Source of the DNA: Terriglobus sp. RCC_193
GTDB lineage: Bacteria > Acidobacteriota > Terriglobia > Terriglobales > Acidobacteriaceae
Length of the DNA stretch: 64,000 nt
Assembly: GCF_041355105.1 (NCBI RefSeq)
Contig: NZ_JBFUPK010000003.1
Coordinates: forward strand, 28,245-92,244
Reading direction: 5' to 3'
The notes under the pieces were generated by a model. That model was not told where the DNA came from. It searched no databases and saw only the letters and a list, made by a program, of their open reading frames with translations. Both the position numbers and the translations under genes were made by a program. Each line of letters starts with the position of its first letter. The stretch's first letter is position 1. Below, piece by piece: positions 1 to 64,000 of the stretch.

Positions 1-85
1 TGTTCCCTGTTCCCTGTTCCCTGTTCCCTGTTCCCTGTTCCCTGTTCCCTGTTCCCTGTTCCCTGTTCCCTGTTCCCTGTTCCCT
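1..85. repeat. Heptamer tandem repeat TGTTCCC, 12 copies at window edge
   Basis: Twelve perfect head-to-tail copies of the 7-mer TGTTCCC plus one base run from the first base of the window, so the array may continue outside it. It ends 6 bp from the pyk stop codon and is therefore in the 3' flank of pyk (read there as GGGAACA). Seven-base units resemble the heptameric STRR class known from cyanobacteria. No interruption or variant unit is seen, which suggests recent slippage. Confidence 0.97.
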
Positions 86-91
86 AAAATC

Positions 92-1558
92 CTAAGCGTC
101 CGGAATCTCATGCAGCTTCATGAAGTTCGTGCCACCGATGCGGCTGGCTGTTCCACCCACAATGCCCAGCACCTCGCGCGGTGCCGCCAGCCCCAGGCCA
201 CGCAGTTTCTCCACGGCCATCTCCACCTGCAGATCGCCACCGCCAAAGCGGTCCACCTGCAGCGGATACACGCCCCACAGCATCATGCACTTGCCAATGA
301 CATCCGTCTCCGTGGACAGCGCATAGATCTGTACATTCGGGCGGTACTTCGATAGCAAACGCGCGGAAGTTCCCGACTCCGTGAAGACGGCAATCGCCTT
401 CAGATCCAGGTCCTCTGCAGAGTGCGCCATGCTCTCGCAGATCGTCTCGGCCACACTCAACTTCGCGCCCTTCGCATGCATGGGAAGCTGCGGAGCCGTC
501 GCAGGATCCAGCACCATCTGCGCCTCTGTCTCCACAATGATCTTTGCCATCATAGCCACGGACTGCACAGGATACTTACCTGCCGCGGACTCTGCGGAAA
601 GCATCACTGCATCCGTACCGTCATACACGGCGTTGGCCACGTCGCTGGCTTCCGCGCGTGTCGGACGCGGATTGTCGATCATGCTCTCCAGCATCTGGGT
701 TGCCGTGATCACCGGCTTGCGATACGCCAGCGCGCGGCGGATGATGTGCTTCTGAATCGCAGGCACTTTCTCCGGTGGCACTTCCACGCCCAGATCGCCT
801 CGCGCCACCATCAGCGCATCCGTCTCTTCCAGAATCTCTTCCAGGTTCTCAATCGCCTGCGGCTTTTCCAGCTTCGCCACAATCCACGCGTCGAAGTTCA
901 GTTCCTTCATGCGGCGGCGCGTGTAACGGATGTCCTCCGCCGTACGCACAAACGACAACGCCAGCGCATGCACGCCCTGCTTCGCGATGAATTCGAGATC
1001 TTCCTCGTCCTTCTCCGTCAGCGCAGGCACCTTCACCGGGATGCCCGGCAGGTTGATGCCCTTGTTCTCACCCAGGTAGCCGCCGTTGACGATGTCACAG
1101 ACCACATCCAGACCATCGACACGCGCCACACGCAGCTCAATCAGGCCGTCGGACAGCAGGATCGTATCGCCCGGTCCCAGGTTCTCCGCCAGCGTCGGGA
1201 ACACGGTGCTCACCTTCTCGGCGGTTCCCTTCATCTCATGCGGCGTAATGATGAGCTGCTTCCCGGCTTCCAGCAGCACCGGTTTGCCGTCTACCAGCTT
1301 GCCCGTACGAATCTTCGGCCCCTGCAGGTCGGCCAGCAGGCAGATCGGCTTACCTTCGCTCTCGCTGACCTCGCGCACCATGCGGATCAGTTCCGCCTTC
1401 TGTTCATGCGAGCCATGCGAAAAGTTCAAACGCGCCACATCCAGGCCCGCGCGCACCAGTTGCCGGAAGACCTCCGGTGAAGACGAAGCCGGTCCCAGCG
1501 TTCCTACAATCTTGGCGCTGCGGCCTGTGCCGCCCAGCAGAAAATTACCTTCGCTCAT
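92..1558 (-). CDS. pyk: Pyruvate kinase
   Basis: Cytosolic glycolytic enzyme converting phosphoenolpyruvate and ADP to pyruvate and ATP. The product (488 aa from this start) has the whole family layout: N-terminal barrel start AKIVGTLGPASS, the NFSHG and DLQGPKIRTG blocks, a B domain, the catalytic-lysine signature IVAKLEKPQAIEN, the metal/substrate segment MVARGDLGVEV, the ITATQMLESM motif, and a C-terminal regulatory domain. The open frame extends 13 codons further upstream, but ATG at 1558 has GGAG 6 bases ahead and matches the usual N-terminus. It appears monocistronic; its 3' flank is the heptamer array. Confidence 0.97.
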   Translation of the reverse strand: MSEGNFLLGGTGRSAKIVGTLGPASSSPEVFRQLVRAGLDVARLNFSHGSHEQKAELIRMVREVSESEGKPICLLADLQGPKIRTGKLVDGKPVLLEAGKQLIITPHEMKGTAEKVSTVFPTLAENLGPGDTILLSDGLIELRVARVDGLDVVCDIVNGGYLGENKGINLPGIPVKVPALTEKDEEDLEFIAKQGVHALALSFVRTAEDIRYTRRRMKELNFDAWIVAKLEKPQAIENLEEILEETDALMVARGDLGVEVPPEKVPAIQKHIIRRALAYRKPVITATQMLESMIDNPRPTRAEASDVANAVYDGTDAVMLSAESAAGKYPVQSVAMMAKIIVETEAQMVLDPATAPQLPMHAKGAKLSVAETICESMAHSAEDLDLKAIAVFTESGTSARLLSKYRPNVQIYALSTETDVIGKCMMLWGVYPLQVDRFGGGDLQVEMAVEKLRGLGLAAPREVLGIVGGTASRIGGTNFMKLHEIPDA

Positions 1559-1746
1559 CGTTCTCCAGACCGGACGTGTGAAAATTCCCGTCGGCACAGC
1601 TTAAGTTTTCCTCCCGAAGAAAGGGAAACAATCTGTACATGGGGCCTCTCGCATTATCGGTAACTATGCGGATTCCGGCAAACCGGGGCGAATATCGCTC
1701 ACTCCCGGGTGCAGCCACCGCGCTGTTTAAAAATTCATCCGCCGAC

Positions 1747-2724
1747 TCAAATATCAAACACCGCCGGCCCTGCGTCCCGTGCCAGTTCGGCATTCAACTC
1801 CGCACCACACAGCACCGTCAACGACGTCAGAAAGAGCCACACCAGCAGCACTACGCCCGTTCCCAGCGGTCCATACACCTTGGAATAGTGTGTGAACCGC
1901 GTGACATAAAAACCAAACGCCACGGTAGAGACGAACCATGTTGCCGTGGCAAACGCCGCTCCCGGCATAACCTCGCGCCAGCTTGGGCGTATCGGAATCC
2001 CAAAGCGATAAATCACCGCCAGCACGGCAGCCGTAGCGCCCAACGAAGCTACCCAGCGAACAGCGTTCGCCGTCCAGTACAGCCCTGAATCCCACCCCGT
2101 GGGCGAGTACCGCATCAATCCCAGCAAACCGTAATGCCCGAAGATCACCAGCAGGCTTGCCACCGCCATCGGCACCGCTGCAATCGGCACCATCAGATAC
2201 GACTGCAACTGCCGCCGCAGCAATCCGCGCCACCCGCCGCCCCAGCAGGCCTCCGTCAGACCATACGCACGGCGAAATCCTTCCATCAACGTGGCTAGCA
2301 CGCCCGCCGCACCGCCAATGCTCACAAAGGTCGCCGCCAGCAGAACCGTTGCGGACTGCGGCTTGCTATGCGTGGTGTTAAAGAACCCGGAAAACAGCGG
2401 CCACACACTCTCCGGCAGAACGCGGATGGCAAACACTTCAATCTGCGAACGCAACGGCCCTGTGTACGGGACCAGCGCAATCATCGCGGCCAGCACCGCA
2501 ATCATGGGAAAGATGGCAAAGATCGCGGAATACGCCGTCGCCTTGGCCGTGTTCAGGCAGTCATGCTGAAAGGCATTCCAATAGGCCAGCCGCACCTTAT
2601 CCGTGAAGCGCAGGCCTTCACTGCCCAGGCCTACGCCCATCTCCATTGCATGACGATGCGCCGAGCGCGCGTGTTGCAGCACGGCCTCTGCGGCGCGATT
2701 CGTACGTCGCGTCGTCTGGTCCAC
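1747..2724 (-). CDS. YihY/BrkB family inner-membrane protein
   Basis: A 325-aa polytopic membrane protein of the YihY/virulence-factor BrkB family (once misnamed RNase BN). After a basic, soluble N-terminus of about 55 residues come roughly six hydrophobic segments, the first at about 64-85, with others near 122-145, 175-200, 220-245, 255-280 and 285-310. The family hallmark ATAYSAIFAIFPM and the late segment YGPLGTGVVLLVWLF are visible. The molecular function of the family is not settled. The start is GTG without a clear Shine-Dalgarno; an internal ATG about 27 codons in is an alternative. Confidence 0.85.
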   Translation of the reverse strand: MDQTTRRTNRAAEAVLQHARSAHRHAMEMGVGLGSEGLRFTDKVRLAYWNAFQHDCLNTAKATAYSAIFAIFPMIAVLAAMIALVPYTGPLRSQIEVFAIRVLPESVWPLFSGFFNTTHSKPQSATVLLAATFVSIGGAAGVLATLMEGFRRAYGLTEACWGGGWRGLLRRQLQSYLMVPIAAVPMAVASLLVIFGHYGLLGLMRYSPTGWDSGLYWTANAVRWVASLGATAAVLAVIYRFGIPIRPSWREVMPGAAFATATWFVSTVAFGFYVTRFTHYSKVYGPLGTGVVLLVWLFLTSLTVLCGAELNAELARDAGPAVFDI

Positions 2725-2894
2725 TTCGATTGGATCTGCGGGCTCCAGTCCCTATCTCCTTCACAAGCAATCGCGTCGTGCTTGAATAAGGATGCGCCCC
2801 ACACAGCGACGGTGCAAGCTAAGCTCATACAAACAAAAGCGTCACACAACTCCTGGAGCGAAAGTGCGCCATCCAGCGAAGTTCATACACCGAG

Positions 2895-2960
2895 GCTCAT
2901 CGCGCGAAAGCGCGTCATCCTGAGCGAAACGAAGTGAAGTCGAAGGACCTGCTTTCCTTC
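2895..2960. repeat. REP-like palindromic repeat, degenerate copy
   Basis: Contains a CGCGC-gaaa-GCGCG mini-hairpin (2901-2914) followed by a version of the tcatcctgagcgaa(g)cgaag module and a gaaggacctgctttcc tail. The same modules recur near 13.8, 23.9, 26.5, 41.3, 44.6, 45.7 and 59.6 kb. It lies in the 271-bp gap between the 259-aa gene and the BrkB-family gene; nothing else is recognisable in that gap. Confidence 0.8.
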
Positions 2961-2995
2961 AAGCCGCTACGATTTGCACGCAAGCCAAAGCACCG

Positions 2996-3775
2996 CTAAT
3001 TGATGCTGACCGCCTTGTTCTTCACAAACGTCACACTTACCGGCTTGCCATCGTTATCAAACAACACGGTGCGGTCGCCCACCTGCCCCGGCCCGGGCTT
3101 GCTCACCTGCCCCAGCGCCAGATCGGTCTGCAACTCGTTCATGCCCTTCTCTACGCGGTGTTCGTCAACCGCCTTCCACACCTCGGGCTTCCAGTGCTTG
3201 TACAACACATGCGGATCGTCATAGAAGAAGCATTCGTCGAGGAAGAAGTTATAAAACTTGCCCTCACGATCGCCCACCGGAACGCCCCATAACTTCGAGG
3301 GATCATCCTTGCGGTGGAATAGCATGACCACCTGGGCATCGCCCTTGGGAACGCGGCTATACACCGACGCAGGCGCCTTCTGCTCAATGAAATTCACCAC
3401 GTCCAATGGCTCCGCGCCCAGTAGCAGCGGCCCGGGACGCGCGTAGTCCATGCGCGCAGTCGTTGCGGGATAGGCATTCATCTGACCCGCAGCCCACACC
3501 CACACGCGCTTGCCATTCAACTCACGCGCGTCTTTCAGATCGCTCTGGTGCAACCGCCGCGGCAATACCATCTCATCTGCGGTGTAGCTCTCTTCCACGG
3601 CTGCAACGGGCTTCGCAGCCTCATGCCGCGTGCGCCAGATCAGGTACACCCGCACCGCAGTCACCACCACCAGCAGCAAGGTGAACCACAGAATCAATTT
3701 CTTAAGGGAAGGCCCTTTGCTCTCAGGAACATCATTCCCGGAACCGTTAGCAGCAGGAGTATCGAACATGCCCAT
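2996..3775 (-). CDS. Uncharacterised membrane-anchored protein, 259 aa
   Basis: I do not recognise a family. A 25-residue acidic/polar N-terminus is followed by one strong transmembrane segment (about 27-47, LILWFTLLLVVVTAVRVYLIW). The remaining 210 residues are presumably periplasmic, rich in aromatic residues, with motifs such as NGKRVWVWAAGQMNAYP and FFLDECFFYDDPHVLYKHW. It lies 72 bp downstream of the MFS gene on the same strand, so it may be co-transcribed with the tolC-MFS pair and could be an accessory subunit. That role is inference from position only. Confidence 0.75.
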   Translation of the reverse strand: MGMFDTPAANGSGNDVPESKGPSLKKLILWFTLLLVVVTAVRVYLIWRTRHEAAKPVAAVEESYTADEMVLPRRLHQSDLKDARELNGKRVWVWAAGQMNAYPATTARMDYARPGPLLLGAEPLDVVNFIEQKAPASVYSRVPKGDAQVVMLFHRKDDPSKLWGVPVGDREGKFYNFFLDECFFYDDPHVLYKHWKPEVWKAVDEHRVEKGMNELQTDLALGQVSKPGPGQVGDRTVLFDNDGKPVSVTFVKNKAVSIN

Positions 3776-3847
3776 ATCGCAAGCAGATTACCGCAGAACC
3801 CGAAGCACGACCTACCCTGAGCGACACAAAACTGTTCCCTGCGAAAA

Positions 3848-5197
3848 CTAATCCACCGGCTCGCTCACAGCGTAAGCGGCGTTTGCCTCCAACAACTCTT
3901 CCGCATTCAGCGTATTCACATTCCGCAGCGTGGGAAAGAAGATGCTCCACAGCACCGTCACCATCACCGACCCGATGCCGCCAAACACCACGGCGCGCAC
4001 CGCGCCAAACCACTGCGCCGTCAAGCCACTTTCAAACTCTCCAAACTCATTCGAAGCGCCCAGAAACAGCCAGTTAATGGCCGACACGCGGCCACGCATC
4101 GCGGGCGGCGTTCCAAGCTGCAGAACCGTCTGCCGCACAATGACTGAGATATTGTCACTGGCCCCCAGCACAAACAACGCCGCCAGCGACAATGGCAGCG
4201 ACTTCGACAACCCGAACACCACCGTGGCCACGCCGAACACACCCACCGCCACCAGCATCAGCTTGCCCGCGCTATGCCGTATTGGTCGTAACGAAAGTGT
4301 GATGGAAGTACACAACGCACCCAGCGCCGGTGCGGCACGCAGGATACCCAGTCCACGAGGCCCCGCATGAAGAATGTCCTGCGCAAAGATCGGCATCAGA
4401 GACACCGCGCCGCCCAGCAGCACGGCGAACATATCCAGCGAGATCGATCCCAGCAGCAGTTTTGCCTTCCGCACATACCGCGCGCCTTCCATCATCGTCT
4501 GCAACGACATGGCGCGGCTCTCCGTCTGCTCTTTGCGTGGCCGCAGCGTACTCACCAGCACCACAAACGTCAGCATGGTCAATATCGTCAGCGCATACAC
4601 AATCGGAGCGCCGGTCCACTTCGCCATCGCACCAGAGAATTGAAAGGTGAACAGCAACCCACCCACCGCAGGTCCGCTGATGTTCGCAATCTGAAAGATC
4701 GCCGAGCCCCACGTCATCGCGTTCACAAACGCACCCCTGGGTACAAGCTGCGGCTGAATGGCTGCGGAAGCAGGCCCGCTGAACGCGCGCCCTGCACCAA
4801 TGAAGAACAGCATCACGTAGATGTACAGAACATGCCGCACACCCACCAGCGACATGTACAGCAAAACCGCAGTACATATAGCCTGCATGGCATAACAGGA
4901 AACAATAATGCGCTGACGGTCATACCGATCCGCAGCATGGCCCGCTGGCAGAACAAAGAAGATGCCAGGCAGAAACAACGCCAGGCCAGTGCAGCCCAGC
5001 AGAAATGCATTGTGTGTCAGTTGATAAATCTGCCATGCAACGGCGACAGACTGCGCCTCCGCACCCATGATCGCCAGCATGCGCGCCAGTTGATAACGGC
5101 GAAAGTTGCGCGACGAGAACGCCGCACCTTCCTTGCCTTCCGAATCTAACGGGCGTTTGCCGTGATGCACTTCACTGGAATAGGCGGAGTCGGGCAT
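3848..5197 (-). CDS. MFS transporter, EntS/MFS_3-like exporter
   Basis: A 449-aa major facilitator of the MFS_3 (enterobactin-exporter EntS-like) group with about 12 hydrophobic segments. Visible landmarks are RRYQLARMLAIMGAEAQSVAV at the first helix and the loop-2/3 signature GHAADRYDRQR (family GxxaDrxdRr). Such proteins export siderophores, drugs or small molecules across the inner membrane by proton antiport. The TolC-family gene is immediately upstream on the same strand (68-bp gap), suggesting a tandem export system, though no periplasmic adaptor gene is adjacent. The substrate cannot be read from the sequence. Confidence 0.88.
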   Translation of the reverse strand: MPDSAYSSEVHHGKRPLDSEGKEGAAFSSRNFRRYQLARMLAIMGAEAQSVAVAWQIYQLTHNAFLLGCTGLALFLPGIFFVLPAGHAADRYDRQRIIVSCYAMQAICTAVLLYMSLVGVRHVLYIYVMLFFIGAGRAFSGPASAAIQPQLVPRGAFVNAMTWGSAIFQIANISGPAVGGLLFTFQFSGAMAKWTGAPIVYALTILTMLTFVVLVSTLRPRKEQTESRAMSLQTMMEGARYVRKAKLLLGSISLDMFAVLLGGAVSLMPIFAQDILHAGPRGLGILRAAPALGALCTSITLSLRPIRHSAGKLMLVAVGVFGVATVVFGLSKSLPLSLAALFVLGASDNISVIVRQTVLQLGTPPAMRGRVSAINWLFLGASNEFGEFESGLTAQWFGAVRAVVFGGIGSVMVTVLWSIFFPTLRNVNTLNAEELLEANAAYAVSEPVD

Positions 5198-5265
5198 CCC
5201 TGTCTTCTATGGTGACATAGCAAGGACGTACCCATTGCATCTGCCGTTAGCAGAGTACAGAAACT

Positions 5266-6864
5266 TTAGTCGCCCAGGTAAGAGTTGTACTGCGACTCCA
5301 CCACACCTGTGTTGCGTGCCAGTTGCAGCTTCGCCGTATTGAACTGGTACAGCGCACTCACAAGCTGTGCCTGTGCATTGGCCAGCGTAGCCTGCGCGCG
5401 CACAACGGGCAGGTTGTCATCAATGCCCGCGCGATAACGCTGCCGCGTTTCGTCCAGCGCTTCCGCAGCCAGGTCCACATTGCTCGTAGCGTCCTTCACC
5501 AACTCGTCAGACGTGTTCACATCCAGCAACGCCGAACGGATCTGCGCCTCAATGTAAGCCTTCAGGCTGTCCACTTCCTTACGCAGATGAACCAGCCGCG
5601 CATCGGCCACTTCGCGATCGCCGCGAATCCGTGCTTCCTCAAAGATGGGGAAGTTGATACCACCCTGCGCGGAGAACACACCGTGATACAAACCGCGCGT
5701 CTGGCCCAGAACACCATAGAAGCCGCCCAGTGTTACCGCAGGCAGACGTTCATACTTCACAGCCTTGCGCTGCAACTCGGCGGTCTTCATCTGCGCCTGC
5801 AACGACAGCAGGTCCTTGCGACGCTTCAGCGCCACCTGATTCGCAGTTTCCAGCGGCAGAGCTTCCAGTTCGTGATACGGAACCGCATCGGTCAGCACCA
5901 GCGGCTGGTCCGCTGCCAGCCCCATCAACCGGTTCAACTGAATCTTGTCTTTCGCGAATGTCGCTTCATCGGCAATCAGTTCCTGTTGCCGAGTCTGCCG
6001 CTCCACGCGTGCGCGGATCAGGTCCAGATTGGTTCCCGTACCAGCATCCTTGCGTGCCTGCGACTGCCGCTCCAGCTCCAGATCGCTGGCCACCTGCGAC
6101 TTCGCATTCTCAATGGAAGCCACGTCTGATAGCACCAGGATGTACTGTGAGGCCACCTTATTCACCACGTCACCGCGGTCCAGGTAGAGCTGCCACTTCG
6201 CCACGTCACCTACGGACTTCGAGGCCTTGTACACCTCGTATGCAGGCAGATTGAACAACTGCTGTGACACATTCAACTGTGCACCGGTCGTGTCATATTT
6301 CACGATCGTGTCGAATGTCGTTCCCGGAGGCAGCAACGCACCCAGTGAGCTGGGCTTGAAGCCCATCGCCGCCAGGTTCACTTGCTGTGTATTCGTCTTG
6401 GCAACAGCGGTCATTGTCGGAATCAGCGCGCTGAACGCCGTCTTCTGCAATCCACTGATCTGTCGCTGATTCTGCAGGTCAACCGAAATCGTCAGATTAT
6501 GTTCCAGGGCAATCCGCACGGCATCATCCAGCGACAGCGACAGTGGCTGACCAGTGGAAACCGGCGTCGTCACACCATGCCCCAGGTCCTGCGGCCTGGC
6601 CGCATCCAGGGCCGCCTGCACCGGTTGCGACACAGCCTGCGGTGCGGGAGCCTCCGGCAGGTTCATTGCATCGGCTACGGGTGGCTGCTTCTGCGGCGCG
6701 ACCGCAGTCTGGATAGCGGGCTCCTGTACAGGCGCAACCGGTTGGGTTTGCGCGGAGGCAACCATCGGCGCCGCCAGTACCACGGCGGCCCACATCGGCA
6801 ATCTTTTGGAAGAAACGCTTTGGCTCAAGGCTTTCTGACTCTTGGCCCCGGAAGGGGCAGACAT
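5266..6864 (-). CDS. TolC-family outer-membrane efflux protein
   Basis: A 532-aa outer-membrane factor. The N-terminus has a basic stretch and a hydrophobic core ending in an Ala-x-Ala-like site near residue 38, then an Ala/Pro/Gln-rich linker to about residue 100. Two OEP repeats follow, marked by LSLDDAVRIALEHNLTI and a second-half coiled region ending LYQFNTAKLQLARNTG, typical of TolC/OprM trimers that form a periplasmic tunnel. It precedes the MFS gene on the same strand. The start is ATG at 6864 with no clear Shine-Dalgarno; a later in-frame ATG lies inside the signal region. Confidence 0.9.
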   Translation of the reverse strand: MSAPSGAKSQKALSQSVSSKRLPMWAAVVLAAPMVASAQTQPVAPVQEPAIQTAVAPQKQPPVADAMNLPEAPAPQAVSQPVQAALDAARPQDLGHGVTTPVSTGQPLSLSLDDAVRIALEHNLTISVDLQNQRQISGLQKTAFSALIPTMTAVAKTNTQQVNLAAMGFKPSSLGALLPPGTTFDTIVKYDTTGAQLNVSQQLFNLPAYEVYKASKSVGDVAKWQLYLDRGDVVNKVASQYILVLSDVASIENAKSQVASDLELERQSQARKDAGTGTNLDLIRARVERQTRQQELIADEATFAKDKIQLNRLMGLAADQPLVLTDAVPYHELEALPLETANQVALKRRKDLLSLQAQMKTAELQRKAVKYERLPAVTLGGFYGVLGQTRGLYHGVFSAQGGINFPIFEEARIRGDREVADARLVHLRKEVDSLKAYIEAQIRSALLDVNTSDELVKDATSNVDLAAEALDETRQRYRAGIDDNLPVVRAQATLANAQAQLVSALYQFNTAKLQLARNTGVVESQYNSYLGD

Positions 6865-6920
6865 TTCATTCGATTCCCGGAACCGCCCGGCGGTTGCGGA
6901 AAGTTTATCGTGCGCTACTT

Positions 6921-7186
6921 AGAGCCAGTTATGCCTTTTGTGAGTGCTTCCGCTGGGATTCGGCGTTTTCGAGGCCAAGGAGCGAGTTGCGCGGGATACC
7001 GGGTGTATCTTAGCGAGGAGTGACGCCGGGATCGGAAACGCCGGCCCAGCCCGGAGGGTTGCGAGTGGAGCGCGCTCCGGCTTTGTTGTCGTCCTTGCCT
7101 TGGAATTACCAATGTCTGCGTCCTCCGCCGCGCCGGAACACGCTCCACCCGCAACGGAAGCTCACACAAAAGGTATAACTGGCTCT
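6921..7186. repeat. Inverted-repeat element in divergent intergenic region
   Basis: This fills most of the 415-bp gap between the TolC gene (leftward) and the DsbA-like gene (rightward). The outer arms 6921-6942 and 7165-7186 are inverted copies matching at 21 of 22 positions (agagccagttat.ccttttgtg); weaker similarity (cttccg.tg) continues inward. Inside lie a GATAC-cgggt-GTATC hairpin (6995-7009) and a second inverted pair, 7058-7080 with 7133-7155 (20 of 23 match). No ORF of note lies within. It resembles a MITE-like non-coding element or a large cruciform/structured RNA; which one is unknown. Confidence 0.8.
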
Positions 7187-7279
7187 AGTGCCGGCGACTT
7201 TCTACCGGGCCATACGTCATAGAATGCAGAACATGGCGCATGTGTGGCCCGCGAGCCCGCGCCCGGAGACCCGACACCC

Positions 7280-7972
7280 ATGCTCCATCGCAGTTCGATC
7301 CGCCGTACCCTGGCCGCTTCCCTGCTTTCCATCGGCCTTGCCGCCGTGCCTGCTGCCCACGCGCAGTTCGCCGGAACGCCCGACCCTTCCACCTTCCGTG
7401 ACACCTCCATGCTGAAGCCACCCGCCGGTCACAAGGTGGCGATTATCGAATTCTTCGACCTGGAATGCCCTGCCTGCCGCACCGCCAACCCCATTGTGGA
7501 GCGCGCTGCCGCGCAGTATCACGTGCCGCTGATCCGTTATGACTTCCCCCTCCAGATGCACGTCTGGAGCAAGGACGCCGCTATCTTTGCCCGCTACCTG
7601 CAGGACCGCGTCAGCCCGGAACTGGCGAACAAGTACCGCGACGACGTCTTCCAGCAGCAGCCCGCCCTGAACAGCAAGGACGACCTGCAGAACTTCACCC
7701 GTCGCTGGATGCAGCAGCACGGCCAGGCCATGCCCTTTTCGATGGATCCCAAATTCGCCGCCGAAGTGCAGGCAGACTACAACCTGGGCCTGAAGCTGAA
7801 CGTCACTCGTACCCCCACCATTGTGGTGGCCACAGCGAACAAGTGGCAGATCGTCTCCGGCAGCGAAAGCGGATCGAACGATCCCAACCGCATCTTCGCC
7901 ATGGTGGAAGGCGCGCTCCACCAGACACAGGGCGCACCCGCCGTCGCCAACACCGCAACACACAAGAAGTAA
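7280..7972 (+). CDS. Secreted DsbA-family thioredoxin-fold protein
   Basis: A 230-aa protein with a signal peptide (1-28, cleavage after AAHA) and a thioredoxin fold of the DsbA/DsbG type. The redox motif C63-P-A-C66 sits in EFFDLECPACRTAN and the cis-proline loop reads TRTPTIVV near residue 183. A periplasmic thiol oxidoreductase or disulfide carrier is the likely role; CPAC is an unusual variant of CPHC. The frame opens 12 codons earlier, but ATG 7280 gives an intact signal peptide with GGAG about 12 bases upstream. A strong terminator follows at 7992. Confidence 0.88.
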   Translation: MLHRSSIRRTLAASLLSIGLAAVPAAHAQFAGTPDPSTFRDTSMLKPPAGHKVAIIEFFDLECPACRTANPIVERAAAQYHVPLIRYDFPLQMHVWSKDAAIFARYLQDRVSPELANKYRDDVFQQQPALNSKDDLQNFTRRWMQQHGQAMPFSMDPKFAAEVQADYNLGLKLNVTRTPTIVVATANKWQIVSGSESGSNDPNRIFAMVEGALHQTQGAPAVANTATHKK

Positions 7973-7991
7973 CCTCTTCCGGAAGCAACAG

Positions 7992-8020
7992 AAAAGCCCA
8001 CCCTTCACGGGTGGGCTTTT
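7992..8020. terminator. Perfect bidirectional intrinsic terminator
   Basis: A 12-bp perfect stem (AAAAGCCCACCC / GGGTGGGCTTTT, arms 7992-8003 and 8009-8020) around a 5-base loop. It gives a T run on the plus strand after the DsbA-like gene and a T run on the minus strand after the convergent 93-aa gene, so it can serve both. Confidence 0.92.
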
Positions 8021-8038
8021 CATTTCCATGAAACGACC

Positions 8039-8320
8039 TTATCGAGGATTTTCGCCCGCCTTCACCGCCTGGCTATCCGCCTTGTCCTGCGCTTTGGCCG
8101 CATCCTTGGCTTCGCCGGTATTCAGTGCCTTCTCGCGCTTCTGGTCGGCCTTTTCCTGCGCCTTGGCTGCCTTCTTCTGCTGCTTCGACGCATGCTGGTC
8201 CGTATTTGCCTGCGCCGCTGCATCCTGACGAGCCTGTTCATTCGTCTGCTGTGCCGCCAGACTGCCCGCAAACGTCAGCGTAAGTGCCAGCAGCGCGGTG
8301 GTCATCGTTGTGTGCTTCAT
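8039..8320 (-). CDS. Small secreted Ala/Lys/Gln-rich protein, 93 aa
   Basis: A typical signal peptide (about 1-23, ending SLAAQ) is followed by a strongly charged, helix-prone region of Ala, Lys, Gln, Glu and Asp with recurring AKAQ(E/D)KAD motifs (KKAAKAQEKADQKREKA, then DAAKAQDKADSQA). It is probably periplasmic and coiled-coil or intrinsically disordered. I do not recognise a named family. It is convergent with the DsbA-like gene across a shared terminator, and the neighbouring minus-strand gene is another low-complexity secreted protein. Confidence 0.8.
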   Translation of the reverse strand: MKHTTMTTALLALTLTFAGSLAAQQTNEQARQDAAAQANTDQHASKQQKKAAKAQEKADQKREKALNTGEAKDAAKAQDKADSQAVKAGENPR

Positions 8321-8377
8321 TCGGTTTCACCTCCTGAATGATGAAGAAAGAAAAAGGATGCCTCTCACGTTTATGAG

Positions 8378-8914
8378 CTAATGAGGCGCAACGTTCGATC
8401 CCGGCGCGCCGGGCTGCGAGCTCGGAATCGTGCCAGGGGTTGCGGGTGTGGTCGTCGTAGTGGATGTGGAGGAATTAGTCCCCGTTCGCCCGGTCCGTCC
8501 GCTGGTACGCGTTTGGGTAGAGCTACCAGACGGTGTGGTCTGTGTTGTTCCTGATACCGAAGCGCCCGATGGCGGCGTTGACGGCGTTGACGGCGTTGAA
8601 GGCGTTGAAGGCGTCGGCGCCATGCCAGGAGTAGGTGACAGGCTTGGCGTGGGCGACCGGCCCGGCGCGGTCGAAGGCGTGGACTGCGATGGGCTCGGTG
8701 CCATCGGCGCCGGCACAGGCTGTTCCGGCAATGTGCCCGGAACCGCTGGCAAAGCCGGCGAACCCGGACTCGGACTGCTAGTGCCATTGGGTGGGGTTGC
8801 TGGCGAAACCGGTTGCGAAGGAGTTGCGGAAGTAGGCGGCGTCATGGTCGTCTGAGCCATGCCGGCCCCGGCCACAAGAAAACTGGAAACGAACAACGCA
8901 ATGCTTAGGCGCAT
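8378..8914 (-). CDS. Secreted Pro/Ser/Thr-rich low-complexity protein, 178 aa
   Basis: A signal peptide (1-20, ending AGMAQ) is followed by about 155 residues that are almost all Pro, Ser, Thr, Gly and Ala, including a TPS-repeat stretch encoded by a 9-bp tandem repeat (8574-8609) and a run of five Thr. No folded domain is visible. It may be a surface or periplasmic linker/mucin-like polypeptide. A second frame (8371-8787) is also open because of the repetitive composition, but only this frame has a signal peptide and a start context upstream. Confidence 0.7.
   Translation of the reverse strand: MRLSIALFVSSFLVAGAGMAQTTMTPPTSATPSQPVSPATPPNGTSSPSPGSPALPAVPGTLPEQPVPAPMAPSPSQSTPSTAPGRSPTPSLSPTPGMAPTPSTPSTPSTPSTPPSGASVSGTTQTTPSGSSTQTRTSGRTGRTGTNSSTSTTTTTPATPGTIPSSQPGAPGSNVAPH
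8574..8609. repeat. 9-bp in-frame tandem repeat
   Basis: Four copies of ggcgttga(c/a) in the coding strand complement of the Pro/Ser/Thr-rich gene. They encode Ser-Thr-Pro triplets, so slippage would change repeat number without breaking the frame. Confidence 0.9.
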
Positions 8915-9020
8915 GGCAGTTCACCTCACGGCAGGCTAGGATGCGTCCACTCCACGCGAGGCATCCTGCCTTGCCGCGCCGCCCTGCGCCTGAATGCGCC
9001 GTATTCATGACACGAAAACG

Positions 9021-9050
9021 CAGAAGGCGCGACCGAAGCCGCGCCTTCTG
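9021..9050 (-). terminator. Intrinsic terminator of ahcY
   Basis: An 11-bp perfect stem (CAGAAGGCGCG / CGCGCCTTCTG; arms 9021-9031 and 9040-9050) with an 8-base loop lies 19 bp beyond the ahcY stop. Read on the minus strand it is followed by cgttttcgt. Confidence 0.85.
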
Positions 9051-9068
9051 AAAAGGAAACCAACTTAA

Positions 9069-10502
9069 CTAGTAGCGGTAAGTCTCGGCCTTATAAGGGC
9101 CTTCCACCTTCACGCCAAGGTAGTCTGCCTGCTTCTGCGAAAGTGTCGTCAGCTTCACGCCAATCTTCTCCAGATGCAGACGCGCCACTTCCTCATCCAG
9201 CTGTTTCGGCAGAACATACACACCCACCTTGTAGGTGTCCTTGTTCTTCCACAGGTCAAGCTGCGCCAGCGTCTGGTTGCTGAAGCTGTTCGACATTACG
9301 AACGAAGGATGGCCCGTGGCGCAGCCCAGGTTCACCAGTCGGCCTTCCGCAAGGATGAAGATCGCATTGCCATTCGCAAACGTGTACTTATGCACCTGCG
9401 GCTTGATCTCCAGTTTGACCGCGTCAGAGTTGTTCAGGCGCTCCATCTGGATTTCATTATCGAAGTGGCCAATGTTGCAGACGATGGCCTGGTCCTTCAT
9501 CTGCTGCATGTGCTCCAGCGTGATGATGTCCAGGTTGCCGGTGCAGGTGACATAGATATCGCCGCGGCCCAGCGTGTCTTCCAGCGTGGCAACTTCGAAA
9601 CCTTCCATCGCAGCCTGCAGAGCATTGATGGGATCGATCTCCGTAACCACCACGCGAGCGCCCATGCCACGCAGCGAATGCGCCGAACCCTTGCCCACAT
9701 CGCCATAACCGCAGACGACCGCAACCTTGCCACCCATCATCACATCCGTGGCACGCTTGATGCCGTCGGCCAGCGATTCGCGGCAGCCATACAGGTTGTC
9801 GAACTTGCTCTTCGTCACGGAGTCGTTCACGTTGATGGCCGGCACCAGCAGCGTACCCTTGCGCATCATCTCGTACAGGCGATGCACACCGGTCGTCGTC
9901 TCTTCCGAAACTCCGCGCCACTCCTTCGCCAGCTTGTGCCAGTGCTGCGGATCTTCTGCAAGCACCTTCAGCAACAGCTTCTGGATCACAGCCTCTTCTT
10001 CGCTTCCGGCCTTACCATCCACAAAGCTGCGATCTCCATTCTCCAGCTCAACGCCCTTGTGGATCAGCAGCGTCACATCGCCGCCGTCATCCACCACAAG
10101 CTGCGGTCCCAGACCGCCGGGGAACGTCAGTGCCTGGTACGTGCACCACCAGTATTCTTCCAGCGTCTCGCCCTTCCATGCGAAAACGGGCGTGCCCGTC
10201 TCGGCAATGGCAGCAGCCGCATGGTCCTGCGTGGAGAAGATATTGCAGCTTGCCCAGCGAACATCGGCACCAAGGTCTTTCAACGTCTCGATCAGCACAG
10301 CCGTCTGGATCGTCATGTGCAGCGAACCGGTCACACGCACACCCGCCAGCGGCTTGCCTGCGGCATACTTCGCGCGGATGCTCATCAGGCCGGGCATCTC
10401 CTGCTCAGCAATGTCGATTTCCTTACGTCCCCATGAAGCGAGAGATAAGTCAGCGACCTTGTACGGGAGAACTTCTTCGGGTGCGATTACGGCTGTGGCC
10501 AT
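9069..10502 (-). CDS. ahcY: Adenosylhomocysteinase (S-adenosyl-L-homocysteine hydrolase)
   Basis: A cytosolic NAD-dependent enzyme splitting S-adenosylhomocysteine to adenosine and homocysteine, closing the SAM cycle begun by metK 2 kb away. The 477-aa product has the substrate-domain motif [16 protein letters not shown] (from residue 59), the signature [20 protein letters not shown], the NAD-binding CGYGDVGKG (264-272), and the C-terminal KAETYRY. Residues 150-190 form the extra insertion of the longer bacterial/plant subtype. The start is ATG with GAGG about 14 bases upstream. No SAH-riboswitch consensus was recognised in the short leader. Confidence 0.98.
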
Positions 10503-10583
10503 GCGTCGTGAAACCTCGTGAAAAGATGATGCGTTACCGTCAAGATTAACACTGCATGCCCCGCAGGCTCTGTAAAGAACAAC

Positions 10584-10620
10584 CGCCGCGACCGTTGCAG
10601 AAGGGGCTGCGGTCGCGGCG
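10584..10620 (-). terminator. Terminator after the GH5 gene
   Basis: A long GC-rich hairpin (arms about 10584-10600 and 10607-10620, CGCCGCGACCG core) lies just past the stop of the glycoside hydrolase gene and before ahcY. On the minus strand it is followed by gttgttcttt, so it separates the two transcripts. Confidence 0.8.
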
Positions 10621-10634
10621 TTCGTGCTTGCTCT

Positions 10635-11750
10635 TTACTGCAATCCGCGCCCGGTTAACTGACGGATCAGATCCGCCTCATGCTGTCGATACGGCGTGCC
10701 ATCCGCATGAAACACATCATGGAACCAAAGCACCGGCTGATCCATCACATAAGGCTTCTTCCATGAATCCCACGGATAGCGCGTCTGCGTCTTGCCATCG
10801 ACAAGACCCCAGTTGATAGCGCCTACGTGATACTGCTTCGCAACGGGCAGGCTGTTATCAAACGTGCTGCCTGCACCACGCGCCATGTATTCCGTGCAGA
10901 TGATGGGTCGCCCATACTGTTGCAGTTCCTTGATCTTCGCCTCAAACTCCTCAGGCCATCCATAGTTGTGGAAGCTGATCACGTCGGACTCTTCAATCTG
11001 AATCTTCACCGTCGACTTCAACTTCTTCGGATCGCTCCACTCGTCATGCCATACACCGCTGGTCAACGGCTGCACAGGATGCGTGCTGCGCGCCCACGCA
11101 AATGCCTTCGGCAAGTAGTAGTCGATACGTGCGGTCTTGTTGGCAATCACACCATACTGAGGCGTGTCGTTATCCGGCTCGTTCCAGATGTCCCATGCCA
11201 GGATGCGATCATCCTTCGCGAACGCACCGACCACACCCTTCACATACGCTTCCAGCTTCGACTCATACGCAGGATCGGTCAGCCCCTTGCGCCCCGGGCT
11301 CTGCACCCAACCTGAGTTGTGCACGCCGGGAATCGGAGGATGCTGCGGCCCCAGCTTCGGCTCCGGGTCCCACACAGAATCAAACAACACCAGCATGGGC
11401 TTGATGTGATGTTTCGCGCAGATCGCCAGGAACTCATTCAGCCTCTTCTTGAATCCTTCAGGATCCTGCGCCCACAACTGGTCATGCAGGAACACGCGCA
11501 TGGTGTTCATGCCAATCCCTTCGGCCCATCCCAGCTCTTTGTCGTTCAGCGCCGGGTTCCACGTAGCCGCCTGAAACATCTCAAACTGATTGATAGCGTC
11601 CGACGGAACGTAGTTCGCACCCACCAGCCACGGCTGCTTCGCATACCAGTCCTTTGCCTTCTCGGCGGACCAGCGCTCCTGGGCGCGCAACGTGATCACC
11701 GAAACAAATACGGCAACCAGAACAACGAAAGACAAACGGCAAGTTTTCAC
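10635..11750 (-). CDS. Secreted glycoside hydrolase family 5-type (cellulase superfamily)
   Basis: A 371-aa TIM-barrel glycosidase with a signal peptide (1-24, ending LRAQ). The acid/base glutamate is in WDIWNEPDN (E191 in this numbering) and the nucleophile in IICTEYMARG (E287), the paired clan GH-A arrangement; FLHDQLW and SFHNYGW form other subsites. It probably acts on plant or fungal beta-glycans in the periplasm or outside; the exact substrate is not readable. The frame opens 15 codons earlier at ATG, but GTG at 11750 has GGAG 6 bases ahead and starts directly at the signal peptide. Confidence 0.88.
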   Translation of the reverse strand: MKTCRLSFVVLVAVFVSVITLRAQERWSAEKAKDWYAKQPWLVGANYVPSDAINQFEMFQAATWNPALNDKELGWAEGIGMNTMRVFLHDQLWAQDPEGFKKRLNEFLAICAKHHIKPMLVLFDSVWDPEPKLGPQHPPIPGVHNSGWVQSPGRKGLTDPAYESKLEAYVKGVVGAFAKDDRILAWDIWNEPDNDTPQYGVIANKTARIDYYLPKAFAWARSTHPVQPLTSGVWHDEWSDPKKLKSTVKIQIEESDVISFHNYGWPEEFEAKIKELQQYGRPIICTEYMARGAGSTFDNSLPVAKQYHVGAINWGLVDGKTQTRYPWDSWKKPYVMDQPVLWFHDVFHADGTPYRQHEADLIRQLTGRGLQ

Positions 11751-11957
11751 AGCATTCTCCAAGCAGAAATTTCCTGGCCACCCCTTATACCGCAACCTGT
11801 TTTGCCACCGCTGGCAATATCAACCGTTCCGTTTCGGGTTCGGCAATAGTCTTTTTCTTTGCCGGTATCTTTGGTTTTTAACCACTTGCATGTAGCATGA
11901 CGGCGTAGCGTCAGCGTCGCAAACTCTGCCAGAGCACATTTACGAGCATCGGAACGC

Positions 11958-12419
11958 ATGCCATTCGGTCAGGAACTCAGGGAGCAGCGAGAAGCCCGCG
12001 GCATCTCGCTGGACGAAGTCTCGGTTTCCACGCGTGTTTCCCTGCGCCATCTTCAGGCGCTTGAGGGAGACCGCTACACTGACCTGCCCGGTGGCGTCTT
12101 CAATCGCGGCATCGTCCGTTCCTACGCCAATTTCTGCGGGCTCGATATAGACGAAACCGTGCGTCGCTTCCAGGACGCCATGCGCGCCAGAGGTCTTGAC
12201 GCAGAAGGACGCGAAGATGACTGGCGCGAACTCGCCGAAGCCGTCCATCGCAGCCGCATCACCGACGCTCCAGCCCGCCGTCTGCGCTGGCTCGGCGTGG
12301 TGGCAATGCTGCTCATCGTCTTTGGCCTTGCCGCCGGTGTCCTGTGGGTCCTGGTGCATCGTGGTATCGTGCATCTGCCCGAAAAGACATGGGTTCCGTC
12401 CATTTACAGGACGCATTAG
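11958..12419 (+). CDS. RodZ-like helix-turn-helix membrane protein
   Basis: A 153-aa protein with an N-terminal HTH_25/RodZ-type domain (about 1-68; FGQELREQREARGISL, then LPGGVFNRGIVRSYA, the family hallmark) and one transmembrane segment at 111-133 followed by only about 20 residues. Full RodZ proteins (cell-shape, MreB partner) carry a larger periplasmic domain that is missing here, so this is a short form. It sits directly upstream of metK (about 100 bp) on the same strand. The function is inferred from domains only. Confidence 0.85.
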   Translation: MPFGQELREQREARGISLDEVSVSTRVSLRHLQALEGDRYTDLPGGVFNRGIVRSYANFCGLDIDETVRRFQDAMRARGLDAEGREDDWRELAEAVHRSRITDAPARRLRWLGVVAMLLIVFGLAAGVLWVLVHRGIVHLPEKTWVPSIYRTH

Positions 12420-12515
12420 ACCGATTCCTTTCTGAAACAGCCTTTTCTGCATCCATGACGCGTTAAAATGGATCGAATATCCATTACTCGCTGCAAGCGC
12501 CTCAAGGAGCAGTTT

Positions 12516-13688
12516 TTGTCCACACGCGATCGTTTCCTCTTTACTTCTGAGTCCGTCACCGAAGGCCATCCCGACAAGATTGCCGACCAGATCTCCGACG
12601 CCATCCTCGATGCCTGCCTGGCACAGGACCCCTATAGCCGCGTTGCCTGCGAGACCCTCACCTGCACCGGCCTCGTCGTAGTTGCTGGCGAAATCACCAC
12701 CAAGGCCTACGTTGACTTCCAGAAGCTGGTCCGCGAGACGGTTGCAGGCATTGGCTACACCCACTCTGAGTACGGTTTTGATAGCAACACCTGCGCCGTC
12801 ATCTCCTCCATCAACTCGCAGTCGCCGGACATCGCCATGGGCGTGGACACGGGTGGCGCGGGCGATCAGGGCATGATGTTCGGCTATGCCACCAACGAGA
12901 CCCCGGAGCTGATGCCCACCCCCATCTCGCTGGCGCACAAGCTCGCTGCGCGCCTCACGGAAGTGCGCAAGAACGGCAAGCTCGCTTACCTCCGCCCCGA
13001 CGGCAAGAGCCAGGTCACCGTCGAATACGACGCGAACCACAAGCCCGTCCGCATCGACGCCGTCGTCATCTCCTCGCAGCATGACGAAGCCGTCACCACG
13101 GAACAGCTTCGCGCAGACATCCTGGAGCACGTGATCCAAGCCGTCCTGCCCGCAGAGCTTCTCGATGCCGACACCAAGTACCACATCAACCCGACCGGCC
13201 GCTTCGTCGTCGGTGGCCCCATGGGCGACTCCGGCCTCACCGGCCGCAAGATCATCGTGGACACCTACGGTGGCATGGGCCGTCACGGCGGCGGTGCCTT
13301 CTCCGGCAAGGACAGCACCAAGGTTGACCGTTCCGCTGCGTACATGGCGCGCTACATCGCCAAGAACATCGTCGCAGCCGGCCTCGCAGACCGCGCAGAA
13401 GTCCAGCTTGCCTACGCCATCGGCGTGGCCGAGCCGGTCAGCGTCCTCGTTGACACCTTCGGCACCGGCAAAATCTCCGAAGGCGAAATCACCAAGCTCG
13501 TCCGCGAGAACTTCTCGCTCACGCCGAAGGCAATCATCGAAACCCTCGACCTGCGCAAGCCCAAGTTCCAGGCCACCGCAGCGTACGGCCACTTCGGCCG
13601 CACGGGCGAAGGCTTCACCTGGGAGAAGACCGACAAGGCCGCAGCCCTCAAAGCCGGTGCAGAGCAACTCGCAGGAGCAGCCCGCTAA
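12516..13688 (+). CDS. metK: S-adenosylmethionine synthetase
   Basis: Makes SAM from methionine and ATP. The 390-aa product has GHPDK (17-21), [12 protein letters not shown] and the phosphate-binding [19 protein letters not shown] region, full length for the family. The frame is open 16 codons upstream to an ATG at 12468, but the TTG at 12516 is preceded by AAGGAG with a 6-base gap and gives the standard N-terminus ([17 protein letters not shown]). A small hairpin (aatggat-cgaat-atccatt, about 12466-12484) lies in the leader; no SAM-riboswitch consensus was recognised. Two GC-rich hairpins follow the stop. Confidence 0.97.
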
Positions 13689-13736
13689 ACCGCTGTCACC
13701 CAATCGGGCGGCAGCAAAGCCGCCCACCAAGCTAAG

Positions 13737-13767
13737 AAGGGCGGCCCACAGGCCGCCCTTCCTCTTT
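13737..13767 (+). terminator. Terminator of metK
   Basis: A perfect 10-bp stem AAGGGCGGCC-caca-GGCCGCCCTT followed by cctctttccctc. A second weaker hairpin (gggcggc-agcaaa-gccgccc) lies about 30 bp earlier. Confidence 0.9.
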
Positions 13768-13784
13768 CCCTCACTCGATTCACA

Positions 13785-14012
13785 TGAGCCGTCATCCTGA
13801 GCGAAGCGAAGAATCCCGACGAACTCTCGCAGTAGCGAAACTATCGAACCCTTCCGACCACAAAAACCGGGTGCCCCAGGTTCGCGAAGCTAACCTGGGC
13901 CGAGCGGCAAAGCCGCTCCCATCGTGCGAAAGCACGACCAGCGAAGCTCATACGGTCGAAGACCGTCATCCTGAACGAAGCCGAAGGACCTGCTTTCTTC
14001 TCACACCACTGC
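13785..14012. repeat. REP-like repeat cluster
   Basis: This occupies most of the 345-bp gap between metK and the GNAT gene. In order: the tcatcctgagcgaagcgaagaatc module, the stem-loop module gggtgccccaggttcgcgaag-ctaacctggg with a following cgagcggc-aaa-gccgctc hairpin (13869-13922), short GTGC-gaaa-GCAC and ggtcgaagacc palindromes, and a closing tcatcctgaacgaag...gaaggacctgc module. The same order recurs at 26.4-26.7, 41.2-41.5 and 44.5-44.8 kb. Confidence 0.92.
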
Positions 14013-14033
14013 AATGCCGAAGGAAAGAAAACA

Positions 14034-14489
14034 ATGCCAACCCTCCGCCACGCCACCATCGACGACGCAACACTCATCGGCGAGCATCGCCATGCCATGT
14101 TCATTGCCAATGAGTTCGCCACGGAAGAGCAGCTAGCCGCCATGGACGCAAACTTCCTGCCGTGGGTGCACGAACGGCTCGCCGATGGACGCTACGTGGG
14201 TCTGCTCCTCGAAGAAGATGGCAAAGTGATGGCCAGCGGCGGCATCTTCTTCATGGACTTTCCACCGCACTATCTCCACACCGAACCGGGCCGCCCCTAC
14301 CTGCTGAACTTCTACACAGCAGAGGAAGCGCGCGGCAAAGGTTACGCGAAGCGCATCCTGCAGGCCAGCATCGACCTATGCCGCGAACGCGGCTACAAGG
14401 TCATCACGCTGCACGCCTCACCCTTCGGCAAACCTATCTACGAGAAAGCCAATTTTGCTCAAACGAACGAGATGATGCTCAAGCTCTGA
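14034..14489 (+). CDS. GNAT-family N-acetyltransferase
   Basis: A 151-aa protein of the GNAT fold. The N-terminus LRHATIDDATLIGEHR matches the first strand and helix, and the acetyl-CoA loop is EEARGKGYAKRIL (about 98-110, the Q/RxxGxG/A site), followed by a helix and the C-terminal strand of the fold. It probably acetylates a small molecule or peptide amine; the substrate is not inferable. The start has AAGGAAAG about 7 bases upstream. It is preceded by the REP cluster and probably monocistronic. Confidence 0.88.
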   Translation: MPTLRHATIDDATLIGEHRHAMFIANEFATEEQLAAMDANFLPWVHERLADGRYVGLLLEEDGKVMASGGIFFMDFPPHYLHTEPGRPYLLNFYTAEEARGKGYAKRILQASIDLCRERGYKVITLHASPFGKPIYEKANFAQTNEMMLKL

Positions 14490-14515
14490 TACCTCAGAGC
14501 CGCCACGAAATTACT

Positions 14516-15556
14516 TCAGGGAAGGGTCGCCAGCACTGCCTGAAATTTCTGCGCGACCGCGGCAAATCCATCGCCGCTAGGATGCAGTTCATTTGCCCAC
14601 AAGGACTTATAGTTCGCTGGTTTGTTCGAAAGCGTCCCGCGTAAGTCGACATAATGGACACCTGCAAACTCCGGCTCCTGCACCAGCCTCTGCAACATGG
14701 CGTTGAAGCGATCTATCGCTACGACCATCATCGCCGTCGTTTCCGGAAGATTAAGGAACAGCTTCTCATCGAATCCGGGCTTTAACCACGGCCCCGGCAA
14801 AGGGCCCCAGCCGCCCAGAAAGCCTCGTCCGTCCGGCACCGGATAGTCATAACCATGCACCAGAATCGGGAAGGTGCGGCCTAAATCCATCTGGCAATAT
14901 TGCTTGATGGAACTGATCATCAGCCGGTAGGCCGCTGCGATGCGCGTGTCGATCACTCCCGCCAGGACCTGTTCATTCCACCCCGCAATGGGAAGGTCTT
15001 TGTCATTAATCAACATGCCGAATTCTTCGCCGGCAATGTCATCGCCACCGCCCGACACCAGGATCGCCTTCGGCATCGCGCCCAGGGCAACTATCTTATC
15101 CAGGCAGCGGCTGAACTTATCCAACTGACCCACGTGCGACACCATCGCTTCAATGGGATCACCTTTGTGCGCCGCCGATTCGATGTTGTAACCAAATAAA
15201 TCGTCCAGCTTGGTCAGAACATCGTGGATTGGATAGTCAAACCACGAGTCGCCCACTGCTAACAGATATCCGGCCGTTGAAGAACTCTTTACCGTTGCAA
15301 CAGGGTCTGCTGCCGCAACAAGACTCATGCTGGTGACTTCCGTATGAACGGTAAATGGGGCGGCATGCTTCGCAAGCGCCGCCTCTCGGGAAGCACGAGA
15401 AACCTTGCGGCGCGCCAGCACCTGCTTTGCATTCTTCCTCGCAAGCGACAATAGCTCCGGGGAGCTGGCCTCGATGACAGGAGCTTTCCCGCGAGATGTC
15501 GCGTGCTTCGAGGCTTTCTTCCCTGCTACTGATTTCTTACTGTGTCTCGTAGCCAT
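14516..15556 (-). CDS. SGNH/GDSL-type hydrolase with basic N-terminus
   Basis: A 346-aa protein. Residues 1-60 are Lys/Arg/Ala-rich and resemble a disordered or nucleic-acid-binding tail (MATRHSKKSVAGKKASKH). The catalytic domain begins near 98 with AVGDSWFDYP (nucleophile Ser about 104), has VSGGGDDIAG as the oxyanion block, and ends with NELHPSGDGFAAV carrying the catalytic His. A lipase or esterase role is likely; the substrate is unknown. ATG 15556 has AGGAG 6-7 bases upstream, better than an ATG 21 codons earlier. No signal peptide was seen. Confidence 0.82.
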   Translation of the reverse strand: MATRHSKKSVAGKKASKHATSRGKAPVIEASSPELLSLARKNAKQVLARRKVSRASREAALAKHAAPFTVHTEVTSMSLVAAADPVATVKSSSTAGYLLAVGDSWFDYPIHDVLTKLDDLFGYNIESAAHKGDPIEAMVSHVGQLDKFSRCLDKIVALGAMPKAILVSGGGDDIAGEEFGMLINDKDLPIAGWNEQVLAGVIDTRIAAAYRLMISSIKQYCQMDLGRTFPILVHGYDYPVPDGRGFLGGWGPLPGPWLKPGFDEKLFLNLPETTAMMVVAIDRFNAMLQRLVQEPEFAGVHYVDLRGTLSNKPANYKSLWANELHPSGDGFAAVAQKFQAVLATLP

Positions 15557-15759
15557 TCCCGCTCTCCTGTCTGTATTTGCACAGACGCTTTCTATCAGAG
15601 AGGCGTAAGCGGAAAACAAAAAAGAAGCACAACACGGAAAATTATTTCCGCCGACGTAACTTCGCAGGCCAGGGAGAAGAGGAATCGCCTCACTCCCATC
15701 TGGCCCCAGATGAATCGAGTTACCTGACTAAGAAGAAACGATGTTGCTCACTGTAACTC

Positions 15760-16512
15760 TTAAAGGTTGAGAAGCACCGTCGCGTTGTCGACAACGTTTG
15801 ACCACTTCGCATCTTCTTTGCCATATGCATCGTGCCAACGCCACCACTTATACGGTTCCGTTTGCGGATAGCCCTCAGGCGAATCTTCCCAGCGTTCCTG
15901 CCGTCCTAGCGGAGTCACGTCAAGATAGCTCCACACACTTCCCATCGCTTCATCGCCGCGACTATTCACCCAGTATGTGCGGAAGACCTTATCGTGTTCG
16001 TCGCGGAAGAACACGTTGTGCCCATGCCACTCGTCCACACCGAAATCTTTATCGAAATCATCTGTGATGGTGTACCAGGGAATCGCATCCCATCCCATAC
16101 GCTGCTTCAGAGTAGCGATGTTTTCCTGCGATCCACGCGATGCATAAACCAACGTTGTGTCGCGCGCATGAAGATGTGACAGGTGCGAAACCTGGTCTGC
16201 GCACATCGAACAACCAACGCAGGCGTGCTCCGGCCACCCGTAAACGTTCGAGTCGTAAAAGGCGCGATACAGCACAAGCTGCCGCCGTCCATCGAATAGG
16301 TCCAGCAGCGAAGCCTTGCCCTGCGGCCCATCAAAGACATACTCCTTCTCCACTGCAAACCAGGGCATCCGTCGACGTGCCGCTGCCAGCGCGTCGCGCG
16401 CGCGAGTAAGTTCCTTCTCTTTCACCAGCATCTCCTGCCATGCGTTCTGCCACTCCTCGGCGGAAACCACGGATGGCTTCTTCATCTGCGCAATCTGCTC
16501 ATTCGTCGTCAT
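15760..16512 (-). CDS. DUF899 family thioredoxin-like protein
   Basis: A 250-aa member of the DUF899 (AhpC/thioredoxin-like) family. The helical start SAEEWQNAWQEMLVKEKELT, the RMPWFAVEKEYVFDGP block and the Cys cluster C98-VG-C101-SM-C104 are family hallmarks, as is the late TYWVNSRG region. It is presumed redox-active, but the reaction is unproven. It is the last gene of an ArsR-SRPBCC-small protein-DUF899 operon; its start overlaps the 44-aa gene by 14 bp. Confidence 0.92.
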   Translation of the reverse strand: MTTNEQIAQMKKPSVVSAEEWQNAWQEMLVKEKELTRARDALAAARRRMPWFAVEKEYVFDGPQGKASLLDLFDGRRQLVLYRAFYDSNVYGWPEHACVGCSMCADQVSHLSHLHARDTTLVYASRGSQENIATLKQRMGWDAIPWYTITDDFDKDFGVDEWHGHNVFFRDEHDKVFRTYWVNSRGDEAMGSVWSYLDVTPLGRQERWEDSPEGYPQTEPYKWWRWHDAYGKEDAKWSNVVDNATVLLNL

Positions 16513-16633
16513 TGTTCACCTCCTGTTTGTGCGTCTTTGAGTTCCAAACCTTTACGGCAAAAGCGGAAACCCCTCCCGCTGATACAGCACCCGCCGCAAT
16601 CCATACCGCAGTCGAAATGCAAAAGGGGCACAT
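16499..16633 (-). CDS. 44-aa membrane protein with CPFC motif
   Basis: A short protein starting MCPFCISTAVWIAAGAV with one hydrophobic segment (about 4-29) and a basic/polar tail. Its ATG follows the SRPBCC stop codon by 2 bases (TAG-tc-ATG), and its stop lies inside the DUF899 gene, so translation is coupled at both ends. From memory, small MCPFC-type proteins next to ArsR/SRPBCC genes occur in other bacteria, which supports it being real. The vicinal cysteines face the start of the helix; its role is unknown. A longer frame to 16693 would overlap SRPBCC and is less likely. Confidence 0.75.
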   Translation of the reverse strand: MCPFCISTAVWIAAGAVSAGGVSAFAVKVWNSKTHKQEVNNDDE

Positions 16634-16635
16634 GA

Positions 16636-17088
16636 CTATTTCCCTGCCCGTTCCGCAGCCGCCGCACGGATCCGTCCGATCAATTGGCTCCAACCGGAAT
16701 CCACGGCACGCTCCTGCTCACCCACCCAGCCCATCGCACGATGACGAAAGCGCATAACGGTTTCGCCATCTTCTTCTGTCAGCCGATACTGCAGATTCGA
16801 AACAGCAGGATCGGACATAAACAAAGGACCCGAGATTTCCAGCAACACGGGAGCTCTGATGGCCTGCACATGACCCCAGAAGTGGCCGGAATCATTGCCC
16901 AGATCGCGATACCAGCGTCCTCCGGGCCATGCTTCCAATACCATCGGCATCGGCTTTTCCGGAGTGGAATTAAGCGGTCCCATCTGCTCCAGAATAGTTT
17001 CGAAGACGATCTCAGCCGGAGCCGCGATCCGCTCTTCCTTAACAACTTCGAAGGCATGCAAAACGCCTTCCATAACTGTGGCTGCCAT
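16636..17088 (-). CDS. SRPBCC/AHSA1-domain protein
   Basis: A 150-aa START/Bet v 1-like protein of the activator-of-Hsp90-ATPase type (AHSA1), with the N-terminal strand VVKEERIAAPAEIVFETIL and a helix near the C-terminus (GWSQLIGRIRAAAAERA). These fold into a hydrophobic ligand pocket. It sits between the ArsR regulator (15-bp gap) and the 44-aa gene (2-bp gap), as is common for ArsR-SRPBCC pairs. The ligand is unknown. Confidence 0.88.
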   Translation of the reverse strand: MAATVMEGVLHAFEVVKEERIAAPAEIVFETILEQMGPLNSTPEKPMPMVLEAWPGGRWYRDLGNDSGHFWGHVQAIRAPVLLEISGPLFMSDPAVSNLQYRLTEEDGETVMRFRHRAMGWVGEQERAVDSGWSQLIGRIRAAAAERAGK

Positions 17089-17103
17089 TGCTCCCCCTTG
17101 GGT

Positions 17104-17466
17104 TTACTTCGTGTCTTTGTCCAGACGAATCAATCTTTCCAGCGCCTTTTGCTCGGCACGCTGCTTGATCTGATCCACCTGATGCGTCCAGTAACGTTCG
17201 AAGCCCTTCACCCAGTCATGCACCGGTTTAAGAGCCCGCGCGTCCAGGCGATAGATGCGATGTTGGCCGCGTTTGACCACCGTCACCACCCCGGCCTTGC
17301 GTAGGGCGTTCAGATGCTTGGAGACGGCAGGTTGGGCCATCTTCATGCGAAGCACAATCTCATTGACGGCATACTCCTGGCCATCCGCGAGAACCGCGAC
17401 AACTTCCCTCCGCCGCGGCTCGGCGATGGCGCTGAAGACATCCGCGGAATGCGATCTTCGTGTCAT
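17104..17466 (-). CDS. ArsR-family transcriptional regulator
   Basis: A 120-aa winged-helix repressor. FSAIAEPRRREVVAVLADG is the first helices, AQPAVSKHLNALRKAGVV the recognition helix and RGQHRIYRLDARAL the wing. No metal-binding Cys pair of classic ArsR/SmtB is present, so it belongs to the SRPBCC-associated (SdpR-like) group. It is first in a four-gene operon, with an ATTCC...GGAAT operator 10 bp before its start, which suggests autoregulation. Confidence 0.92.
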   Translation of the reverse strand: MTRRSHSADVFSAIAEPRRREVVAVLADGQEYAVNEIVLRMKMAQPAVSKHLNALRKAGVVTVVKRGQHRIYRLDARALKPVHDWVKGFERYWTHQVDQIKQRAEQKALERLIRLDKDTK

Positions 17467-17475
17467 GGCGAAAAT

Positions 17476-17495
17476 ATATTCCTATATGGGAATAT
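17476..17495. promoter_or_regulatory. Palindromic operator before arsR operon
   Basis: A perfect inverted repeat ATATTCC-tatatg-GGAATAT immediately upstream of the ArsR start, in an otherwise GC-rich genome. The position and A/T-rich symmetric form fit an ArsR dimer site overlapping the promoter. Confidence 0.8.
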
Positions 17496-17669
17496 CTTCA
17501 AGTCACCTTACCCGAAATATTTTGGGCAGCTTTTCATCCAACGAAACTCAAGCCGTAGCGTTAACTACACAGCTACCTCAGGTGTTGATGCACAGGCTGC
17601 AGGCGTAGCCTGTGCTCGTGCCGCCGCGCGCTTCCCGCTGCCGCACTACTCCACACATCAGGTCTACCC

Positions 17670-18638
17670 ATGAGCCGTCTGCGTCCCGCGCGTCTGTTGC
17701 TCCTTTGCCTCTTCGTCTTCTTCGGATGCCTGCCCACGCTCATGGCACAGGCCACCACCTGGCAACCATCGCCGGGGCACATGCAGATTCCTATCTGGCC
17801 CGGCAATATCCCGGATGCACGCCCCGCCAAAGGCCCGGAACACATGGAGGTTACCTCCGATCCGAAGCACTTCATTGCGGGCAAGCCATCGACCGGCATC
17901 GAGAACGTCTCCCGCCCCACCATGACGATCTACTCGCCTAAAGGCAACAACACTGGCGTTGCAGTGGTCGTGTTTCCGGGTGGCGGCTTTATGGAACTCG
18001 CCATCGACCTCGAAGGTACCGAGGTCTGCGACTGGCTCACTGCACGCGGCATCACCTGTATCGTGCTGAAGTACCGCGTGCCAGCGCCACGTTCACACCC
18101 CTATTGGGGAGCCTATCCCGAATCTCCCATGGCACTGGAAGACGCGCAGCGAACCATGGGGCTCGTCCGTCAACACGCTGCCGAATGGAAGATCAACCCA
18201 CACAAAATCGGCGTACTTGGCTTCTCAGCAGGCGGCCACATGGTTGCAGCAATGAGCGTTCACTTTGACAAGCGCATCTACCCGCGCGTGGACGCCGCAG
18301 ACGACCAAAGCTGCCGCCCCGACTTTGCCGTTGCTCTGTACCCCGGACACCTGGGCTTCAAACGCGGCACGCTCGAACTGAACCCCGATATCGCAAGCCA
18401 CATCACCGCGCAGACGCCGCCCACCTTCCTTCTCCAGAACGAGAACGACAACGTAGACAGCATCTGGGACGCGCTCAGCTACGAAGCCGCGCTGATCAAA
18501 GCAAAGGTCCCGGTGGAGTTCCACTCCTACGCCGAAGGCGCCCACGCCTTCGGCCTCCGCCCAACGAAGTATCCCGTCACCAGCTGGCCACATCTCGTGG
18601 AGATATGGCTGCACACCATCGGCATGTTGAATCAGTAA
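17670..18638 (+). CDS. Secreted alpha/beta-hydrolase (BD-FAE/acetylxylan-esterase-like)
   Basis: A 322-aa protein with a signal peptide (about 1-27, ending LMAQ). The alpha/beta-hydrolase core has the oxyanion block PGGGF (103-107), the nucleophile elbow GFSAGGH (Ser186), an acid candidate in ENDNVD (about 258-263) and the catalytic His in GAHAFG (His292). It resembles secreted carbohydrate esterases often labelled xylanase/acetylesterase. Together with the GH5 enzyme it suggests plant-polymer use. A hairpin follows the stop. Confidence 0.87.
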   Translation: MSRLRPARLLLLCLFVFFGCLPTLMAQATTWQPSPGHMQIPIWPGNIPDARPAKGPEHMEVTSDPKHFIAGKPSTGIENVSRPTMTIYSPKGNNTGVAVVVFPGGGFMELAIDLEGTEVCDWLTARGITCIVLKYRVPAPRSHPYWGAYPESPMALEDAQRTMGLVRQHAAEWKINPHKIGVLGFSAGGHMVAAMSVHFDKRIYPRVDAADDQSCRPDFAVALYPGHLGFKRGTLELNPDIASHITAQTPPTFLLQNENDNVDSIWDALSYEAALIKAKVPVEFHSYAEGAHAFGLRPTKYPVTSWPHLVEIWLHTIGMLNQ

Positions 18639-18641
18639 CCT

Positions 18642-18674
18642 CCAAAGCAAGTCTCTCGTGAGAGTTTGCTTTGG
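18642..18674 (+). terminator. Long hairpin after the esterase gene
   Basis: CCAAAGCAA (18642-18650) pairs with TTGCTTTGG (18666-18674) around an inner CTCTC-gt-GAGAG stem. It lies 4 bp after the stop, with no T run afterward, so its efficiency is uncertain. Confidence 0.7.
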
Positions 18675-18707
18675 ATACACTGGACACGCTTTCTATAGGG
18701 GGAACAT

Positions 18708-19691
18708 ATGCATCTGCGAGGAAGTGTCATTCCGGGAGCATGTCTTGCTTTCATAGCTTTCGTGTGCGTTACACGCTCCCTTTCTGGAATGCCGGTTGCA
18801 CTTCCCATCTTTCGCGCTGAGTTTCCAGAACAGGCGCAGGGCGATACCTTAGCATTCGACGTTGCATCCGTCCGTCGGAATCTTGCAGGGGAGAACGGCC
18901 AGGGAGCAGACAAGCCGCGCATGAACTTTCCCATTGGCTCCGACGATGCGTATTACAACACGGGCGGCGTTTTCTCCGCGACGAATCTGCCGCTTATCTC
19001 ATATCTGATCTTTGCCTACAAAATCACGAACAACAATCGGCAGGCGTTGATCGACTCTGCACCTCCCTGGGTTAACTCGGAGTTCTACAACATAGAAGCG
19101 CGCACGGATCGCAAGAGTGTCACTAAGGACGAGATGCGCCAGATGATGCAGTCACTTTTGAAGGAGCGTTTTCATCTTTACGCGCATACGGAATCACGAG
19201 AGACGCGCGTGTATGCTGCGGAACTGGACCATCCGGGAAAGCTCGGAATTCAACTGCGTCCGCATCCCATAGATACTCCGTGCCAACGGGAAGGGGGAGA
19301 TAATGAGGACACGAAGCGCTTCACTCCGTCCTTTGATCCCCAGGGATTTCCGCTCGTTTGTGGCCGTTTTGTCAATGCAATCAAGACGCTACAAGCGCAC
19401 CACCGGCGCATTGGGGGTGGCGATCTCGCTATGTCCCAAATCCTTAGTTCCTTCACTGGCGTCGGCAATCTTGGGCATCCCGTCGTGGACAGAACTGGCC
19501 TCGCCGGTAAATATGATTTTGTTCTGGATTTCTTGCCAGACCCTCCGCCGGGATCCGAAGAGCCTGCCGATGCCAGTGGCCCACGCTTTGTTGCAGCCGT
19601 CCGATCACAACTGGGACTGAAGCTCATTGCCGACAAGGCATCAATCGATTTCGTGATCCTCGACCACATTGAGCATCCGACGCCGAACTAA
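18708..19691 (+). CDS. TIGR03435 family exported protein
   Basis: A 327-aa protein of the TIGR03435 family, which is greatly expanded in soil Acidobacteria. After an N-terminal signal-like segment come FDVASVRRN (the family opening), a long beta-rich middle, the conserved GHPVVDRTGLAGKYDFVLDF block (about 264-283) and the closing SIDFVILDHIEHPTPN. The function of the family is unknown. The start is preceded by a GGGGGA-like site (aggggGAAcat). A second member is at 37.1-37.9 kb. Confidence 0.9.
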   Translation: MHLRGSVIPGACLAFIAFVCVTRSLSGMPVALPIFRAEFPEQAQGDTLAFDVASVRRNLAGENGQGADKPRMNFPIGSDDAYYNTGGVFSATNLPLISYLIFAYKITNNNRQALIDSAPPWVNSEFYNIEARTDRKSVTKDEMRQMMQSLLKERFHLYAHTESRETRVYAAELDHPGKLGIQLRPHPIDTPCQREGGDNEDTKRFTPSFDPQGFPLVCGRFVNAIKTLQAHHRRIGGGDLAMSQILSSFTGVGNLGHPVVDRTGLAGKYDFVLDFLPDPPPGSEEPADASGPRFVAAVRSQLGLKLIADKASIDFVILDHIEHPTPN

Positions 19692-19698
19692 TGAGAAC

Positions 19699-20403
19699 TT
19701 ATCCCCGAGCCTTCAGATAAAACTCCGCCAGCTCCAGATCGCCCGGCTGCGTGATCTTCAGGTTCGTCGACGAACCCTGCACCACGGCAACCGTGATGCC
19801 CGCGCGCTCCAGCAGACTTGCTTCATCGGTCCCCGAGAAGCTATCCGCTTCAGCCTCATCAAACGCACGCCACAGATCAGCAAAGCGAGCGCCCTGCGGC
19901 GTCTGCGCCTGCACCACACGTTCGCGCGGCACGGTGCCGGTGATGATGGCGCCATCCGCAGTGCGTTCCACCAGCTTGATGGTGTCAATCGCACCCACAC
20001 CTACAATCGCCGCGCCATGCTTTGCAATCGCCTCAATGGTGCGTTCAATCACCGCAGGCTCAATCAACGGACGCACTGCGTCATGCACCAGCACAATGTC
20101 GTCGTCACCGGCATCCAGTGACCGCAGCGCAGCAGCGACCGACTCCTGCCGTGTCTCGCCTCCGGTCACCACGCGTACCTTATCGCCAAGCCCATATTGC
20201 ACAAGCTGCGCGCGAACGTGATCCATCTCCGTGGCCCGCACTGCCAGCGTCACCGTGGTGACATTCGCCTTATCCACAAACGCGCGAACACTGTGGATCA
20301 GGATCGGCACACCGCCGAGTGAAAGAAACTGCTTGGCGCTGACACCGGGCACAGCCATGCGCGTGCCCAACCCCGCTGCCGGAAGAATTGCGTGAACAAC
20401 CAT
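19699..20403 (-). CDS. ispD: 2-C-methyl-D-erythritol 4-phosphate cytidylyltransferase
   Basis: The third step of the MEP isoprenoid pathway: couples CTP to methylerythritol phosphate. The 234-aa product has the nucleotide-binding start AILPAAGLGTRM, VTGGETRQESV, VLVHDAVRPL and QTPQGARF motifs. The frame opens 20 codons earlier, but ATG at 20403 gives the standard N-terminus. It is divergent from ispF (136 bp), which acts two steps later. It converges on TIGR03435 with a 7-bp gap. Confidence 0.95.
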   Translation of the reverse strand: MVVHAILPAAGLGTRMAVPGVSAKQFLSLGGVPILIHSVRAFVDKANVTTVTLAVRATEMDHVRAQLVQYGLGDKVRVVTGGETRQESVAAALRSLDAGDDDIVLVHDAVRPLIEPAVIERTIEAIAKHGAAIVGVGAIDTIKLVERTADGAIITGTVPRERVVQAQTPQGARFADLWRAFDEAEADSFSGTDEASLLERAGITVAVVQGSSTNLKITQPGDLELAEFYLKARG

Positions 20404-20538
20404 AGGGAGTGAAGTATATCGGGTTGCGCCGCATTGCGCATCGGCGCGTATTCTCAAAGGCAATGCCGTTTATGCTGGAAAGCGACAAGTCTCCCGCTGC
20501 GTGACCACACCGCGGCAAAAAAGAAAGCAGGCAGCACG

Positions 20539-21159
20539 ATGGGCATGAGGATTGGGTACGGCTTTGATTCGCACGCGTTCAAGCCGGGCGTACCGCTGGT
20601 GATCGGCGGCATGAAGATCGATCATCCCGAAGGTCTCGCAGGCCATTCGGACGGCGACCTGCTCCTCCACGCCATCACCGACGCCCTGCTCGGAGCCGTC
20701 TCCGCAGGCGACATCGGCACCTTTTTCCCGCCCAGCGACATGCGCTGGAAGAACGCCGACTCCACCATCTTCCTCGAAACCGCGCTGGAAGAGATTGCCA
20801 CCGCTGGCTACCGCATCGTCAATCTCGACTGCGTGCTCATCATGATGCGCCCCAAGCTGGTGCCCATTGCAGGCGAAATGCGCGCCCGCGTAGCCGAGCT
20901 GCTGCACATCTCTGAACGCGACGTCAGCATCAAGGCCAAGACACCAGAAGGCCTGCCGCAGGAAGGCACCGCCGTCTCCCACGTCACAGTGCTACTGGAA
21001 TCCATCCCCGGATTAGAAGAGCCAAAAAAGCTGGTAGCAGAAATCGACGACCCCACCGAAGTCGACGTCGTGGTCCGCACGCTCATGGGCGAAGAAGAGC
21101 CGCACAACATGGCACGCCTGGGCCGCAAACCCACCTTCGACACCGACGATCTGACTTAG
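20539..21159 (+). CDS. ispF: 2-C-methyl-D-erythritol 2,4-cyclodiphosphate synthase
   Basis: The MEP-pathway cyclase. RIGYGFDSHAF (metal Asp/His) and GHSDGDLLLHAITDALLGA are the signature; TFFPPSD and KAKTPEGLP follow. At 206 aa it is about 45 residues longer than usual (near 157-160): after the conserved core ends at VLLE comes an acidic tail (PGLEEPKKLVAEIDDPTEVD and beyond) of unknown use. The frame is open 35 codons upstream, but ATG 20539 is the canonical start. It is head-to-head with ispD. Confidence 0.95.
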   Translation: MGMRIGYGFDSHAFKPGVPLVIGGMKIDHPEGLAGHSDGDLLLHAITDALLGAVSAGDIGTFFPPSDMRWKNADSTIFLETALEEIATAGYRIVNLDCVLIMMRPKLVPIAGEMRARVAELLHISERDVSIKAKTPEGLPQEGTAVSHVTVLLESIPGLEEPKKLVAEIDDPTEVDVVVRTLMGEEEPHNMARLGRKPTFDTDDLT

Positions 21160-21181
21160 ATTTATTCCTGCTAAAAATCCG

Positions 21182-21218
21182 GCCTCCGGGTGTACGCTTT
21201 CAGCCAACACCCGGAGGC
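21182..21218 (+). promoter_or_regulatory. Perfect hairpin burying the RBS of the 120-aa gene
   Basis: GCCTCCGGGTGT (21182-21193) and ACACCCGGAGGC (21207-21218) form a perfect 12-bp stem around 13 bases. The downstream arm contains GGAGG, the only Shine-Dalgarno for the ATG at 21228. It could be a translational switch or simply double as the ispF terminator; no T run follows. Confidence 0.8.
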
Positions 21219-21227
21219 AAAACGCGC

Positions 21228-21590
21228 ATGCAGCACACGCCGCCCGATCCAGCACAGATTCACGCCACGATGATGGCGATGATTCCCTTCATTTTCTTTG
21301 GCATGTTCATTGTCTGGGCAATCATCATCGTGCCCTTCTGGCAGATCTTCAAAAAAGCAGGCATGACACCCGCGCTTTCACTGCTGATGATCCTGCCGCT
21401 GGTGAACGTCATCATGCTGTATGTGCTGGGCTTCTCCCGCTGGAACGTGATCCCGGCTGGCCCGGAATACCCACCGTATCCGCCGCCGTACCCGCCGCAG
21501 CCCGGCTATGTACCGCCCACGGCCTACGCCGCTCCACCACCGCCGCCGCCGTACGTACCGCCACCATCCGACCCCGACCCTAAGGCCTGA
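21228..21590 (+). CDS. Small two-TM membrane protein with proline-rich tail
   Basis: A 120-aa protein. Two hydrophobic helices (about 16-38 and 47-68) flank the short motif FWQIFKKAGMTPALSLLM; the C-terminal 45 residues are a Pro/Tyr-rich tail (repeated YPP and PPPPP). Such two-helix proteins are widespread but uncharacterised. The Shine-Dalgarno GGAGG, about 10 bases ahead, lies inside a perfect hairpin. It converges on the VapC-like gene with a 7-bp gap. Confidence 0.82.
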   Translation: MQHTPPDPAQIHATMMAMIPFIFFGMFIVWAIIIVPFWQIFKKAGMTPALSLLMILPLVNVIMLYVLGFSRWNVIPAGPEYPPYPPPYPPQPGYVPPTAYAAPPPPPPYVPPPSDPDPKA

Positions 21591-21597
21591 GTTTCGT

Positions 21598-21969
21598 TTA
21601 GACCAACAGAACAGGCACGCCGTATTCACTCAGAATGCGGTCATGCGTCACCAGCGTCAGACCTTCCATCCTGGCCTGTGCCAGCAACAGATGGTCAAAG
21701 GGATCGTTATGCAAACGCGGCAGTTCAACTACGGCAGCAGCGTGTTCAGGAGCAATCGATAGAAGCGTACAACCGAGATGCAGTGCCAGGGCCTGAACAT
21801 CTCGCTGTGGCAATTTGCCTCCATGCATTTTGAGTGACAGCTCCCAAATGCCGGCAGCGCTGAAATAAAGCTCTCGCGCGTCTTGGATGGACGATATAGC
21901 AGTTTCAGTAAGGCGCAGATCAGCATCTGCATACCAAAGCAGGATGTGGCTATCCAGAAGAAGGTTCAA
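21598..21969 (-). CDS. PIN-domain toxin (VapC-like)
   Basis: A 123-aa PIN-domain ribonuclease. Catalytic acidic residues are visible in LLLDSHILLWY (first Asp), IWELSLK (Glu), DPFDHLLLAQA (Asp pair) and THDRIL (Asp). It is the toxin half of a type II pair: the TTG start overlaps the antitoxin TGA by 2 bases, giving coupled translation. An open extension upstream lies wholly inside the antitoxin gene. The RNA target is unknown. Confidence 0.87.
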   Translation of the reverse strand: MNLLLDSHILLWYADADLRLTETAISSIQDARELYFSAAGIWELSLKMHGGKLPQRDVQALALHLGCTLLSIAPEHAAAVVELPRLHNDPFDHLLLAQARMEGLTLVTHDRILSEYGVPVLLV

Positions 21970-22223
21970 TCGATCATTCCAAGGGCGCGCTGAACGTCTT
22001 CTGGCCAAGGCTTGTCAAGTTCTTCGATCAGGTCTTTGAAGTCGCCCTTTGCGAAACCGGGTGCAGGCCTGCGTGGCTTTTTTCCCATCTTCGGTTCATC
22101 AATCGGAACCAGTTTCAGCAGTGGCTTCCCGGCTCTGGAGATAACCACTTCTTCTCCGTGGCTCGCCTTCTCCACCAGCGCGGAAAACTTCGTCTTCGCC
22201 TCGTAGATGTTGTAAGCCGCCAT
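21966..22223 (-). CDS. Phd/YefM-family antitoxin (VapB partner)
   Basis: An 85-aa antitoxin. The N-terminal DNA-binding Phd/YefM fold is seen in YNIYEAKTKFSALVEKASHGEEVVISRAGKP (given here only as its start and end landmarks, about residues 4-36), followed by a basic linker (KMGKKPRRPAPGFAKG) and a toxin-wrapping C-terminus. It lies directly upstream of and overlaps the PIN toxin. Repeats of TTGGTCAAC just upstream are its probable operator. Confidence 0.87.
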   Translation of the reverse strand: MAAYNIYEAKTKFSALVEKASHGEEVVISRAGKPLLKLVPIDEPKMGKKPRRPAPGFAKGDFKDLIEELDKPWPEDVQRALGMID

Positions 22224-22240
22224 GCCGCCAGACTAACCCT

Positions 22241-22278
22241 GTTGGTCAACTTGGTCAACCTCACCGAAACGGTAGAAT
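22241..22278. promoter_or_regulatory. Candidate antitoxin operator overlapping gltX promoter
   Basis: Two direct copies of TTGGTCAAC (22242-22250, 22251-22259) also form overlapping GTTG..CAAC half-palindromes. The second copy supplies a TTGGTC -35 with TAGAAT (22273-22278) as -10 at a 16-bp spacing, pointing at gltX. The implied start site is only a few bases before the gltX ATG, so the gltX message may be nearly leaderless. Confidence 0.55.
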
Positions 22279-22288
22279 CAACGGTGGC

Positions 22289-23830
22289 ATGACTTCCGAA
22301 TTTATCAATAAGGCGACGGCGCCCGTTCGCGTCCGTATCGCACCGTCACCCACGGGTGACCCGCACGTCGGCACGGCCTACATCGGCCTGCTCAACTACG
22401 TCTTCGCTCAGCAGCGTGGCGGCAAATTCATCCTCCGCATTGAGGACACCGACCGCACCCGCTTCGTCTCCACCAGCGAGCAGATGATCTTCGACTCCCT
22501 GCGTTGGGTCGGCCTCCAGTGGGACGAGGGCCCAGATGTCGGCGGCCCCGTCGGCCCCTATCGCCAGAGCGAACGCACCGAAATCTACCGCGAATACTGC
22601 CAGAAGCTCATCGACAGCGGTCACGCCTACCGCGCCTTCGAAACGCCGGAAGCGCTGGAAGAAGAGCGCAAGGCCCAGATGGCCGCCAAGACTGCGCCCA
22701 AGTACAACGGCCCCAGCCGCTACTACACCGCGGAACAGGCCGAAGCTGCAATCGCAGCAGGCAAGCCCTACACCGTACGCCTGCGCGTGCCCAACGGCGA
22801 AAAGGGCCCTGGCATCTCGTCAACCACCTTCCGCGACGAACTCCGCGGCGACATCACCTTTGACCACCACAACGTGGACGACCAGGTGCTGCTCAAGTCA
22901 GACGGCTACCCCACCTACCACCTCGCCAACGTCGTCGACGACCACCTGATGGGCATCACCGACGTCATCCGCGCCGAAGAGTGGATCAGCTCCACGCCCA
23001 AGCACGTGTTGCTCTACCAGGCCTTCGGCTGGGAGCTGCCGCGCTTCTGGCACATGCCCCTGCTGCGCAACATCGACAAGAGCAAGATCAGCAAGCGCAA
23101 GAACCCCGTCTCGCTCATCTACTATCGTCAGGCTGGCTTCCTGCCGAACGCTCTGCTGAACTACCTCGGCCTGATGGGCGGCGGCATGGCTCAGCCCACC
23201 GAGCAGGAGATCGTCAGCAAGGGCCTCGACATGAAGCTCTCCGACATCTTCTCGATTGAGGACATGAAGGAGAAGTTCGACTTCCAGCGCATCTCGCTCG
23301 GAGGCCCGGTCTTCGATCTGGTCAAGCTCAAGTGGATGAACGGCGAATACCTCCGCAAGCTGTCGTCAGACGAGTTCTTCACCGCACTGCGCCAGACCAT
23401 CCTTTCCGACGACTACATCAAGGCCATCGCGCCGCTGGTGCAGACGCGCATTGAAACGCTCGGCCAGTTCGGCGACATGACCGGCTTCTTCTTCGCGGAC
23501 AACATCCTGCCCACACCGGAACTCTTCGTTCCCAAGAAGCGCACGCTGGAAGAGACACTCACCTTCGCCACGGACCTGCTCGCCGCACTCGAAACCAGCG
23601 ACTGGACTACCGAAGCCATCGACGCCTCCGTCCGCGGAGTTCTTACCGCAAAGGAGTGGAGCGTCAAGGAAGGCTTCATGCTCCTCCGCGCCATCCTCAC
23701 TGGCAGCACCGCATCGCCGCCGCTGTTGGAATCGCTGGTCGTCTTCGGCAAAGCGCGGTCTCTGGATCGTTTCCGCCGCTTCATGGAAGCACAGAAGAAG
23801 GCCGCAGCGCTGGCCAACCGCGGAAAGTAA
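22289..23830 (+). CDS. gltX: Glutamyl-tRNA synthetase
   Basis: A class I aminoacyl-tRNA synthetase, 513 aa. The HIGH-type motif is in APSPTGDPHVGTAYIGL (about 18-34) and the KMSKS loop reads KSKISKRK (about 263-270); a C-terminal anticodon-binding domain completes it. It heads a plus-strand run with lptE, holA and a HAD gene. No Shine-Dalgarno is obvious. A second open frame overlaps it but is a shadow. Confidence 0.97.
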   Translation: MTSEFINKATAPVRVRIAPSPTGDPHVGTAYIGLLNYVFAQQRGGKFILRIEDTDRTRFVSTSEQMIFDSLRWVGLQWDEGPDVGGPVGPYRQSERTEIYREYCQKLIDSGHAYRAFETPEALEEERKAQMAAKTAPKYNGPSRYYTAEQAEAAIAAGKPYTVRLRVPNGEKGPGISSTTFRDELRGDITFDHHNVDDQVLLKSDGYPTYHLANVVDDHLMGITDVIRAEEWISSTPKHVLLYQAFGWELPRFWHMPLLRNIDKSKISKRKNPVSLIYYRQAGFLPNALLNYLGLMGGGMAQPTEQEIVSKGLDMKLSDIFSIEDMKEKFDFQRISLGGPVFDLVKLKWMNGEYLRKLSSDEFFTALRQTILSDDYIKAIAPLVQTRIETLGQFGDMTGFFFADNILPTPELFVPKKRTLEETLTFATDLLAALETSDWTTEAIDASVRGVLTAKEWSVKEGFMLLRAILTGSTASPPLLESLVVFGKARSLDRFRRFMEAQKKAAALANRGK

Positions 23831-23854
23831 ATGCTGAAGCCGGTCACCACAACA

Positions 23855-23915
23855 CGTCGTCATCCTGAGCGAAGCACGAAGTGCGAAGCCGAAGGACCTG
23901 CATTCCTTTCCCCTT
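23855..23915. repeat. REP-like module between gltX and lptE
   Basis: The tcatcctgagcgaagcacgaagtgcgaagccgaaggacctgc-type module lies in the 117-bp gap between the gltX stop and the lptE start. It contains a GCACGAAGTGC palindrome as its variable centre. Confidence 0.85.
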
Positions 23916-23947
23916 ACTCCAACGTAGGGGGAAAGCGAAAGCAGCCC

Positions 23948-24463
23948 ATGCTACGGTCTTTTCTGCTTCTTGCATTCACAGCCCTCACCGGCTGCGGTTA
24001 CCACGTAGCAGGCTCGGCCGCGCACGTTCCGGCCAACGTCCGCACCCTGGCTGTCCCCATCTTCAAAACCAACGTGGTGCAATACCGTACGGAAGTCGCC
24101 CTGACCGACGCGACTATCCGCGAACTCAACACCCGCACGCGTTATCACATCACCGCGTCCGACGATCCTGAATCTGCCGACGCCACGCTCACGGGCACCG
24201 TCCTCACGGAAACCATCGCACCGCTCACCTACGATCCCAGCACCGGCTCCACATCCAGTTACCTCATCCAGATCACGGCAAAGATCATGCTCACCGCCCG
24301 CGATGGCCACGTCCTCTACCAAAACGACAAACTCAGCTTCCGCGAGCAATACCAGTCCACGCAGGACCTCAGCGCCTTCATTCAGGAAGACAGCGCCGCC
24401 GTCCGACGCCTCTCGCGCGACATGGCCAGCGAGATCGTTGCCGACATCCTGAATAGCTTTTAG
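23948..24463 (+). CDS. lptE: LPS-assembly lipoprotein LptE
   Basis: A 171-aa lipoprotein that plugs the LptD barrel and helps deliver LPS to the outer leaflet. Its signal peptide ends in the lipobox LTGC (Cys at about 16), followed by GYHVAG, NVRTLAVPIFKTN and a C-terminal helix typical of the family. Synteny supports the call: lptE-holA is also adjacent in E. coli. The frame runs on upstream through a REP module, but only ATG 23948 gives a lipoprotein signal. Confidence 0.88.
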   Translation: MLRSFLLLAFTALTGCGYHVAGSAAHVPANVRTLAVPIFKTNVVQYRTEVALTDATIRELNTRTRYHITASDDPESADATLTGTVLTETIAPLTYDPSTGSTSSYLIQITAKIMLTARDGHVLYQNDKLSFREQYQSTQDLSAFIQEDSAAVRRLSRDMASEIVADILNSF

Positions 24464-24556
24464 TTTTGTCCCACGTCTTCCACAGTGTTGCGCAGTTGAT
24501 TCCTGCACCGCATTCAGGGCACACACAGCCCCACATCTCGTCGAAAATAGATACCA

Positions 24557-25732
24557 GTGCCGCCGTTACGTTCGTTCGCATCCACAGACCGCTTCCTCGC
24601 CCAACTCGGCACCGCCGAGATGCGACCGGCCTACGTCCTTCTGGGCGATGAGATATTCCTCTACGAACGCGCGCGCCAGGGCATCCTCGAAAAGCTCGTC
24701 CCCACCGACCTCCGCGACTTCTGTCTGCACGACCTCGAACTCGGCAGCGAAACCACCATCTTTGAAGCGCTCGACCTCGCACAGACGCCATCACTCATGG
24801 CGCCCTTCCAGGTCATCTTTATCCGCGGCCTCAAGAGCCTCTACGGACGCGGCGCAAAGAAGGAAGAGTTCGCAGCACTCGACCGCTACTTCCAGTCGCC
24901 CAACCCGCAGGCACTCATTCTCTTCGTCGCAGACCACCTCACGCTGCCCACTGACCTTCGCCGCATGGAGCGCGAAGACAAGGACCGCTACGACCGCATC
25001 AAGGAAACACTCGGTGAATACTGCGGCATCGTGGAACTGCAAAAAGTAGAAGAGAGCGACGCCGCACGCTGGGTCATCGGCACTGCGGAAGAACGTGGCG
25101 TCAAGTGCGATCCCGATGCCGCACGCGAACTCGTCGACGCACTCGCCGTGGACATGATGATCATCCGCAGCGAACTGGAAAAGCTGCTGCTCTACGTCAG
25201 CGCGCCCGTCCGCGAAAACAACCTCGACGCCACACAGTTCGGTCACATCACACTCGGCGACGTCGAAACGATGGTGCTCGCAGCCAAGCAGCGTTCGCTC
25301 TACGAACTGACCGACGCGCTCTCGCAACGCGACCGCCCACGCGCACTCTCACTGCTGCATGGCCTTCTGCACGCCAGCGATGGCGGCGAAGATTCCGCCA
25401 TCGGCCATCTCTACATGCTGGCGCGCACCTATCGCCAGATGCTCATCATCCACGAGAAAAACGTGCGTGACTCACGCGCCATCTGGCAGGTTCTCTGGCA
25501 GGGCTTTCGCATGCCTCCCTTCGCTGCCGACGTTTTGATCCAGCAGGCACGCCGCTACAAATCGCGCCGCGAAATCTCACGCGCCATGCGCCTCATCGCA
25601 CGTGCCGACATCGAACTGCGCAGCGGCCCCGTCGACAAGACACTCGTACTCGAACGCCTCATCCTCGACCTCGCCACCGAACCCCGCAATGGTGTCTTCG
25701 CAGAATCCGCGCAGTTCGCACTGGAGATGTAA
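24557..25732 (+). CDS. holA: DNA polymerase III delta subunit (clamp loader)
   Basis: A 391-aa delta subunit that opens the beta clamp. RPAYVLLGDEIFLYERA (about 22-38) is the N-terminal fold opening with the clamp-contact region; the middle AAA+-like lid and C-terminal collar (SLLHGLLHASDGG..IGHLYMLARTYRQM) match the family. The start is GTG. It sits between lptE and a HAD gene on the same strand, 93 bp after lptE. Confidence 0.9.
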   Translation: MPPLRSFASTDRFLAQLGTAEMRPAYVLLGDEIFLYERARQGILEKLVPTDLRDFCLHDLELGSETTIFEALDLAQTPSLMAPFQVIFIRGLKSLYGRGAKKEEFAALDRYFQSPNPQALILFVADHLTLPTDLRRMEREDKDRYDRIKETLGEYCGIVELQKVEESDAARWVIGTAEERGVKCDPDAARELVDALAVDMMIIRSELEKLLLYVSAPVRENNLDATQFGHITLGDVETMVLAAKQRSLYELTDALSQRDRPRALSLLHGLLHASDGGEDSAIGHLYMLARTYRQMLIIHEKNVRDSRAIWQVLWQGFRMPPFAADVLIQQARRYKSRREISRAMRLIARADIELRSGPVDKTLVLERLILDLATEPRNGVFAESAQFALEM

Positions 25733-25735
25733 ACG

Positions 25736-26353
25736 TTGCACGAAAAGCCAATTGAATTGGAAGCGGACACCTTCGACGCCATCCTCTTTGACTGCGACGG
25801 TACACTCGTCGAATCCGCGCCCGCATGGCATCTCGCCATCACCAACGCGCTGCATCCGCACTCAGCACCCATGCCGCGCGACTGGTACTTCGAACGTCTC
25901 GGCCTCTCCCCTGTAGACCTCATGGATAATTACGAAGCCGCCATCGGCGCGCTCAATATCACACGGGAAGAGTTCTTCCACCGCTGCACCGTGGGCTACA
26001 CCGAAGCCGCACACGCACTGGAAGAAGTCACCATCGTTGCAGACGTAGCACGCGCATGGCAGGGCCAAGTCCCCATGGCCGTCGTCACCAACGCGCAACG
26101 AGTAGCCGTCAACGGCGCACTCACCGCCACCAATCTCATCGGATATTTCAACACCATCGTCAGCATTGAAGACGTGAAGCACGGCAAGCCCGAACCGGAC
26201 ATCTACCTCAAAGCCGCCGAGCGCCTCAATATCGCCGCAGCCCGCTGCCTCGTCCTCGAAGACTCACACGAAGGCCTCACAGCAGCCAGCCGCGCAGGCA
26301 TGCAACACATCGACATCCGCAACCACTGGACCCCACGCTGGAAGCGTAAGTAG
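25736..26353 (+). CDS. HAD-superfamily phosphatase
   Basis: A 205-aa HAD hydrolase of the beta-phosphoglucomutase/phosphatase subgroup: motif I FDCDGTLVES (Asp19/Asp21), motif II VVTNAQR, motif III Lys in VKHGKPEPDIYLKA, and motif IV VLEDSHEGLTAA. It dephosphorylates a small phospho-metabolite; the substrate is not deducible. The start is TTG at 25736, 3 bases after holA, with GGAG about 10 bases ahead. Confidence 0.88.
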   Translation: MHEKPIELEADTFDAILFDCDGTLVESAPAWHLAITNALHPHSAPMPRDWYFERLGLSPVDLMDNYEAAIGALNITREEFFHRCTVGYTEAAHALEEVTIVADVARAWQGQVPMAVVTNAQRVAVNGALTATNLIGYFNTIVSIEDVKHGKPEPDIYLKAAERLNIAAARCLVLEDSHEGLTAASRAGMQHIDIRNHWTPRWKRK

Positions 26354-26414
26354 CTTCCCAGGACGGGCATCTCAACACCTGCAATATATCCGCCACTCAG
26401 CGTCATCCAGCAAT

Positions 26415-26845
26415 CATCCATCTGTCATTCTGAGCAAAGCGAAGCATGCCCTGAGCGAAGCGAACGGAAATCCCAACAGACTCCAACTCACCACAATCGC
26501 TCGAAGCTTCCAGCCACAAACTCCGGGTGCCCCAGGTTCGCGAAGCTAACCTGGGCCGAGCGGCAAAGCCGCTCCATTCGCGCTGGAAGCGCGAACCAGC
26601 GAAGCTCATACGAACGAAGTTCGTCATCCTGAGCGAAGCCGAAGGATCTGCATTCCTCTCGCACCACTACGATTTTGCAGGAAGACAAGAAAGCATCAAC
26701 AATTCATACGCCGCTCCATACGAGCAACTCATACGTTGTTCCATACGAGCAAAGTGCGCCCTCTTCTCTCGGAAGGGAAGGGCTTCAGCCCTGCCGTAAA
26801 CGCCCACGAAAGCAAAGGGGCTTTAGCCCCGGAGGGAATGCAAAC
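26415..26845. repeat. REP-like repeat cluster
   Basis: This fills the 493-bp gap between the HAD gene and nei. Order: tcattctgagcaaagcgaagc module, gggtgccccaggttcgcgaag stem-loop with the cgagcggc-aaa-gccgctc hairpin (26526-26576), short GCGCtggaaGCGC and GAACgaaGTTC palindromes, tcatcctgagcgaagccgaagg, a stretch with three tcatacg(c/a/t) phrases (26705-26745), and finally the tctcggaag...gggcttcagccctgccgtaa and ggggctttagcccc module. No gene was found. Confidence 0.9.
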
Positions 26846-26846
26846 C

Positions 26847-27752
26847 TCAGCAACTCATCCGAACCCTACGCACAGGTGTACTTAACCCCGCGACCGCCGC
26901 ACCATCCCCAACCCACGGCTGACACTCCATACACCAATAAGTCGACCGTGCCCCTGTCCCCTGCTTGCGATACGCAATCACCCCACCGCAACGCCGACAC
27001 TCTAACCCACGCCGCCCATACACCCAAAGTCGATCCTCCCTGCGAGTCTGATACGTCGTGCGCCGCTTCCCGGTATAGGTCACAATGCCTTCACTGCTGC
27101 CTTCAACCACATTGGCCTTCATATACCGTTGCGCAACATCGGCCATCTGCCACATCTCATCATCGCTAATCGTCTTCATCAAACGAAACGGATGCACCCG
27201 CGCAGCAAAACAAACCTCGCTCTTATAGACATTGCCCAACCCGACAATCACATGTTGATTCAGCAACACATTCGCAATCTCATCCTCAGGATGTGAAGCC
27301 GCACGCGCCTTCAATGCGGCATAACCAACATCTGCGTTATAGCTCTCGGACAAAATATCCGGCCCAAGCTTCGGCACATTGCTTTTACGCGCAAGTGAAG
27401 CCGCGGTATGAAACTCCGCAACAGGCACATTGAAAGCAACCGCCTGCCACCCCTCCACCTCAAGCAACACACGCATCGCCTTCTTCGGCGACCACCATTT
27501 CTCACCCGTGCGATAGATATGCCATGAACCATTCATCAGCATGTGCGAAACAAGAATCAGATCGCCAGAGAAATAGATAAGCAGCCACTTCCCCCGCGCC
27601 TCCACCTTCTCAATCAAACGGCCCACCACAGGCCGGTCATCATCCACCGCAGCCAGATGCGCGTATCCCGTATCAAACTTTGTGACATGCTTCCCCACCA
27701 GCACCTTCGCAAGCGCCCGCGCAGAACGATAGATGGTATCCCCTTCAGGCAT
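26847..27752 (-). CDS. nei: Fpg/Nei-family DNA glycosylase (endonuclease VIII-like)
   Basis: A 301-aa bifunctional glycosylase/AP lyase that removes oxidised bases. The catalytic N-terminus MPEGDT (Pro2 and Glu3, with T replacing Fpg's L) marks the Nei branch. The H2TH region includes NVLLNQHVIVGLGNVYKSEVCFAA, and the zinc finger is CRRCG...TYWCMECQP (about 254-279). It overlaps the lhr 3' end by 8 bp on the same strand; the same Lhr-Nei pairing exists in mycobacteria (Rv3296-Rv3297), supporting a shared repair role. Confidence 0.93.
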   Translation of the reverse strand: MPEGDTIYRSARALAKVLVGKHVTKFDTGYAHLAAVDDDRPVVGRLIEKVEARGKWLLIYFSGDLILVSHMLMNGSWHIYRTGEKWWSPKKAMRVLLEVEGWQAVAFNVPVAEFHTAASLARKSNVPKLGPDILSESYNADVGYAALKARAASHPEDEIANVLLNQHVIVGLGNVYKSEVCFAARVHPFRLMKTISDDEMWQMADVAQRYMKANVVEGSSEGIVTYTGKRRTTYQTRREDRLWVYGRRGLECRRCGGVIAYRKQGTGARSTYWCMECQPWVGDGAAVAGLSTPVRRVRMSC

Positions 27753-30700
27753 TGCCCACCGACCGTTCGGTTACACCTGGCACGGGCAGATTCCGTCTCA
27801 AATTAAACCCCATCGGAGCCGCCAAAAATCCAGCATCCAACAGCATCCGCGCCATGGGGTGCTCAGCAACATTCACACCATTGATCGTCTGCACAAACAT
27901 CCCAGCACCCGCGCGTTCAGATTCATGCATCTGCGCCATCACCACAAAGTACCGAGCCAGCGCGCGCATCACGTGTCCACGCTGCGGTTCTTCTTCCGGC
28001 AGAAACACCTGGATATTCGGGTTGCCACGCCGCATGTAAGCCACCAGCGCACCATCCGCTAAAACAACGCGCGCACCCACGCTCCGCTGCAACGAAACGC
28101 CCTCACCCACCGCAGGCCAACGCAACAAAACACCATAAGGATTCGCAGGATCGGTCGCCGCCAACACCACCATCTCCGGATCGCTATCCAGCCGTTTATT
28201 GCGCAACGACCGCAATAGATCCAGCGCAGACGGCAAAGCAAACTGCGTCGCTCCCAGCTCTGCAGCAAAGTATCCGCGACGCACCTTGCCACTTTCTTCC
28301 AGCGCCTTCAACACGTCATACACCGCAGAGAAACCACCCGGCAGATTCTCCGCATGTGCTGTCTCACGAAACACTACGCCGTATCGCTGCAACAACTGCT
28401 GCGCCTCTGCATGCGACCACTCCGTCGCATTGCGGTTCACCACACCAAACGCAGGATGCAACACCCAACGTCCCTGCGCTGTTGGCGGCGTCGTCCTGCG
28501 CGAACGAAACGCAGCCTGCTGATTATGCACACGCCGCGCAGGCTTCCTTGCACTCGACGATTCACGATTCGTATAAGCCCGCAGCGCCTGCAACGAATCA
28601 TTCGTAATCGCACCACGCCACACCAGGTTCCACAGCGCTTCAATCGTCTCGTTCTGAAATCCACCACCCGTGCCGTCATGCACATTCTGAAAGAACGAAG
28701 CACCATGAGCGCGCAGATACGCAACGATCCTCTCCTCACGCTCACGCGTATTGCTTCCACTCTCAATGGCAGCAGCAGCCTGCTGCGTATTCACAACAGG
28801 CCACAGCACCGGCAGTTTCTCCGTAAGATACAAACTCACGCGCCCATCGCGCTCGCCAATCGGTTCAAATCCCGCCCACGTTACCTCACCCGCAGCAATC
28901 AACGTATCCAGATCGGCAGGTCGATAATTCGCAATACGCGCAGGCAGTATCTCCGTCTCCAGCAACGAGGCGGGCAGCGGCGCGCCCTGCAGATTCTCAA
29001 TCGCATCCAGCAGTGCATCCAGTCCACGCCGCGGCGTCAACACGCCCTGCCAATGCGTAAACAAACGCGCCAGTGTCTGCTGCTCCACCGGCTCAACCTC
29101 TTTGCGTAACCTGGCTAACGATCTCCGCCGAATAGTGCGCAGCACCTCCACATCGCACCATTCACGCTCCTGCCCACCAGGACAGAAGGCGCCCTCCACC
29201 ACGCGCCCCATGCCCACCAGCTTTTGCAACACCGCCTCAACAGTCTGCACCGGCACTTCAAACCGCGCTGCCACCTTCGCCGTTGTAAACGGCCCATGCG
29301 TACGCCCATAGCGCCGAATCAAATCCGTAATCGCATCCGCAGAAGGCTCCAGAAACGCCGTCGGCAATCCCGGAGGCAATGGGATGCCCAGCGCATCGCG
29401 ATACCGCGCCGCATCCTCCACAGCAATCCATCGCTTCTCACCACAAATGCGCAATTCCAGCGCACGTCGCGCCTTCGCCAAACGATCCAGCGTAATCGCA
29501 ACCTCTGGCGTGACACACCGCCGCAACAACTCCGCACGACTCAGATCACCCAGCCGCAGCAGCATGTCATGCACGCCATCCATCGTGCGCGCGCGATAGT
29601 CATCGGCCAGCATTTGCAACTGTTCTTCCGTCTCCTCAATCGCATTACGATCCAGCAACTCGCGCAGATCGGCATCGCCCATCAACTCACGCAACTGGTC
29701 CTGATCAATCGCCAACGCCTGCGCACGGCGCTCGGCTAAAGGAGCATCGCCGTCATAGATGTAATTCGCAACGTAAGAGAACAACAACGCAGAAGCAAAC
29801 GGAGACGGCGTACGCGAATCCACGGTATGCACGCGAATCTGTCGCTGCTCAATACTCCTAAGAATTTCGGCAAGCGCAGGCATATCGAACACATCGCGCA
29901 AACACTCGCGATACGCCTCCAGCAACATCGGAAACTCCGGATAACGCGCAGCAACAGCCAACAAGTCATACGCACGTTTGCGTTGCTGCCACAAGGGTGC
30001 ACGACCATCCGCACGACGACGAGGCAACAACAACGCACGCGCAGCAGCCTCACGAAACTTCGCAGCAAACAACGCAGTCGACCCCAACTGCCGCTGCACA
30101 GACTCCACTGCCTCCTGCGCCCCAGGAAAGAACGGCTCTACATCCGGCGCATTATCCGCCTCAGGAAAGCGAACAACGAAGCCATCCTCGCTCCACATCG
30201 TCTCTACATCCAGCGCACCTGCAGCGCGAATCCGTCCCTGCACTGCCATGGCCCAAGGCGCATGAACACGCGAACCAAACGGCGTCATCACGCACACACG
30301 CCAGTCGCCAAGCTCATCGCGCACGCGCTCAACAACGATGGTGCGATCATCCGGCACCTGTTCCGTCGCCACCTCCTGATCCGCCAGGTAGCGCATCACA
30401 TTCTCGGCAGCAAGCTGATCCAGGTCATGCTCACGCGTCAATCGCGACACAGCAGCGGCACGCGGCATATCGCGCAGTTCACGAATCAATGCACCAATGC
30501 GCCGACCAAACTCCAATGGCCTACCCGCTTGATCGCCATGCCAGAAAGGCATCTTCCCCGGCTCACCCGGAGCAGGCGAAACCAACACGCGATCATGCGT
30601 AATCTCATCAATGCGCCACGTACTCGCGCCCAGAACAAACATCTCACCCGTGCGCGCTTCAAACACCATCTCTTCATCCAACTCGCCCACGCGAATCGGC

Positions 30701-32598
30701 TTCGATCGCTCACCGGAAAGAAACACACCATACAAACCGCGATCCGGAATCGTACCGCCATTCAGAATCGCAATCCGCTTCACACCCTGCCGAGGCGTCA
30801 ACCACTGCTTCGTTCTGTCCCACGTGATGCGCGGACGCAGTTCACCAAACTCATCCGACGGATACCGCCCCGCCAGCATGTCCAGCACACCATCAAACAT
30901 CTGCGTGCTTAAACCCGCATATCCACTGCACGAACGCACCATGCGCAGCAACTCGTCATACGCAATACCCGGAGCATCCTCTTCATCGCTGCGGAACCGC
31001 TTCATCCTGCGCTCCGCCTCCGCAACAGGCAGCGGTGGATGTGCAATGATCGCCACCATCTGCTGCGCCAGCACATCCAGCGCATTGCGTTGATAGCGCG
31101 TACTCTCCACATGCCCTTCATGCATCGCGCGCGTGACGGCAGCACACGCAATCAGGTCAGCACGATACTTCGGAAAAATAATGCCCTTCGAAGGCGCGCC
31201 TACCTGGTGCCCTGCACGCCCAATGCGCTGCATCCCACTCGCAACCGAAGGTGGCGCTTCAATCTGAATCACCAGATCGACCGCGCCCATATCAATGCCA
31301 AGCTCAAGCGAAGACGTCGCCACCAGCGCACGAATCTCACCAGCCTTCAACAACTCTTCAATCTCACTGCGTTGCGATGCCGCAAGCGAACCATGATGCG
31401 CACGCGCAATCGGCTCACCCGCAAGCTCATTGATCGCACCCGCCAGACGCTCTGCAATGCGCCGCGCATTCACAAACAGAATCGTCGATTGATGTGCGCG
31501 AATCAGATCCAGCAAACGTGGATGGATACTCTGCCAGATACTCGTTCGCTTCGGCCCCTGCGAAGCCGGCCCGCTCGGCATCTCCTGAATCATGCCAAGC
31601 TTCGCCATGTCTTCCACCGGCACTTCCACGGTCAACTCCAACCGCTTCCGCGCCCCCGCATTCACAATCGCCACAGGCCGATAACGAATCCCGCCGGCCT
31701 CATTCGCATCCTCACCGCGAATAGAACCATCGTCCACCACATCGCTGTCTCGCTGACTTACTGACTCGCTGACCTGTTGCTCCGCACCACCAAGGAACCG
31801 CGCCACCTCCTCCAGTGGCCTCTGCGTTGCAGACAATCCAATCCTCTGCACTTTGCGTCCAGCAAGTGCCTCCAGCCGTTCCAACGACAACACCATGTGC
31901 GCGCCGCGCTTCGTCGGCACCAGCGCATGAATCTCATCAATGATCACCGTCTCAACACTGCGCAGTGCCTCGCCCGCATTCGAAGTCAGCAACAAATACA
32001 ATGACTCCGGCGTAGTGATCAAAATCTCGCCGGGATGTTTGCTGAACCGCGCGCGTTCATTCGCAGGCGTATCACCCGTACGAACGCTGATCTCCGGTAT
32101 ATGCACAGAGACACTCATACGTTGCGCCATATTCGCAATGCCCTGCAAAGGCGAGCGCAGGTTGCGTTCCACATCCACCGCCAGCGCTTTCAACGGTGAA
32201 ATATAAACAACACGCACTCCCTGCAAAACAGAAGTGGCAATAGCCTTGCGCCCACGCTTCGGTTTCTCGGGCTCAGAGACAGAAGCACGAGGCTGCAACA
32301 TCAACCGATCCAGACACCAGAGAAATGCCGTCAGCGTTTTGCCTGTACCAGTAGGCGCAAGGATCAACGTGGAATCCCCACGCGAAATCGCTGGCCAGCC
32401 TTCGCGCTGAGGCACGGTTGGCCCTTCAAACACTGCACGAAACCAGCCCGCCGTCACTGGATGAAATAGATCCAACACCGAGTCGTCCGCGCTCGTCTCG
32501 GCAGGATCCACCACCTGCACAGTAGCGTCCACACGCTCCGGCTTCATCGGCTGCTTTCGTTTCGTCGCTGTTTTTTTAGCAGGCATATCTGGCAGCAT
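27745..32598 (-). CDS. lhr: Large ATP-dependent helicase Lhr
   Basis: A 1617-aa SF2 helicase of the long Lhr type. Walker A is LAPTGTGKT (80-88), the DEIH box VIIDEIHALVPTKRGAH (about 213-229), and motif VI QRIGRAGHQVG (about 460). Winged-helix and beta-barrel domains follow, with a long C-terminal (Lhr-CTD) half that ends FLAAPMGFNLRRNL. Lhr unwinds RNA:DNA hybrids 3'-5' and is damage-inducible in mycobacteria. It overlaps nei by 8 bp. The start may be the ATG 4 codons later; neither has a Shine-Dalgarno. It is divergent from cdd. Confidence 0.95.
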   Translation of the reverse strand: MLPDMPAKKTATKRKQPMKPERVDATVQVVDPAETSADDSVLDLFHPVTAGWFRAVFEGPTVPQREGWPAISRGDSTLILAPTGTGKTLTAFLWCLDRLMLQPRASVSEPEKPKRGRKAIATSVLQGVRVVYISPLKALAVDVERNLRSPLQGIANMAQRMSVSVHIPEISVRTGDTPANERARFSKHPGEILITTPESLYLLLTSNAGEALRSVETVIIDEIHALVPTKRGAHMVLSLERLEALAGRKVQRIGLSATQRPLEEVARFLGGAEQQVSESVSQRDSDVVDDGSIRGEDANEAGGIRYRPVAIVNAGARKRLELTVEVPVEDMAKLGMIQEMPSGPASQGPKRTSIWQSIHPRLLDLIRAHQSTILFVNARRIAERLAGAINELAGEPIARAHHGSLAASQRSEIEELLKAGEIRALVATSSLELGIDMGAVDLVIQIEAPPSVASGMQRIGRAGHQVGAPSKGIIFPKYRADLIACAAVTRAMHEGHVESTRYQRNALDVLAQQMVAIIAHPPLPVAEAERRMKRFRSDEEDAPGIAYDELLRMVRSCSGYAGLSTQMFDGVLDMLAGRYPSDEFGELRPRITWDRTKQWLTPRQGVKRIAILNGGTIPDRGLYGVFLSGERSKPIRVGELDEEMVFEARTGEMFVLGASTWRIDEITHDRVLVSPAPGEPGKMPFWHGDQAGRPLEFGRRIGALIRELRDMPRAAAVSRLTREHDLDQLAAENVMRYLADQEVATEQVPDDRTIVVERVRDELGDWRVCVMTPFGSRVHAPWAMAVQGRIRAAGALDVETMWSEDGFVVRFPEADNAPDVEPFFPGAQEAVESVQRQLGSTALFAAKFREAAARALLLPRRRADGRAPLWQQRKRAYDLLAVAARYPEFPMLLEAYRECLRDVFDMPALAEILRSIEQRQIRVHTVDSRTPSPFASALLFSYVANYIYDGDAPLAERRAQALAIDQDQLRELMGDADLRELLDRNAIEETEEQLQMLADDYRARTMDGVHDMLLRLGDLSRAELLRRCVTPEVAITLDRLAKARRALELRICGEKRWIAVEDAARYRDALGIPLPPGLPTAFLEPSADAITDLIRRYGRTHGPFTTAKVAARFEVPVQTVEAVLQKLVGMGRVVEGAFCPGGQEREWCDVEVLRTIRRRSLARLRKEVEPVEQQTLARLFTHWQGVLTPRRGLDALLDAIENLQGAPLPASLLETEILPARIANYRPADLDTLIAAGEVTWAGFEPIGERDGRVSLYLTEKLPVLWPVVNTQQAAAAIESGSNTREREERIVAYLRAHGASFFQNVHDGTGGGFQNETIEALWNLVWRGAITNDSLQALRAYTNRESSSARKPARRVHNQQAAFRSRRTTPPTAQGRWVLHPAFGVVNRNATEWSHAEAQQLLQRYGVVFRETAHAENLPGGFSAVYDVLKALEESGKVRRGYFAAELGATQFALPSALDLLRSLRNKRLDSDPEMVVLAATDPANPYGVLLRWPAVGEGVSLQRSVGARVVLADGALVAYMRRGNPNIQVFLPEEEPQRGHVMRALARYFVVMAQMHESERAGAGMFVQTINGVNVAEHPMARMLLDAGFLAAPMGFNLRRNLPVPGVTERSVGNA

Positions 32599-32671
32599 GT
32601 TAGACGTGAAGGTGCCCCTTTGCGACGCATGGCTTGCAACCTTTCGCGTGGAGGTTTAGCCTCAGCAATCT

Positions 32672-33133
32672 ATGTCGCTGGAAAACAAATCCGCAAACCT
32701 GGACGAAAGCCGCATCCGCAGCCTGCGCGAACAGGCCGCCCACGCCGCAAAACACGCCTACGCGCCCTACAGCCACTTCCACGTCGGCGCGGCGCTCCTG
32801 TTAGAGGACGGCCACGTCATCACCGGTTGCAACGTGGAAAACGCCAGCTATCGCCTGACCACCTGCGCCGAACAGGCCGCCATCGCACGTGCCGTGGTGG
32901 AGCGCGGTTCGCACGTCCGCATCGTCGCCGTTGCCGTCGCCAATGAAGACGCCACCATCGCCTGCCAGCCCTGTGGCGCCTGCCGTCAAACCATCGCAGA
33001 ATTCGCAGCGCCCACATGCCGTATCTTTTTCCCCGCAGAACACGGCGAGCCCGGTGAATGCACCCTCGCCGACCTCCTTCCTGCATCCTTCAACGCACAA
33101 AGCCTGCAACAGGCAGCATCCAAATCATCATGA
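32672..33133 (+). CDS. cdd: Cytidine deaminase
   Basis: A 153-aa short tetrameric-type enzyme deaminating (deoxy)cytidine to (deoxy)uridine. Substrate motif CNVENASY (53-60), zinc ligand and catalytic Glu in TCAEQA (C65, E67), and zinc ligands PCGACRQ (C101, C104). An N-terminal extension of about 12 residues and a C-terminal tail of about 20 residues go beyond the core. Its stop overlaps the deoA start (ATGA), so the two salvage enzymes are coupled. Confidence 0.96.
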   Translation: MSLENKSANLDESRIRSLREQAAHAAKHAYAPYSHFHVGAALLLEDGHVITGCNVENASYRLTTCAEQAAIARAVVERGSHVRIVAVAVANEDATIACQPCGACRQTIAEFAAPTCRIFFPAEHGEPGECTLADLLPASFNAQSLQQAASKSS

Positions 33134-34464
33134 GCATTCATCCCATCGACGTCATCCTGCACAAACGCGACGGCCACGAACTCTCCGAAGCTGAAATCCG
33201 CAGCTTCATCGCCGGTGTCGTCGATGAAGCCATCACACCCGCGCGCATCGCATCGTTGCTCATGGCCATCTTTCAGAAAGGCCTCAGCTCGCGCGAACTC
33301 GCCACGCTAACCGATGCCATGCGCCGCAGCGGCGAAGTCTTCGACTCTGCCTTCCTCAACAAGTTCACGGTAGACAAGCACTCCACCGGCGGCGTCGGCG
33401 ACAAGAGTTCCTTACTCATCGCACCCATCGTCGCTGCAGCAGGCCTCGCTGACCCCATGATCAGCGGCCGTTCGCTTGGACACACCGGCGGCACACTCGA
33501 CAAGCTCGAAACCATCCCCGGTTTCAACACGCAACTCTCGCTCGAACAGTTCGGCGAAATCATCGCAAAGTGCGGCTTCAGCATGATCGGCCAGACGAAA
33601 AATCTAGTCCCCGCCGACCGCATTCTCTACGCACTCCGTGACCACACCGGCACCGTGGAATCGCCGTACCTCATCACCGCCAGCATCATGAGCAAGAAGC
33701 TCGCGGAAGGCCTCAACGGCCTCGTGCTCGACGTGAAAACAGGCAGCGGCGCGTTCATGAAAAAGTACGAGGACAGCGAACATCTCGCACGCCTCATGGT
33801 CAGCACAGGCGAAGGCAACGGCACACGCACTGTTGCCCTGCTCACCACCATGGACGAGCCACTCGGACGCTTCTCCGGCAACTGGATTGAAGTGTGGGAG
33901 TGCATCGACATCATGAAGGGCATCCATCACCCCATGTATGCTGACCTGATCGAACTCTCCGTCACTCTCTCCGGATGGATGCTCTATCTCGGCGGCATCA
34001 GCAGCAGCCCGGAAGAGGGCAAAATAAAATCCCTCGCTCTGCTCCACGACGGCTCTGCCTACGCAAAATGGATTGAGATGACAAAGCTACAAGGCGGCGA
34101 CATCAAGCCCTTCGACGATCCCGCAGCCTTTCACAAACCCAAGGCCACACGCGTTCTTTACGCGGAATCCGCCGGTTATCTCGCCTGCATGGATTGCACC
34201 CAGGTCGGCTGGGCAGTGCAGCGTCTCGGCGCAGGTCGCGAAAAACCAGGCGATCCCGTCTCAGCCCACGCAGGCATTGAGATGCACGCAAAGATCGGTG
34301 ATCGCATCACCAGGGGACAACCACTCGTCACACTATTTTCGGAAGACGCCGACTTACTCGACACGCCGGAAAAAATGCTGCGAGAGACCATCCAGATTGA
34401 GCAGAAGCTTCACCTGAAGCAGCCGCTCATCCGCCAGGTCATCGTTGCAGACCACACGCACTAA
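33130..34464 (+). CDS. deoA: Thymidine/pyrimidine-nucleoside phosphorylase
   Basis: A 445-aa enzyme cleaving thymidine or (deoxy)uridine to base plus (deoxy)ribose-1-phosphate. The phosphate-binding KHSTGGVGDKSSLL (about 80-93), the signature SGRSLGHTGGTLDKLE and the C-terminal GDRITRGQPLVTLFSED fold are all present. Whether it is strict for thymidine (DeoA) or broad (Pdp) cannot be told from the sequence alone. It takes the product of cdd, with which it overlaps by 4 bp. Its stop overlaps the convergent glycosyltransferase stop. Confidence 0.93.
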   Translation: MSIHPIDVILHKRDGHELSEAEIRSFIAGVVDEAITPARIASLLMAIFQKGLSSRELATLTDAMRRSGEVFDSAFLNKFTVDKHSTGGVGDKSSLLIAPIVAAAGLADPMISGRSLGHTGGTLDKLETIPGFNTQLSLEQFGEIIAKCGFSMIGQTKNLVPADRILYALRDHTGTVESPYLITASIMSKKLAEGLNGLVLDVKTGSGAFMKKYEDSEHLARLMVSTGEGNGTRTVALLTTMDEPLGRFSGNWIEVWECIDIMKGIHHPMYADLIELSVTLSGWMLYLGGISSSPEEGKIKSLALLHDGSAYAKWIEMTKLQGGDIKPFDDPAAFHKPKATRVLYAESAGYLACMDCTQVGWAVQRLGAGREKPGDPVSAHAGIEMHAKIGDRITRGQPLVTLFSEDADLLDTPEKMLRETIQIEQKLHLKQPLIRQVIVADHTH

Positions 34465-35204
34465 GCTTTGCTGACAGTCTCCGTAGCGCCATCCCAGTAA
34501 CCGTGGTCACGTACAAAGTGGCTGCGGTTTCTGCAGTTCAGCAGCGTCCAGAAAAATAGAAACACCATGCGCGCATGTCCCGTTCTGCGGAACCGGCGGT
34601 TCGACGTATAGATGCATCCATCCACCACGGAAAAGCGCAGCGGTGAAACCTGCTTCGTCAGCAGAAAATCCTCAGCAAAAACAGCATCTTCCGCAAAGCC
34701 GCGCAGCTCATGAAAACGTCCGCGCTCAAACATCAGAAACATCCCTGTGCCAAACGGCATACCCCATGCGCTCAACCGCTGCATCCGGCTGTTACCCCAA
34801 TACAGCAACCGATCCGCCCACGTGCCTTCCGCACACGCAATGTCCACCGTCTGGCAGTGCAAACGCTGCTTCTGCATCGCAGCCACTGCACGGCGCAACA
34901 GCGTACGATCGCGCAACTCCACATCCGCATCCAGAAACAACACATAGCGCGACGTGCTCTGCGCCGCGCCGCGATTCCGTCCCACTGACGGCAATCCGCC
35001 CTCAATCACGCGAATGCTCAACAGGTTGTCATAGCTGCGTGCAATCGCAGCGGTACCATCGGTCGAACCCGCATCAGCAACGAATACTTCCGTATCCGCG
35101 ATAGCCGGATAGTCCTGTTTCGCCAACGAGCTCAGCAGCGAAGGCAGGTGCTTCGATTCGTTCTTTGCCGGGATCACGATAGACAGTTCCGGGTTGATAT
35201 TCAT
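34461..35204 (-). CDS. Family 2 glycosyltransferase
   Basis: A 247-aa GT-A enzyme. LSIVIPAKNESKHL opens the nucleotide-sugar fold, VADAGSTDGTA and FLDADVELRD carry the metal-binding DxD, and LRGFAEDAVFAEDFLL has the catalytic ED motif; a short hydrophobic segment near the C-terminus (MVFLFFWTLL) may dock it to the membrane. ATG 35204 has AAGGGGG 8 bases upstream. The first 131 bp overlap the 3' end of the phosphoesterase gene in another frame. The acceptor is unknown. Confidence 0.88.
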   Translation of the reverse strand: MNINPELSIVIPAKNESKHLPSLLSSLAKQDYPAIADTEVFVADAGSTDGTAAIARSYDNLLSIRVIEGGLPSVGRNRGAAQSTSRYVLFLDADVELRDRTLLRRAVAAMQKQRLHCQTVDIACAEGTWADRLLYWGNSRMQRLSAWGMPFGTGMFLMFERGRFHELRGFAEDAVFAEDFLLTKQVSPLRFSVVDGCIYTSNRRFRRTGHARMVFLFFWTLLNCRNRSHFVRDHGYWDGATETVSKA

Positions 35205-35880
35205 GGATCTGGACCCCCTTGCGGTCAATAGTCAAAAACGTGGCGCGTGTATCTGTCCAGCACCCGGAGTTGAAATACTCAATGCTGCCTTCCGTACGTT
35301 GCATCGCTTCATGCGTATGCCCGCAGAACACGCGGTCTGCGTGGCCATCCTTCGCATACGCCAGCGCCCCTTCCGCTACCTTGTCCGTCAACCGCAACCA
35401 GCGTGTGCTGAAGCGATCAAACCAACGTGACATCCGCTGCTCCTCGCCATCCATCCGCTGCGACATCTCATAGAAGCCTTCAAAGAATCGGCTCAACAGG
35501 ATATTGCGATTAATAAAACGATCGAACTGGTGCCCATGCACCGCCAGGTGCCGTTTGCCTGCATACTCCCACACATACCGCTGATACACCGGCACGCCCA
35601 CCATGTGTGACATCAGTTGCGACAACCCGTGATCGTGATTTCCTTCCACCCACACAATCGTGCGACGCTGCTTCGGGTTGGAGAGCCTGCGGATACACGA
35701 CAGAAAATCCCAGTGCTGTCGCTTCAATCGCGCAAAATCAAGACCGCTGAAAATATCACCCAACAGGATCAATTGCCGGAAGTCCACGCCTTCCAGCACT
35801 TCCATGGCTTCTTCCGCCCGGCTAACATCAGAGCCCAGGTGGACGTCGGAGAGGATGAGCGTATCGCAGGTCCGCACCAT
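35074..35880 (-). CDS. Calcineurin-like metallophosphoesterase (LpxH-like)
   Basis: A 268-aa di-metal phosphoesterase. All metal blocks are visible: SDVHLGSD, LLGDIFSG, VEGNHDHG, VHGHQFD and CGHTHEA, in the order of the UDP-2,3-diacylglucosamine pyrophosphatase (LpxH) group, so a role in lipid A assembly is plausible but unproven. The last roughly 44 residues, after EYQPGTVY, lie within the glycosyltransferase gene and look unlike the family, probably a run-on to a downstream stop. Confidence 0.85.
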   Translation of the reverse strand: MVRTCDTLILSDVHLGSDVSRAEEAMEVLEGVDFRQLILLGDIFSGLDFARLKRQHWDFLSCIRRLSNPKQRRTIVWVEGNHDHGLSQLMSHMVGVPVYQRYVWEYAGKRHLAVHGHQFDRFINRNILLSRFFEGFYEMSQRMDGEEQRMSRWFDRFSTRWLRLTDKVAEGALAYAKDGHADRVFCGHTHEAMQRTEGSIEYFNSGCWTDTRATFLTIDRKGVQIHEYQPGTVYRDPGKERIEAPAFAAELVGETGLSGYRGYGSIRC

Positions 35881-36000
35881 ACCCCACCATCTTTCCGCAC
35901 GCTCATTGCTACACCATGACCGCAGTGTGAACTATCCATGACGAAGGGTTACTCTCCAAATACCTCCTGCATTGCATAAGAGCTGTAACCACATAGAGCA

Positions 36001-36024
36001 CAGTGGAAGAACACACTTCCACTG
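36001..36024 (-). terminator. Hairpin after the araC-type gene
   Basis: CAGTGGAAG-aacaca-CTTCCACTG, a perfect 9-bp stem 38 bp past the stop of the AraC-type regulator. It lacks a T run. Confidence 0.6.
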
Positions 36025-36061
36025 GCACTTGAGCCCGCCACCAAAGTCAGAACCCTACGCT

Positions 36062-37057
36062 TCAAACATCTTCCGCCATTCCGGCATTAACGTGGCCTTC
36101 AAAACCACGTTTGAGGTATTCACCGGGGTTGACCCCGACAATTCGCTTGAACGCCTTACTGAACGCAGCGTCGGATTCGTAACCAATCAACCGAGCGACG
36201 TCGATGAGCTTCTTGTCACGCTTCTGGAGTAGCTGCATCGCCTTCTGCATCCGCCACTCGCTTACATACTCCAATGGTGTTTGTCCAAGCAGCTGTTTAA
36301 AACGTGCTGCAAATGCGGAGCGAGACATGCCAGCCGTTGTGGCCAGGGATTCCACCGTCCAGGGTGTATTCACTCTGTCATGAATGGCACTCAGGGCAGT
36401 GCCCATTTGAGGATCGAAAATCGCGCGAAGCCATCCTTTATTGCGTTCCGGTCCTGACGCGATGTGCGCCCGGAGCACCTGGATAAACAGCACCTCGGCA
36501 AGCCGAGTCGCAACGACTTCCGATCCCGGCGCCTGTTCTGCCATTTCCGAAGCAAGCGCCTGCACTGTGTTGTGAAGAGCAAGCGTGCGTGCCTCATCAG
36601 CCTTCATCAAAATGAAGCTCGGCAGTAATTGCGTGATTGGCTTCAGGCTGGCGTGATCGAAACTCAGGGATCCGCAGACGATGGTCGTGGGTGTACCACC
36701 GCCTCCACAGTGAGCGATATTGCCGTTGGCGCTGGCGCCGATCTCGCGGAAAGTCCACCTGGGACCTGTTCGCGGACTATCGCGCAACACAATCGAAGTC
36801 CCCTTAGCCAGCAAAAAGCAATCACCACCGGTGAGGGGAATCGGCTCTGCAATCCCTTCCACACTCAGCCAGCAGTTGCCGCGCGAAAGCATGGCGAAAT
36901 GCGCCAAGTCTGTGGGCGAAGTCTTCTTGCCGGAAGACGTGACTGCTTCTTCGGCCTGATTTTCCTGTTTTATGCCCCACGGCGCTGTGGCTTCCAGCCT
37001 GTGCAGGCCAAAGGCGGTTACGTGCATCGTTCGGAAGATGTCTGTTATCGGATCCAA
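36062..37057 (-). CDS. AraC-family transcriptional regulator
   Basis: A 331-aa regulator: an N-terminal cupin (AraC-binding type; NCWLSVEGIAEPIPLTGGDCFLL landmark near 77-99) and a C-terminal double HTH (about 222-320) with WTVESLATTAGMSRSAFAARF and IGYESDAAFSKAFKRIVGVNPGEYL as the two recognition helices (each longer than quoted motifs imply). The effector is unknown. It resembles regulators of oxidoreductase genes, and two SDR genes lie 1-3 kb away. TTG 37057 has GAGG 5 bases ahead; an ATG 10 codons later is the alternative. Confidence 0.88.
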   Translation of the reverse strand: MDPITDIFRTMHVTAFGLHRLEATAPWGIKQENQAEEAVTSSGKKTSPTDLAHFAMLSRGNCWLSVEGIAEPIPLTGGDCFLLAKGTSIVLRDSPRTGPRWTFREIGASANGNIAHCGGGGTPTTIVCGSLSFDHASLKPITQLLPSFILMKADEARTLALHNTVQALASEMAEQAPGSEVVATRLAEVLFIQVLRAHIASGPERNKGWLRAIFDPQMGTALSAIHDRVNTPWTVESLATTAGMSRSAFAARFKQLLGQTPLEYVSEWRMQKAMQLLQKRDKKLIDVARLIGYESDAAFSKAFKRIVGVNPGEYLKRGFEGHVNAGMAEDV

Positions 37058-37089
37058 CTCAGCCTCACCAGGAAATTCTCCAGAAACAT

Positions 37090-37857
37090 TCAGTTTGAGC
37101 CGGGACGTTCCGCAGACTGAATCTCGTAATTGTCCTGCTCTACTTGTGTGGTGACGAGTTTCAGGCCCAGTTGCTCTCGCAACGCCGTAAAGATCACTGG
37201 CCCGTCGTTGTCGGTGGATGGATCTTTCATTTGATCGGTTCGTAGCGGTGTCCAGCGAAGAGTCACGTCATACCGGCCGGACAAGCCGGTCCTGTCTTCC
37301 ACAACTCTTCCTGCGCCCGCCGGCCACTTCAGCCACTCTGCGAATTCGCTCATGGTGATGCCGTGAGCAATCACGGATGGTCCTGGCTTCATCTCAAACA
37401 AGTACGGCTGCCCGCTGGCAGGCGTCAGCCGAGGTCCGAGTGTCCCAGCGGTCGCCACGGTCAGCGCAAAGCCCTTTGCTCGTCGTTTTTCCGTATGAAG
37501 CTTCAGACTAAAGCTCTCACGGGCAACTGCAAGAAGCACCTCTCGATACACGTCATCGTCGCGTTTCCCTGCCGCGTTGTTATCCTTCGCGACGATATCC
37601 CACATGTCATGCCGGACCCATTGAGGGCCACCCGTTACCTGAAACGGAAGGACATTGAAACCTTCGCGAATCATGAGCTCGAGAGTGAAGCATGCGATTT
37701 CGACATGGCCCCCGCCAAGCACGCGGGATTCTCCGCACGGCGCATTTTCAGGATGCGGTTTGACTGCAGAAACCTCGAGGATGCTCTGTGCGTTCAGCAT
37801 AGGCATTATCCCTATACAGGCGATTACTGAGAGCGTGAAAGCCGAAAAATAGCGCAT
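37090..37857 (-). CDS. TIGR03435 family exported protein, second copy
   Basis: A 255-aa paralogue of the 18.7-kb protein. A signal peptide (about 1-23, ending LNAQ) is followed by LEVSAVKPHPENAP, the family block GRVVEDRTGLSGRYDVTLRW, and the C-terminal FTALREQLGLKLVTTQVEQ ending in SAERPGSN. It is about 70 residues shorter than the first copy, mainly in the middle. It is followed by the AraC-type gene (32 bp) and is divergent from an SDR gene (154 bp). Confidence 0.88.
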   Translation of the reverse strand: MRYFSAFTLSVIACIGIMPMLNAQSILEVSAVKPHPENAPCGESRVLGGGHVEIACFTLELMIREGFNVLPFQVTGGPQWVRHDMWDIVAKDNNAAGKRDDDVYREVLLAVARESFSLKLHTEKRRAKGFALTVATAGTLGPRLTPASGQPYLFEMKPGPSVIAHGITMSEFAEWLKWPAGAGRVVEDRTGLSGRYDVTLRWTPLRTDQMKDPSTDNDGPVIFTALREQLGLKLVTTQVEQDNYEIQSAERPGSN

Positions 37858-38011
37858 TTGGTACGCACCTTATCACGATTTAGCTGTAGTGCAATCATCC
37901 TGTTCTTTGGACGAATAGACAAAAATTTAGGACTATCAAGCAGTTCTCGTCCACCACAAAAGAACTCTACTCCTCAGCAGTGGATGCCGGACATCCACCG
38001 AAGGAGCAAGT

Positions 38012-38746
38012 ATGGGAAAGCTGGAAGGTAAGGTCGCAGTCGTCACAGGTGGATCAAGCGGCATGGCGCTGGCGAGCGCCAGGCGCTTTGTTGAAGAAGG
38101 TGCCTACGTTTTCATCACGGGCAGGAGACAGGAGCAGCTTGATGAGGCTGTCAAGCTGATTGGCCGGAATGTGACCGGCGTGCGCGGTGACGCGGCCAAC
38201 CTCGACGACCTCGACCGGCTGTTCGACACGGTCAAGCGCGAAAAGGGCAAGATCGACGTCCTGTTCGCAAGTGCTGGCACGGGCGAGGCCCTACCCCTGG
38301 GCGAGATTACCGAGCAGCACTTCGATGCGACCTTCGGCCTGAATGCGCGCGGAACGCTGTTTACGGTGCAGAAGGCGTTGCCGCTGTTCAACGATGGCGG
38401 ATCGATCATCATGACCGGCTCCGTTGCTTCGATTAAGGGGTTTCCCGGTTTCGGCGTCTATGCCGCCAGCAAGGCAGCATTGCGCTCCTTCGCACGCACA
38501 TGGCTCAACGAACTGAAGGGCAGGAATATCCGTGTCAACGTGCTGGGCCCGGGGCCAATCGCCACGCCCATGCAGGAAGAAGTCCTCACCCCGGAGGCGA
38601 AGAAGATGTTTGAATCGCTGATCCCGCGGGGAACGATGGGGCAACCGGAAGAAATCGCGACGGTTGCGCTGTTTCTTGCTTCCGACGATTCGAGCTTCGT
38701 GAATGGCGTGGAGTTGAATGTCGATGGAGGCTTCTCGGCTATCTGA
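38012..38746 (+). CDS. Short-chain dehydrogenase/reductase (SDR)
   Basis: A 244-aa classical SDR: nucleotide loop TGGSSGMALA (the usual third Gly is Ala here), FASAG, catalytic Ser in TGSVASIKG, and YAASKAALRS with Tyr and Lys. C-terminal VELNVDGGFSAI is typical. GGAG precedes the ATG by 7-8 bases. It is strongly similar to the next gene throughout (for example [17 protein letters not shown] and KGFPGFGVYAASKAA), so the pair arose by duplication or parallel acquisition. The substrate is unknown. Confidence 0.9.
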   Translation: MGKLEGKVAVVTGGSSGMALASARRFVEEGAYVFITGRRQEQLDEAVKLIGRNVTGVRGDAANLDDLDRLFDTVKREKGKIDVLFASAGTGEALPLGEITEQHFDATFGLNARGTLFTVQKALPLFNDGGSIIMTGSVASIKGFPGFGVYAASKAALRSFARTWLNELKGRNIRVNVLGPGPIATPMQEEVLTPEAKKMFESLIPRGTMGQPEEIATVALFLASDDSSFVNGVELNVDGGFSAI

Positions 38747-38753
38747 TAATCAG

Positions 38754-38799
38754 CGGATCTCGGTGAATGCATCATTGCCAATGCACTCACCGGGATCCG
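38754..38799 (+). terminator. Imperfect long hairpin after first SDR
   Basis: CGGATC.CGGTGA.TGCAT pairs with ATGCA..CACCG..ATCCG around a 7-base loop. It starts 8 bp after the stop and probably ends the first SDR transcript. Confidence 0.65.
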
Positions 38800-38922
38800 A
38801 TAGGTAACAAGTCTTTAAGCGTCTGTAGACGAGCTTTCTTTCCGCCAGCAGGCTTTCGAAAAAAATCCACCTAAAAAACTTATGAATCCCGTCACGCGCT
38901 CAGCAATCTATTCCGATTGAGA

Positions 38923-38946
38923 ACATTTCAATAGTTATTGAAATGT
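38923..38946. promoter_or_regulatory. Perfect 11+2+11 palindrome upstream of second SDR
   Basis: ACATTTCAATA-gt-TATTGAAATGT, a perfect, A/T-rich inverted repeat 18 bp before the second SDR start. Its size and symmetry fit a dimeric repressor operator overlapping the promoter region. No gene for a matching repressor is adjacent; the AraC-type regulator 2 kb away is a weak candidate. Confidence 0.75.
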
Positions 38947-38964
38947 CAAAAGGATCAGAAAATC

Positions 38965-39717
38965 ATGGGCAAACTCGACGGAAAAATCGCACTCGTCACC
39001 GGCGGCAACAGTGGCATCGGCCTCGCAACGGCAAAGCGCTTTGTGGATGAAGGCGCATATGTGTTCATCACTGGCCGACGTCAGAACTCGCTGGATGAAG
39101 CTGTAAAGACCATCGGCAAAAATGTCACCGCCGTTCAGGGCGATGTCTCCAATCTCGCCGACCTCGATCGACTCTTCGCTCAGATCAAATCCGAAAAAGG
39201 CAAACTCGACATCCTCTTCGCCAACGCAGGCGGCGGCGAATTCGTGACGCTCGAAAACTACACGGAAGAGCACTTCGACAAAACCTTCAATATCAATGTG
39301 AAGGGCCTCGTCTTCACCGTGCAGAAAGCGTTGCCGTTGCTGCCGGACGGAGCCACCATCGTGCTGAACGCATCCATCGTCTCCATCAAAGGCTTCCCCG
39401 CATTCGGTGTCTACAACGCCACCAAGGCAGCCGTCCGCTCCTTCGCGCGCACATGGACCAACGAGCTGAAAGACCGCAAAATCCGCGTCAACGTCGTCAG
39501 CCCGGGCCCCATTGACACACCCGCCATCGCCGCCATCACCGGCAACGATCCAGCTGCGGAAGAAGCATTCAAGACGCAAATCACGGCAGGCGTGCCTCTT
39601 GGCCGTATGGGCGAATCCGACGAGATCGCCAAGGCCGTCGTCTTCCTCGCCTCTGACGACAGCAGCTTTGTCGCCGGCGTGGAGCTCTTCGTCGACGGCG
39701 GCTTCGTAGCCGTGTAA
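38965..39717 (+). CDS. Short-chain dehydrogenase/reductase (SDR), paralogue
   Basis: A 250-aa classical SDR with the normal [10 protein letters not shown] loop (12-21), NAGG, Ser in NASIVSIKG and [10 protein letters not shown]. The C-terminus is [12 protein letters not shown]. It closely parallels the upstream SDR, but with an intact third glycine. AAGGA lies about 11 bases before ATG 38965. Control is probably separate from the first SDR: a terminator-like hairpin and the 24-bp palindrome lie between them. Confidence 0.92.
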
Positions 39718-39732
39718 ACAATCCGTGAAAAG

Positions 39733-39770
39733 CCGGAGGCGGTTTCCCCTTCGCCTCCGGTACACTCTTT
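39733..39770 (+). terminator. Terminator of the second SDR
   Basis: CCGGAGGCG (39733-39741) and CGCCTCCGG (39752-39760) form a 9-bp stem followed by tacactcttt, 15 bp beyond the stop. Confidence 0.85.
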
Positions 39771-39808
39771 CTGCAACGCACCTGATTTGCAGCAGAGGAG
39801 GGCCCGCA

Positions 39809-41065
39809 TTGGCCCGCTTTACCGGACTCATTGGTCTTGTCGTTTTACTTGGCGTCGCTTACGCCCTCTCCACCGACCGCCGTGCCATCCGTTGGCGCAC
39901 CGTCGCCTGGGGCCTCTCCCTGCAAATCTTCTTCGCCTTCCTCGTCATCAAGTGGAGCTTCGGACAGCTCATCCTCGCCAAGGGCGCGGGCGCGGTAGCT
40001 GGTCTGCTCGCGCATTCGGTCGACGGCTCTTCCATGGTCTTTGGCAAACTCGGCGATCCCACCAGCCCGCTACAAGTCTTCGCCTTCGCCGTTCTACCCA
40101 CCATCATTTTCGTGTCGGCATTGTTCGCCGTGCTGTATCACCTCGGCATCATGCAGGTCGTCATCCGTGGCATGGCATGGGTCATGCAGCGCACCATGGG
40201 CACCAGCGGCGCGGAATCCACCAACGTCGCGGCCTCCATCTTCATGGGCCAGACGGAAGCTCCGCTCACCATCCGCCCCTTCCTGAACAACGCCACCCGC
40301 TCCGAACTCATGACCATCATGACCAGCGGCATGGCGCACGTCTCCGGCGGCATCATGGCGGCTTACATCTCGTTCGGCATCCGCGCGCAGGACCTGCTCA
40401 GCGCCGTCATCATGACCGCGCCCGGCACCATCCTCATCGCAAAGATGCTCGTGCCTGAAACCGAAGTCCCCGAAACTCTCGGCACCGTCCACATCAAGAG
40501 CGAAGACGAACACAAAAACGAAAACCTCATCGGCGCCATCGCGCGCGGCACCATCGATGGCGGTCAACTCGCCTTCAACGTCGCCATCATGCTCATCAGC
40601 TTCCTTGCACTCGTGGGACTGCTGAACGGTATCCTTACCGGCATCCACAACATCATCGGCGTGCATCAGGTCGCGGGCCACAACGTCAGCTTCCCATCCA
40701 CACTGAACTCCATCCTCGGCTTCTTCTGCGCACCCATCGCGTGGCTCATCGGCATCCCGTGGCACGACGCGCCCATCGTCGGCAACCTCATCGGCACCCG
40801 CGCTGTACTGAACGAGTTCATCGCCTACACCCAACTCGGCCAGCTAGCCAACGCGCATCAGATCAGCACGCGCACCCTCGCCATCGCCACCTTCGCGCTC
40901 TGCGGTTTCGCGAACCTTGGTTCCGTAGGTATGCAGATCGGCGGCATAGGTGCACTGATCCCCAACCGCCGCAACGAACTCGCCCGCCTCGGCATGCGAG
41001 CCCTCCTCGCAGGCACCATCGCCAACCTGATGAGCGCCTCCATCGTAAGCATGTTGATCCGCTAA
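39809..41065 (+). CDS. nupC: Concentrative nucleoside transporter (NupC/CNT family)
   Basis: A 418-aa inner-membrane nucleoside/cation symporter. CNT landmarks: FGKLGDP, FAVLPTIIFVSALFAVLYHLG, GQTEAPLTIRPFL (substrate loop), the inner gate MTSGMAHVSGGIMAAYISFG, and GSVGMQIGGIGALIPNRR. The frame opens 28 codons upstream within the SDR terminator; TTG 39809 has AGAGGAGG 7 bases ahead and is the better start. Functionally it would feed the cdd-deoA salvage genes 5-6 kb away, although it is not in their operon. Confidence 0.93.
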   Translation: MARFTGLIGLVVLLGVAYALSTDRRAIRWRTVAWGLSLQIFFAFLVIKWSFGQLILAKGAGAVAGLLAHSVDGSSMVFGKLGDPTSPLQVFAFAVLPTIIFVSALFAVLYHLGIMQVVIRGMAWVMQRTMGTSGAESTNVAASIFMGQTEAPLTIRPFLNNATRSELMTIMTSGMAHVSGGIMAAYISFGIRAQDLLSAVIMTAPGTILIAKMLVPETEVPETLGTVHIKSEDEHKNENLIGAIARGTIDGGQLAFNVAIMLISFLALVGLLNGILTGIHNIIGVHQVAGHNVSFPSTLNSILGFFCAPIAWLIGIPWHDAPIVGNLIGTRAVLNEFIAYTQLGQLANAHQISTRTLAIATFALCGFANLGSVGMQIGGIGALIPNRRNELARLGMRALLAGTIANLMSASIVSMLIR

Positions 41066-41121
41066 GAGAAAAACACAAAGACAATCACAACGCTGGGGGA
41101 CGATAGTCACGCGATAGGCAA

Positions 41122-41190
41122 GGGCCTCGCATAGGCGAAGCAATAGGCCTCGCGTAGGTGAAGCAATGGGGCCACGCATAGGGCGATGAT
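41122..41190. repeat. Three 23-bp tandem repeats
   Basis: Units at 41122-41144, 41145-41167 and 41168-41190 share (a/g)ggcc(t/a)cgc(a/g)taggcgaagcaat with a few substitutions. They lie at the left end of the 600-bp gene-free stretch after nupC. Confidence 0.8.
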
Positions 41191-41655
41191 CATTCTGAGC
41201 AAAGCGAAGAATCTCCCCGCACTTCGCATCACCACAGCCGCCCCATTCTTTCCGACCACAAACCCGGGTGCCCCAGGTTCGCGAAGCTAACCTGGGCCGA
41301 GCGGCAACGCCGCTCCATTCACGCGAAAGCGTGAACCAGCGAAACTCCCACGAACGAAGTTCATCACCCTGTATCTCAGCGAAGCTCAAACGGTCGAAGA
41401 CCGTCATCCTGAACGAAGCGAAGCGGAGCTGAAGGACCTGCTTTCCTACACACCCGCTACAACGCACAAGGAAACCCAAAACGAACCATCAGCCAAAACC
41501 GAGTGCCCCAGGTTCGCGAAGCTAACCTGGGCATCGCTCCAAAGGAGCGATCAAACGACCGAAGGTCGTCTTCTCTCGGAAGGGGAAGGGCAGGGCTTCA
41601 GCCCTGCCGTAAGATCCGCCTGAACAAAGCGGCTTCAGCCGCTGAAGGAATATAA
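41189..41655. repeat. REP-like repeat cluster, left copy
   Basis: The gene-free stretch 41066-41665 is mostly this cluster: tcattctgagcaaagcgaagaatc, the gggtgccccaggttcgcgaag stem-loop (from 41266), gcgaaagcgtgaacc and gaacgaagttc palindromes, tcatcctgaacgaagcgaag, a second stem-loop copy with an altered follow-on hairpin (41500-41550: ATCGCTCC-aaa-GGAGCGAT), and the gggcttcagccctgccgtaag / gcggcttcagccgc module. Bases 41260-41408 are repeated almost exactly at 44534-44682. Confidence 0.93.
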
Positions 41656-41665
41656 CCAAAGCCAA

Positions 41666-41827
41666 TCAAGGCTCGCGCCCTTCAGCACGAGGCCGTGGTG
41701 GTGGTGCCGCCTGTGCCTGAATCCTGCCCGTCTCATCGCTCTTCTCTCTGCGTCCGGAAAAAAACATCCATCCCAGCGCGACCAGCAGGAACAGCGGAAG
41801 CAACATCAATCCGAGGTAGTAAACCAT
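41666..41827 (-). CDS. 53-aa single-TM membrane protein
   Basis: MVYYLGLMLLPLFLLVALGWMFF forms one N-terminal transmembrane helix; the cytoplasmic tail is basic then Pro/Ala/Arg-rich (QAQAAPPPRPRAEGREP). ATG 41827 has GGAGG 6 bases upstream, but that Shine-Dalgarno lies in a perfect hairpin (41834-41855). It is downstream of the PP2C gene on the same strand (86 bp). The function is unknown. Confidence 0.7.
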   Translation of the reverse strand: MVYYLGLMLLPLFLLVALGWMFFSGRREKSDETGRIQAQAAPPPRPRAEGREP

Positions 41828-41833
41828 CGCGCA

Positions 41834-41855
41834 CCTCCAACCTTTTTGTTGGAGG
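41834..41855 (-). promoter_or_regulatory. Perfect hairpin burying the RBS of the 53-aa gene
   Basis: On the minus strand CCTCCAAC-aaaaag-GTTGGAGG: an 8-bp perfect stem whose 3' arm contains the GGAGG Shine-Dalgarno, 6 bases from the ATG. It parallels the hairpin at 21182-21218. Confidence 0.8.
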
Positions 41856-41912
41856 CCCATCACAACACCGCCGTTGTCCTGCAGGCAGTTTCATGGCGCG
41901 ATGCGGCAGTTA

Positions 41913-42746
41913 TTACACCCTCACCAGCACCACGGTGATGTTGTCGCACCCACCGCGCTCATTCGCCAGATCCACCAGTGCATCGGCGCAAACCTGCAAC
42001 TCGCTGTGACCGCCCTCGTTCAGCACCCGCGCAATCGCCTCATCATCCAGCTCGCGAATCAATCCATCCGAACACAGCAGAAACAAATCGCCCTGCATCA
42101 GTTCACACCGCATCACATCCGGTTGCACTTCCCCATGCGAACCCACGGCGCGCGTAATAATGTTCCGCAGATGTGACACGGAAGCCTCATCCTCCGTCAT
42201 CAACCCCGCGCGCACCTGTTCATCCACAAACGAGTGGTCGTTCGTAAGCTGCTCCAGCACAGCCTGCCGCAGCCGATAACAGCGTGAATCGCCCACATTC
42301 ACCACCCACGCTTCCTGCAGGTCGCGGCCAATCTCCAGTCCCACCAGCGTCGTTCCCATGCCGCGTAGCGACATATCCCGATGCGACTCCAGGAAGACCT
42401 CACTATTGGCTTCGATGGCCGCTCTCTCCAGCCGCCAGCGTGCAGGACGTGTATCGCGCTCAATCCGCGCTTTTTCCAGAAACACGCGAGCCGCCATGTG
42501 CGACGCCACTTCACCGCCCGCGGCTCCGCCCATGCCATCGCACACCACGAACAGCCCCGCCATCTCATCTGCGGCGCAGGCATCTTCATTGTGTCCGCGG
42601 CTGCGGCCCACGTCCGTCAGCATCGCGTATTCCACGTGTGGCCTCCGGCTCAATCCCGCAATCCAATCCCTGAGCATGTCCCGCTGGAGGTACCTTCCGT
42701 ACTGCGCGAATCCGCGGCAAATGCTCTGCGTGCGGTCTACTGCCAT
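41913..42746 (-). CDS. PP2C-family Ser/Thr protein phosphatase
   Basis: About 277 aa, Stp1-like. Motifs: GRSRGHNEDAC, VVCDGMGGAAGGEVAS, GMGTTLVGLEI, VVNVGDSRCYRL, LTNDHSF, LLCSDGLI and CDNITVVLV, giving the full metal-binding Asp set. It removes phosphate from Ser/Thr, presumably opposing a Hanks-type kinase encoded elsewhere. The start is uncertain: in-frame TTG at 42791, ATG at 42746 (used) or ATG at 42677; none has a clear Shine-Dalgarno. It follows the M28 peptidase by 19 bp and is probably co-transcribed. Confidence 0.9.
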   Translation of the reverse strand: MAVDRTQSICRGFAQYGRYLQRDMLRDWIAGLSRRPHVEYAMLTDVGRSRGHNEDACAADEMAGLFVVCDGMGGAAGGEVASHMAARVFLEKARIERDTRPARWRLERAAIEANSEVFLESHRDMSLRGMGTTLVGLEIGRDLQEAWVVNVGDSRCYRLRQAVLEQLTNDHSFVDEQVRAGLMTEDEASVSHLRNIITRAVGSHGEVQPDVMRCELMQGDLFLLCSDGLIRELDDEAIARVLNEGGHSELQVCADALVDLANERGGCDNITVVLVRV

Positions 42747-42765
42747 CCCGAGCAACCCGGAAATC

Positions 42766-44409
42766 TTACTGCCGTTTCCGTGCCGCTTCAAACTCGTCGC
42801 CCGGCAACCACTCCATGCGCTCCGGCTGACTCATCACAATCCATCCCAACTCAAACCCAAAACGCGCCATGTGCGCATTGCCCGTGAAGTCCATCGAGTC
42901 AGAGTACACATCGGCGGGCGTGTGATATTTGTTCTGCCCAAAATCGCGCGACTGCTCGCGTCCCCATGCCTCGTCATGACCTACAAACATGCCGCCCTGC
43001 CCCAGCGAGAACGCCGGAATCCCCACGCGCGCCAGCGAGAAGTGATCGCTGCGATAGTACCCGCCGCCCGCATCCACACCGCCCTTGCGCAGCGTCAGGT
43101 TGTCATGCGCAGCCAGTGCCTCCAGCAGCGGATAAGCCGTCGTCCTCTGCGCTCCACCCGCGCCCACACCTGTCACATCGCCCAGCGGCAACAGTTCGTC
43201 ATAGTTGATGTCCAGCGAAATATCCTTCGCCGGAACCGGCGGATGCATTCCCAGATACTGCGAACCCAGCAGCCCCTGCTCTTCCGCCGTCACCGCTGCA
43301 AAAATCACCGTCGACGGTGGCTGAATCTTCTTCTGTCCAAACGCCCGCGCCAGCTCCATCACGATCGCGGTCCCAGTTGCGTTGTCCGCAGCGCCGTGAA
43401 ACACCGGATCACCCTTGCGCGTGCGATCAATACCGAAGTGGTCATAGTGCGCTGTGTACAGCACCGTGCGCCCCGGCTTCGCTCCCGTGATCTTGCCCAC
43501 CACGTTCGCAGACTCGTATTCATGGACATGCGTAATCACATGCGCCTTCAGCCGCACCGGCAGCGGCTTCGCCTCAAAACCACGTTTGCCCGCCGCAGTA
43601 ATCGCCTCATCTGCCGTCATACCAACCGTCGCGAACAACTTGTCCGCAACGTCGTGCGTGATCCAGCTTGCTGCCTTCAGCTTCGTATCCGGATCGTCGC
43701 GCAGATAGCTGTGCTCGCCGCTCCAAGAGTTCTGCACCACCTGCCAGCCATAGCTCGCCAGGTCCGAGCGATGCACAATCAGGCAAGCCACCGCGCCATG
43801 CCGCCCAGCCTCTTCAAACTTGTACGTCCAACGGCCGTAATAGGTCATGCTCTTGCCATTGAAGAACTTCGGATCGTCGCTGGTGGGTTCGTTCACAATC
43901 ACCACCGCAACCTTGCCCTTCACATCAACATTCTTGTAGTCATCCCAGCCATACTCGGGCGCCACAATGCCATGCCCCACAAACACTAGCGGAGCATCAA
44001 TCTCCGCCGTCGGCGTGTGCGTCTGGTTGTTCGCAACATAGTCCGTGCCAAAGGTCAGCTTCAAAGCCTCACCTTTCTCCGGCACCAGCGCAAACGTTGT
44101 CGAAGGATCGGTTTTCACTCCCACCAGCGGCACCTTCTGGAAGTAAGTGCCATGATCACCCGCAGGCTCCAGCCCCGCAGCCTTGAACTGGTCCGCAATG
44201 TACTGCGCGGCCTTCTCACCACCGGGCTGCCCTGGCGCACGGCCTTCAAAGGCATCGCTGGCCAGCGTCTTCACATGCAGCCGCAGCCGTTCCGCATCAA
44301 CACTTTTTTCTTCCTGTTGCGCTGCATCCGGCAAAGTCAGATTCGCCTGCGCCACTATCGAAGGAACCACCAACAACGACGCAAAGGCCACAGCAGAAGC
44401 AAAACGCAT
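42766..44409 (-). CDS. Secreted M28-family zinc aminopeptidase
   Basis: About 547 aa with a signal peptide (about 1-21, ending IVAQ). A PA-like insert spans roughly 120-250 (LVFVGHGIVAPEYGWDDY is a landmark). The M28 zinc centre is AHYDHFG (His, Asp), GAADNATGTA (Asp), TAEEQGLLGS (catalytic Glu-Glu), INYDEL (Asp) and KYHTPADVY (His), all intact. A periplasmic or secreted exo-peptidase role is expected. The frame opens 14 codons earlier, but ATG 44409 starts the signal peptide cleanly. It is upstream of PP2C. Confidence 0.92.
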   Translation of the reverse strand: MRFASAVAFASLLVVPSIVAQANLTLPDAAQQEEKSVDAERLRLHVKTLASDAFEGRAPGQPGGEKAAQYIADQFKAAGLEPAGDHGTYFQKVPLVGVKTDPSTTFALVPEKGEALKLTFGTDYVANNQTHTPTAEIDAPLVFVGHGIVAPEYGWDDYKNVDVKGKVAVVIVNEPTSDDPKFFNGKSMTYYGRWTYKFEEAGRHGAVACLIVHRSDLASYGWQVVQNSWSGEHSYLRDDPDTKLKAASWITHDVADKLFATVGMTADEAITAAGKRGFEAKPLPVRLKAHVITHVHEYESANVVGKITGAKPGRTVLYTAHYDHFGIDRTRKGDPVFHGAADNATGTAIVMELARAFGQKKIQPPSTVIFAAVTAEEQGLLGSQYLGMHPPVPAKDISLDINYDELLPLGDVTGVGAGGAQRTTAYPLLEALAAHDNLTLRKGGVDAGGGYYRSDHFSLARVGIPAFSLGQGGMFVGHDEAWGREQSRDFGQNKYHTPADVYSDSMDFTGNAHMARFGFELGWIVMSQPERMEWLPGDEFEAARKRQ

Positions 44410-44533
44410 CAGCACAGAATCTCCCAGGGGAAAGTGAAGGATGGATGACAAACGAAATCAGTGTATGCCAATCCCTGTCCCGCGAATTGCGTTTTCTTTT
44501 TGCTGGCAACACCAGCCAATTCCTCTCGGAAAC

Positions 44534-44925
44534 AAACCCGGGTGCCCCAGGTTCGCGAAGCTAACCTGGGCCGAGCGGTAAAGCCACTCCATCCACGCGA
44601 AAGCGTGAACCCGCGAAACTCCCACGAGCGAAGTTCATCACCCTGTATCTCAGCGAAGCTCAAACGGTCGCAGACCGTCATCCCGCGAAGCTCAACGTCG
44701 AAGACATCATCCAGCGAAGCTCGAACGGTCGAAGACCGTCATCCTGAACGAAGCGAAGCGTAGCTGAAGGACCTGCATTCCTCCACACCCTCTACAACGC
44801 ACCAGGAAACCCAAACAACCAGCACCCACAAACCGAGGCCGGGTGCCCCACATCTCGATTCTGAGATGTGGGCCGAGCAGCGAAGCTGCTCCATTCACGC
44901 GAAGCGTGAACCAGCAAAGCTCTCA
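44534..44925. repeat. REP-like repeat cluster, right copy
   Basis: Within the gene-free 44410-45227. Bases 44534-44682 match 41260-41408 at 142 of 149 positions. Extra tcatc(c)...gcgaagctc units follow, then tcctgaacgaagcgaagc...gaaggacctgc. The end holds a variant stem-loop (44841-44890) in which the usual CCCAGGTT/AACCTGGG stem is replaced by CCCACATCTC/GAGATGTGGG while flanks gggtgcc and gccgagc(a/g)gc are kept. Confidence 0.93.
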
Positions 44926-44950
44926 TGGCCAAAAACCGTCACGCTGAGAA

Positions 44951-45201
44951 AACCTGTCAAGCCCCACCCTTCATAACCCAAACAATCCAAATCACTTCCG
45001 CGTGCCGATAATTTCCCCAAAAACCGCTACAATAGAGGGTGACATGCAGGAGCGCGCATAGGCCTTGGCGGGCGGCTGCTAACTCCAGCAGAATGACGAT
45101 TTTGCGTATAACCCCAATCGTATGACGATTTTAGGGACACCAGCGCGCTAAGTCCTTCCGCATGACGATTTTAGAAATTTGAGGGGGGAGGGGGGTACCC
45201 C
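44951..45201 (+). repeat. Left copy of a mirror-image ~250-bp element
   Basis: It begins AACCTGTCAAGCCC (44951-44964) and contains a -10-like CTACAATAGA (about 45027-45036). It then has TGACGATTTT boxes at 45094, 45123 and 45163, a G-rich tract (from 45181), and the palindrome GGGGTACCCC (45192-45201). The same landmarks occur in inverse orientation at 50849-51092. It ends 26 bp before the rimO GTG start, so it forms the rimO leader/promoter region. Confidence 0.85.
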
Positions 45202-45227
45202 ACCACTCACCCCGGCAGGGACACTGC

Positions 45228-47096
45228 GTGCCAACCATCACCGAAGCAGAAATCAAAACGAACCTCACCAGCGAAACCATTCATAGGCCAAAAATCGGCT
45301 TCGTCTCGCTCGGCTGCCCCAAGAACCTCGTCGACTCCGAGGTCATGATGGGCATGGTTCACCACGCAGGCGCGCAGCTCACACCCGCCGCGGAAGACGC
45401 CGACATCATCGTCGTCAACACCTGCTCCTTCATCGACTCCGCCAAGCAGGAGAGCGTCAACACCATCCTCGAGATGGTGCAGCACAAGACCGAAGGCCGC
45501 GCCAAGCGCCTCATCGTCACCGGCTGCTTGGTCGAACGCTACCGCGACGAGATCCAGAAGAACATCCCCGAAGTCGACGCCGTCCTCGGTACCGGCGAAC
45601 TCGACGACATCCTCGCCGCCGCAGGTCTCACACCAAAGCCAGTCCCGAACAACAGCCCCTTCAACATCCTCTCCGGCTTAACCGCTTCGGCTCCGGCCAT
45701 TCTGAGTGAGTCAGCGCGCAACACCTCTTCGCCTGTCATTCTGAGCGGAGCGAAGAATCCCGGCGACGCCGCGCAGCAGCAAGCCGTTCAAACCCTTCCA
45801 GCCACAAATCGGGTGCCCCAGGTTCGCGAAGCTAACCTGGGTTCATCGCGCAACAGCGCGATCCCGACGCTGGACACGGCAACAGAGCCTCACGGCCAGT
45901 CCACGCCTTCGGAAGGGCAGGGCTTCAGCCCTGCCGTAAACCCCGCCCAGCAAGACGGGGCTTTAGCCCCTGAGGGTATTCTGGTCGACCGCGCCTCCAG
46001 CGCAGTCCGCAAGCACAGCCAGCTCGAAGTCCCAGAACAAATCTCCCGTCCCGAAGGCGACCTCCGTGAGAAGCAGGGCCGCTTTCGCCGCGACGACTGG
46101 GACGGCGCAACCGCCGAGCTGCCCAGCTACCTCTACTCCGACGAGACACCGCGCATCCTCAGCACACCGCGCGCCTCGGCCTACATCAAGATCGCCGAGG
46201 GCTGCGATCATCCCTGCGGCTTCTGCATCATCCCGCAGCTACGCGGCAAGTTCCGCTCGCGACGCATCTCCTCCATCCTCAACGAGGCGGAGAACCTGGT
46301 GAAGCAGGGCGTCCGCGAGATCACCCTCATCGGCCAGGACACCACCTGCTACGGTGAAGACCTCGGCATGAAGGACGGCCTCGCGATGCTCCTCGAAGCC
46401 CTCGCGACGCTGGAGGTCGAAGGCATCGGCCCCATCAAGTGGCTCCGCTTCCTCTACGCCTACCCGAACAAGGTCACTACCAAACTGCTGGAGACCATCG
46501 CGGCGCACGACAACATCGCCAGGTATCTCGACGTTCCCCTGCAGCACGCTTCGCCAACCGTCCTCAAGCGGATGAAGCGCGGCGGCAGCGGCGACATCTT
46601 CCTCCGTATGCTCGACAAGGCACGCACCATCGTTCCGGACATCGCCATCCGCACCAGCTTCATCGTCGGCTTCCCCGGCGAAACGGACGAGGAGTTTGCC
46701 GAACTGGAGTCCTTCATCAAGGCCGCTAAGATCGACTGGCTCGGCGTCTTCTCCTACTCCGACGAGGAAGGCTCACCCGCCTTCGACCTCGGCGACAAGG
46801 TGCCCAAGCGCACCATCGAATCCCGCCGCCGTAAGCTGATGCGCACCCAGCTCAAGCTCAGTGCCAAGGCCCGCGCCGCGCAGGTCGGCCAGGTAGTGGA
46901 AGTGCTGGTGGAAGGCCCCTCCGAGGAGACAGACCTCCTCTGGCAGGCCCGCACCCTCCAGCAAGCCCCCGAGATCGACGGCCACGTCCTGCTCAACGAC
47001 TTCGGCGACCACGAAGCCCTGATACCCGGCACCTTCTACCAAGCCGAAATTACCGAAGCCCACGACTACGACGTCGTCGCCAGGATCATCGAGTAA
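45228..47096 (+). CDS. rimO: Ribosomal protein uS12 methylthiotransferase RimO with repeat-derived insert
   Basis: A radical-SAM enzyme that methylthiolates Asp of uS12. The N-terminal MTTase domain (about 20-140) has Cys in SLGCPKNLVDSE, NTCSFID and VTGCLVER for its own cluster. The radical-SAM site is AEGCDHPCGFCIIPQLRG (C326, C330, C333), and the TRAM domain is C-terminal. At 622 aa it is about 180 longer than usual (near 440). The extra lies between the domains and includes in-frame REP modules (about residues 156-252). The reading frame stays open and both domains are intact. The start is GTG. Confidence 0.93.
   Translation: MPTITEAEIKTNLTSETIHRPKIGFVSLGCPKNLVDSEVMMGMVHHAGAQLTPAAEDADIIVVNTCSFIDSAKQESVNTILEMVQHKTEGRAKRLIVTGCLVERYRDEIQKNIPEVDAVLGTGELDDILAAAGLTPKPVPNNSPFNILSGLTASAPAILSESARNTSSPVILSGAKNPGDAAQQQAVQTLPATNRVPQVREANLGSSRNSAIPTLDTATEPHGQSTPSEGQGFSPAVNPAQQDGALAPEGILVDRASSAVRKHSQLEVPEQISRPEGDLREKQGRFRRDDWDGATAELPSYLYSDETPRILSTPRASAYIKIAEGCDHPCGFCIIPQLRGKFRSRRISSILNEAENLVKQGVREITLIGQDTTCYGEDLGMKDGLAMLLEALATLEVEGIGPIKWLRFLYAYPNKVTTKLLETIAAHDNIARYLDVPLQHASPTVLKRMKRGGSGDIFLRMLDKARTIVPDIAIRTSFIVGFPGETDEEFAELESFIKAAKIDWLGVFSYSDEEGSPAFDLGDKVPKRTIESRRRKLMRTQLKLSAKARAAQVGQVVEVLVEGPSEETDLLWQARTLQQAPEIDGHVLLNDFGDHEALIPGTFYQAEITEAHDYDVVARIIE
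45735..45982. repeat. REP-like modules inside rimO coding sequence
   Basis: Three modules appear in the order seen elsewhere. First is gtcattctgagcggagcgaag (from 45736, read VILSGAKNP). Second is gggtgccccaggttcgcgaa with its stem partner ctaacctggg (45809-45841, read RVPQVREANLG). Third is tcggaagggcagggcttcag...ccctgccgtaa with ggggctttagcccctgaggg (45909-45977, read SEGQGFSPAV and DGALAPEG). The stems are intact and no stop codon is created. Confidence 0.92.
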
Positions 47097-47113
47097 TTAT
47101 TGCGCTGAAGGAG

Positions 47114-47227
47114 CGCGGGTGAACCGCGTATCCTCGACTGACATCGGGCCAAAGGCCCGAGCTATCTTAGCCTAGGGCGAAGCCCTAGGTTCACGACCTC
47201 ACCAAGACTACGAAGGGCTGAAGGCCC
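47114..47227. repeat. Run of four short-loop hairpins between rimO and the next gene
   Basis: In series: CGCGG-gtgaa-CCGCG (47114-47128), CGGGCC-aaa-GGCCCG (47145-47159), CCTAGGGC-gaa-GCCCTAGG (47171-47189) and GGGC-tgaag-GCCC (47215-47227). The gap between rimO and the 142-aa gene is 152 bp and is almost wholly this array. It is a different family from the ccaggttcgcgaag modules. Confidence 0.88.
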
Positions 47228-47248
47228 GCGCTAAAGGATCACCACCAC

Positions 47249-47677
47249 ATGGCAACACCCGCAGACGCAGATATCGTTCTCAAGCTCTACGACCTCCGCC
47301 GCGAAGAGGTAATGCGCAAGGCGCGCAACTACGTCGGTATGGAGTTCTGGCCCGCGAACGTGGACGAGTTCCGCGAGATCCACAAGCCCACGAACCCCAA
47401 CAACGTCTTCTGGCGCCAGGTCATCAGCTTCTACGAGATGATCGCGCAGCTTCCTCTCCACGGAGCGGTCGATACCGAACTCTTCCTCGCCACGCAGGGC
47501 GAAGGCGTCTTCCTGCGCGCCAAGTTCGCCGAGGTCTCCGAGGAAGCCACCGGCAACACCTTCATGCCCAACACCAAGAAGCTGATCGACAGCAGCGAGA
47601 AGGCGCAGGCGCAGTTTGAGGCCGTCAGGAAGCAGCTTCTCGCACGCCGTGCGCAGGTCGTCGCAGCCAAGGCATAA
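47249..47677 (+). CDS. Uncharacterised soluble protein, 142 aa
   Basis: No family was recognised. It is predicted helical and cytosolic (no signal or membrane segment). The N-terminus DIVLKLYDLRREEVMRKAR and the phrase GMEFWPANVDEFREIHKP look like a compact conserved fold, and the C-terminus is a charged helix (KAQAQFEAVRKQLLARRAQ). Good coding composition and a clean start 12 bases after AAAGGA support a real gene. It is 22 bp ahead of yacG on the same strand, so probably co-transcribed with yacG-pgpA. Confidence 0.82.
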   Translation: MATPADADIVLKLYDLRREEVMRKARNYVGMEFWPANVDEFREIHKPTNPNNVFWRQVISFYEMIAQLPLHGAVDTELFLATQGEGVFLRAKFAEVSEEATGNTFMPNTKKLIDSSEKAQAQFEAVRKQLLARRAQVVAAKA

Positions 47678-47699
47678 CCCGCAGCATCCAATACTTGTT

Positions 47700-47903
47700 A
47701 TGGCAACCAAAACACTCCGCTGTCCCACCTGTAGAACACTGATCACCGAGAAGGGCGATGACTTCCCCTTCTGCAGTGACCGCTGCCGCCGCATTGACCT
47801 GGGCAAGTGGGCCAGCGGAGACTACAAGATCACCTCGCCCATCCTTGACCCCGACCTGCTGGAAGACCTGGAACGCGAACAGCAGCGCAAGTACGAGAAC
47901 TAA
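47700..47903 (+). CDS. yacG: DNA gyrase inhibitor YacG (zinc-binding)
   Basis: A 67-aa zinc protein. CPTC (8-11) and FCSDRCR (about 24-30) form the Cys4 finger, followed by DLGKWASGDYKI, the YacG hallmark. E. coli YacG binds GyrB and inhibits gyrase. Here it precedes pgpA by 7 bp. The frame opens earlier within the previous gene, but ATG 47700 is the family start. Confidence 0.92.
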   Translation: MATKTLRCPTCRTLITEKGDDFPFCSDRCRRIDLGKWASGDYKITSPILDPDLLEDLEREQQRKYEN

Positions 47904-47910
47904 GGCCCAA

Positions 47911-48489
47911 GTGAGCGACATTCCCGACGCACAGCACGACACCATCACCCGCGACGAGGTCCTGTCCGCCGCACACCTTCCCGGTGTGAAGCGCACACGC
48001 TGGGCATGGATCGTAGGCACCTTCTTCGGCGCAGGCTTCCTCAAACCCGGTCCGGGAACCTACGGCTCCGTCGCCGCTGTCATCCTCTGGTTCGTGGTGG
48101 CGCGGCATGTGCCCTTCCACTGGCTGCCGCTCATCACACTGGCCATGGCCGCAGCGGCAACCGCTATCGGCATTCCAGCAGCCACCCGTGTAGCCCGCGA
48201 GAGTGGCCGCAAGGACCCGCAGATCGTGGTCATCGACGAGGTCGCAGGCCAGTGGCTCACGCTGGTCTTCTGCCTGCCCTCCATGCCGTTCGCGCTGCTG
48301 GGGCTGCTCTGCTTCCGCGTGTTCGACATCCTCAAGCCACCACCGGTACGCCGCCTGGAGCGTCTTCCCGAAGGCACCGGCATCGTGGTGGATGACCTTG
48401 CCGCCGGCGTCTACGGACTGATCGTCCAGACACTCCTGCAGCAGGGTTTCATCATCTACCACCTAATCCAGAGCACACCGAAGCACTAG
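47911..48489 (+). CDS. pgpA: Phosphatidylglycerophosphatase A
   Basis: A 192-aa inner-membrane phosphatase making phosphatidylglycerol. Motifs: GAGFLKPGPGTYGSVAA, VIDEVAGQWLTL (the conserved acidic DEVxGQ) and FDILKPPPVRRLERLPEGTGIVVDDLAAG (longer conserved block, about 145-173), with four hydrophobic helices. GTG 47911 follows yacG by 7 bp with AAGG 8 bases ahead. With plsY, gpsA and cdsA it makes up much of phospholipid synthesis in this window. Confidence 0.93.
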   Translation: MSDIPDAQHDTITRDEVLSAAHLPGVKRTRWAWIVGTFFGAGFLKPGPGTYGSVAAVILWFVVARHVPFHWLPLITLAMAAAATAIGIPAATRVARESGRKDPQIVVIDEVAGQWLTLVFCLPSMPFALLGLLCFRVFDILKPPPVRRLERLPEGTGIVVDDLAAGVYGLIVQTLLQQGFIIYHLIQSTPKH

Positions 48490-48528
48490 CTACGTTGCAA
48501 GTGCCACCATCGCGGCATACCCTGAAGA

Positions 48529-49575
48529 GTGATGACGTTGCTCTCCCATCTCCGCAGCCACGCCGACCCCAACGCACCGCACCTTGACCGGATAACCCCC
48601 GCCGCAGCGATGCCGGACGGTGTCGTGGACATCTACGGTGCGCATCTGGCCGACACCACACGTCCCCTCATCACCATCGGCGACACCCCCGCCGCACTAA
48701 GCTTCACCTCACCCTCGCGCGTCAGCATCCGCGTACCGGATGGCTCCATCTCCGGTGATGTGGTCGTGCGTATCCACGATCACCACAGCAACTCCCTGCC
48801 GCTGAACGTCGCGGTGCCGATCGCGGACAACCTGCACCCCATCGCCAGCCCCGCCGTGGACAGCGAAGGCAACATCTACGCCACCTTCTCCGGTACACGT
48901 GGGCAGGACGTACCGGTGTCCATCTTCCGCATCGACCGCGACTACCAGATGCGCCCCTTCGTGCGCGGTCTGCAGAACGCCAGCGCACTCGCCTTCGGTC
49001 CCAATGGCCACCTGTACTGCTCCTCGCGCTCGGAGGGCACGGTCTACCGCATCAATCCCGACGGCGCGTCGGTGCAGTTCGCCGAAGGCATGGGCATCGC
49101 CACTGGACTGGCCTTTGACGACAGCGGCAACCTCTACGTGGGCGATCGCAGCGGCACCATCTTCAAGCTGGATACGCAGGGCAGCGTGTTCGTCTTCGCC
49201 ACGCTGGAACCGTCCGTATCGGCTTACCATCTCGCCTTCCTGAGTGACGGGACGCTGCTGGTCACCGGCCCCACCACCAGCAGCAATGAGGCGATCCACG
49301 CCATCTCACCGGATGGGGAGGTGAGCACGTGGTATCGCGGCCTGGGACGTCCGCAGGGTATGGCTATCGATACGCAGGACAACGTGTATGTCGCCGCGTC
49401 GCTGCATGGCGAACGCGGTATCATCCGCATCACGCCACAGAGGGAAGCATCGGTGGTACTCAGCGGCGCGGGCCTTGTGGGATTAGCCTTCACCGAACGT
49501 GGCGAAGCGGTGCTGGCTACCAACAGCGCGTTATATACCGTGGACCTTGGCGTGGAAGGACGGTTGAGCCGCTGA
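48529..49575 (+). CDS. IPT/TIG plus NHL/SMP-30-like beta-propeller protein
   Basis: A 348-aa protein. An N-terminal IPT/TIG-like beta-sandwich (about 18-95; AAMPDGVVDIYGAHL, VSIRVPDGSISGDVVVRI) is joined to a six-bladed propeller with repeating aspartate-rich turns (VDSEGNIYATF, FGPNGHLYCSS, FDDSGNLYVGD, IDTQDNVYVAA), like NHL or SMP-30 proteins. No signal peptide was seen, odd for an IPT protein. The start is GTG with an ATG one codon later. It ends 1 bp before cinA. A lactonase or binding role is possible but unproven. Confidence 0.85.
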   Translation: MMTLLSHLRSHADPNAPHLDRITPAAAMPDGVVDIYGAHLADTTRPLITIGDTPAALSFTSPSRVSIRVPDGSISGDVVVRIHDHHSNSLPLNVAVPIADNLHPIASPAVDSEGNIYATFSGTRGQDVPVSIFRIDRDYQMRPFVRGLQNASALAFGPNGHLYCSSRSEGTVYRINPDGASVQFAEGMGIATGLAFDDSGNLYVGDRSGTIFKLDTQGSVFVFATLEPSVSAYHLAFLSDGTLLVTGPTTSSNEAIHAISPDGEVSTWYRGLGRPQGMAIDTQDNVYVAASLHGERGIIRITPQREASVVLSGAGLVGLAFTERGEAVLATNSALYTVDLGVEGRLSR

Positions 49576-49576
49576 C

Positions 49577-50845
49577 ATGGCCACTGACCCAACACCCAGC
49601 ATGATTGCGGAGATTATCGCCGTGGGCAGCGAGATGCTCACGCCTTACCGGCAGGACACCAACTCGCTCGCCATGACGGCGGAGCTGAACAAGCTCGGCG
49701 TCACCGTTGCCTTCAAGACCATCCTCGGCGATACCTTCCAGCATCTTGTGGATGCCGCGAAGATCGCACTTACGCGCGCCGATATCGTGCTGTTCTCCGG
49801 CGGTCTTGGACCAACGGAAGATGACCTCACGCGCGAAGCTGTCGCAGGCGCACTTGGCGTCGGGATGACACGCAACGCAGTCGTTGTAGAAGCATTGAAG
49901 CAGCGCTTTGCCAAGCGCGGCATGATCATTCAGGAGATCAACTTCAAGCAGGCTGACGTGATCGATGGCGCCAGGTTGCTGCCCAACGCCAATGGCACCG
50001 CCCCGGGCCAGTGGATTGCCACGGAGTACGATGGCAAACCGCGCTACATCGCTCTGTTGCCCGGGCCGCCGAAGGAACTGCTGCCGATGTTTGTGGAGCA
50101 GGTGCGTCCTCGGCTGCAGCAGGTGATCCCGCGGTTACACATTGCGTATCGCTGGCTGCGCATGGCCGTGGTGCCGGAGAGTGAAGTGGACGCGCGCACC
50201 TCGCCCATCTACCTTTCCTATCCCGATGTCAGCACCACCATTCTCAGCACGGGCGGCGAGATCCAACTGCACTTCCAGTGCGCAAAACCCACGCTGGAAG
50301 AGGCGCAGGAACGCGTGGATGAAGTGCTCTCAAAGTGTGAGCACGAGATGATGGACTTCGTCTTCTCTGCAGATGGCGAATCTCTGGAGCAGGTCGTGCT
50401 GCTGATGCTGGGCATGCGTAACCTATCACTGTCTGCGGCGGAGAGTTGCACCGGCGGCCTGATTGCAGAACGGCTTACTGCCATCTCCGGATCGTCACGC
50501 TCGTTCCTTGGCGGAGCGGTTGTGTATTCCGACGAGTTGAAGACACTCTTCGCCGATGTGCCGAAGGAACTGATCCAGCAGCACGGTGCGGTGAGTGATC
50601 CCGTGGCCAGGGCGCTTGCGGAGGGTATTCGCGAGCGCATTGGATCGGATCTGGCGATTGGTGTTACGGGTATTGCAGGTCCTGGCGGAGCGACCCTGAA
50701 CAAGCCTGTAGGCCGCGTTTACATTGCGCTTGCCGATGCCGACGGCACGGAAGTGCTTGAGCTGAACCTGAGCGGCGACCGTGAACGCATCCGCTGGTTT
50801 GCTTCGCAATATGCGCTGGTGATGCTACGGCAGAAACTGCTGTAG
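49577..50845 (+). CDS. cinA: CinA-family protein (competence/damage-inducible)
   Basis: A 422-aa protein: N-terminal MoaB-like domain (IIAVGSEMLTPYRQDTNS, VLFSGGLGPTEDDLTREA) and C-terminal nicotinamide-nucleotide amidohydrolase-type domain (SAAESCTGGLIAERLT, GGAVVYSDELKT, GVTGIAGPGGAT). Such proteins repair pyridine nucleotides (NMN deamidase / ADP-ribose pyrophosphatase). It starts 1 bp after the NHL-type gene, so translation is probably coupled. The mirror-image repeat element begins 3 bp beyond its stop. Confidence 0.95.
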   Translation: MATDPTPSMIAEIIAVGSEMLTPYRQDTNSLAMTAELNKLGVTVAFKTILGDTFQHLVDAAKIALTRADIVLFSGGLGPTEDDLTREAVAGALGVGMTRNAVVVEALKQRFAKRGMIIQEINFKQADVIDGARLLPNANGTAPGQWIATEYDGKPRYIALLPGPPKELLPMFVEQVRPRLQQVIPRLHIAYRWLRMAVVPESEVDARTSPIYLSYPDVSTTILSTGGEIQLHFQCAKPTLEEAQERVDEVLSKCEHEMMDFVFSADGESLEQVVLLMLGMRNLSLSAAESCTGGLIAERLTAISGSSRSFLGGAVVYSDELKTLFADVPKELIQQHGAVSDPVARALAEGIRERIGSDLAIGVTGIAGPGGATLNKPVGRVYIALADADGTEVLELNLSGDRERIRWFASQYALVMLRQKLL

Positions 50846-50848
50846 GCA

Positions 50849-51092
50849 GGGGTACCCCCTCCCCCTCTGTTTTTTCTAAAATTGTCTTTCTACTGGAGTT
50901 ACGGCGCGAGTGTCGCTAAAATCGTCTGTCCATTAGGTTTAGGGGCAAAATCGTCTTTCTAAAGCCTTTAGCTGTTAGCTTTTGGCTCTTAGCTTTCCTC
51001 TTGTTTCTATTTTAGTGGTTTGGTGGAAATAACATGCCAACTCTATTTCTTTTGGTTTGTTGAGGTTGGGTGGGTTCAGGGCTTGACAGGTT
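50849..51092 (-). repeat. Right copy of the mirror-image ~250-bp element
   Basis: Read on the minus strand it begins AACCTGTCAAGCCC (51092-51079) and has CTAAAATAGA in the position of the left copy's CTACAATAGA. Its boxes AGACGATTTT, AGACGATTTT and AGACAATTTT start at 50956, 50927 and 50887, and it ends with a G-rich tract and GGGGTACCCC (50858-50849). Box spacings equal those of the left copy exactly. It fills most of the 361-bp gap between cinA and plsY. Confidence 0.85.
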
Positions 51093-51109
51093 CCTGCCCG
51101 TTTCTCAAA

Positions 51110-51178
51110 CCAGCATCCAGATCGCTCCTGATGGGGCGATACCCAGGTTAGCTTCGCGAACCCTGGGGCGCCCGTTTG
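51110..51178 (-). repeat. REP-like stem-loop, inverse orientation
   Basis: The minus strand reads gggcgccccagggttcgcgaag then ctaacctgggtatcgcccc: the same stem-loop module as at 13.9, 26.5 and 41.3 kb but opposite to those, followed by a CGATC/GATCG-type second stem. It sits just outside the mirror-image element, as the forward copy does at 44.8 kb. Confidence 0.85.
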
Positions 51179-51206
51179 TTCTGGTCTTGCTACACTCTAC
51201 CGAGTC

Positions 51207-51842
51207 ATGACCCCGACCGTACTTTGGATCGTTACGTTGCTGGTTGCCTATCTGTTGGGGTCGATTCCCACAGGCTATCTGCTTGTCCGCTTCTTCCGGC
51301 ATGAAGATGTTCGCGCTACGGGGTCCGGCAACATTGGCGCAACCAATGTGGCACGCTCCGGCGGTAAGGGACTTGGTATTGCAACGCTGGTGCTGGATGC
51401 ATTGAAGGGCGCAGTCGCGGTTTCATTTGCATGGCACATGGCACAGCGCATCGGCTTTCCGAGCGGCTATGACCTTGAGGCGATGGCTGGCCTGTTCGCC
51501 GTCCTTGGCCACATGTACACGGTGTGGCTTGGCTTCCGTGGCGGCAAAGGCGTTGCCACGGCCCTGGGTGTGTTTCTATACCTGATGCCGACGGAGACGT
51601 TGTCTGCCGTGGTGATTTTCGCCATTGTCTTCGCACTTACGAAGTACGTATCACTTGCGTCCATCGTCTCCGCTGCAGGACTTGCTGTATTGTGCCTGAT
51701 CTTCGACACGCGGCATCAGATCCTTGTGGACGTTGTCTACGTTGCGATTCCGCTGCTGGTCATTGTGAAACATCACGCGAATATCTCGCGGCTGCTGAAC
51801 CGCACCGAACCCAGATTCGGTGCAAAGAAAAAGGAAGCATGA
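51207..51842 (+). CDS. plsY: Acyl-phosphate:glycerol-3-phosphate acyltransferase
   Basis: A 211-aa inner-membrane enzyme starting phospholipid synthesis. Motifs: YLLGSIPTGYLLVR (motif 1), GSGNIGATNVARSGGKGLG (motif 2) and LGFRGGKGVATALG (motif 3), with about seven hydrophobic stretches. Its stop overlaps the gpsA start (ATGA), coupling acyltransferase with the enzyme that makes its substrate. Confidence 0.96.
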   Translation: MTPTVLWIVTLLVAYLLGSIPTGYLLVRFFRHEDVRATGSGNIGATNVARSGGKGLGIATLVLDALKGAVAVSFAWHMAQRIGFPSGYDLEAMAGLFAVLGHMYTVWLGFRGGKGVATALGVFLYLMPTETLSAVVIFAIVFALTKYVSLASIVSAAGLAVLCLIFDTRHQILVDVVYVAIPLLVIVKHHANISRLLNRTEPRFGAKKKEA

Positions 51843-52831
51843 GCAGGATTGCAATTCTGGGAGCGGGTGCATGGGGTACTGCACTGGCCCTATCGCTGGC
51901 ACGCCAAAAGAAACATGAACTGACACTGTGGGCACATACGCCCTTGCATGTGGACGCGATGGTTGCAACGCGCGAGAACAAGCAGTTTCTTCCGGGCTAC
52001 ACGTTGCCTGAGGATCTCCGCATCTCCAAAGACCTGCTGCAAACGGCACAGGAGCATGACATTCTGCTCTGCGTTACTCCATCAGAATTTGTTGGTGATA
52101 CGGCGTGTTCCATTGCGCCTGTGCTGCGCGAAGATCATATCTTCGTCTCTGCATCGAAAGGTCTGGAGAACGAGACCTTTCGTCGCATGAGCGAAGTGGT
52201 AGCAGCGGCATCGCCTGTTCGCTTTGCGACTCTGGGTGGACCTTCCTTTGCAAAAGAAGTTGCCGCGGCGTTGCCGACGGCGATCGTGCTGGCATCAAAA
52301 GATGCTGAAGCCGCACAGCAGTTGCAGCGCGATTTCTCCTCCGACTCATTGCGCGTTTACGTGAACGATGATGTCACCGGTGTTGAGCTGGGTGGCGCGT
52401 TGAAAAATGTTATTGCGCTGGCAGCAGGCGTTGTTGCGGGTCTGGAATTAGGACACAATGCAGCCGCGGCTCTGATCACACGCGGCATGGCAGAGATGAC
52501 TCGGCTTGCGGTTGCGTCGGGAGCAAGGCCGGAAACGATGGCAGGTCTCGCAGGCTATGGTGATCTTGTTCTCACCTGCACCGGATCGCTTTCCAGAAAC
52601 CGCACGGTGGGTGTGGAGCTTGGCCGAGGAAGAAAACTTCCTGACATCATCGCAGGATTGAATGGCAAGGTGGCGGAAGGTGTTCGCTGCACCAGGGCCG
52701 CACTGGGGCTGGCTGCAAAGTTAAATATTGAAATGCCCATCACGCAACAGATGTACGCCGTTCTGCATGAAGACAGGCCGCCACTGGATGCTATTCGTAT
52801 GCTGATGACGCGACCAGGGCGCAGCGAGTAA
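51839..52831 (+). CDS. gpsA: Glycerol-3-phosphate dehydrogenase [NAD(P)+]
   Basis: A 330-aa enzyme reducing dihydroxyacetone phosphate to sn-glycerol-3-phosphate. RIAILGAGAWGTALA is the dinucleotide fold; SKGLENET, GPSFAKEVA, ELGGALKNVIALAAG (catalytic Lys) and GYGDLVLTCTG are family blocks. The frame runs upstream through plsY, but ATG 51839 is the real start with a 4-bp overlap. It supplies plsY. Confidence 0.97.
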   Translation: MSRIAILGAGAWGTALALSLARQKKHELTLWAHTPLHVDAMVATRENKQFLPGYTLPEDLRISKDLLQTAQEHDILLCVTPSEFVGDTACSIAPVLREDHIFVSASKGLENETFRRMSEVVAAASPVRFATLGGPSFAKEVAAALPTAIVLASKDAEAAQQLQRDFSSDSLRVYVNDDVTGVELGGALKNVIALAAGVVAGLELGHNAAAALITRGMAEMTRLAVASGARPETMAGLAGYGDLVLTCTGSLSRNRTVGVELGRGRKLPDIIAGLNGKVAEGVRCTRAALGLAAKLNIEMPITQQMYAVLHEDRPPLDAIRMLMTRPGRSE

Positions 52832-53019
52832 GTTACTGGCTGCCACTTAGAAGCGACTTATTGCGTCATAGGCAACCTTTTAAGTCCGGAAATTCGATAT
52901 CGGAAACAATCGTTTCGTGGACTACTTACCCCGTTTTCACGGCATCTCTTCTATTTAGTCAGGAATCCGTCGGGCATTGGACCTATGTGCCAAAGACAGA
53001 ACCCTTCCTTAGGAGAGTT

Positions 53020-54600
53020 ATGAAACACGATGGAAATCGTTTCTTTCGACTCGGTGCCGCAGCCATTATTTCCGGTATTTTTGCCTGCAGTTTCAGTGTT
53101 CATGCACAGGAATTAAATCCCACGGGGGACCCGCAGACGTCGCGCACGGGCATTCAGAATGGCGGTCGCCCGGTAGGTGAACTCAATGGGCAGCCTCTCT
53201 ATCGCGTGAATGTCGTCCGCCGCAATCTGGACGCGGTGAATTATCTGCATCGTAGTGGTGACACAAAGCTGGATATGATCGGCACTGTTCTGCTGCCGAA
53301 TGCAAAAGGCAACGCGAAGGTAAGCAGCGGCAAAGGACGTATCACCGTTGACCTGGATGTGGACCGTCTTCCTCCGGCAAATGGTTTTGGCCAGGAGTAT
53401 CTGACTTATGTTCTATGGGCCATTACTCCGGATGGCTCTCCTGCAAACCTGGGTGAGATGCTACCAAGTGGCGGCAAGCAGCGTGTGCAGATGCAGGTGA
53501 CCGTGCCATTGCAATCGTTTGGACTCATCGTGACGGCGGAGCCTTACTTCGCGGTCAAGGTTCCGAGTGACGTGGTGGTTATGGAAAACCACGTGATAGA
53601 AGGTAAGACCAACGGTGTCATTGAACATGTGAATGCGCATTACACACTGCTACCCAAAGGTATCTATGCGCAGACAGATGGATCGAAGACCGTCTTCCGC
53701 CCGATAACTCGCGACGAACATAGTCCGCTGGAACTGTATGAGGCGCATAACGCGTACCAGATTGCTCTGCTTGCCGGCGCGGACAAGTATGCACCTGACA
53801 TTATGGCGAGGGTGAAACAGAACCTGGACAGCGCGGATGCGATGGATCAGGCCAAAAAGCGCGACGAGAAAATGCTGATCACGCTGGCGCGCGAAGCGGT
53901 ACAGCGCGCCGAAGATGCCCGCGTCGTAACCCTGCGGAAGCGCGAACAAGAACGACAGCTTGCGGAAGTGAACGCACGCAAGAATGCACAAGTGGCCGCT
54001 GCGGCAGCAACTCTGGCAGCGCAGCAGCAGGCCATGAATGCAGAGCGTGCTCGAACTGCAGCAGATCGTGAAGCAGCAGAACGTGCACGCGCAGAGGCCG
54101 ATGCCGCTTCAGCAAATGCAGCCGCTGCAGCAGCGCAGCAGAATGTGGTGGCGATGCGTCGCAAACTGCGTGCGCAACTGAATTCCGTACTGGCAACCCA
54201 GGAGACACCGCGCGGACTTGTGGTCACGCTGGGCGATGTTCTTTTCGACACGGCAAAGAGCACGCTCAAACAGAACGCGCAGATATCGCTGGCGAAGGTC
54301 TCCGTCATCCTGCAGCAATACCCCGACCTGAAGCTGCAGATTGAGGGCTACACCGATTCCGTGGGCAGCGACAACTACAACCTGAAGTTGAGCGAGGACC
54401 GTGCCGATTCCACCAAAGCATTTCTCATCAACAATGGAGTGAATCCCGAGAATGTTTCCTCGCTGGGGTTCGGTAAGGCAAACCCTGTGGGGGATAATGC
54501 GAACGCTGCCGGCAGAGCGCAGAATCGCCGCGTTGAAATGGTGGTTTCCGGCCCCTCCATTGGCGTGAAGACGCAGGCAGAACCAGCTCCCACCCATTAA
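53020..54600 (+). CDS. OmpA-family outer-membrane/peptidoglycan-binding protein
   Basis: A 526-aa protein with a signal peptide (about 1-29, ending VHAQ). The first 300 residues are an unfamiliar beta-rich domain containing ITVDLDVDRLPPANG and PYFAVKVPSDVVVMENH. Residues about 290-400 form an Ala/Gln/Arg-rich coiled coil. The end is an OmpA domain: LGDVLFDTAKSTLKQNA, IEGYTDSVGSDNYN, LSEDRADSTKAFL and AQNRRVEMVV, with the peptidoglycan-binding Asp and Arg. AGGAG is 4-5 bases ahead of ATG 53020. A strong terminator follows. Confidence 0.9.
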   Translation: MKHDGNRFFRLGAAAIISGIFACSFSVHAQELNPTGDPQTSRTGIQNGGRPVGELNGQPLYRVNVVRRNLDAVNYLHRSGDTKLDMIGTVLLPNAKGNAKVSSGKGRITVDLDVDRLPPANGFGQEYLTYVLWAITPDGSPANLGEMLPSGGKQRVQMQVTVPLQSFGLIVTAEPYFAVKVPSDVVVMENHVIEGKTNGVIEHVNAHYTLLPKGIYAQTDGSKTVFRPITRDEHSPLELYEAHNAYQIALLAGADKYAPDIMARVKQNLDSADAMDQAKKRDEKMLITLAREAVQRAEDARVVTLRKREQERQLAEVNARKNAQVAAAAATLAAQQQAMNAERARTAADREAAERARAEADAASANAAAAAAQQNVVAMRRKLRAQLNSVLATQETPRGLVVTLGDVLFDTAKSTLKQNAQISLAKVSVILQQYPDLKLQIEGYTDSVGSDNYNLKLSEDRADSTKAFLINNGVNPENVSSLGFGKANPVGDNANAAGRAQNRRVEMVVSGPSIGVKTQAEPAPTH

Positions 54601-54619
54601 CGACAACCGCATAACCACC

Positions 54620-54654
54620 GCAAAACGGGCTGCCTGGGAGGTAGCCCGTTTTGC
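54620..54654 (+). terminator. Terminator after the OmpA-family gene
   Basis: GCAAAACGGGCT (54620-54631) and AGCCCGTTTTGC (54643-54654) pair perfectly over 12 bp around an 11-base loop, with the T run inside the 3' arm. Confidence 0.9.
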
Positions 54655-54707
54655 ATTCCCTGATGATTGCTTGCAGGTGCAGCACGACGGCTGTTTTACT
54701 CAAGGAC

Positions 54708-55487
54708 ATGGGTATCAGCATTCGCGATCGCATTGCATTCGTCACCGGCGCCAGCGCAGGTATTGGAAAGTCAACGGCATTGGCACTCGCAAAAGAAGGC
54801 GCGAAGCTGTTGCTATGCGCGCGTTCCACGAATGCACTGGATGCCATGCGCGATGAACTTCAGCAGGCCGGGGCGCCTGCGGTGCATACGTTTGCGCTGG
54901 ATGTGCGCGATCGCAGCGCAGTGGCAAACGCCATTGCCCATCTTCCTGAAGCGTGGCGCGCCGTGGACATCCTGGTAAACAATGCAGGACTGGCGCGGGG
55001 CCTGGAGAAGTTCTATCTCGACAACATTGACCACTGGGAAGAGATGATCGACACGAACACCAAGGGCCTGTTGTATGTGACGCGCGCGATTCTTCCGGGC
55101 ATGGTGGAACGCAATCGCGGGCATGTGGTGAATCTTGGCTCCACGGCTGGATGGACGGCGTATGCAGGCGGCAGTGTGTATTGCGCGACCAAGGCAGCGG
55201 AAAAGATTCTGTCAGAGGGCATTCGCATTGACCTGATGGGGACGGCCGTGCGCGTTACCAGCGTTGATCCTGGCATGGTGGAGACGCGATTCAGCGAAGT
55301 GCGCTTTGGCGGTGACAAAGAGCGCGCAGCCAAGGTCTATGCCAACACCACGCCGCTGATACCGGACGATGTGGCGGACGCCATTGTCTGGGCCGTGACG
55401 CGGCCTGCGCACGTGAATGTCTCTTCGCTCCTGCTGACGTCCATTGACCAGGCGAATGCCGTGACAATTCACCGTCGGAATCCGTAG
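54708..55487 (+). CDS. SDR oxidoreductase (YdfG/3-hydroxy acid dehydrogenase-like)
   Basis: A 259-aa classical SDR: TGASAGIGKSTAL loop (13-25), NNAGLARGLE (the NNAGLA form is typical of the YdfG group acting on Ser/3-hydroxy acids), Ser in NLGSTAGW and YCATKAAEK. AAGG lies 3-6 bases before ATG 54708. It is not closely similar to the two SDRs at 38-39.7 kb. It precedes the TonB-receptor gene by about 50 bp. Confidence 0.88.
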   Translation: MGISIRDRIAFVTGASAGIGKSTALALAKEGAKLLLCARSTNALDAMRDELQQAGAPAVHTFALDVRDRSAVANAIAHLPEAWRAVDILVNNAGLARGLEKFYLDNIDHWEEMIDTNTKGLLYVTRAILPGMVERNRGHVVNLGSTAGWTAYAGGSVYCATKAAEKILSEGIRIDLMGTAVRVTSVDPGMVETRFSEVRFGGDKERAAKVYANTTPLIPDDVADAIVWAVTRPAHVNVSSLLLTSIDQANAVTIHRRNP

Positions 55488-55536
55488 CATAGTGCACGAG
55501 TCCTTTCGGGCTCCATCACCGTCCAATCGGCATATC

Positions 55537-58500
55537 ATGCGCATGTTGACCAATGAGAGATTACTGTCCGCCCGTGTGCGTGGCTTGAATGCGCCTGCCC
55601 TGGCGCTTGCATGCGTTCTGCTGCCCGGTGCTGCCCTGGCACAGGGTGCCAACGCTTCCCTGTCCGGCATTGTCCACGATCAGACGGGTGCGGTGGTGCC
55701 CGGAGCTCACATTAAGCTGACCGATGCAAACCGCGGCACGGTACGCAGCGTGGACAGCAACAATGCAGGCGTTTATGTGCTGCCGCAGATCGCACCGGGC
55801 GATTACGTGCTGCAGATCACGTCCGCAGGCTTTGCCACCACGGAGCAGAAGCTGACGCTGACCGTGGGACAACATGCAGCGCTGGATGCCGGGCTTCGGG
55901 TAGAAGCCTCTGCCAGCGTTCAGGTAGAGACAACGCCGGAGACGGAGATTGAACGCGAGGATGCATCGCTGTCCACCGTTACAGGTCCGCGCGCCATCCG
56001 CGAGTTACCGCTCAATGGCCGCGATCTAACGCAGCTTACGTATCTTTCGCCGGGCGTGGTGATGTCCCGCCGATTGAATCCGGATTCGCAGGGACTGGGC
56101 AAGCAGATCAGCATCTCCGGTCGTCGCACCAACCAGGTGGCATTCCTGCTGGACGGCACGGATGTAAACGATGCCTATAACAACACACCCGGCGGCGCCA
56201 GCGGCACCATCCTGGGCGTGGATTCCGTAGGACAGTTCCGTGTGCTGGTCAGCGGCTATGGCGCAGAATTCGGACGCACCGGCGGTGGCGTCATCGACGA
56301 GATCACACGCAGCGGAACATCGCAGCTGCACGGCAGCGCATTTGAATTTGTGCGCAACTCCGCGATGGATGCAAAGAACTACTTCGACTCTGCGTCGCTG
56401 CCCATCCCGTCCTTCAGCCGCAACCAGTTTGGCGGATCGCTGGGTGGGCCCATTTCAAAACGCGATTTCTACTTTGGCAACTACGAAGGTCTGCGTCAGA
56501 ACCTGGGCGTGACCACGAGCGCGCTGGTACCGAATGCCACCGCACGCGCCACCGCCGTGGCCAACGTACAACCGTTTCTGGCGATCATCCCTACGCCAAA
56601 CAGCACGGTCTTCACCGATGGCACGGGATACTTCAAGACCACCAATACCAATCGCACCACGGAAGACTTTTTCGTACTGCGCTACGACCATCAGCATTCG
56701 GAACGCACCAACTGGTTCGCGCGCTACCAGTTTGACAACGCGAATGCATACACGCCGGATTCGCTGCAGATTTCTCAAGCGCACAATCGTTCGCGCACGC
56801 AGTACCTGACCGGCCAGATGACGCACAGCTTCAACGACCACCTGGTGAACGCAGCACGCGTTGCTTATAACCGTTCGTACTACACGCTGGAATACACCTT
56901 CATCAAGAACATCCCGGATTCGTTGTCTTTCGTCTCCGGCAGGCCTTTCGGATCCATCAGCGTGACGGGGCTTGCGATGATTGGGCCCATGCGCTTTGGC
57001 CCGAATGTGAACCAGCTTAACCTGTTTCAGGGCGCGGACGATCTGACATGGACGATAGGCCGCCACACGCTGGCCTTCGGTGTGGATGAGAAGCAGATCA
57101 TCTTTCCGCAGGAAGCTGCACAAAGCCAGAACGGTTTCTACCAGTTCACCTCCGTCGCAAATTTCATGGCGGGGGCGGCTTCGAGTGTCGAAGTGGCGCT
57201 GCCCGGTTCGAATCCGCAACGCAAGTGGCGGCAACACATGGACGCAGCGTATGTAACCGATACATGGCGCGCCACCGATGCACTGACACTGACCGGCGGC
57301 ATCCGTTACGAACACACCAGCGTTCCCAACGAAGTTAACGGATTACAGGCCACGGTGCGCAATGTGCTGCTGGATACCGCGGATACGCTCGGGCCCATGT
57401 ACACCGATCCGTCCAAGCTGAACTTCGCTCCACGGCTCGGCTTCGCCTATGTTCCGGGTGAAAAGAACACCAGCATCCGCGGCGCATTTGGAATCTACTT
57501 CGATCCGTTGTGGACAGACTTCTACCTGAATGCGGGCAGCCGCCAGCCACCGTTCTTTACAGTAGGCGGCGTGAAGACGGGAACACCAATCACCTTCCCC
57601 AATACCAACATCACTCCATCGAACTTCAGCCTGGGACGCATCGACGTTGTCCAGTACAACCCAGCCTCACCTTACGTGATGCAGTGGAACCTGAGCGTCC
57701 AGCAGCAACTGCACCGCGGACTTTCGTTCACGCTGGCCTACGACGCCAACCGCGGCGTACACGATCAACGCATCGTGGACGAGAACCAGTCGCTGCCAAC
57801 CTATGTGAACGGCCGCAAGTTCTTCCCAGTCGGATCGAAGGTGCGCAATCCGAACTTCACAGCCATCCGTTACAAGAAAACGGATGGCCTCTCCAGCTAC
57901 AACGCCTTGCAGGCGGTACTGGCATGGCAGTGGCGCAACATCCTGCAACTTCGCTCCACCTACATCTGGGGCAAGAGCATCGACACCAGCTCGCTGGTAA
58001 CGGCGCAGGGCTCTGAGAACGATGTGCCGCAGGACCCCGACTCGCTGGCTGCAGAAAAAGGTCTCAGCAACTACGACCTGCGCAATTACTCCTCGACGTT
58101 CCTGACAGCAAACCTGCCGCGCTTCCGTGGCCCGAAACTTCTCTCCGATGGCTGGCAGTTCAATGCCATTGCCATCCTGGCTTCGGGCGCGCCCTTCTCT
58201 GCTCTTGTGAGCTATGACAGTGCACGCGCCAACTTTGGCACCGGGCCGTCTCCGGAGAGGCCGGACCTTGTCCTGGGGCGCAGTTCCAACCTCATCAAGG
58301 GCGGGCCGGTTCAATACTTTGACCCCACCGCATTCTCACTGCCCGCACCCGGCTACTACGGCAACCTGGAACGAAACACAATGATTGGTCCCGGGCTGGT
58401 CTCTGTGGATACGGCGCTGGCGAAGAACTTCCGCTTCAGCGATCGCATGCGGCTGCAACTGCGGGGCGAGGTGTTTAACCTGCCTAACCGTCCGAACTTC

Positions 58501-58620
58501 GGCATACCATCGCAGCGCAACGTATTCACCACGACAGGCCGTGTGGCCAGCGCCGGAACCATTACGACAACACTTACATCCAGCCGGCAGATTCAACTGG
58601 GTGCACGCTTCGATTTCTAA
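55537..58620 (+). CDS. TonB-dependent receptor, Oar-like with carboxypeptidase-regulatory domain
   Basis: About 1027 aa. A signal peptide (to about residue 36, ALAQ) is followed by a CarboxypepD_reg domain (LSGIVHDQTGAVVPGAHIKL, VYVLPQIAPGDYVLQI), a plug domain (ELPLNGRDLTQLTYLSPG, FLLDGTDVNDAYNNTP) and a C-terminal 22-strand barrel ending in RQIQLGARFDF with terminal Phe. This architecture is typical of the expanded Acidobacteria receptors taking up glycans or other large molecules. The frame opens at GTG 55492; ATG 55537 or 55543 better begins the signal peptide. Shine-Dalgarno is weak for all. Confidence 0.93.
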   Translation: MRMLTNERLLSARVRGLNAPALALACVLLPGAALAQGANASLSGIVHDQTGAVVPGAHIKLTDANRGTVRSVDSNNAGVYVLPQIAPGDYVLQITSAGFATTEQKLTLTVGQHAALDAGLRVEASASVQVETTPETEIEREDASLSTVTGPRAIRELPLNGRDLTQLTYLSPGVVMSRRLNPDSQGLGKQISISGRRTNQVAFLLDGTDVNDAYNNTPGGASGTILGVDSVGQFRVLVSGYGAEFGRTGGGVIDEITRSGTSQLHGSAFEFVRNSAMDAKNYFDSASLPIPSFSRNQFGGSLGGPISKRDFYFGNYEGLRQNLGVTTSALVPNATARATAVANVQPFLAIIPTPNSTVFTDGTGYFKTTNTNRTTEDFFVLRYDHQHSERTNWFARYQFDNANAYTPDSLQISQAHNRSRTQYLTGQMTHSFNDHLVNAARVAYNRSYYTLEYTFIKNIPDSLSFVSGRPFGSISVTGLAMIGPMRFGPNVNQLNLFQGADDLTWTIGRHTLAFGVDEKQIIFPQEAAQSQNGFYQFTSVANFMAGAASSVEVALPGSNPQRKWRQHMDAAYVTDTWRATDALTLTGGIRYEHTSVPNEVNGLQATVRNVLLDTADTLGPMYTDPSKLNFAPRLGFAYVPGEKNTSIRGAFGIYFDPLWTDFYLNAGSRQPPFFTVGGVKTGTPITFPNTNITPSNFSLGRIDVVQYNPASPYVMQWNLSVQQQLHRGLSFTLAYDANRGVHDQRIVDENQSLPTYVNGRKFFPVGSKVRNPNFTAIRYKKTDGLSSYNALQAVLAWQWRNILQLRSTYIWGKSIDTSSLVTAQGSENDVPQDPDSLAAEKGLSNYDLRNYSSTFLTANLPRFRGPKLLSDGWQFNAIAILASGAPFSALVSYDSARANFGTGPSPERPDLVLGRSSNLIKGGPVQYFDPTAFSLPAPGYYGNLERNTMIGPGLVSVDTALAKNFRFSDRMRLQLRGEVFNLPNRPNFGIPSQRNVFTTTGRVASAGTITTTLTSSRQIQLGARFDF

Positions 58621-58645
58621 GGGATTGAATGCACTAGAGCCTGTT

Positions 58646-59440
58646 ATGAGCACGAACGAAAACTCCAGACCGACTCTCTCCGTGGCAATGATTGCCACCA
58701 ACGAAGAGAAGAACCTGCCCCGCACACTGGCCGCCTTGCAGGGATGGGTGGATGAGATCGTCATTGTCGACTCCGGATCGAAGGACCGGTCGCCGGAAAT
58801 CGCCGTCCAGTATGGCGCGAAGCACAGTTACAACCGCGACTTCAAAGGCCACGCCGAGCAGAAGAACATTGCCATTGCACAGTGCACCGGCGATTGGATA
58901 CTGCTGCTGGATGCCGATGAAGTGGTCACCCCGGAACTTGCGGTTGAGATTCAACATGCGTTGCGCAGCACCGCGGTAAATGCCTTCTGGATGCCGCGAC
59001 TGAACATCTTCATCACACGGTGGATGCGTCACGGCGGCCTGTTTCCAGACGAGAAGCTGCGTCTGTTCCGCCGCGGTATGGCCACGGTGGACGAGAGCAT
59101 TGGGCCGCACGGCACACCGCAGTACAACGCGGATAAAGGTCACCTGAAGCACCATCTGCAGCACTATGGTTACCCGGACTTCGCCAACTATCTTGACCAC
59201 ATGAACGAATACTCCACCGGCACCGTGGCCGCACTGTCACGACGTAAAGCCGGAACACCGAACTGGGCGCTGCTGGCGCAGTCGTTCCTCAACCCGTTTT
59301 TCGGATGGGTGAAGAACTACATCTTCCGTTTAGGCTTTCTGGATGGCCCGGAAGGCCTGATCTTCCACCTGAACCACGCCGTCTACGCCCACTGGAAATA
59401 CGTGAAGGTGTGGGAGGCGCGGAAGAAGGCGGCACAGTAA
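58646..59440 (+). CDS. Family 2 glycosyltransferase, WaaE/KdtX-like
   Basis: A 264-aa GT-A enzyme of the WaaE (LPS core beta-1,4-glucosyltransferase) type: LSVAMIATNEEKNLPRTL, IVDSGSKDRS, the LLLDADEVVTPEL DxD site, and the late LNPFFGWVKNYIFRLGFLDG block characteristic of this subgroup. It probably modifies lipid A core or another envelope glycan. It starts 25 bp after the receptor gene. It is unrelated in detail to the GT2 at 34.5 kb. Confidence 0.9.
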   Translation: MSTNENSRPTLSVAMIATNEEKNLPRTLAALQGWVDEIVIVDSGSKDRSPEIAVQYGAKHSYNRDFKGHAEQKNIAIAQCTGDWILLLDADEVVTPELAVEIQHALRSTAVNAFWMPRLNIFITRWMRHGGLFPDEKLRLFRRGMATVDESIGPHGTPQYNADKGHLKHHLQHYGYPDFANYLDHMNEYSTGTVAALSRRKAGTPNWALLAQSFLNPFFGWVKNYIFRLGFLDGPEGLIFHLNHAVYAHWKYVKVWEARKKAAQ

Positions 59441-59544
59441 TATCGCGGATTCTGCCCCTGTTCGCAGGAGAAGAATCCCAACAGGTTCAGCCGCGGCTAG
59501 GCGTTTGAAAATTCCTCTTAGGAAACCGGAAACGCCTTCACCAA

Positions 59545-59700
59545 TTGCAGCATCGTCGGGATTCTTCGCTACGCTCAGAATGACGAACTTCGTTCGTATG
59601 AGCTTCGCTTTGCGAAGCTGGTTCAGTTTGGTGGCCGAAAACATTCTGGAGTATCGGCGCGATGGGATGCATCGGGATTCTTCGCTTTGCTCAGAATGAC
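59545..59700. repeat. REP-like modules, inverse orientation
   Basis: Two inverse copies of the cgggattcttcgct...gctcagaatgac module (about 59557-59583 and 59671-59701) flank a GAACttcGTTC and agcttcgc-tttgcgaagct palindrome region. The 268-bp gap between the glycosyltransferase and the next gene holds nothing else. Confidence 0.88.
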
Positions 59701-59708
59701 AATGCTGC

Positions 59709-60560
59709 TTAATGCGTGTGGAAGATCTTGCGATTGATGTCCGGCCAGAATTCCTTGAACGTGTAACCGGCACCGTCGATCAGGGCGCTGGTTAGCCACT
59801 TCTGTCCCACCTTCGTCCACGTGCGATAGCGTGTTGGGTAGTACAGCGAAGAGATACCGGCTGCCGCTCCGGCGCCGATGATCTCTGAATAATTCGGCAT
59901 GGCATTGCCGTCGTCCGTACGCGAGACGAAGATACGGGTGGCTCCATAGAGCGCCCGGCGCTTGAAACCGCCGTGGCCCAGGGTGTAATACCGCGGGTCC
60001 TGATGAAACACGACCGGCATGGCACCCGCCACCATAAAGTTTTCACTGGCGGTGTCAGCCAGGCCATGCCAGTAATACCGTGCGTAGCCCTTCACGCCCT
60101 GGTGAAACTCCGGATACGAGTTGCCGTACATGGCGAAACCGGCTGTAAATGCAGCAAGTACAAAGCTGGAGTAATCAAAGGAATTGCGCCCCGCCAGCAC
60201 AAACTTTTCCTTTACTGACATGGGAGGTAACTGGGTATCGGCGGATACGGCGCTGAAATTCGGCATGATGCCCAGAATGCGCTGTGTCTGCTGCGGTCCG
60301 GCGGACTGGTTCGCATTCGTCTGTCCAGCGCTGGTTTTCTGCGGATCCTGCGCCTGAGGATCAGAATTTCTTCCCGGGGCATCCGGCAGGCTGGACGATT
60401 CGGTTGCCAGATCCACCGGTCGGGCTATCGCCACGACCACATTGTCGTTTGAGGGAGTCTGCACAGGAAGGTCTGCCTGCTGTGCAGGCAGAGCAGCGGT
60501 AGTACACGCCAATGCAAGCAGTACAGGCGCAAAACGACTACGAATCATAACTTGGGTCAC
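59709..60560 (-). CDS. Uncharacterised exported protein, 283 aa
   Basis: A signal peptide (about 1-27, ending LPAQQ) is followed by a low-complexity Gln/Asn/Ser/Pro-rich linker (about 30-100) and a conserved-looking C-terminal domain (105-283). That domain has hydrophobic helices (SSFVLAAFTAGFAMYGNSY; GAGAAAGISSLYYP) and motifs YARYYWHGLAD, HQDPRYYTLGHGGF and RIFVSRTDDG. No named family was recognised; it is probably outer-membrane or periplasmic. Its last residues are DINRKIFHTH. Confidence 0.82.
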   Translation of the reverse strand: MTQVMIRSRFAPVLLALACTTAALPAQQADLPVQTPSNDNVVVAIARPVDLATESSSLPDAPGRNSDPQAQDPQKTSAGQTNANQSAGPQQTQRILGIMPNFSAVSADTQLPPMSVKEKFVLAGRNSFDYSSFVLAAFTAGFAMYGNSYPEFHQGVKGYARYYWHGLADTASENFMVAGAMPVVFHQDPRYYTLGHGGFKRRALYGATRIFVSRTDDGNAMPNYSEIIGAGAAAGISSLYYPTRYRTWTKVGQKWLTSALIDGAGYTFKEFWPDINRKIFHTH

Positions 60561-60625
60561 AAAGGTTAAAGACGGAAAATCCCTTCCTAAGATGCAGAAA
60601 CATCATTAAAAAGCTAACCGTGGCG

Positions 60626-61540
60626 TTAATTGGACACCAGGTTGCGCAACAGGAAAAGAACATTTGCCGGACGCTCCGCCAGCCGTCGCATGAAATAGGG
60701 ATACCAGTCCGTCCCAAAGGGAAGATAAATCCGTACGCCATAACCGCGGCGCACCAGATCCCGCTGCAATTCCCGCTTCACGCCATAGAGCATCTGAAAC
60801 TCGAACGCGGACCGCGGGATATTGTGTTCTGCGGCGAATTGCTCCGTTGCCTGCACCATCGCGGGGTCATGCGTGGCGATGCCGCAGAAAACACCCGAGG
60901 GCAACATTGTCTGCATCAACCGCACATAATTCGCGTCCACGTCTGACTTGGCCGGGAAGGCAACGTCACCCGCTTCTTTATAAGCGCCTTTGCAGAGCCG
61001 GATGCGAATGCCCTGCCGCAGCAGGCGTGCCGCGTCCTCTGCCGTGCGGTACAAATAGGCCTGCAGCACGGTTCCCACGGCGCCGGGATACTGCTGCGCC
61101 AGCCGTTCCGTCAGGGCGATAGTCGCCTCAGTGTACGGCGTTCCTTCCATGTCGATGCGGACGAAGTTCCCCACGTGCGCGGCGTGCGCCACAATGTCGC
61201 CCGTGGTGCGCTCCGCCAGTTCCGCCGAAACATCCATGCCTACGCCGGTCAGTTTCAGGCTGACATTTGCGTTGAGCCCTGCGGTCATGATGCCTTCCAG
61301 CAGGCGGTGATAGATGTCGGCGGCGGCAACCGCCTCGGCTTCCGAACGGACACTCTCGCCGAGTGCATCCGCGGTCACGGCGAATCCCTGGGCGTTCAGA
61401 TCGCGGGTCACGCGAAGCGCGTCTTCCACGGTTAGCCCGGCGACAAAGCGGCTGGAAAGCCTGCGACCGGGAGCCGATCGCTCCATGATGCCGCGCATAG
61501 TGTTGTTCTGGGAAAGAGAGATCAGGAAAGAGCGAAACAT
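60626..61540 (-). CDS. Proline dehydrogenase
   Basis: A 304-aa monofunctional ProDH, FAD-dependent, oxidising proline to pyrroline-5-carboxylate at the membrane. The TIM-barrel motifs are present: VSLKLTGVG, FVRIDMEGT, VLQAYLYRTAEDA, RLCKGAYKE and FEFQMLYGVKRELQRDLV, with the substrate Arg in YPYFMRRLAERP. The partner P5C dehydrogenase is not in this window. It is downstream of cdsA on the same strand (91 bp). Start ATG; about 17 residues precede the conserved core. Confidence 0.92.
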   Translation of the reverse strand: MFRSFLISLSQNNTMRGIMERSAPGRRLSSRFVAGLTVEDALRVTRDLNAQGFAVTADALGESVRSEAEAVAAADIYHRLLEGIMTAGLNANVSLKLTGVGMDVSAELAERTTGDIVAHAAHVGNFVRIDMEGTPYTEATIALTERLAQQYPGAVGTVLQAYLYRTAEDAARLLRQGIRIRLCKGAYKEAGDVAFPAKSDVDANYVRLMQTMLPSGVFCGIATHDPAMVQATEQFAAEHNIPRSAFEFQMLYGVKRELQRDLVRRGYGVRIYLPFGTDWYPYFMRRLAERPANVLFLLRNLVSN

Positions 61541-61631
61541 CTTTTGGAAAGTCTCATCGGCAGGGGTGGGTATGTCAAATCACACAGCCTGGGACATATG
61601 TGGCCGCAGGCTCTGAAGTTATGTAGACGCT

Positions 61632-62486
61632 TTAAAACCCGCCAAATCCAGCAGCGTCCTTGAGCAGCAGGAGATACCAAAGCACCGGAGCTGCCACCAG
61701 CAGCGCGTCGATGCGATCGAGGATGCCGCCGTGTCCGGGCAGCATCGCACCGGAATCCTTCACGCCCACGCCACGCTTCAGCGCGCTTTCCAGCAGATCG
61801 CCAACCTGCGCAGCAATGTTGACCAATGCGGCCAGCAGCAGCGTCTCCCATAGCGGCTCCGAGATATGCAGCAACGTGCTGCCCCGGCGGCCAAAAAGCT
61901 CGCACACCCCCGCCAACGCAGCGGCAATCACCACTGCCCCGGCAATGGAGGCCAGCGCGCCCTCCTGTGTCTTGTTCGGACTGAGCGCGGGAGACAGTTT
62001 GCGTTTGCCGAATGCTTTGCCCACATACAGCGCGGCAATATCGCCGGTCCAGACCACCAGCATCAGGAAGATCAGCAGCGTGGGGCCGTTTTCCTTCCCC
62101 GCAATCTGCGGCAGCAGCGTCAACGGATACGCGATGTAAATCAGTCCAAAGAAGCCTGCCGCGGCGATAGGCAGAACCCGTTCCAGATGCCCGTTCTTCG
62201 CCTCGCGAAAGGCAACGATGGTCAGCAGGCTAAGGCCCAGCGCGCTCAGCACCGGCAACGGCGAATCGAGAGGACGCCAGTACGTCACCACAAACAGCAG
62301 AGCGACGGCAAGCAGCAGCCACCATGTTGGAACCACTTCATCGCCCGCCCGCGTCAACGCCACATATTCATACGCGGCCAGCAGCGCCACCAGCGCCGAC
62401 ATGACGATCAAAGCAAGCTGATTTCCCCAGAAGATCAACCCAAACACAAGGGCGATCAGTACCGTGGCAGTAAGGATTCTCTTCAT
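61632..62486 (-). CDS. cdsA: Phosphatidate cytidylyltransferase
   Basis: A 284-aa polytopic enzyme making CDP-diacylglycerol. About eight hydrophobic segments; the C-terminal signature region contains VWTGDIAALYVGKAFGKRKLSPALSPNKTQEG and DSGAMLPGHGGILDRIDAL (metal-binding Asp), which are diagnostic though quoted here by landmark. It follows uppS and a small membrane protein, the common uppS-cdsA order. It uses phosphatidate from the plsY pathway. Confidence 0.94.
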   Translation of the reverse strand: MKRILTATVLIALVFGLIFWGNQLALIVMSALVALLAAYEYVALTRAGDEVVPTWWLLLAVALLFVVTYWRPLDSPLPVLSALGLSLLTIVAFREAKNGHLERVLPIAAAGFFGLIYIAYPLTLLPQIAGKENGPTLLIFLMLVVWTGDIAALYVGKAFGKRKLSPALSPNKTQEGALASIAGAVVIAAALAGVCELFGRRGSTLLHISEPLWETLLLAALVNIAAQVGDLLESALKRGVGVKDSGAMLPGHGGILDRIDALLVAAPVLWYLLLLKDAAGFGGF

Positions 62487-62510
62487 AGGCCAGTGTTGAG
62501 GATACCGCTT

Positions 62511-62852
62511 TTACATGGGTCGGCTGCGTCGGCGTGTCCTCATGCTGAGCAGCAACAGGACAATGCACAGCGCCGCCATCGTAAGCGGCAACGGGAAACT
62601 CTCTATGGCACGGCCCATAGCGCCCATCAAAATCGCGAAAAACGCGTTTGCTGCAACGCAGACCTTTGCCAGTGTCCGATCATGCGGACGCTCGGCCCGC
62701 ATCAGGTTCATGGCACCCAGCAAAAGCCCGCAAAGGACTGTGCAGAGAACGAGGGCTTGCGCATCTCCAGCGTAGTAGCGATGCAGAAGGACAAACAGCG
62801 CAAGGCTGCAGCCCAAAAACACCCATCCGGCAATGCGGTCCAGCGTCCGCAT
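62511..62852 (-). CDS. Small four-TM membrane protein between uppS and cdsA
   Basis: A 113-aa protein with hydrophobic segments at about 8-25, 30-50, 64-82 and 86-104, and a basic end (RTRRRSRPM). No family was recognised. It begins 3 bp after the uppS stop and ends 24 bp before cdsA, so it is part of the operon; proteins of this kind occupy the same place in related bacteria, but no function is known to me. Confidence 0.8.
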   Translation of the reverse strand: MRTLDRIAGWVFLGCSLALFVLLHRYYAGDAQALVLCTVLCGLLLGAMNLMRAERPHDRTLAKVCVAANAFFAILMGAMGRAIESFPLPLTMAALCIVLLLLSMRTRRRSRPM

Positions 62853-62855
62853 CGG

Positions 62856-63791
62856 CTAGCGGCTGACCATCTCCGGCGTTGCGGCCTGTGGCATCTGCGG
62901 GTCAGGCAGCGATTCGTCGGTGAATTCTGTATCCAGACCGCCAAAGCGGCGGCTGCGCTGCTGAAACGCTGCGATGCCTTCCAGCAGATGCACACCCAGG
63001 AAATCCGGCCACAGGCGTTCCGTGACAAACAATTCCGAGTACGCAATCTGCCACAGCAGATAGTTCGAAATGCGCATCTCGCCACTGGTGCGGATCAGCA
63101 GATCCGGATCGGGCATGTTGCGCGTGTACATGTGATGCGCCAGCGTCTCTTCGTCAATGGACTCCACGCCGCCCTGCACGCTGAGCAGATCTTCTACGGA
63201 ACAGCCGCGGCGATGCGCCTCTTCCATCAGATCGCGCAGGATGGAACGCGTGGCATCCACAATCTCCGCCCGCGAGCCATAATTGAGCGCCAGCGTCAGG
63301 GTGGTTCCGGTATTCTTCGCCGTCTCCGCCTGCGCCCACTGCATGGTTTCCTGTACTTCTTCCGGCAGTTCGTGGGTGCGGCCAATGTAGGCCATGCGCA
63401 CGTTGTTGTCGTTCATGCGCTTCACATTGCCCACAAGATAGTTCTTCAGCAGCTTCATCAGGAAGCTGACTTCCGCCTTGGGGCGTTTCAGATTGTTCTC
63501 AAGAGAAAACGCGTACAGCGTCAGGAACGGAAGGTTGATGCGCGATGCCGTCTCGACCACAAACTGGACGCTCTCCGCGCCCTGCTGATGGCCCAGGAAA
63601 CGCTTCATGGCGCGCTTGCCTGCCCACCGGCCATTGCCGTCCATGATGATGGCCACGTGCTCGGGGATGCGGGCCGGATCCAGCGTGCGATACACCTCAA
63701 GCTCCTCAGGGGAAAGCTCGTGAATACGCAAGGGCTGGGTCAGGGGCAAGGTTTCGACTCCGGAAGATTCGCTACCGCTCGACCGTAGCAC
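62856..63791 (-). CDS. uppS: Isoprenyl transferase (undecaprenyl diphosphate synthase)
   Basis: Makes the C55 lipid carrier for cell-wall synthesis from isoprenoids of the ispD/ispF pathway. Motifs: HVAIIMDGNGRWAGKRAM (catalytic Asp), ETASRINLPFLTLYAFSLEN, DLLIRTSGEMRISNYLLWQIAY and SELFVTERLWPDF. At 311 aa it has an N-terminal extension of about 45 and a C-terminal one of about 30 residues over the 250-aa core. The start is GTG at 63791 or TTG at 63749 (GGAG 8 bases ahead). It is the first gene of the operon with cdsA. Confidence 0.94.
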   Translation of the reverse strand: MLRSSGSESSGVETLPLTQPLRIHELSPEELEVYRTLDPARIPEHVAIIMDGNGRWAGKRAMKRFLGHQQGAESVQFVVETASRINLPFLTLYAFSLENNLKRPKAEVSFLMKLLKNYLVGNVKRMNDNNVRMAYIGRTHELPEEVQETMQWAQAETAKNTGTTLTLALNYGSRAEIVDATRSILRDLMEEAHRRGCSVEDLLSVQGGVESIDEETLAHHMYTRNMPDPDLLIRTSGEMRISNYLLWQIAYSELFVTERLWPDFLGVHLLEGIAAFQQRSRRFGGLDTEFTDESLPDPQMPQAATPEMVSR

Positions 63792-63794
63792 GTC

Positions 63795-63831
63795 CGCTCA
63801 GGCCGTTGCAATGAAGCAATCGACCTGAGCG
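63795..63831. other. Hairpin upstream of uppS
   Basis: CGCTCAGG (63795-63802) and CCTGAGCG (63824-63831) pair perfectly, with an inner TTGC/GCAA. It may end the partial minus-strand gene at the window edge or lie in the uppS leader; no T run. Confidence 0.5.
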
Positions 63832-63869
63832 CGGTGCCGAGGAGAGAGAGGTCGCGAAAAGTCAGATTC

Positions 63870-64000
63870 TTACGCCATCCGGCGACGGCCACTGGCCAAT
63901 TCGCGCACATGGTTCAGAAAAATCGACTTCTGCAACGCGTCCAGCTGCGAGCAGAACTGGGCAATCTCCGCCAGGAACGGGTCCGTCATCAGCACGGCCG
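63870..64000 (-). CDS. Partial or very small uncharacterised gene at window end
   Basis: An open minus-strand frame runs off the right edge and ends ...FLAEIAQFCSQLDALQ, then IFLNHVRELASGRRRMA and a TAA. It may be the C-terminus of a longer protein, or a complete 39-aa protein from the ATG at 63989. The composition looks coding (amphipathic helix). No family was recognised. Confidence 0.4.
   Translation of the reverse strand, partial: AVLMTDPFLAEIAQFCSQLDALQKSIFLNHVRELASGRRRMA

Follow-up and report, generated by a model that had tools for sequence, protein, structure and literature searches.

What does it mean when both arms of a repeated stem-loop differ from the usual ones while still pairing perfectly? 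The question is raised by a hairpin at 44841-44877 of the window, by which we mean the whole stretch of 64,000 nucleotides analysed here (C3:28245-92244 of a 4.2-Mb assembly in nine contigs). The hairpin is part of a repeat array located between two divergent genes, a peptidase gene on the minus strand and rimO on the plus strand, and it carries the usual foot (GGGTGC) and the usual tail (CCGAG) with a different stem in between. This stem is 10 bp long and 100% complementary (11 bp if a G-T pair is counted), and the DNA fold of 44820-44950 is strong relative to dinucleotide shuffles (z = -4.7). The sequence-only reading had described one copy with a variant perfect stem in the flanks shared by most copies. 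We confirmed the variant stem and its flanks, but not that the copy is single, as a search of the whole genome found a second copy of the identical 37-mer with the same tail at C2:6299. The features discussed below are collected in Table 1. Our main reading, to which we assign a probability of about 0.82, is that the hairpin at 44841 belongs to a second REP-like family, B, and sits where the composite repeat would normally carry a hairpin of the family that is common in the window (A), each family being the end-sequence of a distinct lineage of REP-associated tyrosine transposase (RAYT, an HUH enzyme).

Table 1. Hairpins and associated elements in the window
Feature	Coordinates	Strand	Basis
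Composite 5′ part (cagcacccacaaaccgaggcc)	44820..44840	+	homologous to upstream part of A composites; aligned with L020 and L010
Constant foot GGGTGC, 5′ of hairpin	44841..44846	+	exact at 114/133 hairpins beside related RAYT genes
B-type hairpin CCCACATCTC-GATTCT-GAGATGTGGG	44847..44872	+	B family match
5′ arm CCCACATCTC	44847-44856		
Loop GATTCT	44857-44862		
3′ arm GAGATGTGGG	44863-44872		
Tail CCGAG	to 44877		
Second hairpin, composite tail, GAGCAGC-GAA-GCTGCTC	44875..44891	+	alignment with A composites; fold
Third hairpin, composite tail, TTCACGC-GAA-GCGTGAA	44894..44910	+	alignment with A composites; fold
A-type hairpin with foot, neighbour in same intergenic array as 44841	44540..44570	+	
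A-type hairpin with foot	13869..13899	+	
A-type hairpin with foot	26525..26555	+	
A-type hairpin with foot	41266..41296	+	
A-type hairpin, in frame within rimO (45228-47096)	45811..45841	+	

Chance does not account for these hairpins, since the general pattern GGGTGCCCCA-N(6,36)-TGGG has 134 matches in the genome and the exact variant stem, CCACATCTC-N-GAGATGTGG, is found at 17 places, while the reversed-pattern control gave 0 matches in both cases. Hairpins of the form GGGTGCCCCA..TGGG are common across the genus and come with many different stems. The A stem (AGGTT/AACCT) is present in 92 copies in the own genome and in three in G003, and in none of the other 17 genomes of the genus; five of these copies are in the window (Table 1), and in all but the one at 45811 the hairpin is directly followed by GCCGAG. 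The B stem (CACRTCTC/GAGAYGTG) is present in 26-29 copies in the own genome, 26 being exact pattern matches, and the family was found in 9 of the 19 genomes of the genus. It is therefore the seemingly rare stem of the window that is widespread, whereas the one common here has expanded locally. With a length of 31-32 nt and many copies, the hairpins are within the range of REPs, which are palindromes of 20-40 nt present many times per genome.

We then turn to the transposases. The own genome encodes five Y1_Tnp genes. One of them (C2:1662386-1662898, L071) has B hairpins on both sides, in the form of perfect inverted 32-mers, GGGTGCCCCACGTCTCGCTTTTGAGACGTGGG. The encoded 171-aa protein matches the NCBIfam profile NF047646 at 89.1 bits (cut-off 80), PF01797 over its cut-off and the E. 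coli TnpAREP structure 4er8 (E 7e-7), and shares with its relatives the H-x-H and Y-x-H-x-NP motifs, with H61, H63, Y116, N120 and P121 invariant; on profile and on HUH and Y---NP motifs it is a RAYT. B-type ends are also found at the RAYT loci L301 and L311, and A-type ends at the RAYT gene of Acidobacterium sp. S8 (L318), so each family has a cognate RAYT flanked by its own hairpin. Since A-type and B-type ends are found at different RAYTs, A and B are two separate REP-like families, each tied to its own transposase lineage. None of the five Y1_Tnp genes of the own genome has A-type ends, and the A copies here may thus be relics or have been moved in trans.

The association between foot, stem and transposase extends well beyond these loci. 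A scan of GTDB genomes yielded 80 acidobacterial relatives of the RAYT, of which 78 have an inward-facing GGGTGC-foot hairpin no more than about 300 bp away; in 55 such hairpins lie on both sides as an inverted pair, and in the opposite-orientation control the corresponding counts were 24 and 2. The 5′ arms to the left and to the right of a given gene agree with an identity of 0.945, versus 0.392 after shuffling. Among the flanking hairpins the foot is constant and the stems are variable: of 133 feet, detected with one mismatch tolerated, 114 read GGGTGC and seven GGGTGG, and the 5′ arms comprise 44 different 8-nt cores. In the RAYT tree of the genus, the genes with GGGTGCC hairpins cluster (4 changes versus 12.4 shuffled) and the 8 stem types track the tree, needing 8 changes. 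Further Y1_Tnp genes (L068, L070 and L072, with the relatives L103-L106) have quite different inverted hairpins beside them, e.g. AGCGCCAAAGGCGCG..GCCTAGGCC..GGCCTAGG and GGGCAGGGCTTCAGCCCTGCC, and several further transposase-repeat systems therefore coexist in the genus.

How did a B hairpin come to be in the array? The 44841 copy aligns with the A composites L020 and L010 on both sides of the hairpin, for about 50 bases upstream and 65 downstream, and the hairpin itself is B. Judging from this alignment, the composite is homologous to those of A except that a B hairpin fills the place of the A hairpin. The 5′ flank as sole proof of a swap was dropped: the ccacaaa stretch in the composite 5′ part is also found beside a few B copies, and something similar accompanies the B copy in hisC. 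Since that flank is not A-specific, the argument rests on the two-sided homology and on a half-A remnant. The latter is provided by the copy at C2:6281, GGGTGCCCCAGGTTCGC-C-GGGTGCC(B)TGGG-CCGAG, in which B stands between the left half of A and the A tail. As this copy still carries the A left half before B, it was the whole cassette that was swapped, and since A and B are separate families at different RAYTs, the stem at 44841 represents exchange of a whole hairpin rather than paired point changes. The exchange took in the loop and the stem length as well as the stem sequence.

By analogy with REP/TnpAREP, the hairpin would fold in single-stranded DNA, and the RAYT would read its foot, loop and stem, cut near it and join the strand elsewhere, so that short copies spread. 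A B hairpin would have landed in, or recombined with, the A hairpin of a composite. On the simplest path, with the order of steps taken from the one intermediate-like copy at C2:6281, B would have arrived at the A loop and the right half of A would have been lost between two TGGG repeats; subsequent copying of the composite, together with small deletions, would then have given rise to the window copy. Similar products would be expected if composites had undergone homologous recombination or template switching with one another. More generally, the GGGTGC-foot hairpins of Acidobacteria may be interchangeable cassettes, such that the hairpin of one RAYT can be placed in the composite of another family and mosaic repeats trade whole stems with the foot fixed as a shared guide, a generalisation that we offer tentatively and think doubtful as yet.

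Hairpins of this kind also come and go as whole elements. The entire array is missing at the orthologous locus in G003 and G013, where the DNA is about 92% identical. The B copy C3:131748, within hisC, is at the same site in G000 and G005 and missing in G003 and G013, indicating gain or loss of a whole element. Several copies lie in frame within genes. The hisC gene (G000:C3:131719-133115, L149) contains two in-frame B elements, each read as GAPRLDSETW, the N-terminal one being common to G005, and hisB contains one, read as GAPHLTSEMW. In rimO (45228-47096) an in-frame insert around 45700-45985 comprises several repeat modules, including the A hairpin, read as RVPQVREANLG; the insert is not present in rimO of the close relatives G003 and G013.

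A perfect hairpin follows the copy in 93 of 110 cases for A and 9 of 29 for B, compared with 2.9% of random places. The second hairpins after A copies, at most 7 nt away, have 17 different perfect stems, mostly with AAA/GAA loops, some in the opposite sense (AAAA/TTTT). These A-tail hairpins are a stronger case of stems changing with pairing kept than is the hairpin at 44841.

The sequence-only reading took the paired change at 44841 as evidence that the hairpin, not the sequence, is maintained, and named a lack of significant covariation across copies as evidence to the contrary. We measured covariation by pair counts with shuffles and slid-structure controls; the within-family pairing counts were anchored on the foot plus the 5′ arm or apical part only. 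Among 105 A copies, 99 are perfectly paired at six inner positions and fall into three stem versions, with seven CAGGTG/CACCTG and two CACCTT/AAGGTG variants; for B, 24 of 27 copies pair perfectly, and one pair is A-T in 12 and G-C in 12. In 30 distinct 31-nt copies from three genomes, 92.1% of cells are paired, versus 74.1% after shuffling, and the covariation score reaches 0.494 versus 0.150 shuffled and at most 0.185 for slid structures; in 30 distinct 32-nt hairpins (mostly RAYT ends, and mostly found by pairing, so that their percentage paired is biased) it is 0.282 versus 0.098, all of these being counts and not probabilities because the copies share kinship. Compensatory covariation within the families is real, and in the families and at the RAYT ends pairing is indeed kept as sequence changes. 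The claim fails for 44841 itself, where the variant has turned out to be an independent family that is found genus-wide and flanks its own RAYT. The proposal that the A element at 44841 changed both arms by compensatory mutations, with the hairpin selected as RNA or cruciform DNA, is in keeping with the variants within A and B and with covariation above shuffles, but here the differences affect the loop, the length of the stem and every inner stem base simultaneously, the new hairpin belongs to a family with its own RAYT ends, and a copy with half of A still before B exists; we consider this scenario scarcely credible. Nor is covariation alone proof of a selected structure, since template switching during replication can keep pairing without selection, creating and mending perfect stems in one event (PMC8794818). 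An account in which template switching or gene conversion both keeps the pairing and exchanges the hairpins, without the hairpin being selected or a transposase being active, gains from the 17 perfect A-tail stems with the same kind of loop in AAAA and TTTT senses, and from the shared TGGG and foot sequences, which are possible switch points. It could explain the swap at 44841 alone, but it leaves unexplained the inward-facing hairpins at 78 of 80 RAYT genes, the left-right match of their stems and the agreement with the RAYT tree, and we judge it rather unlikely.

It is also conceivable that the hairpins are mainly RNA elements, acting within transcripts in mRNA stability, termination or regulation, with pairing kept for that purpose. 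The RNA fold of the region is strong (z = -4.8) and published REPs are often transcribed (PMC3733652), but the array is located between divergent genes, no terminator-like site or promoter was found at it, and it has no Rfam match at gathering scores; moreover, some copies lie within reading frames, and what stays constant is the unpaired foot, which the transposase ends share. We regard an RNA role as quite improbable. The sole Rfam match in the window at gathering scores, an Acido-Lenti-1 RNA at 47145-47189 on the minus strand (43.2 bits, gathering score 37), is unrelated, and there is no tRNA in the window to which the elements could be linked. The covariation seems to fit better with a single-stranded DNA hairpin read by RAYTs than with an RNA element, and the evidence favours such a hairpin over the RNA or cruciform DNA that had been proposed from the sequence.

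Our reading of 44841 as a B hairpin in an A slot corrects a tempting inference: a change in both arms is not by itself compensatory evolution when repeat families share their flanks. It also brings to light a RAYT system with a constant, non-GTAG foot and 44 distinct 5′-arm sequences among 78 transposases, well suited to learning how RAYTs read stems and how stem and enzyme change together.

Among known systems, Rickettsia palindromic elements (RPEs) are similar in that palindromic elements lie in frame within genes, as in the HisC protein with its two GAPRLDSETW segments. RPEs have CGTC at their ends and share with the other CGTC repeats the lack of an associated transposase gene (PMC3733652), whereas the present family has a GGGTGC foot and a link to RAYTs. 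TIRYTs and their TIRtrons (Di Nocera 2013, PMC3733652; subclass 2.1, PMC6006769), which have been described in Acidobacteria (PMC3733652), likewise combine a Y1 transposase gene with terminal inverted repeats. Unlike those repeats, the ones described here pair with themselves to form hairpins, share a constant foot and are present many times in the genome; the TIRtron motif GGGG[AT][CG]A[CG] is not in the foot and its complement (GGGTGCCCCA/TGGGGCACCC), and the protein has only 171 aa, in contrast to the long proteins of subclass 2.1 with their additional C-terminal domain. The closest comparison is with the REPtrons formed by REPs and RAYTs (PMC2817692, PMC3686654, PMC8266576). The foot lacks the canonical REP tetranucleotide GT[AG]G, reading GGGTGC rather than GTAG or GTGG in the A and B copies of the window, and since this one defining feature fails we class the elements as a variant of the REP/RAYT kind and not as canonical REPs. 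In the largely open-access literature that we read, we did not find a GGGTGC foot described. The host, an acidobacterium, belongs to a phylum not among the hosts of GTAG repeats in PMC3733652, and differences are also seen in the hairpin of one family sitting in the composite of another and in the several copies that are in frame within genes. In REPINs and BIMEs, one REP is present twice, close together and in inverted orientation; inverted neighbours were seen in relatives as individual cases, and A copies in the own genome are followed by other hairpins. The similarities lie in short hairpins of high copy number whose 5′ head is constant and whose palindromic stem varies, in a RAYT gene between inverted copies of the same hairpin, in the coexistence within one genome of classes that differ in stem and belong to different RAYTs, and in the possible loss of a RAYT while its copies stay. 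REP classes that combine a constant head with a varying palindrome, and that have a RAYT of their own, have been described (PMC3686654). Single-stranded REPs are bound and cut by purified TnpAREP, which reads the head as well as the stem and the loop or bulge (PMC8266576). By this likeness of anatomy, the A and B elements would work as REP/RAYT systems do.
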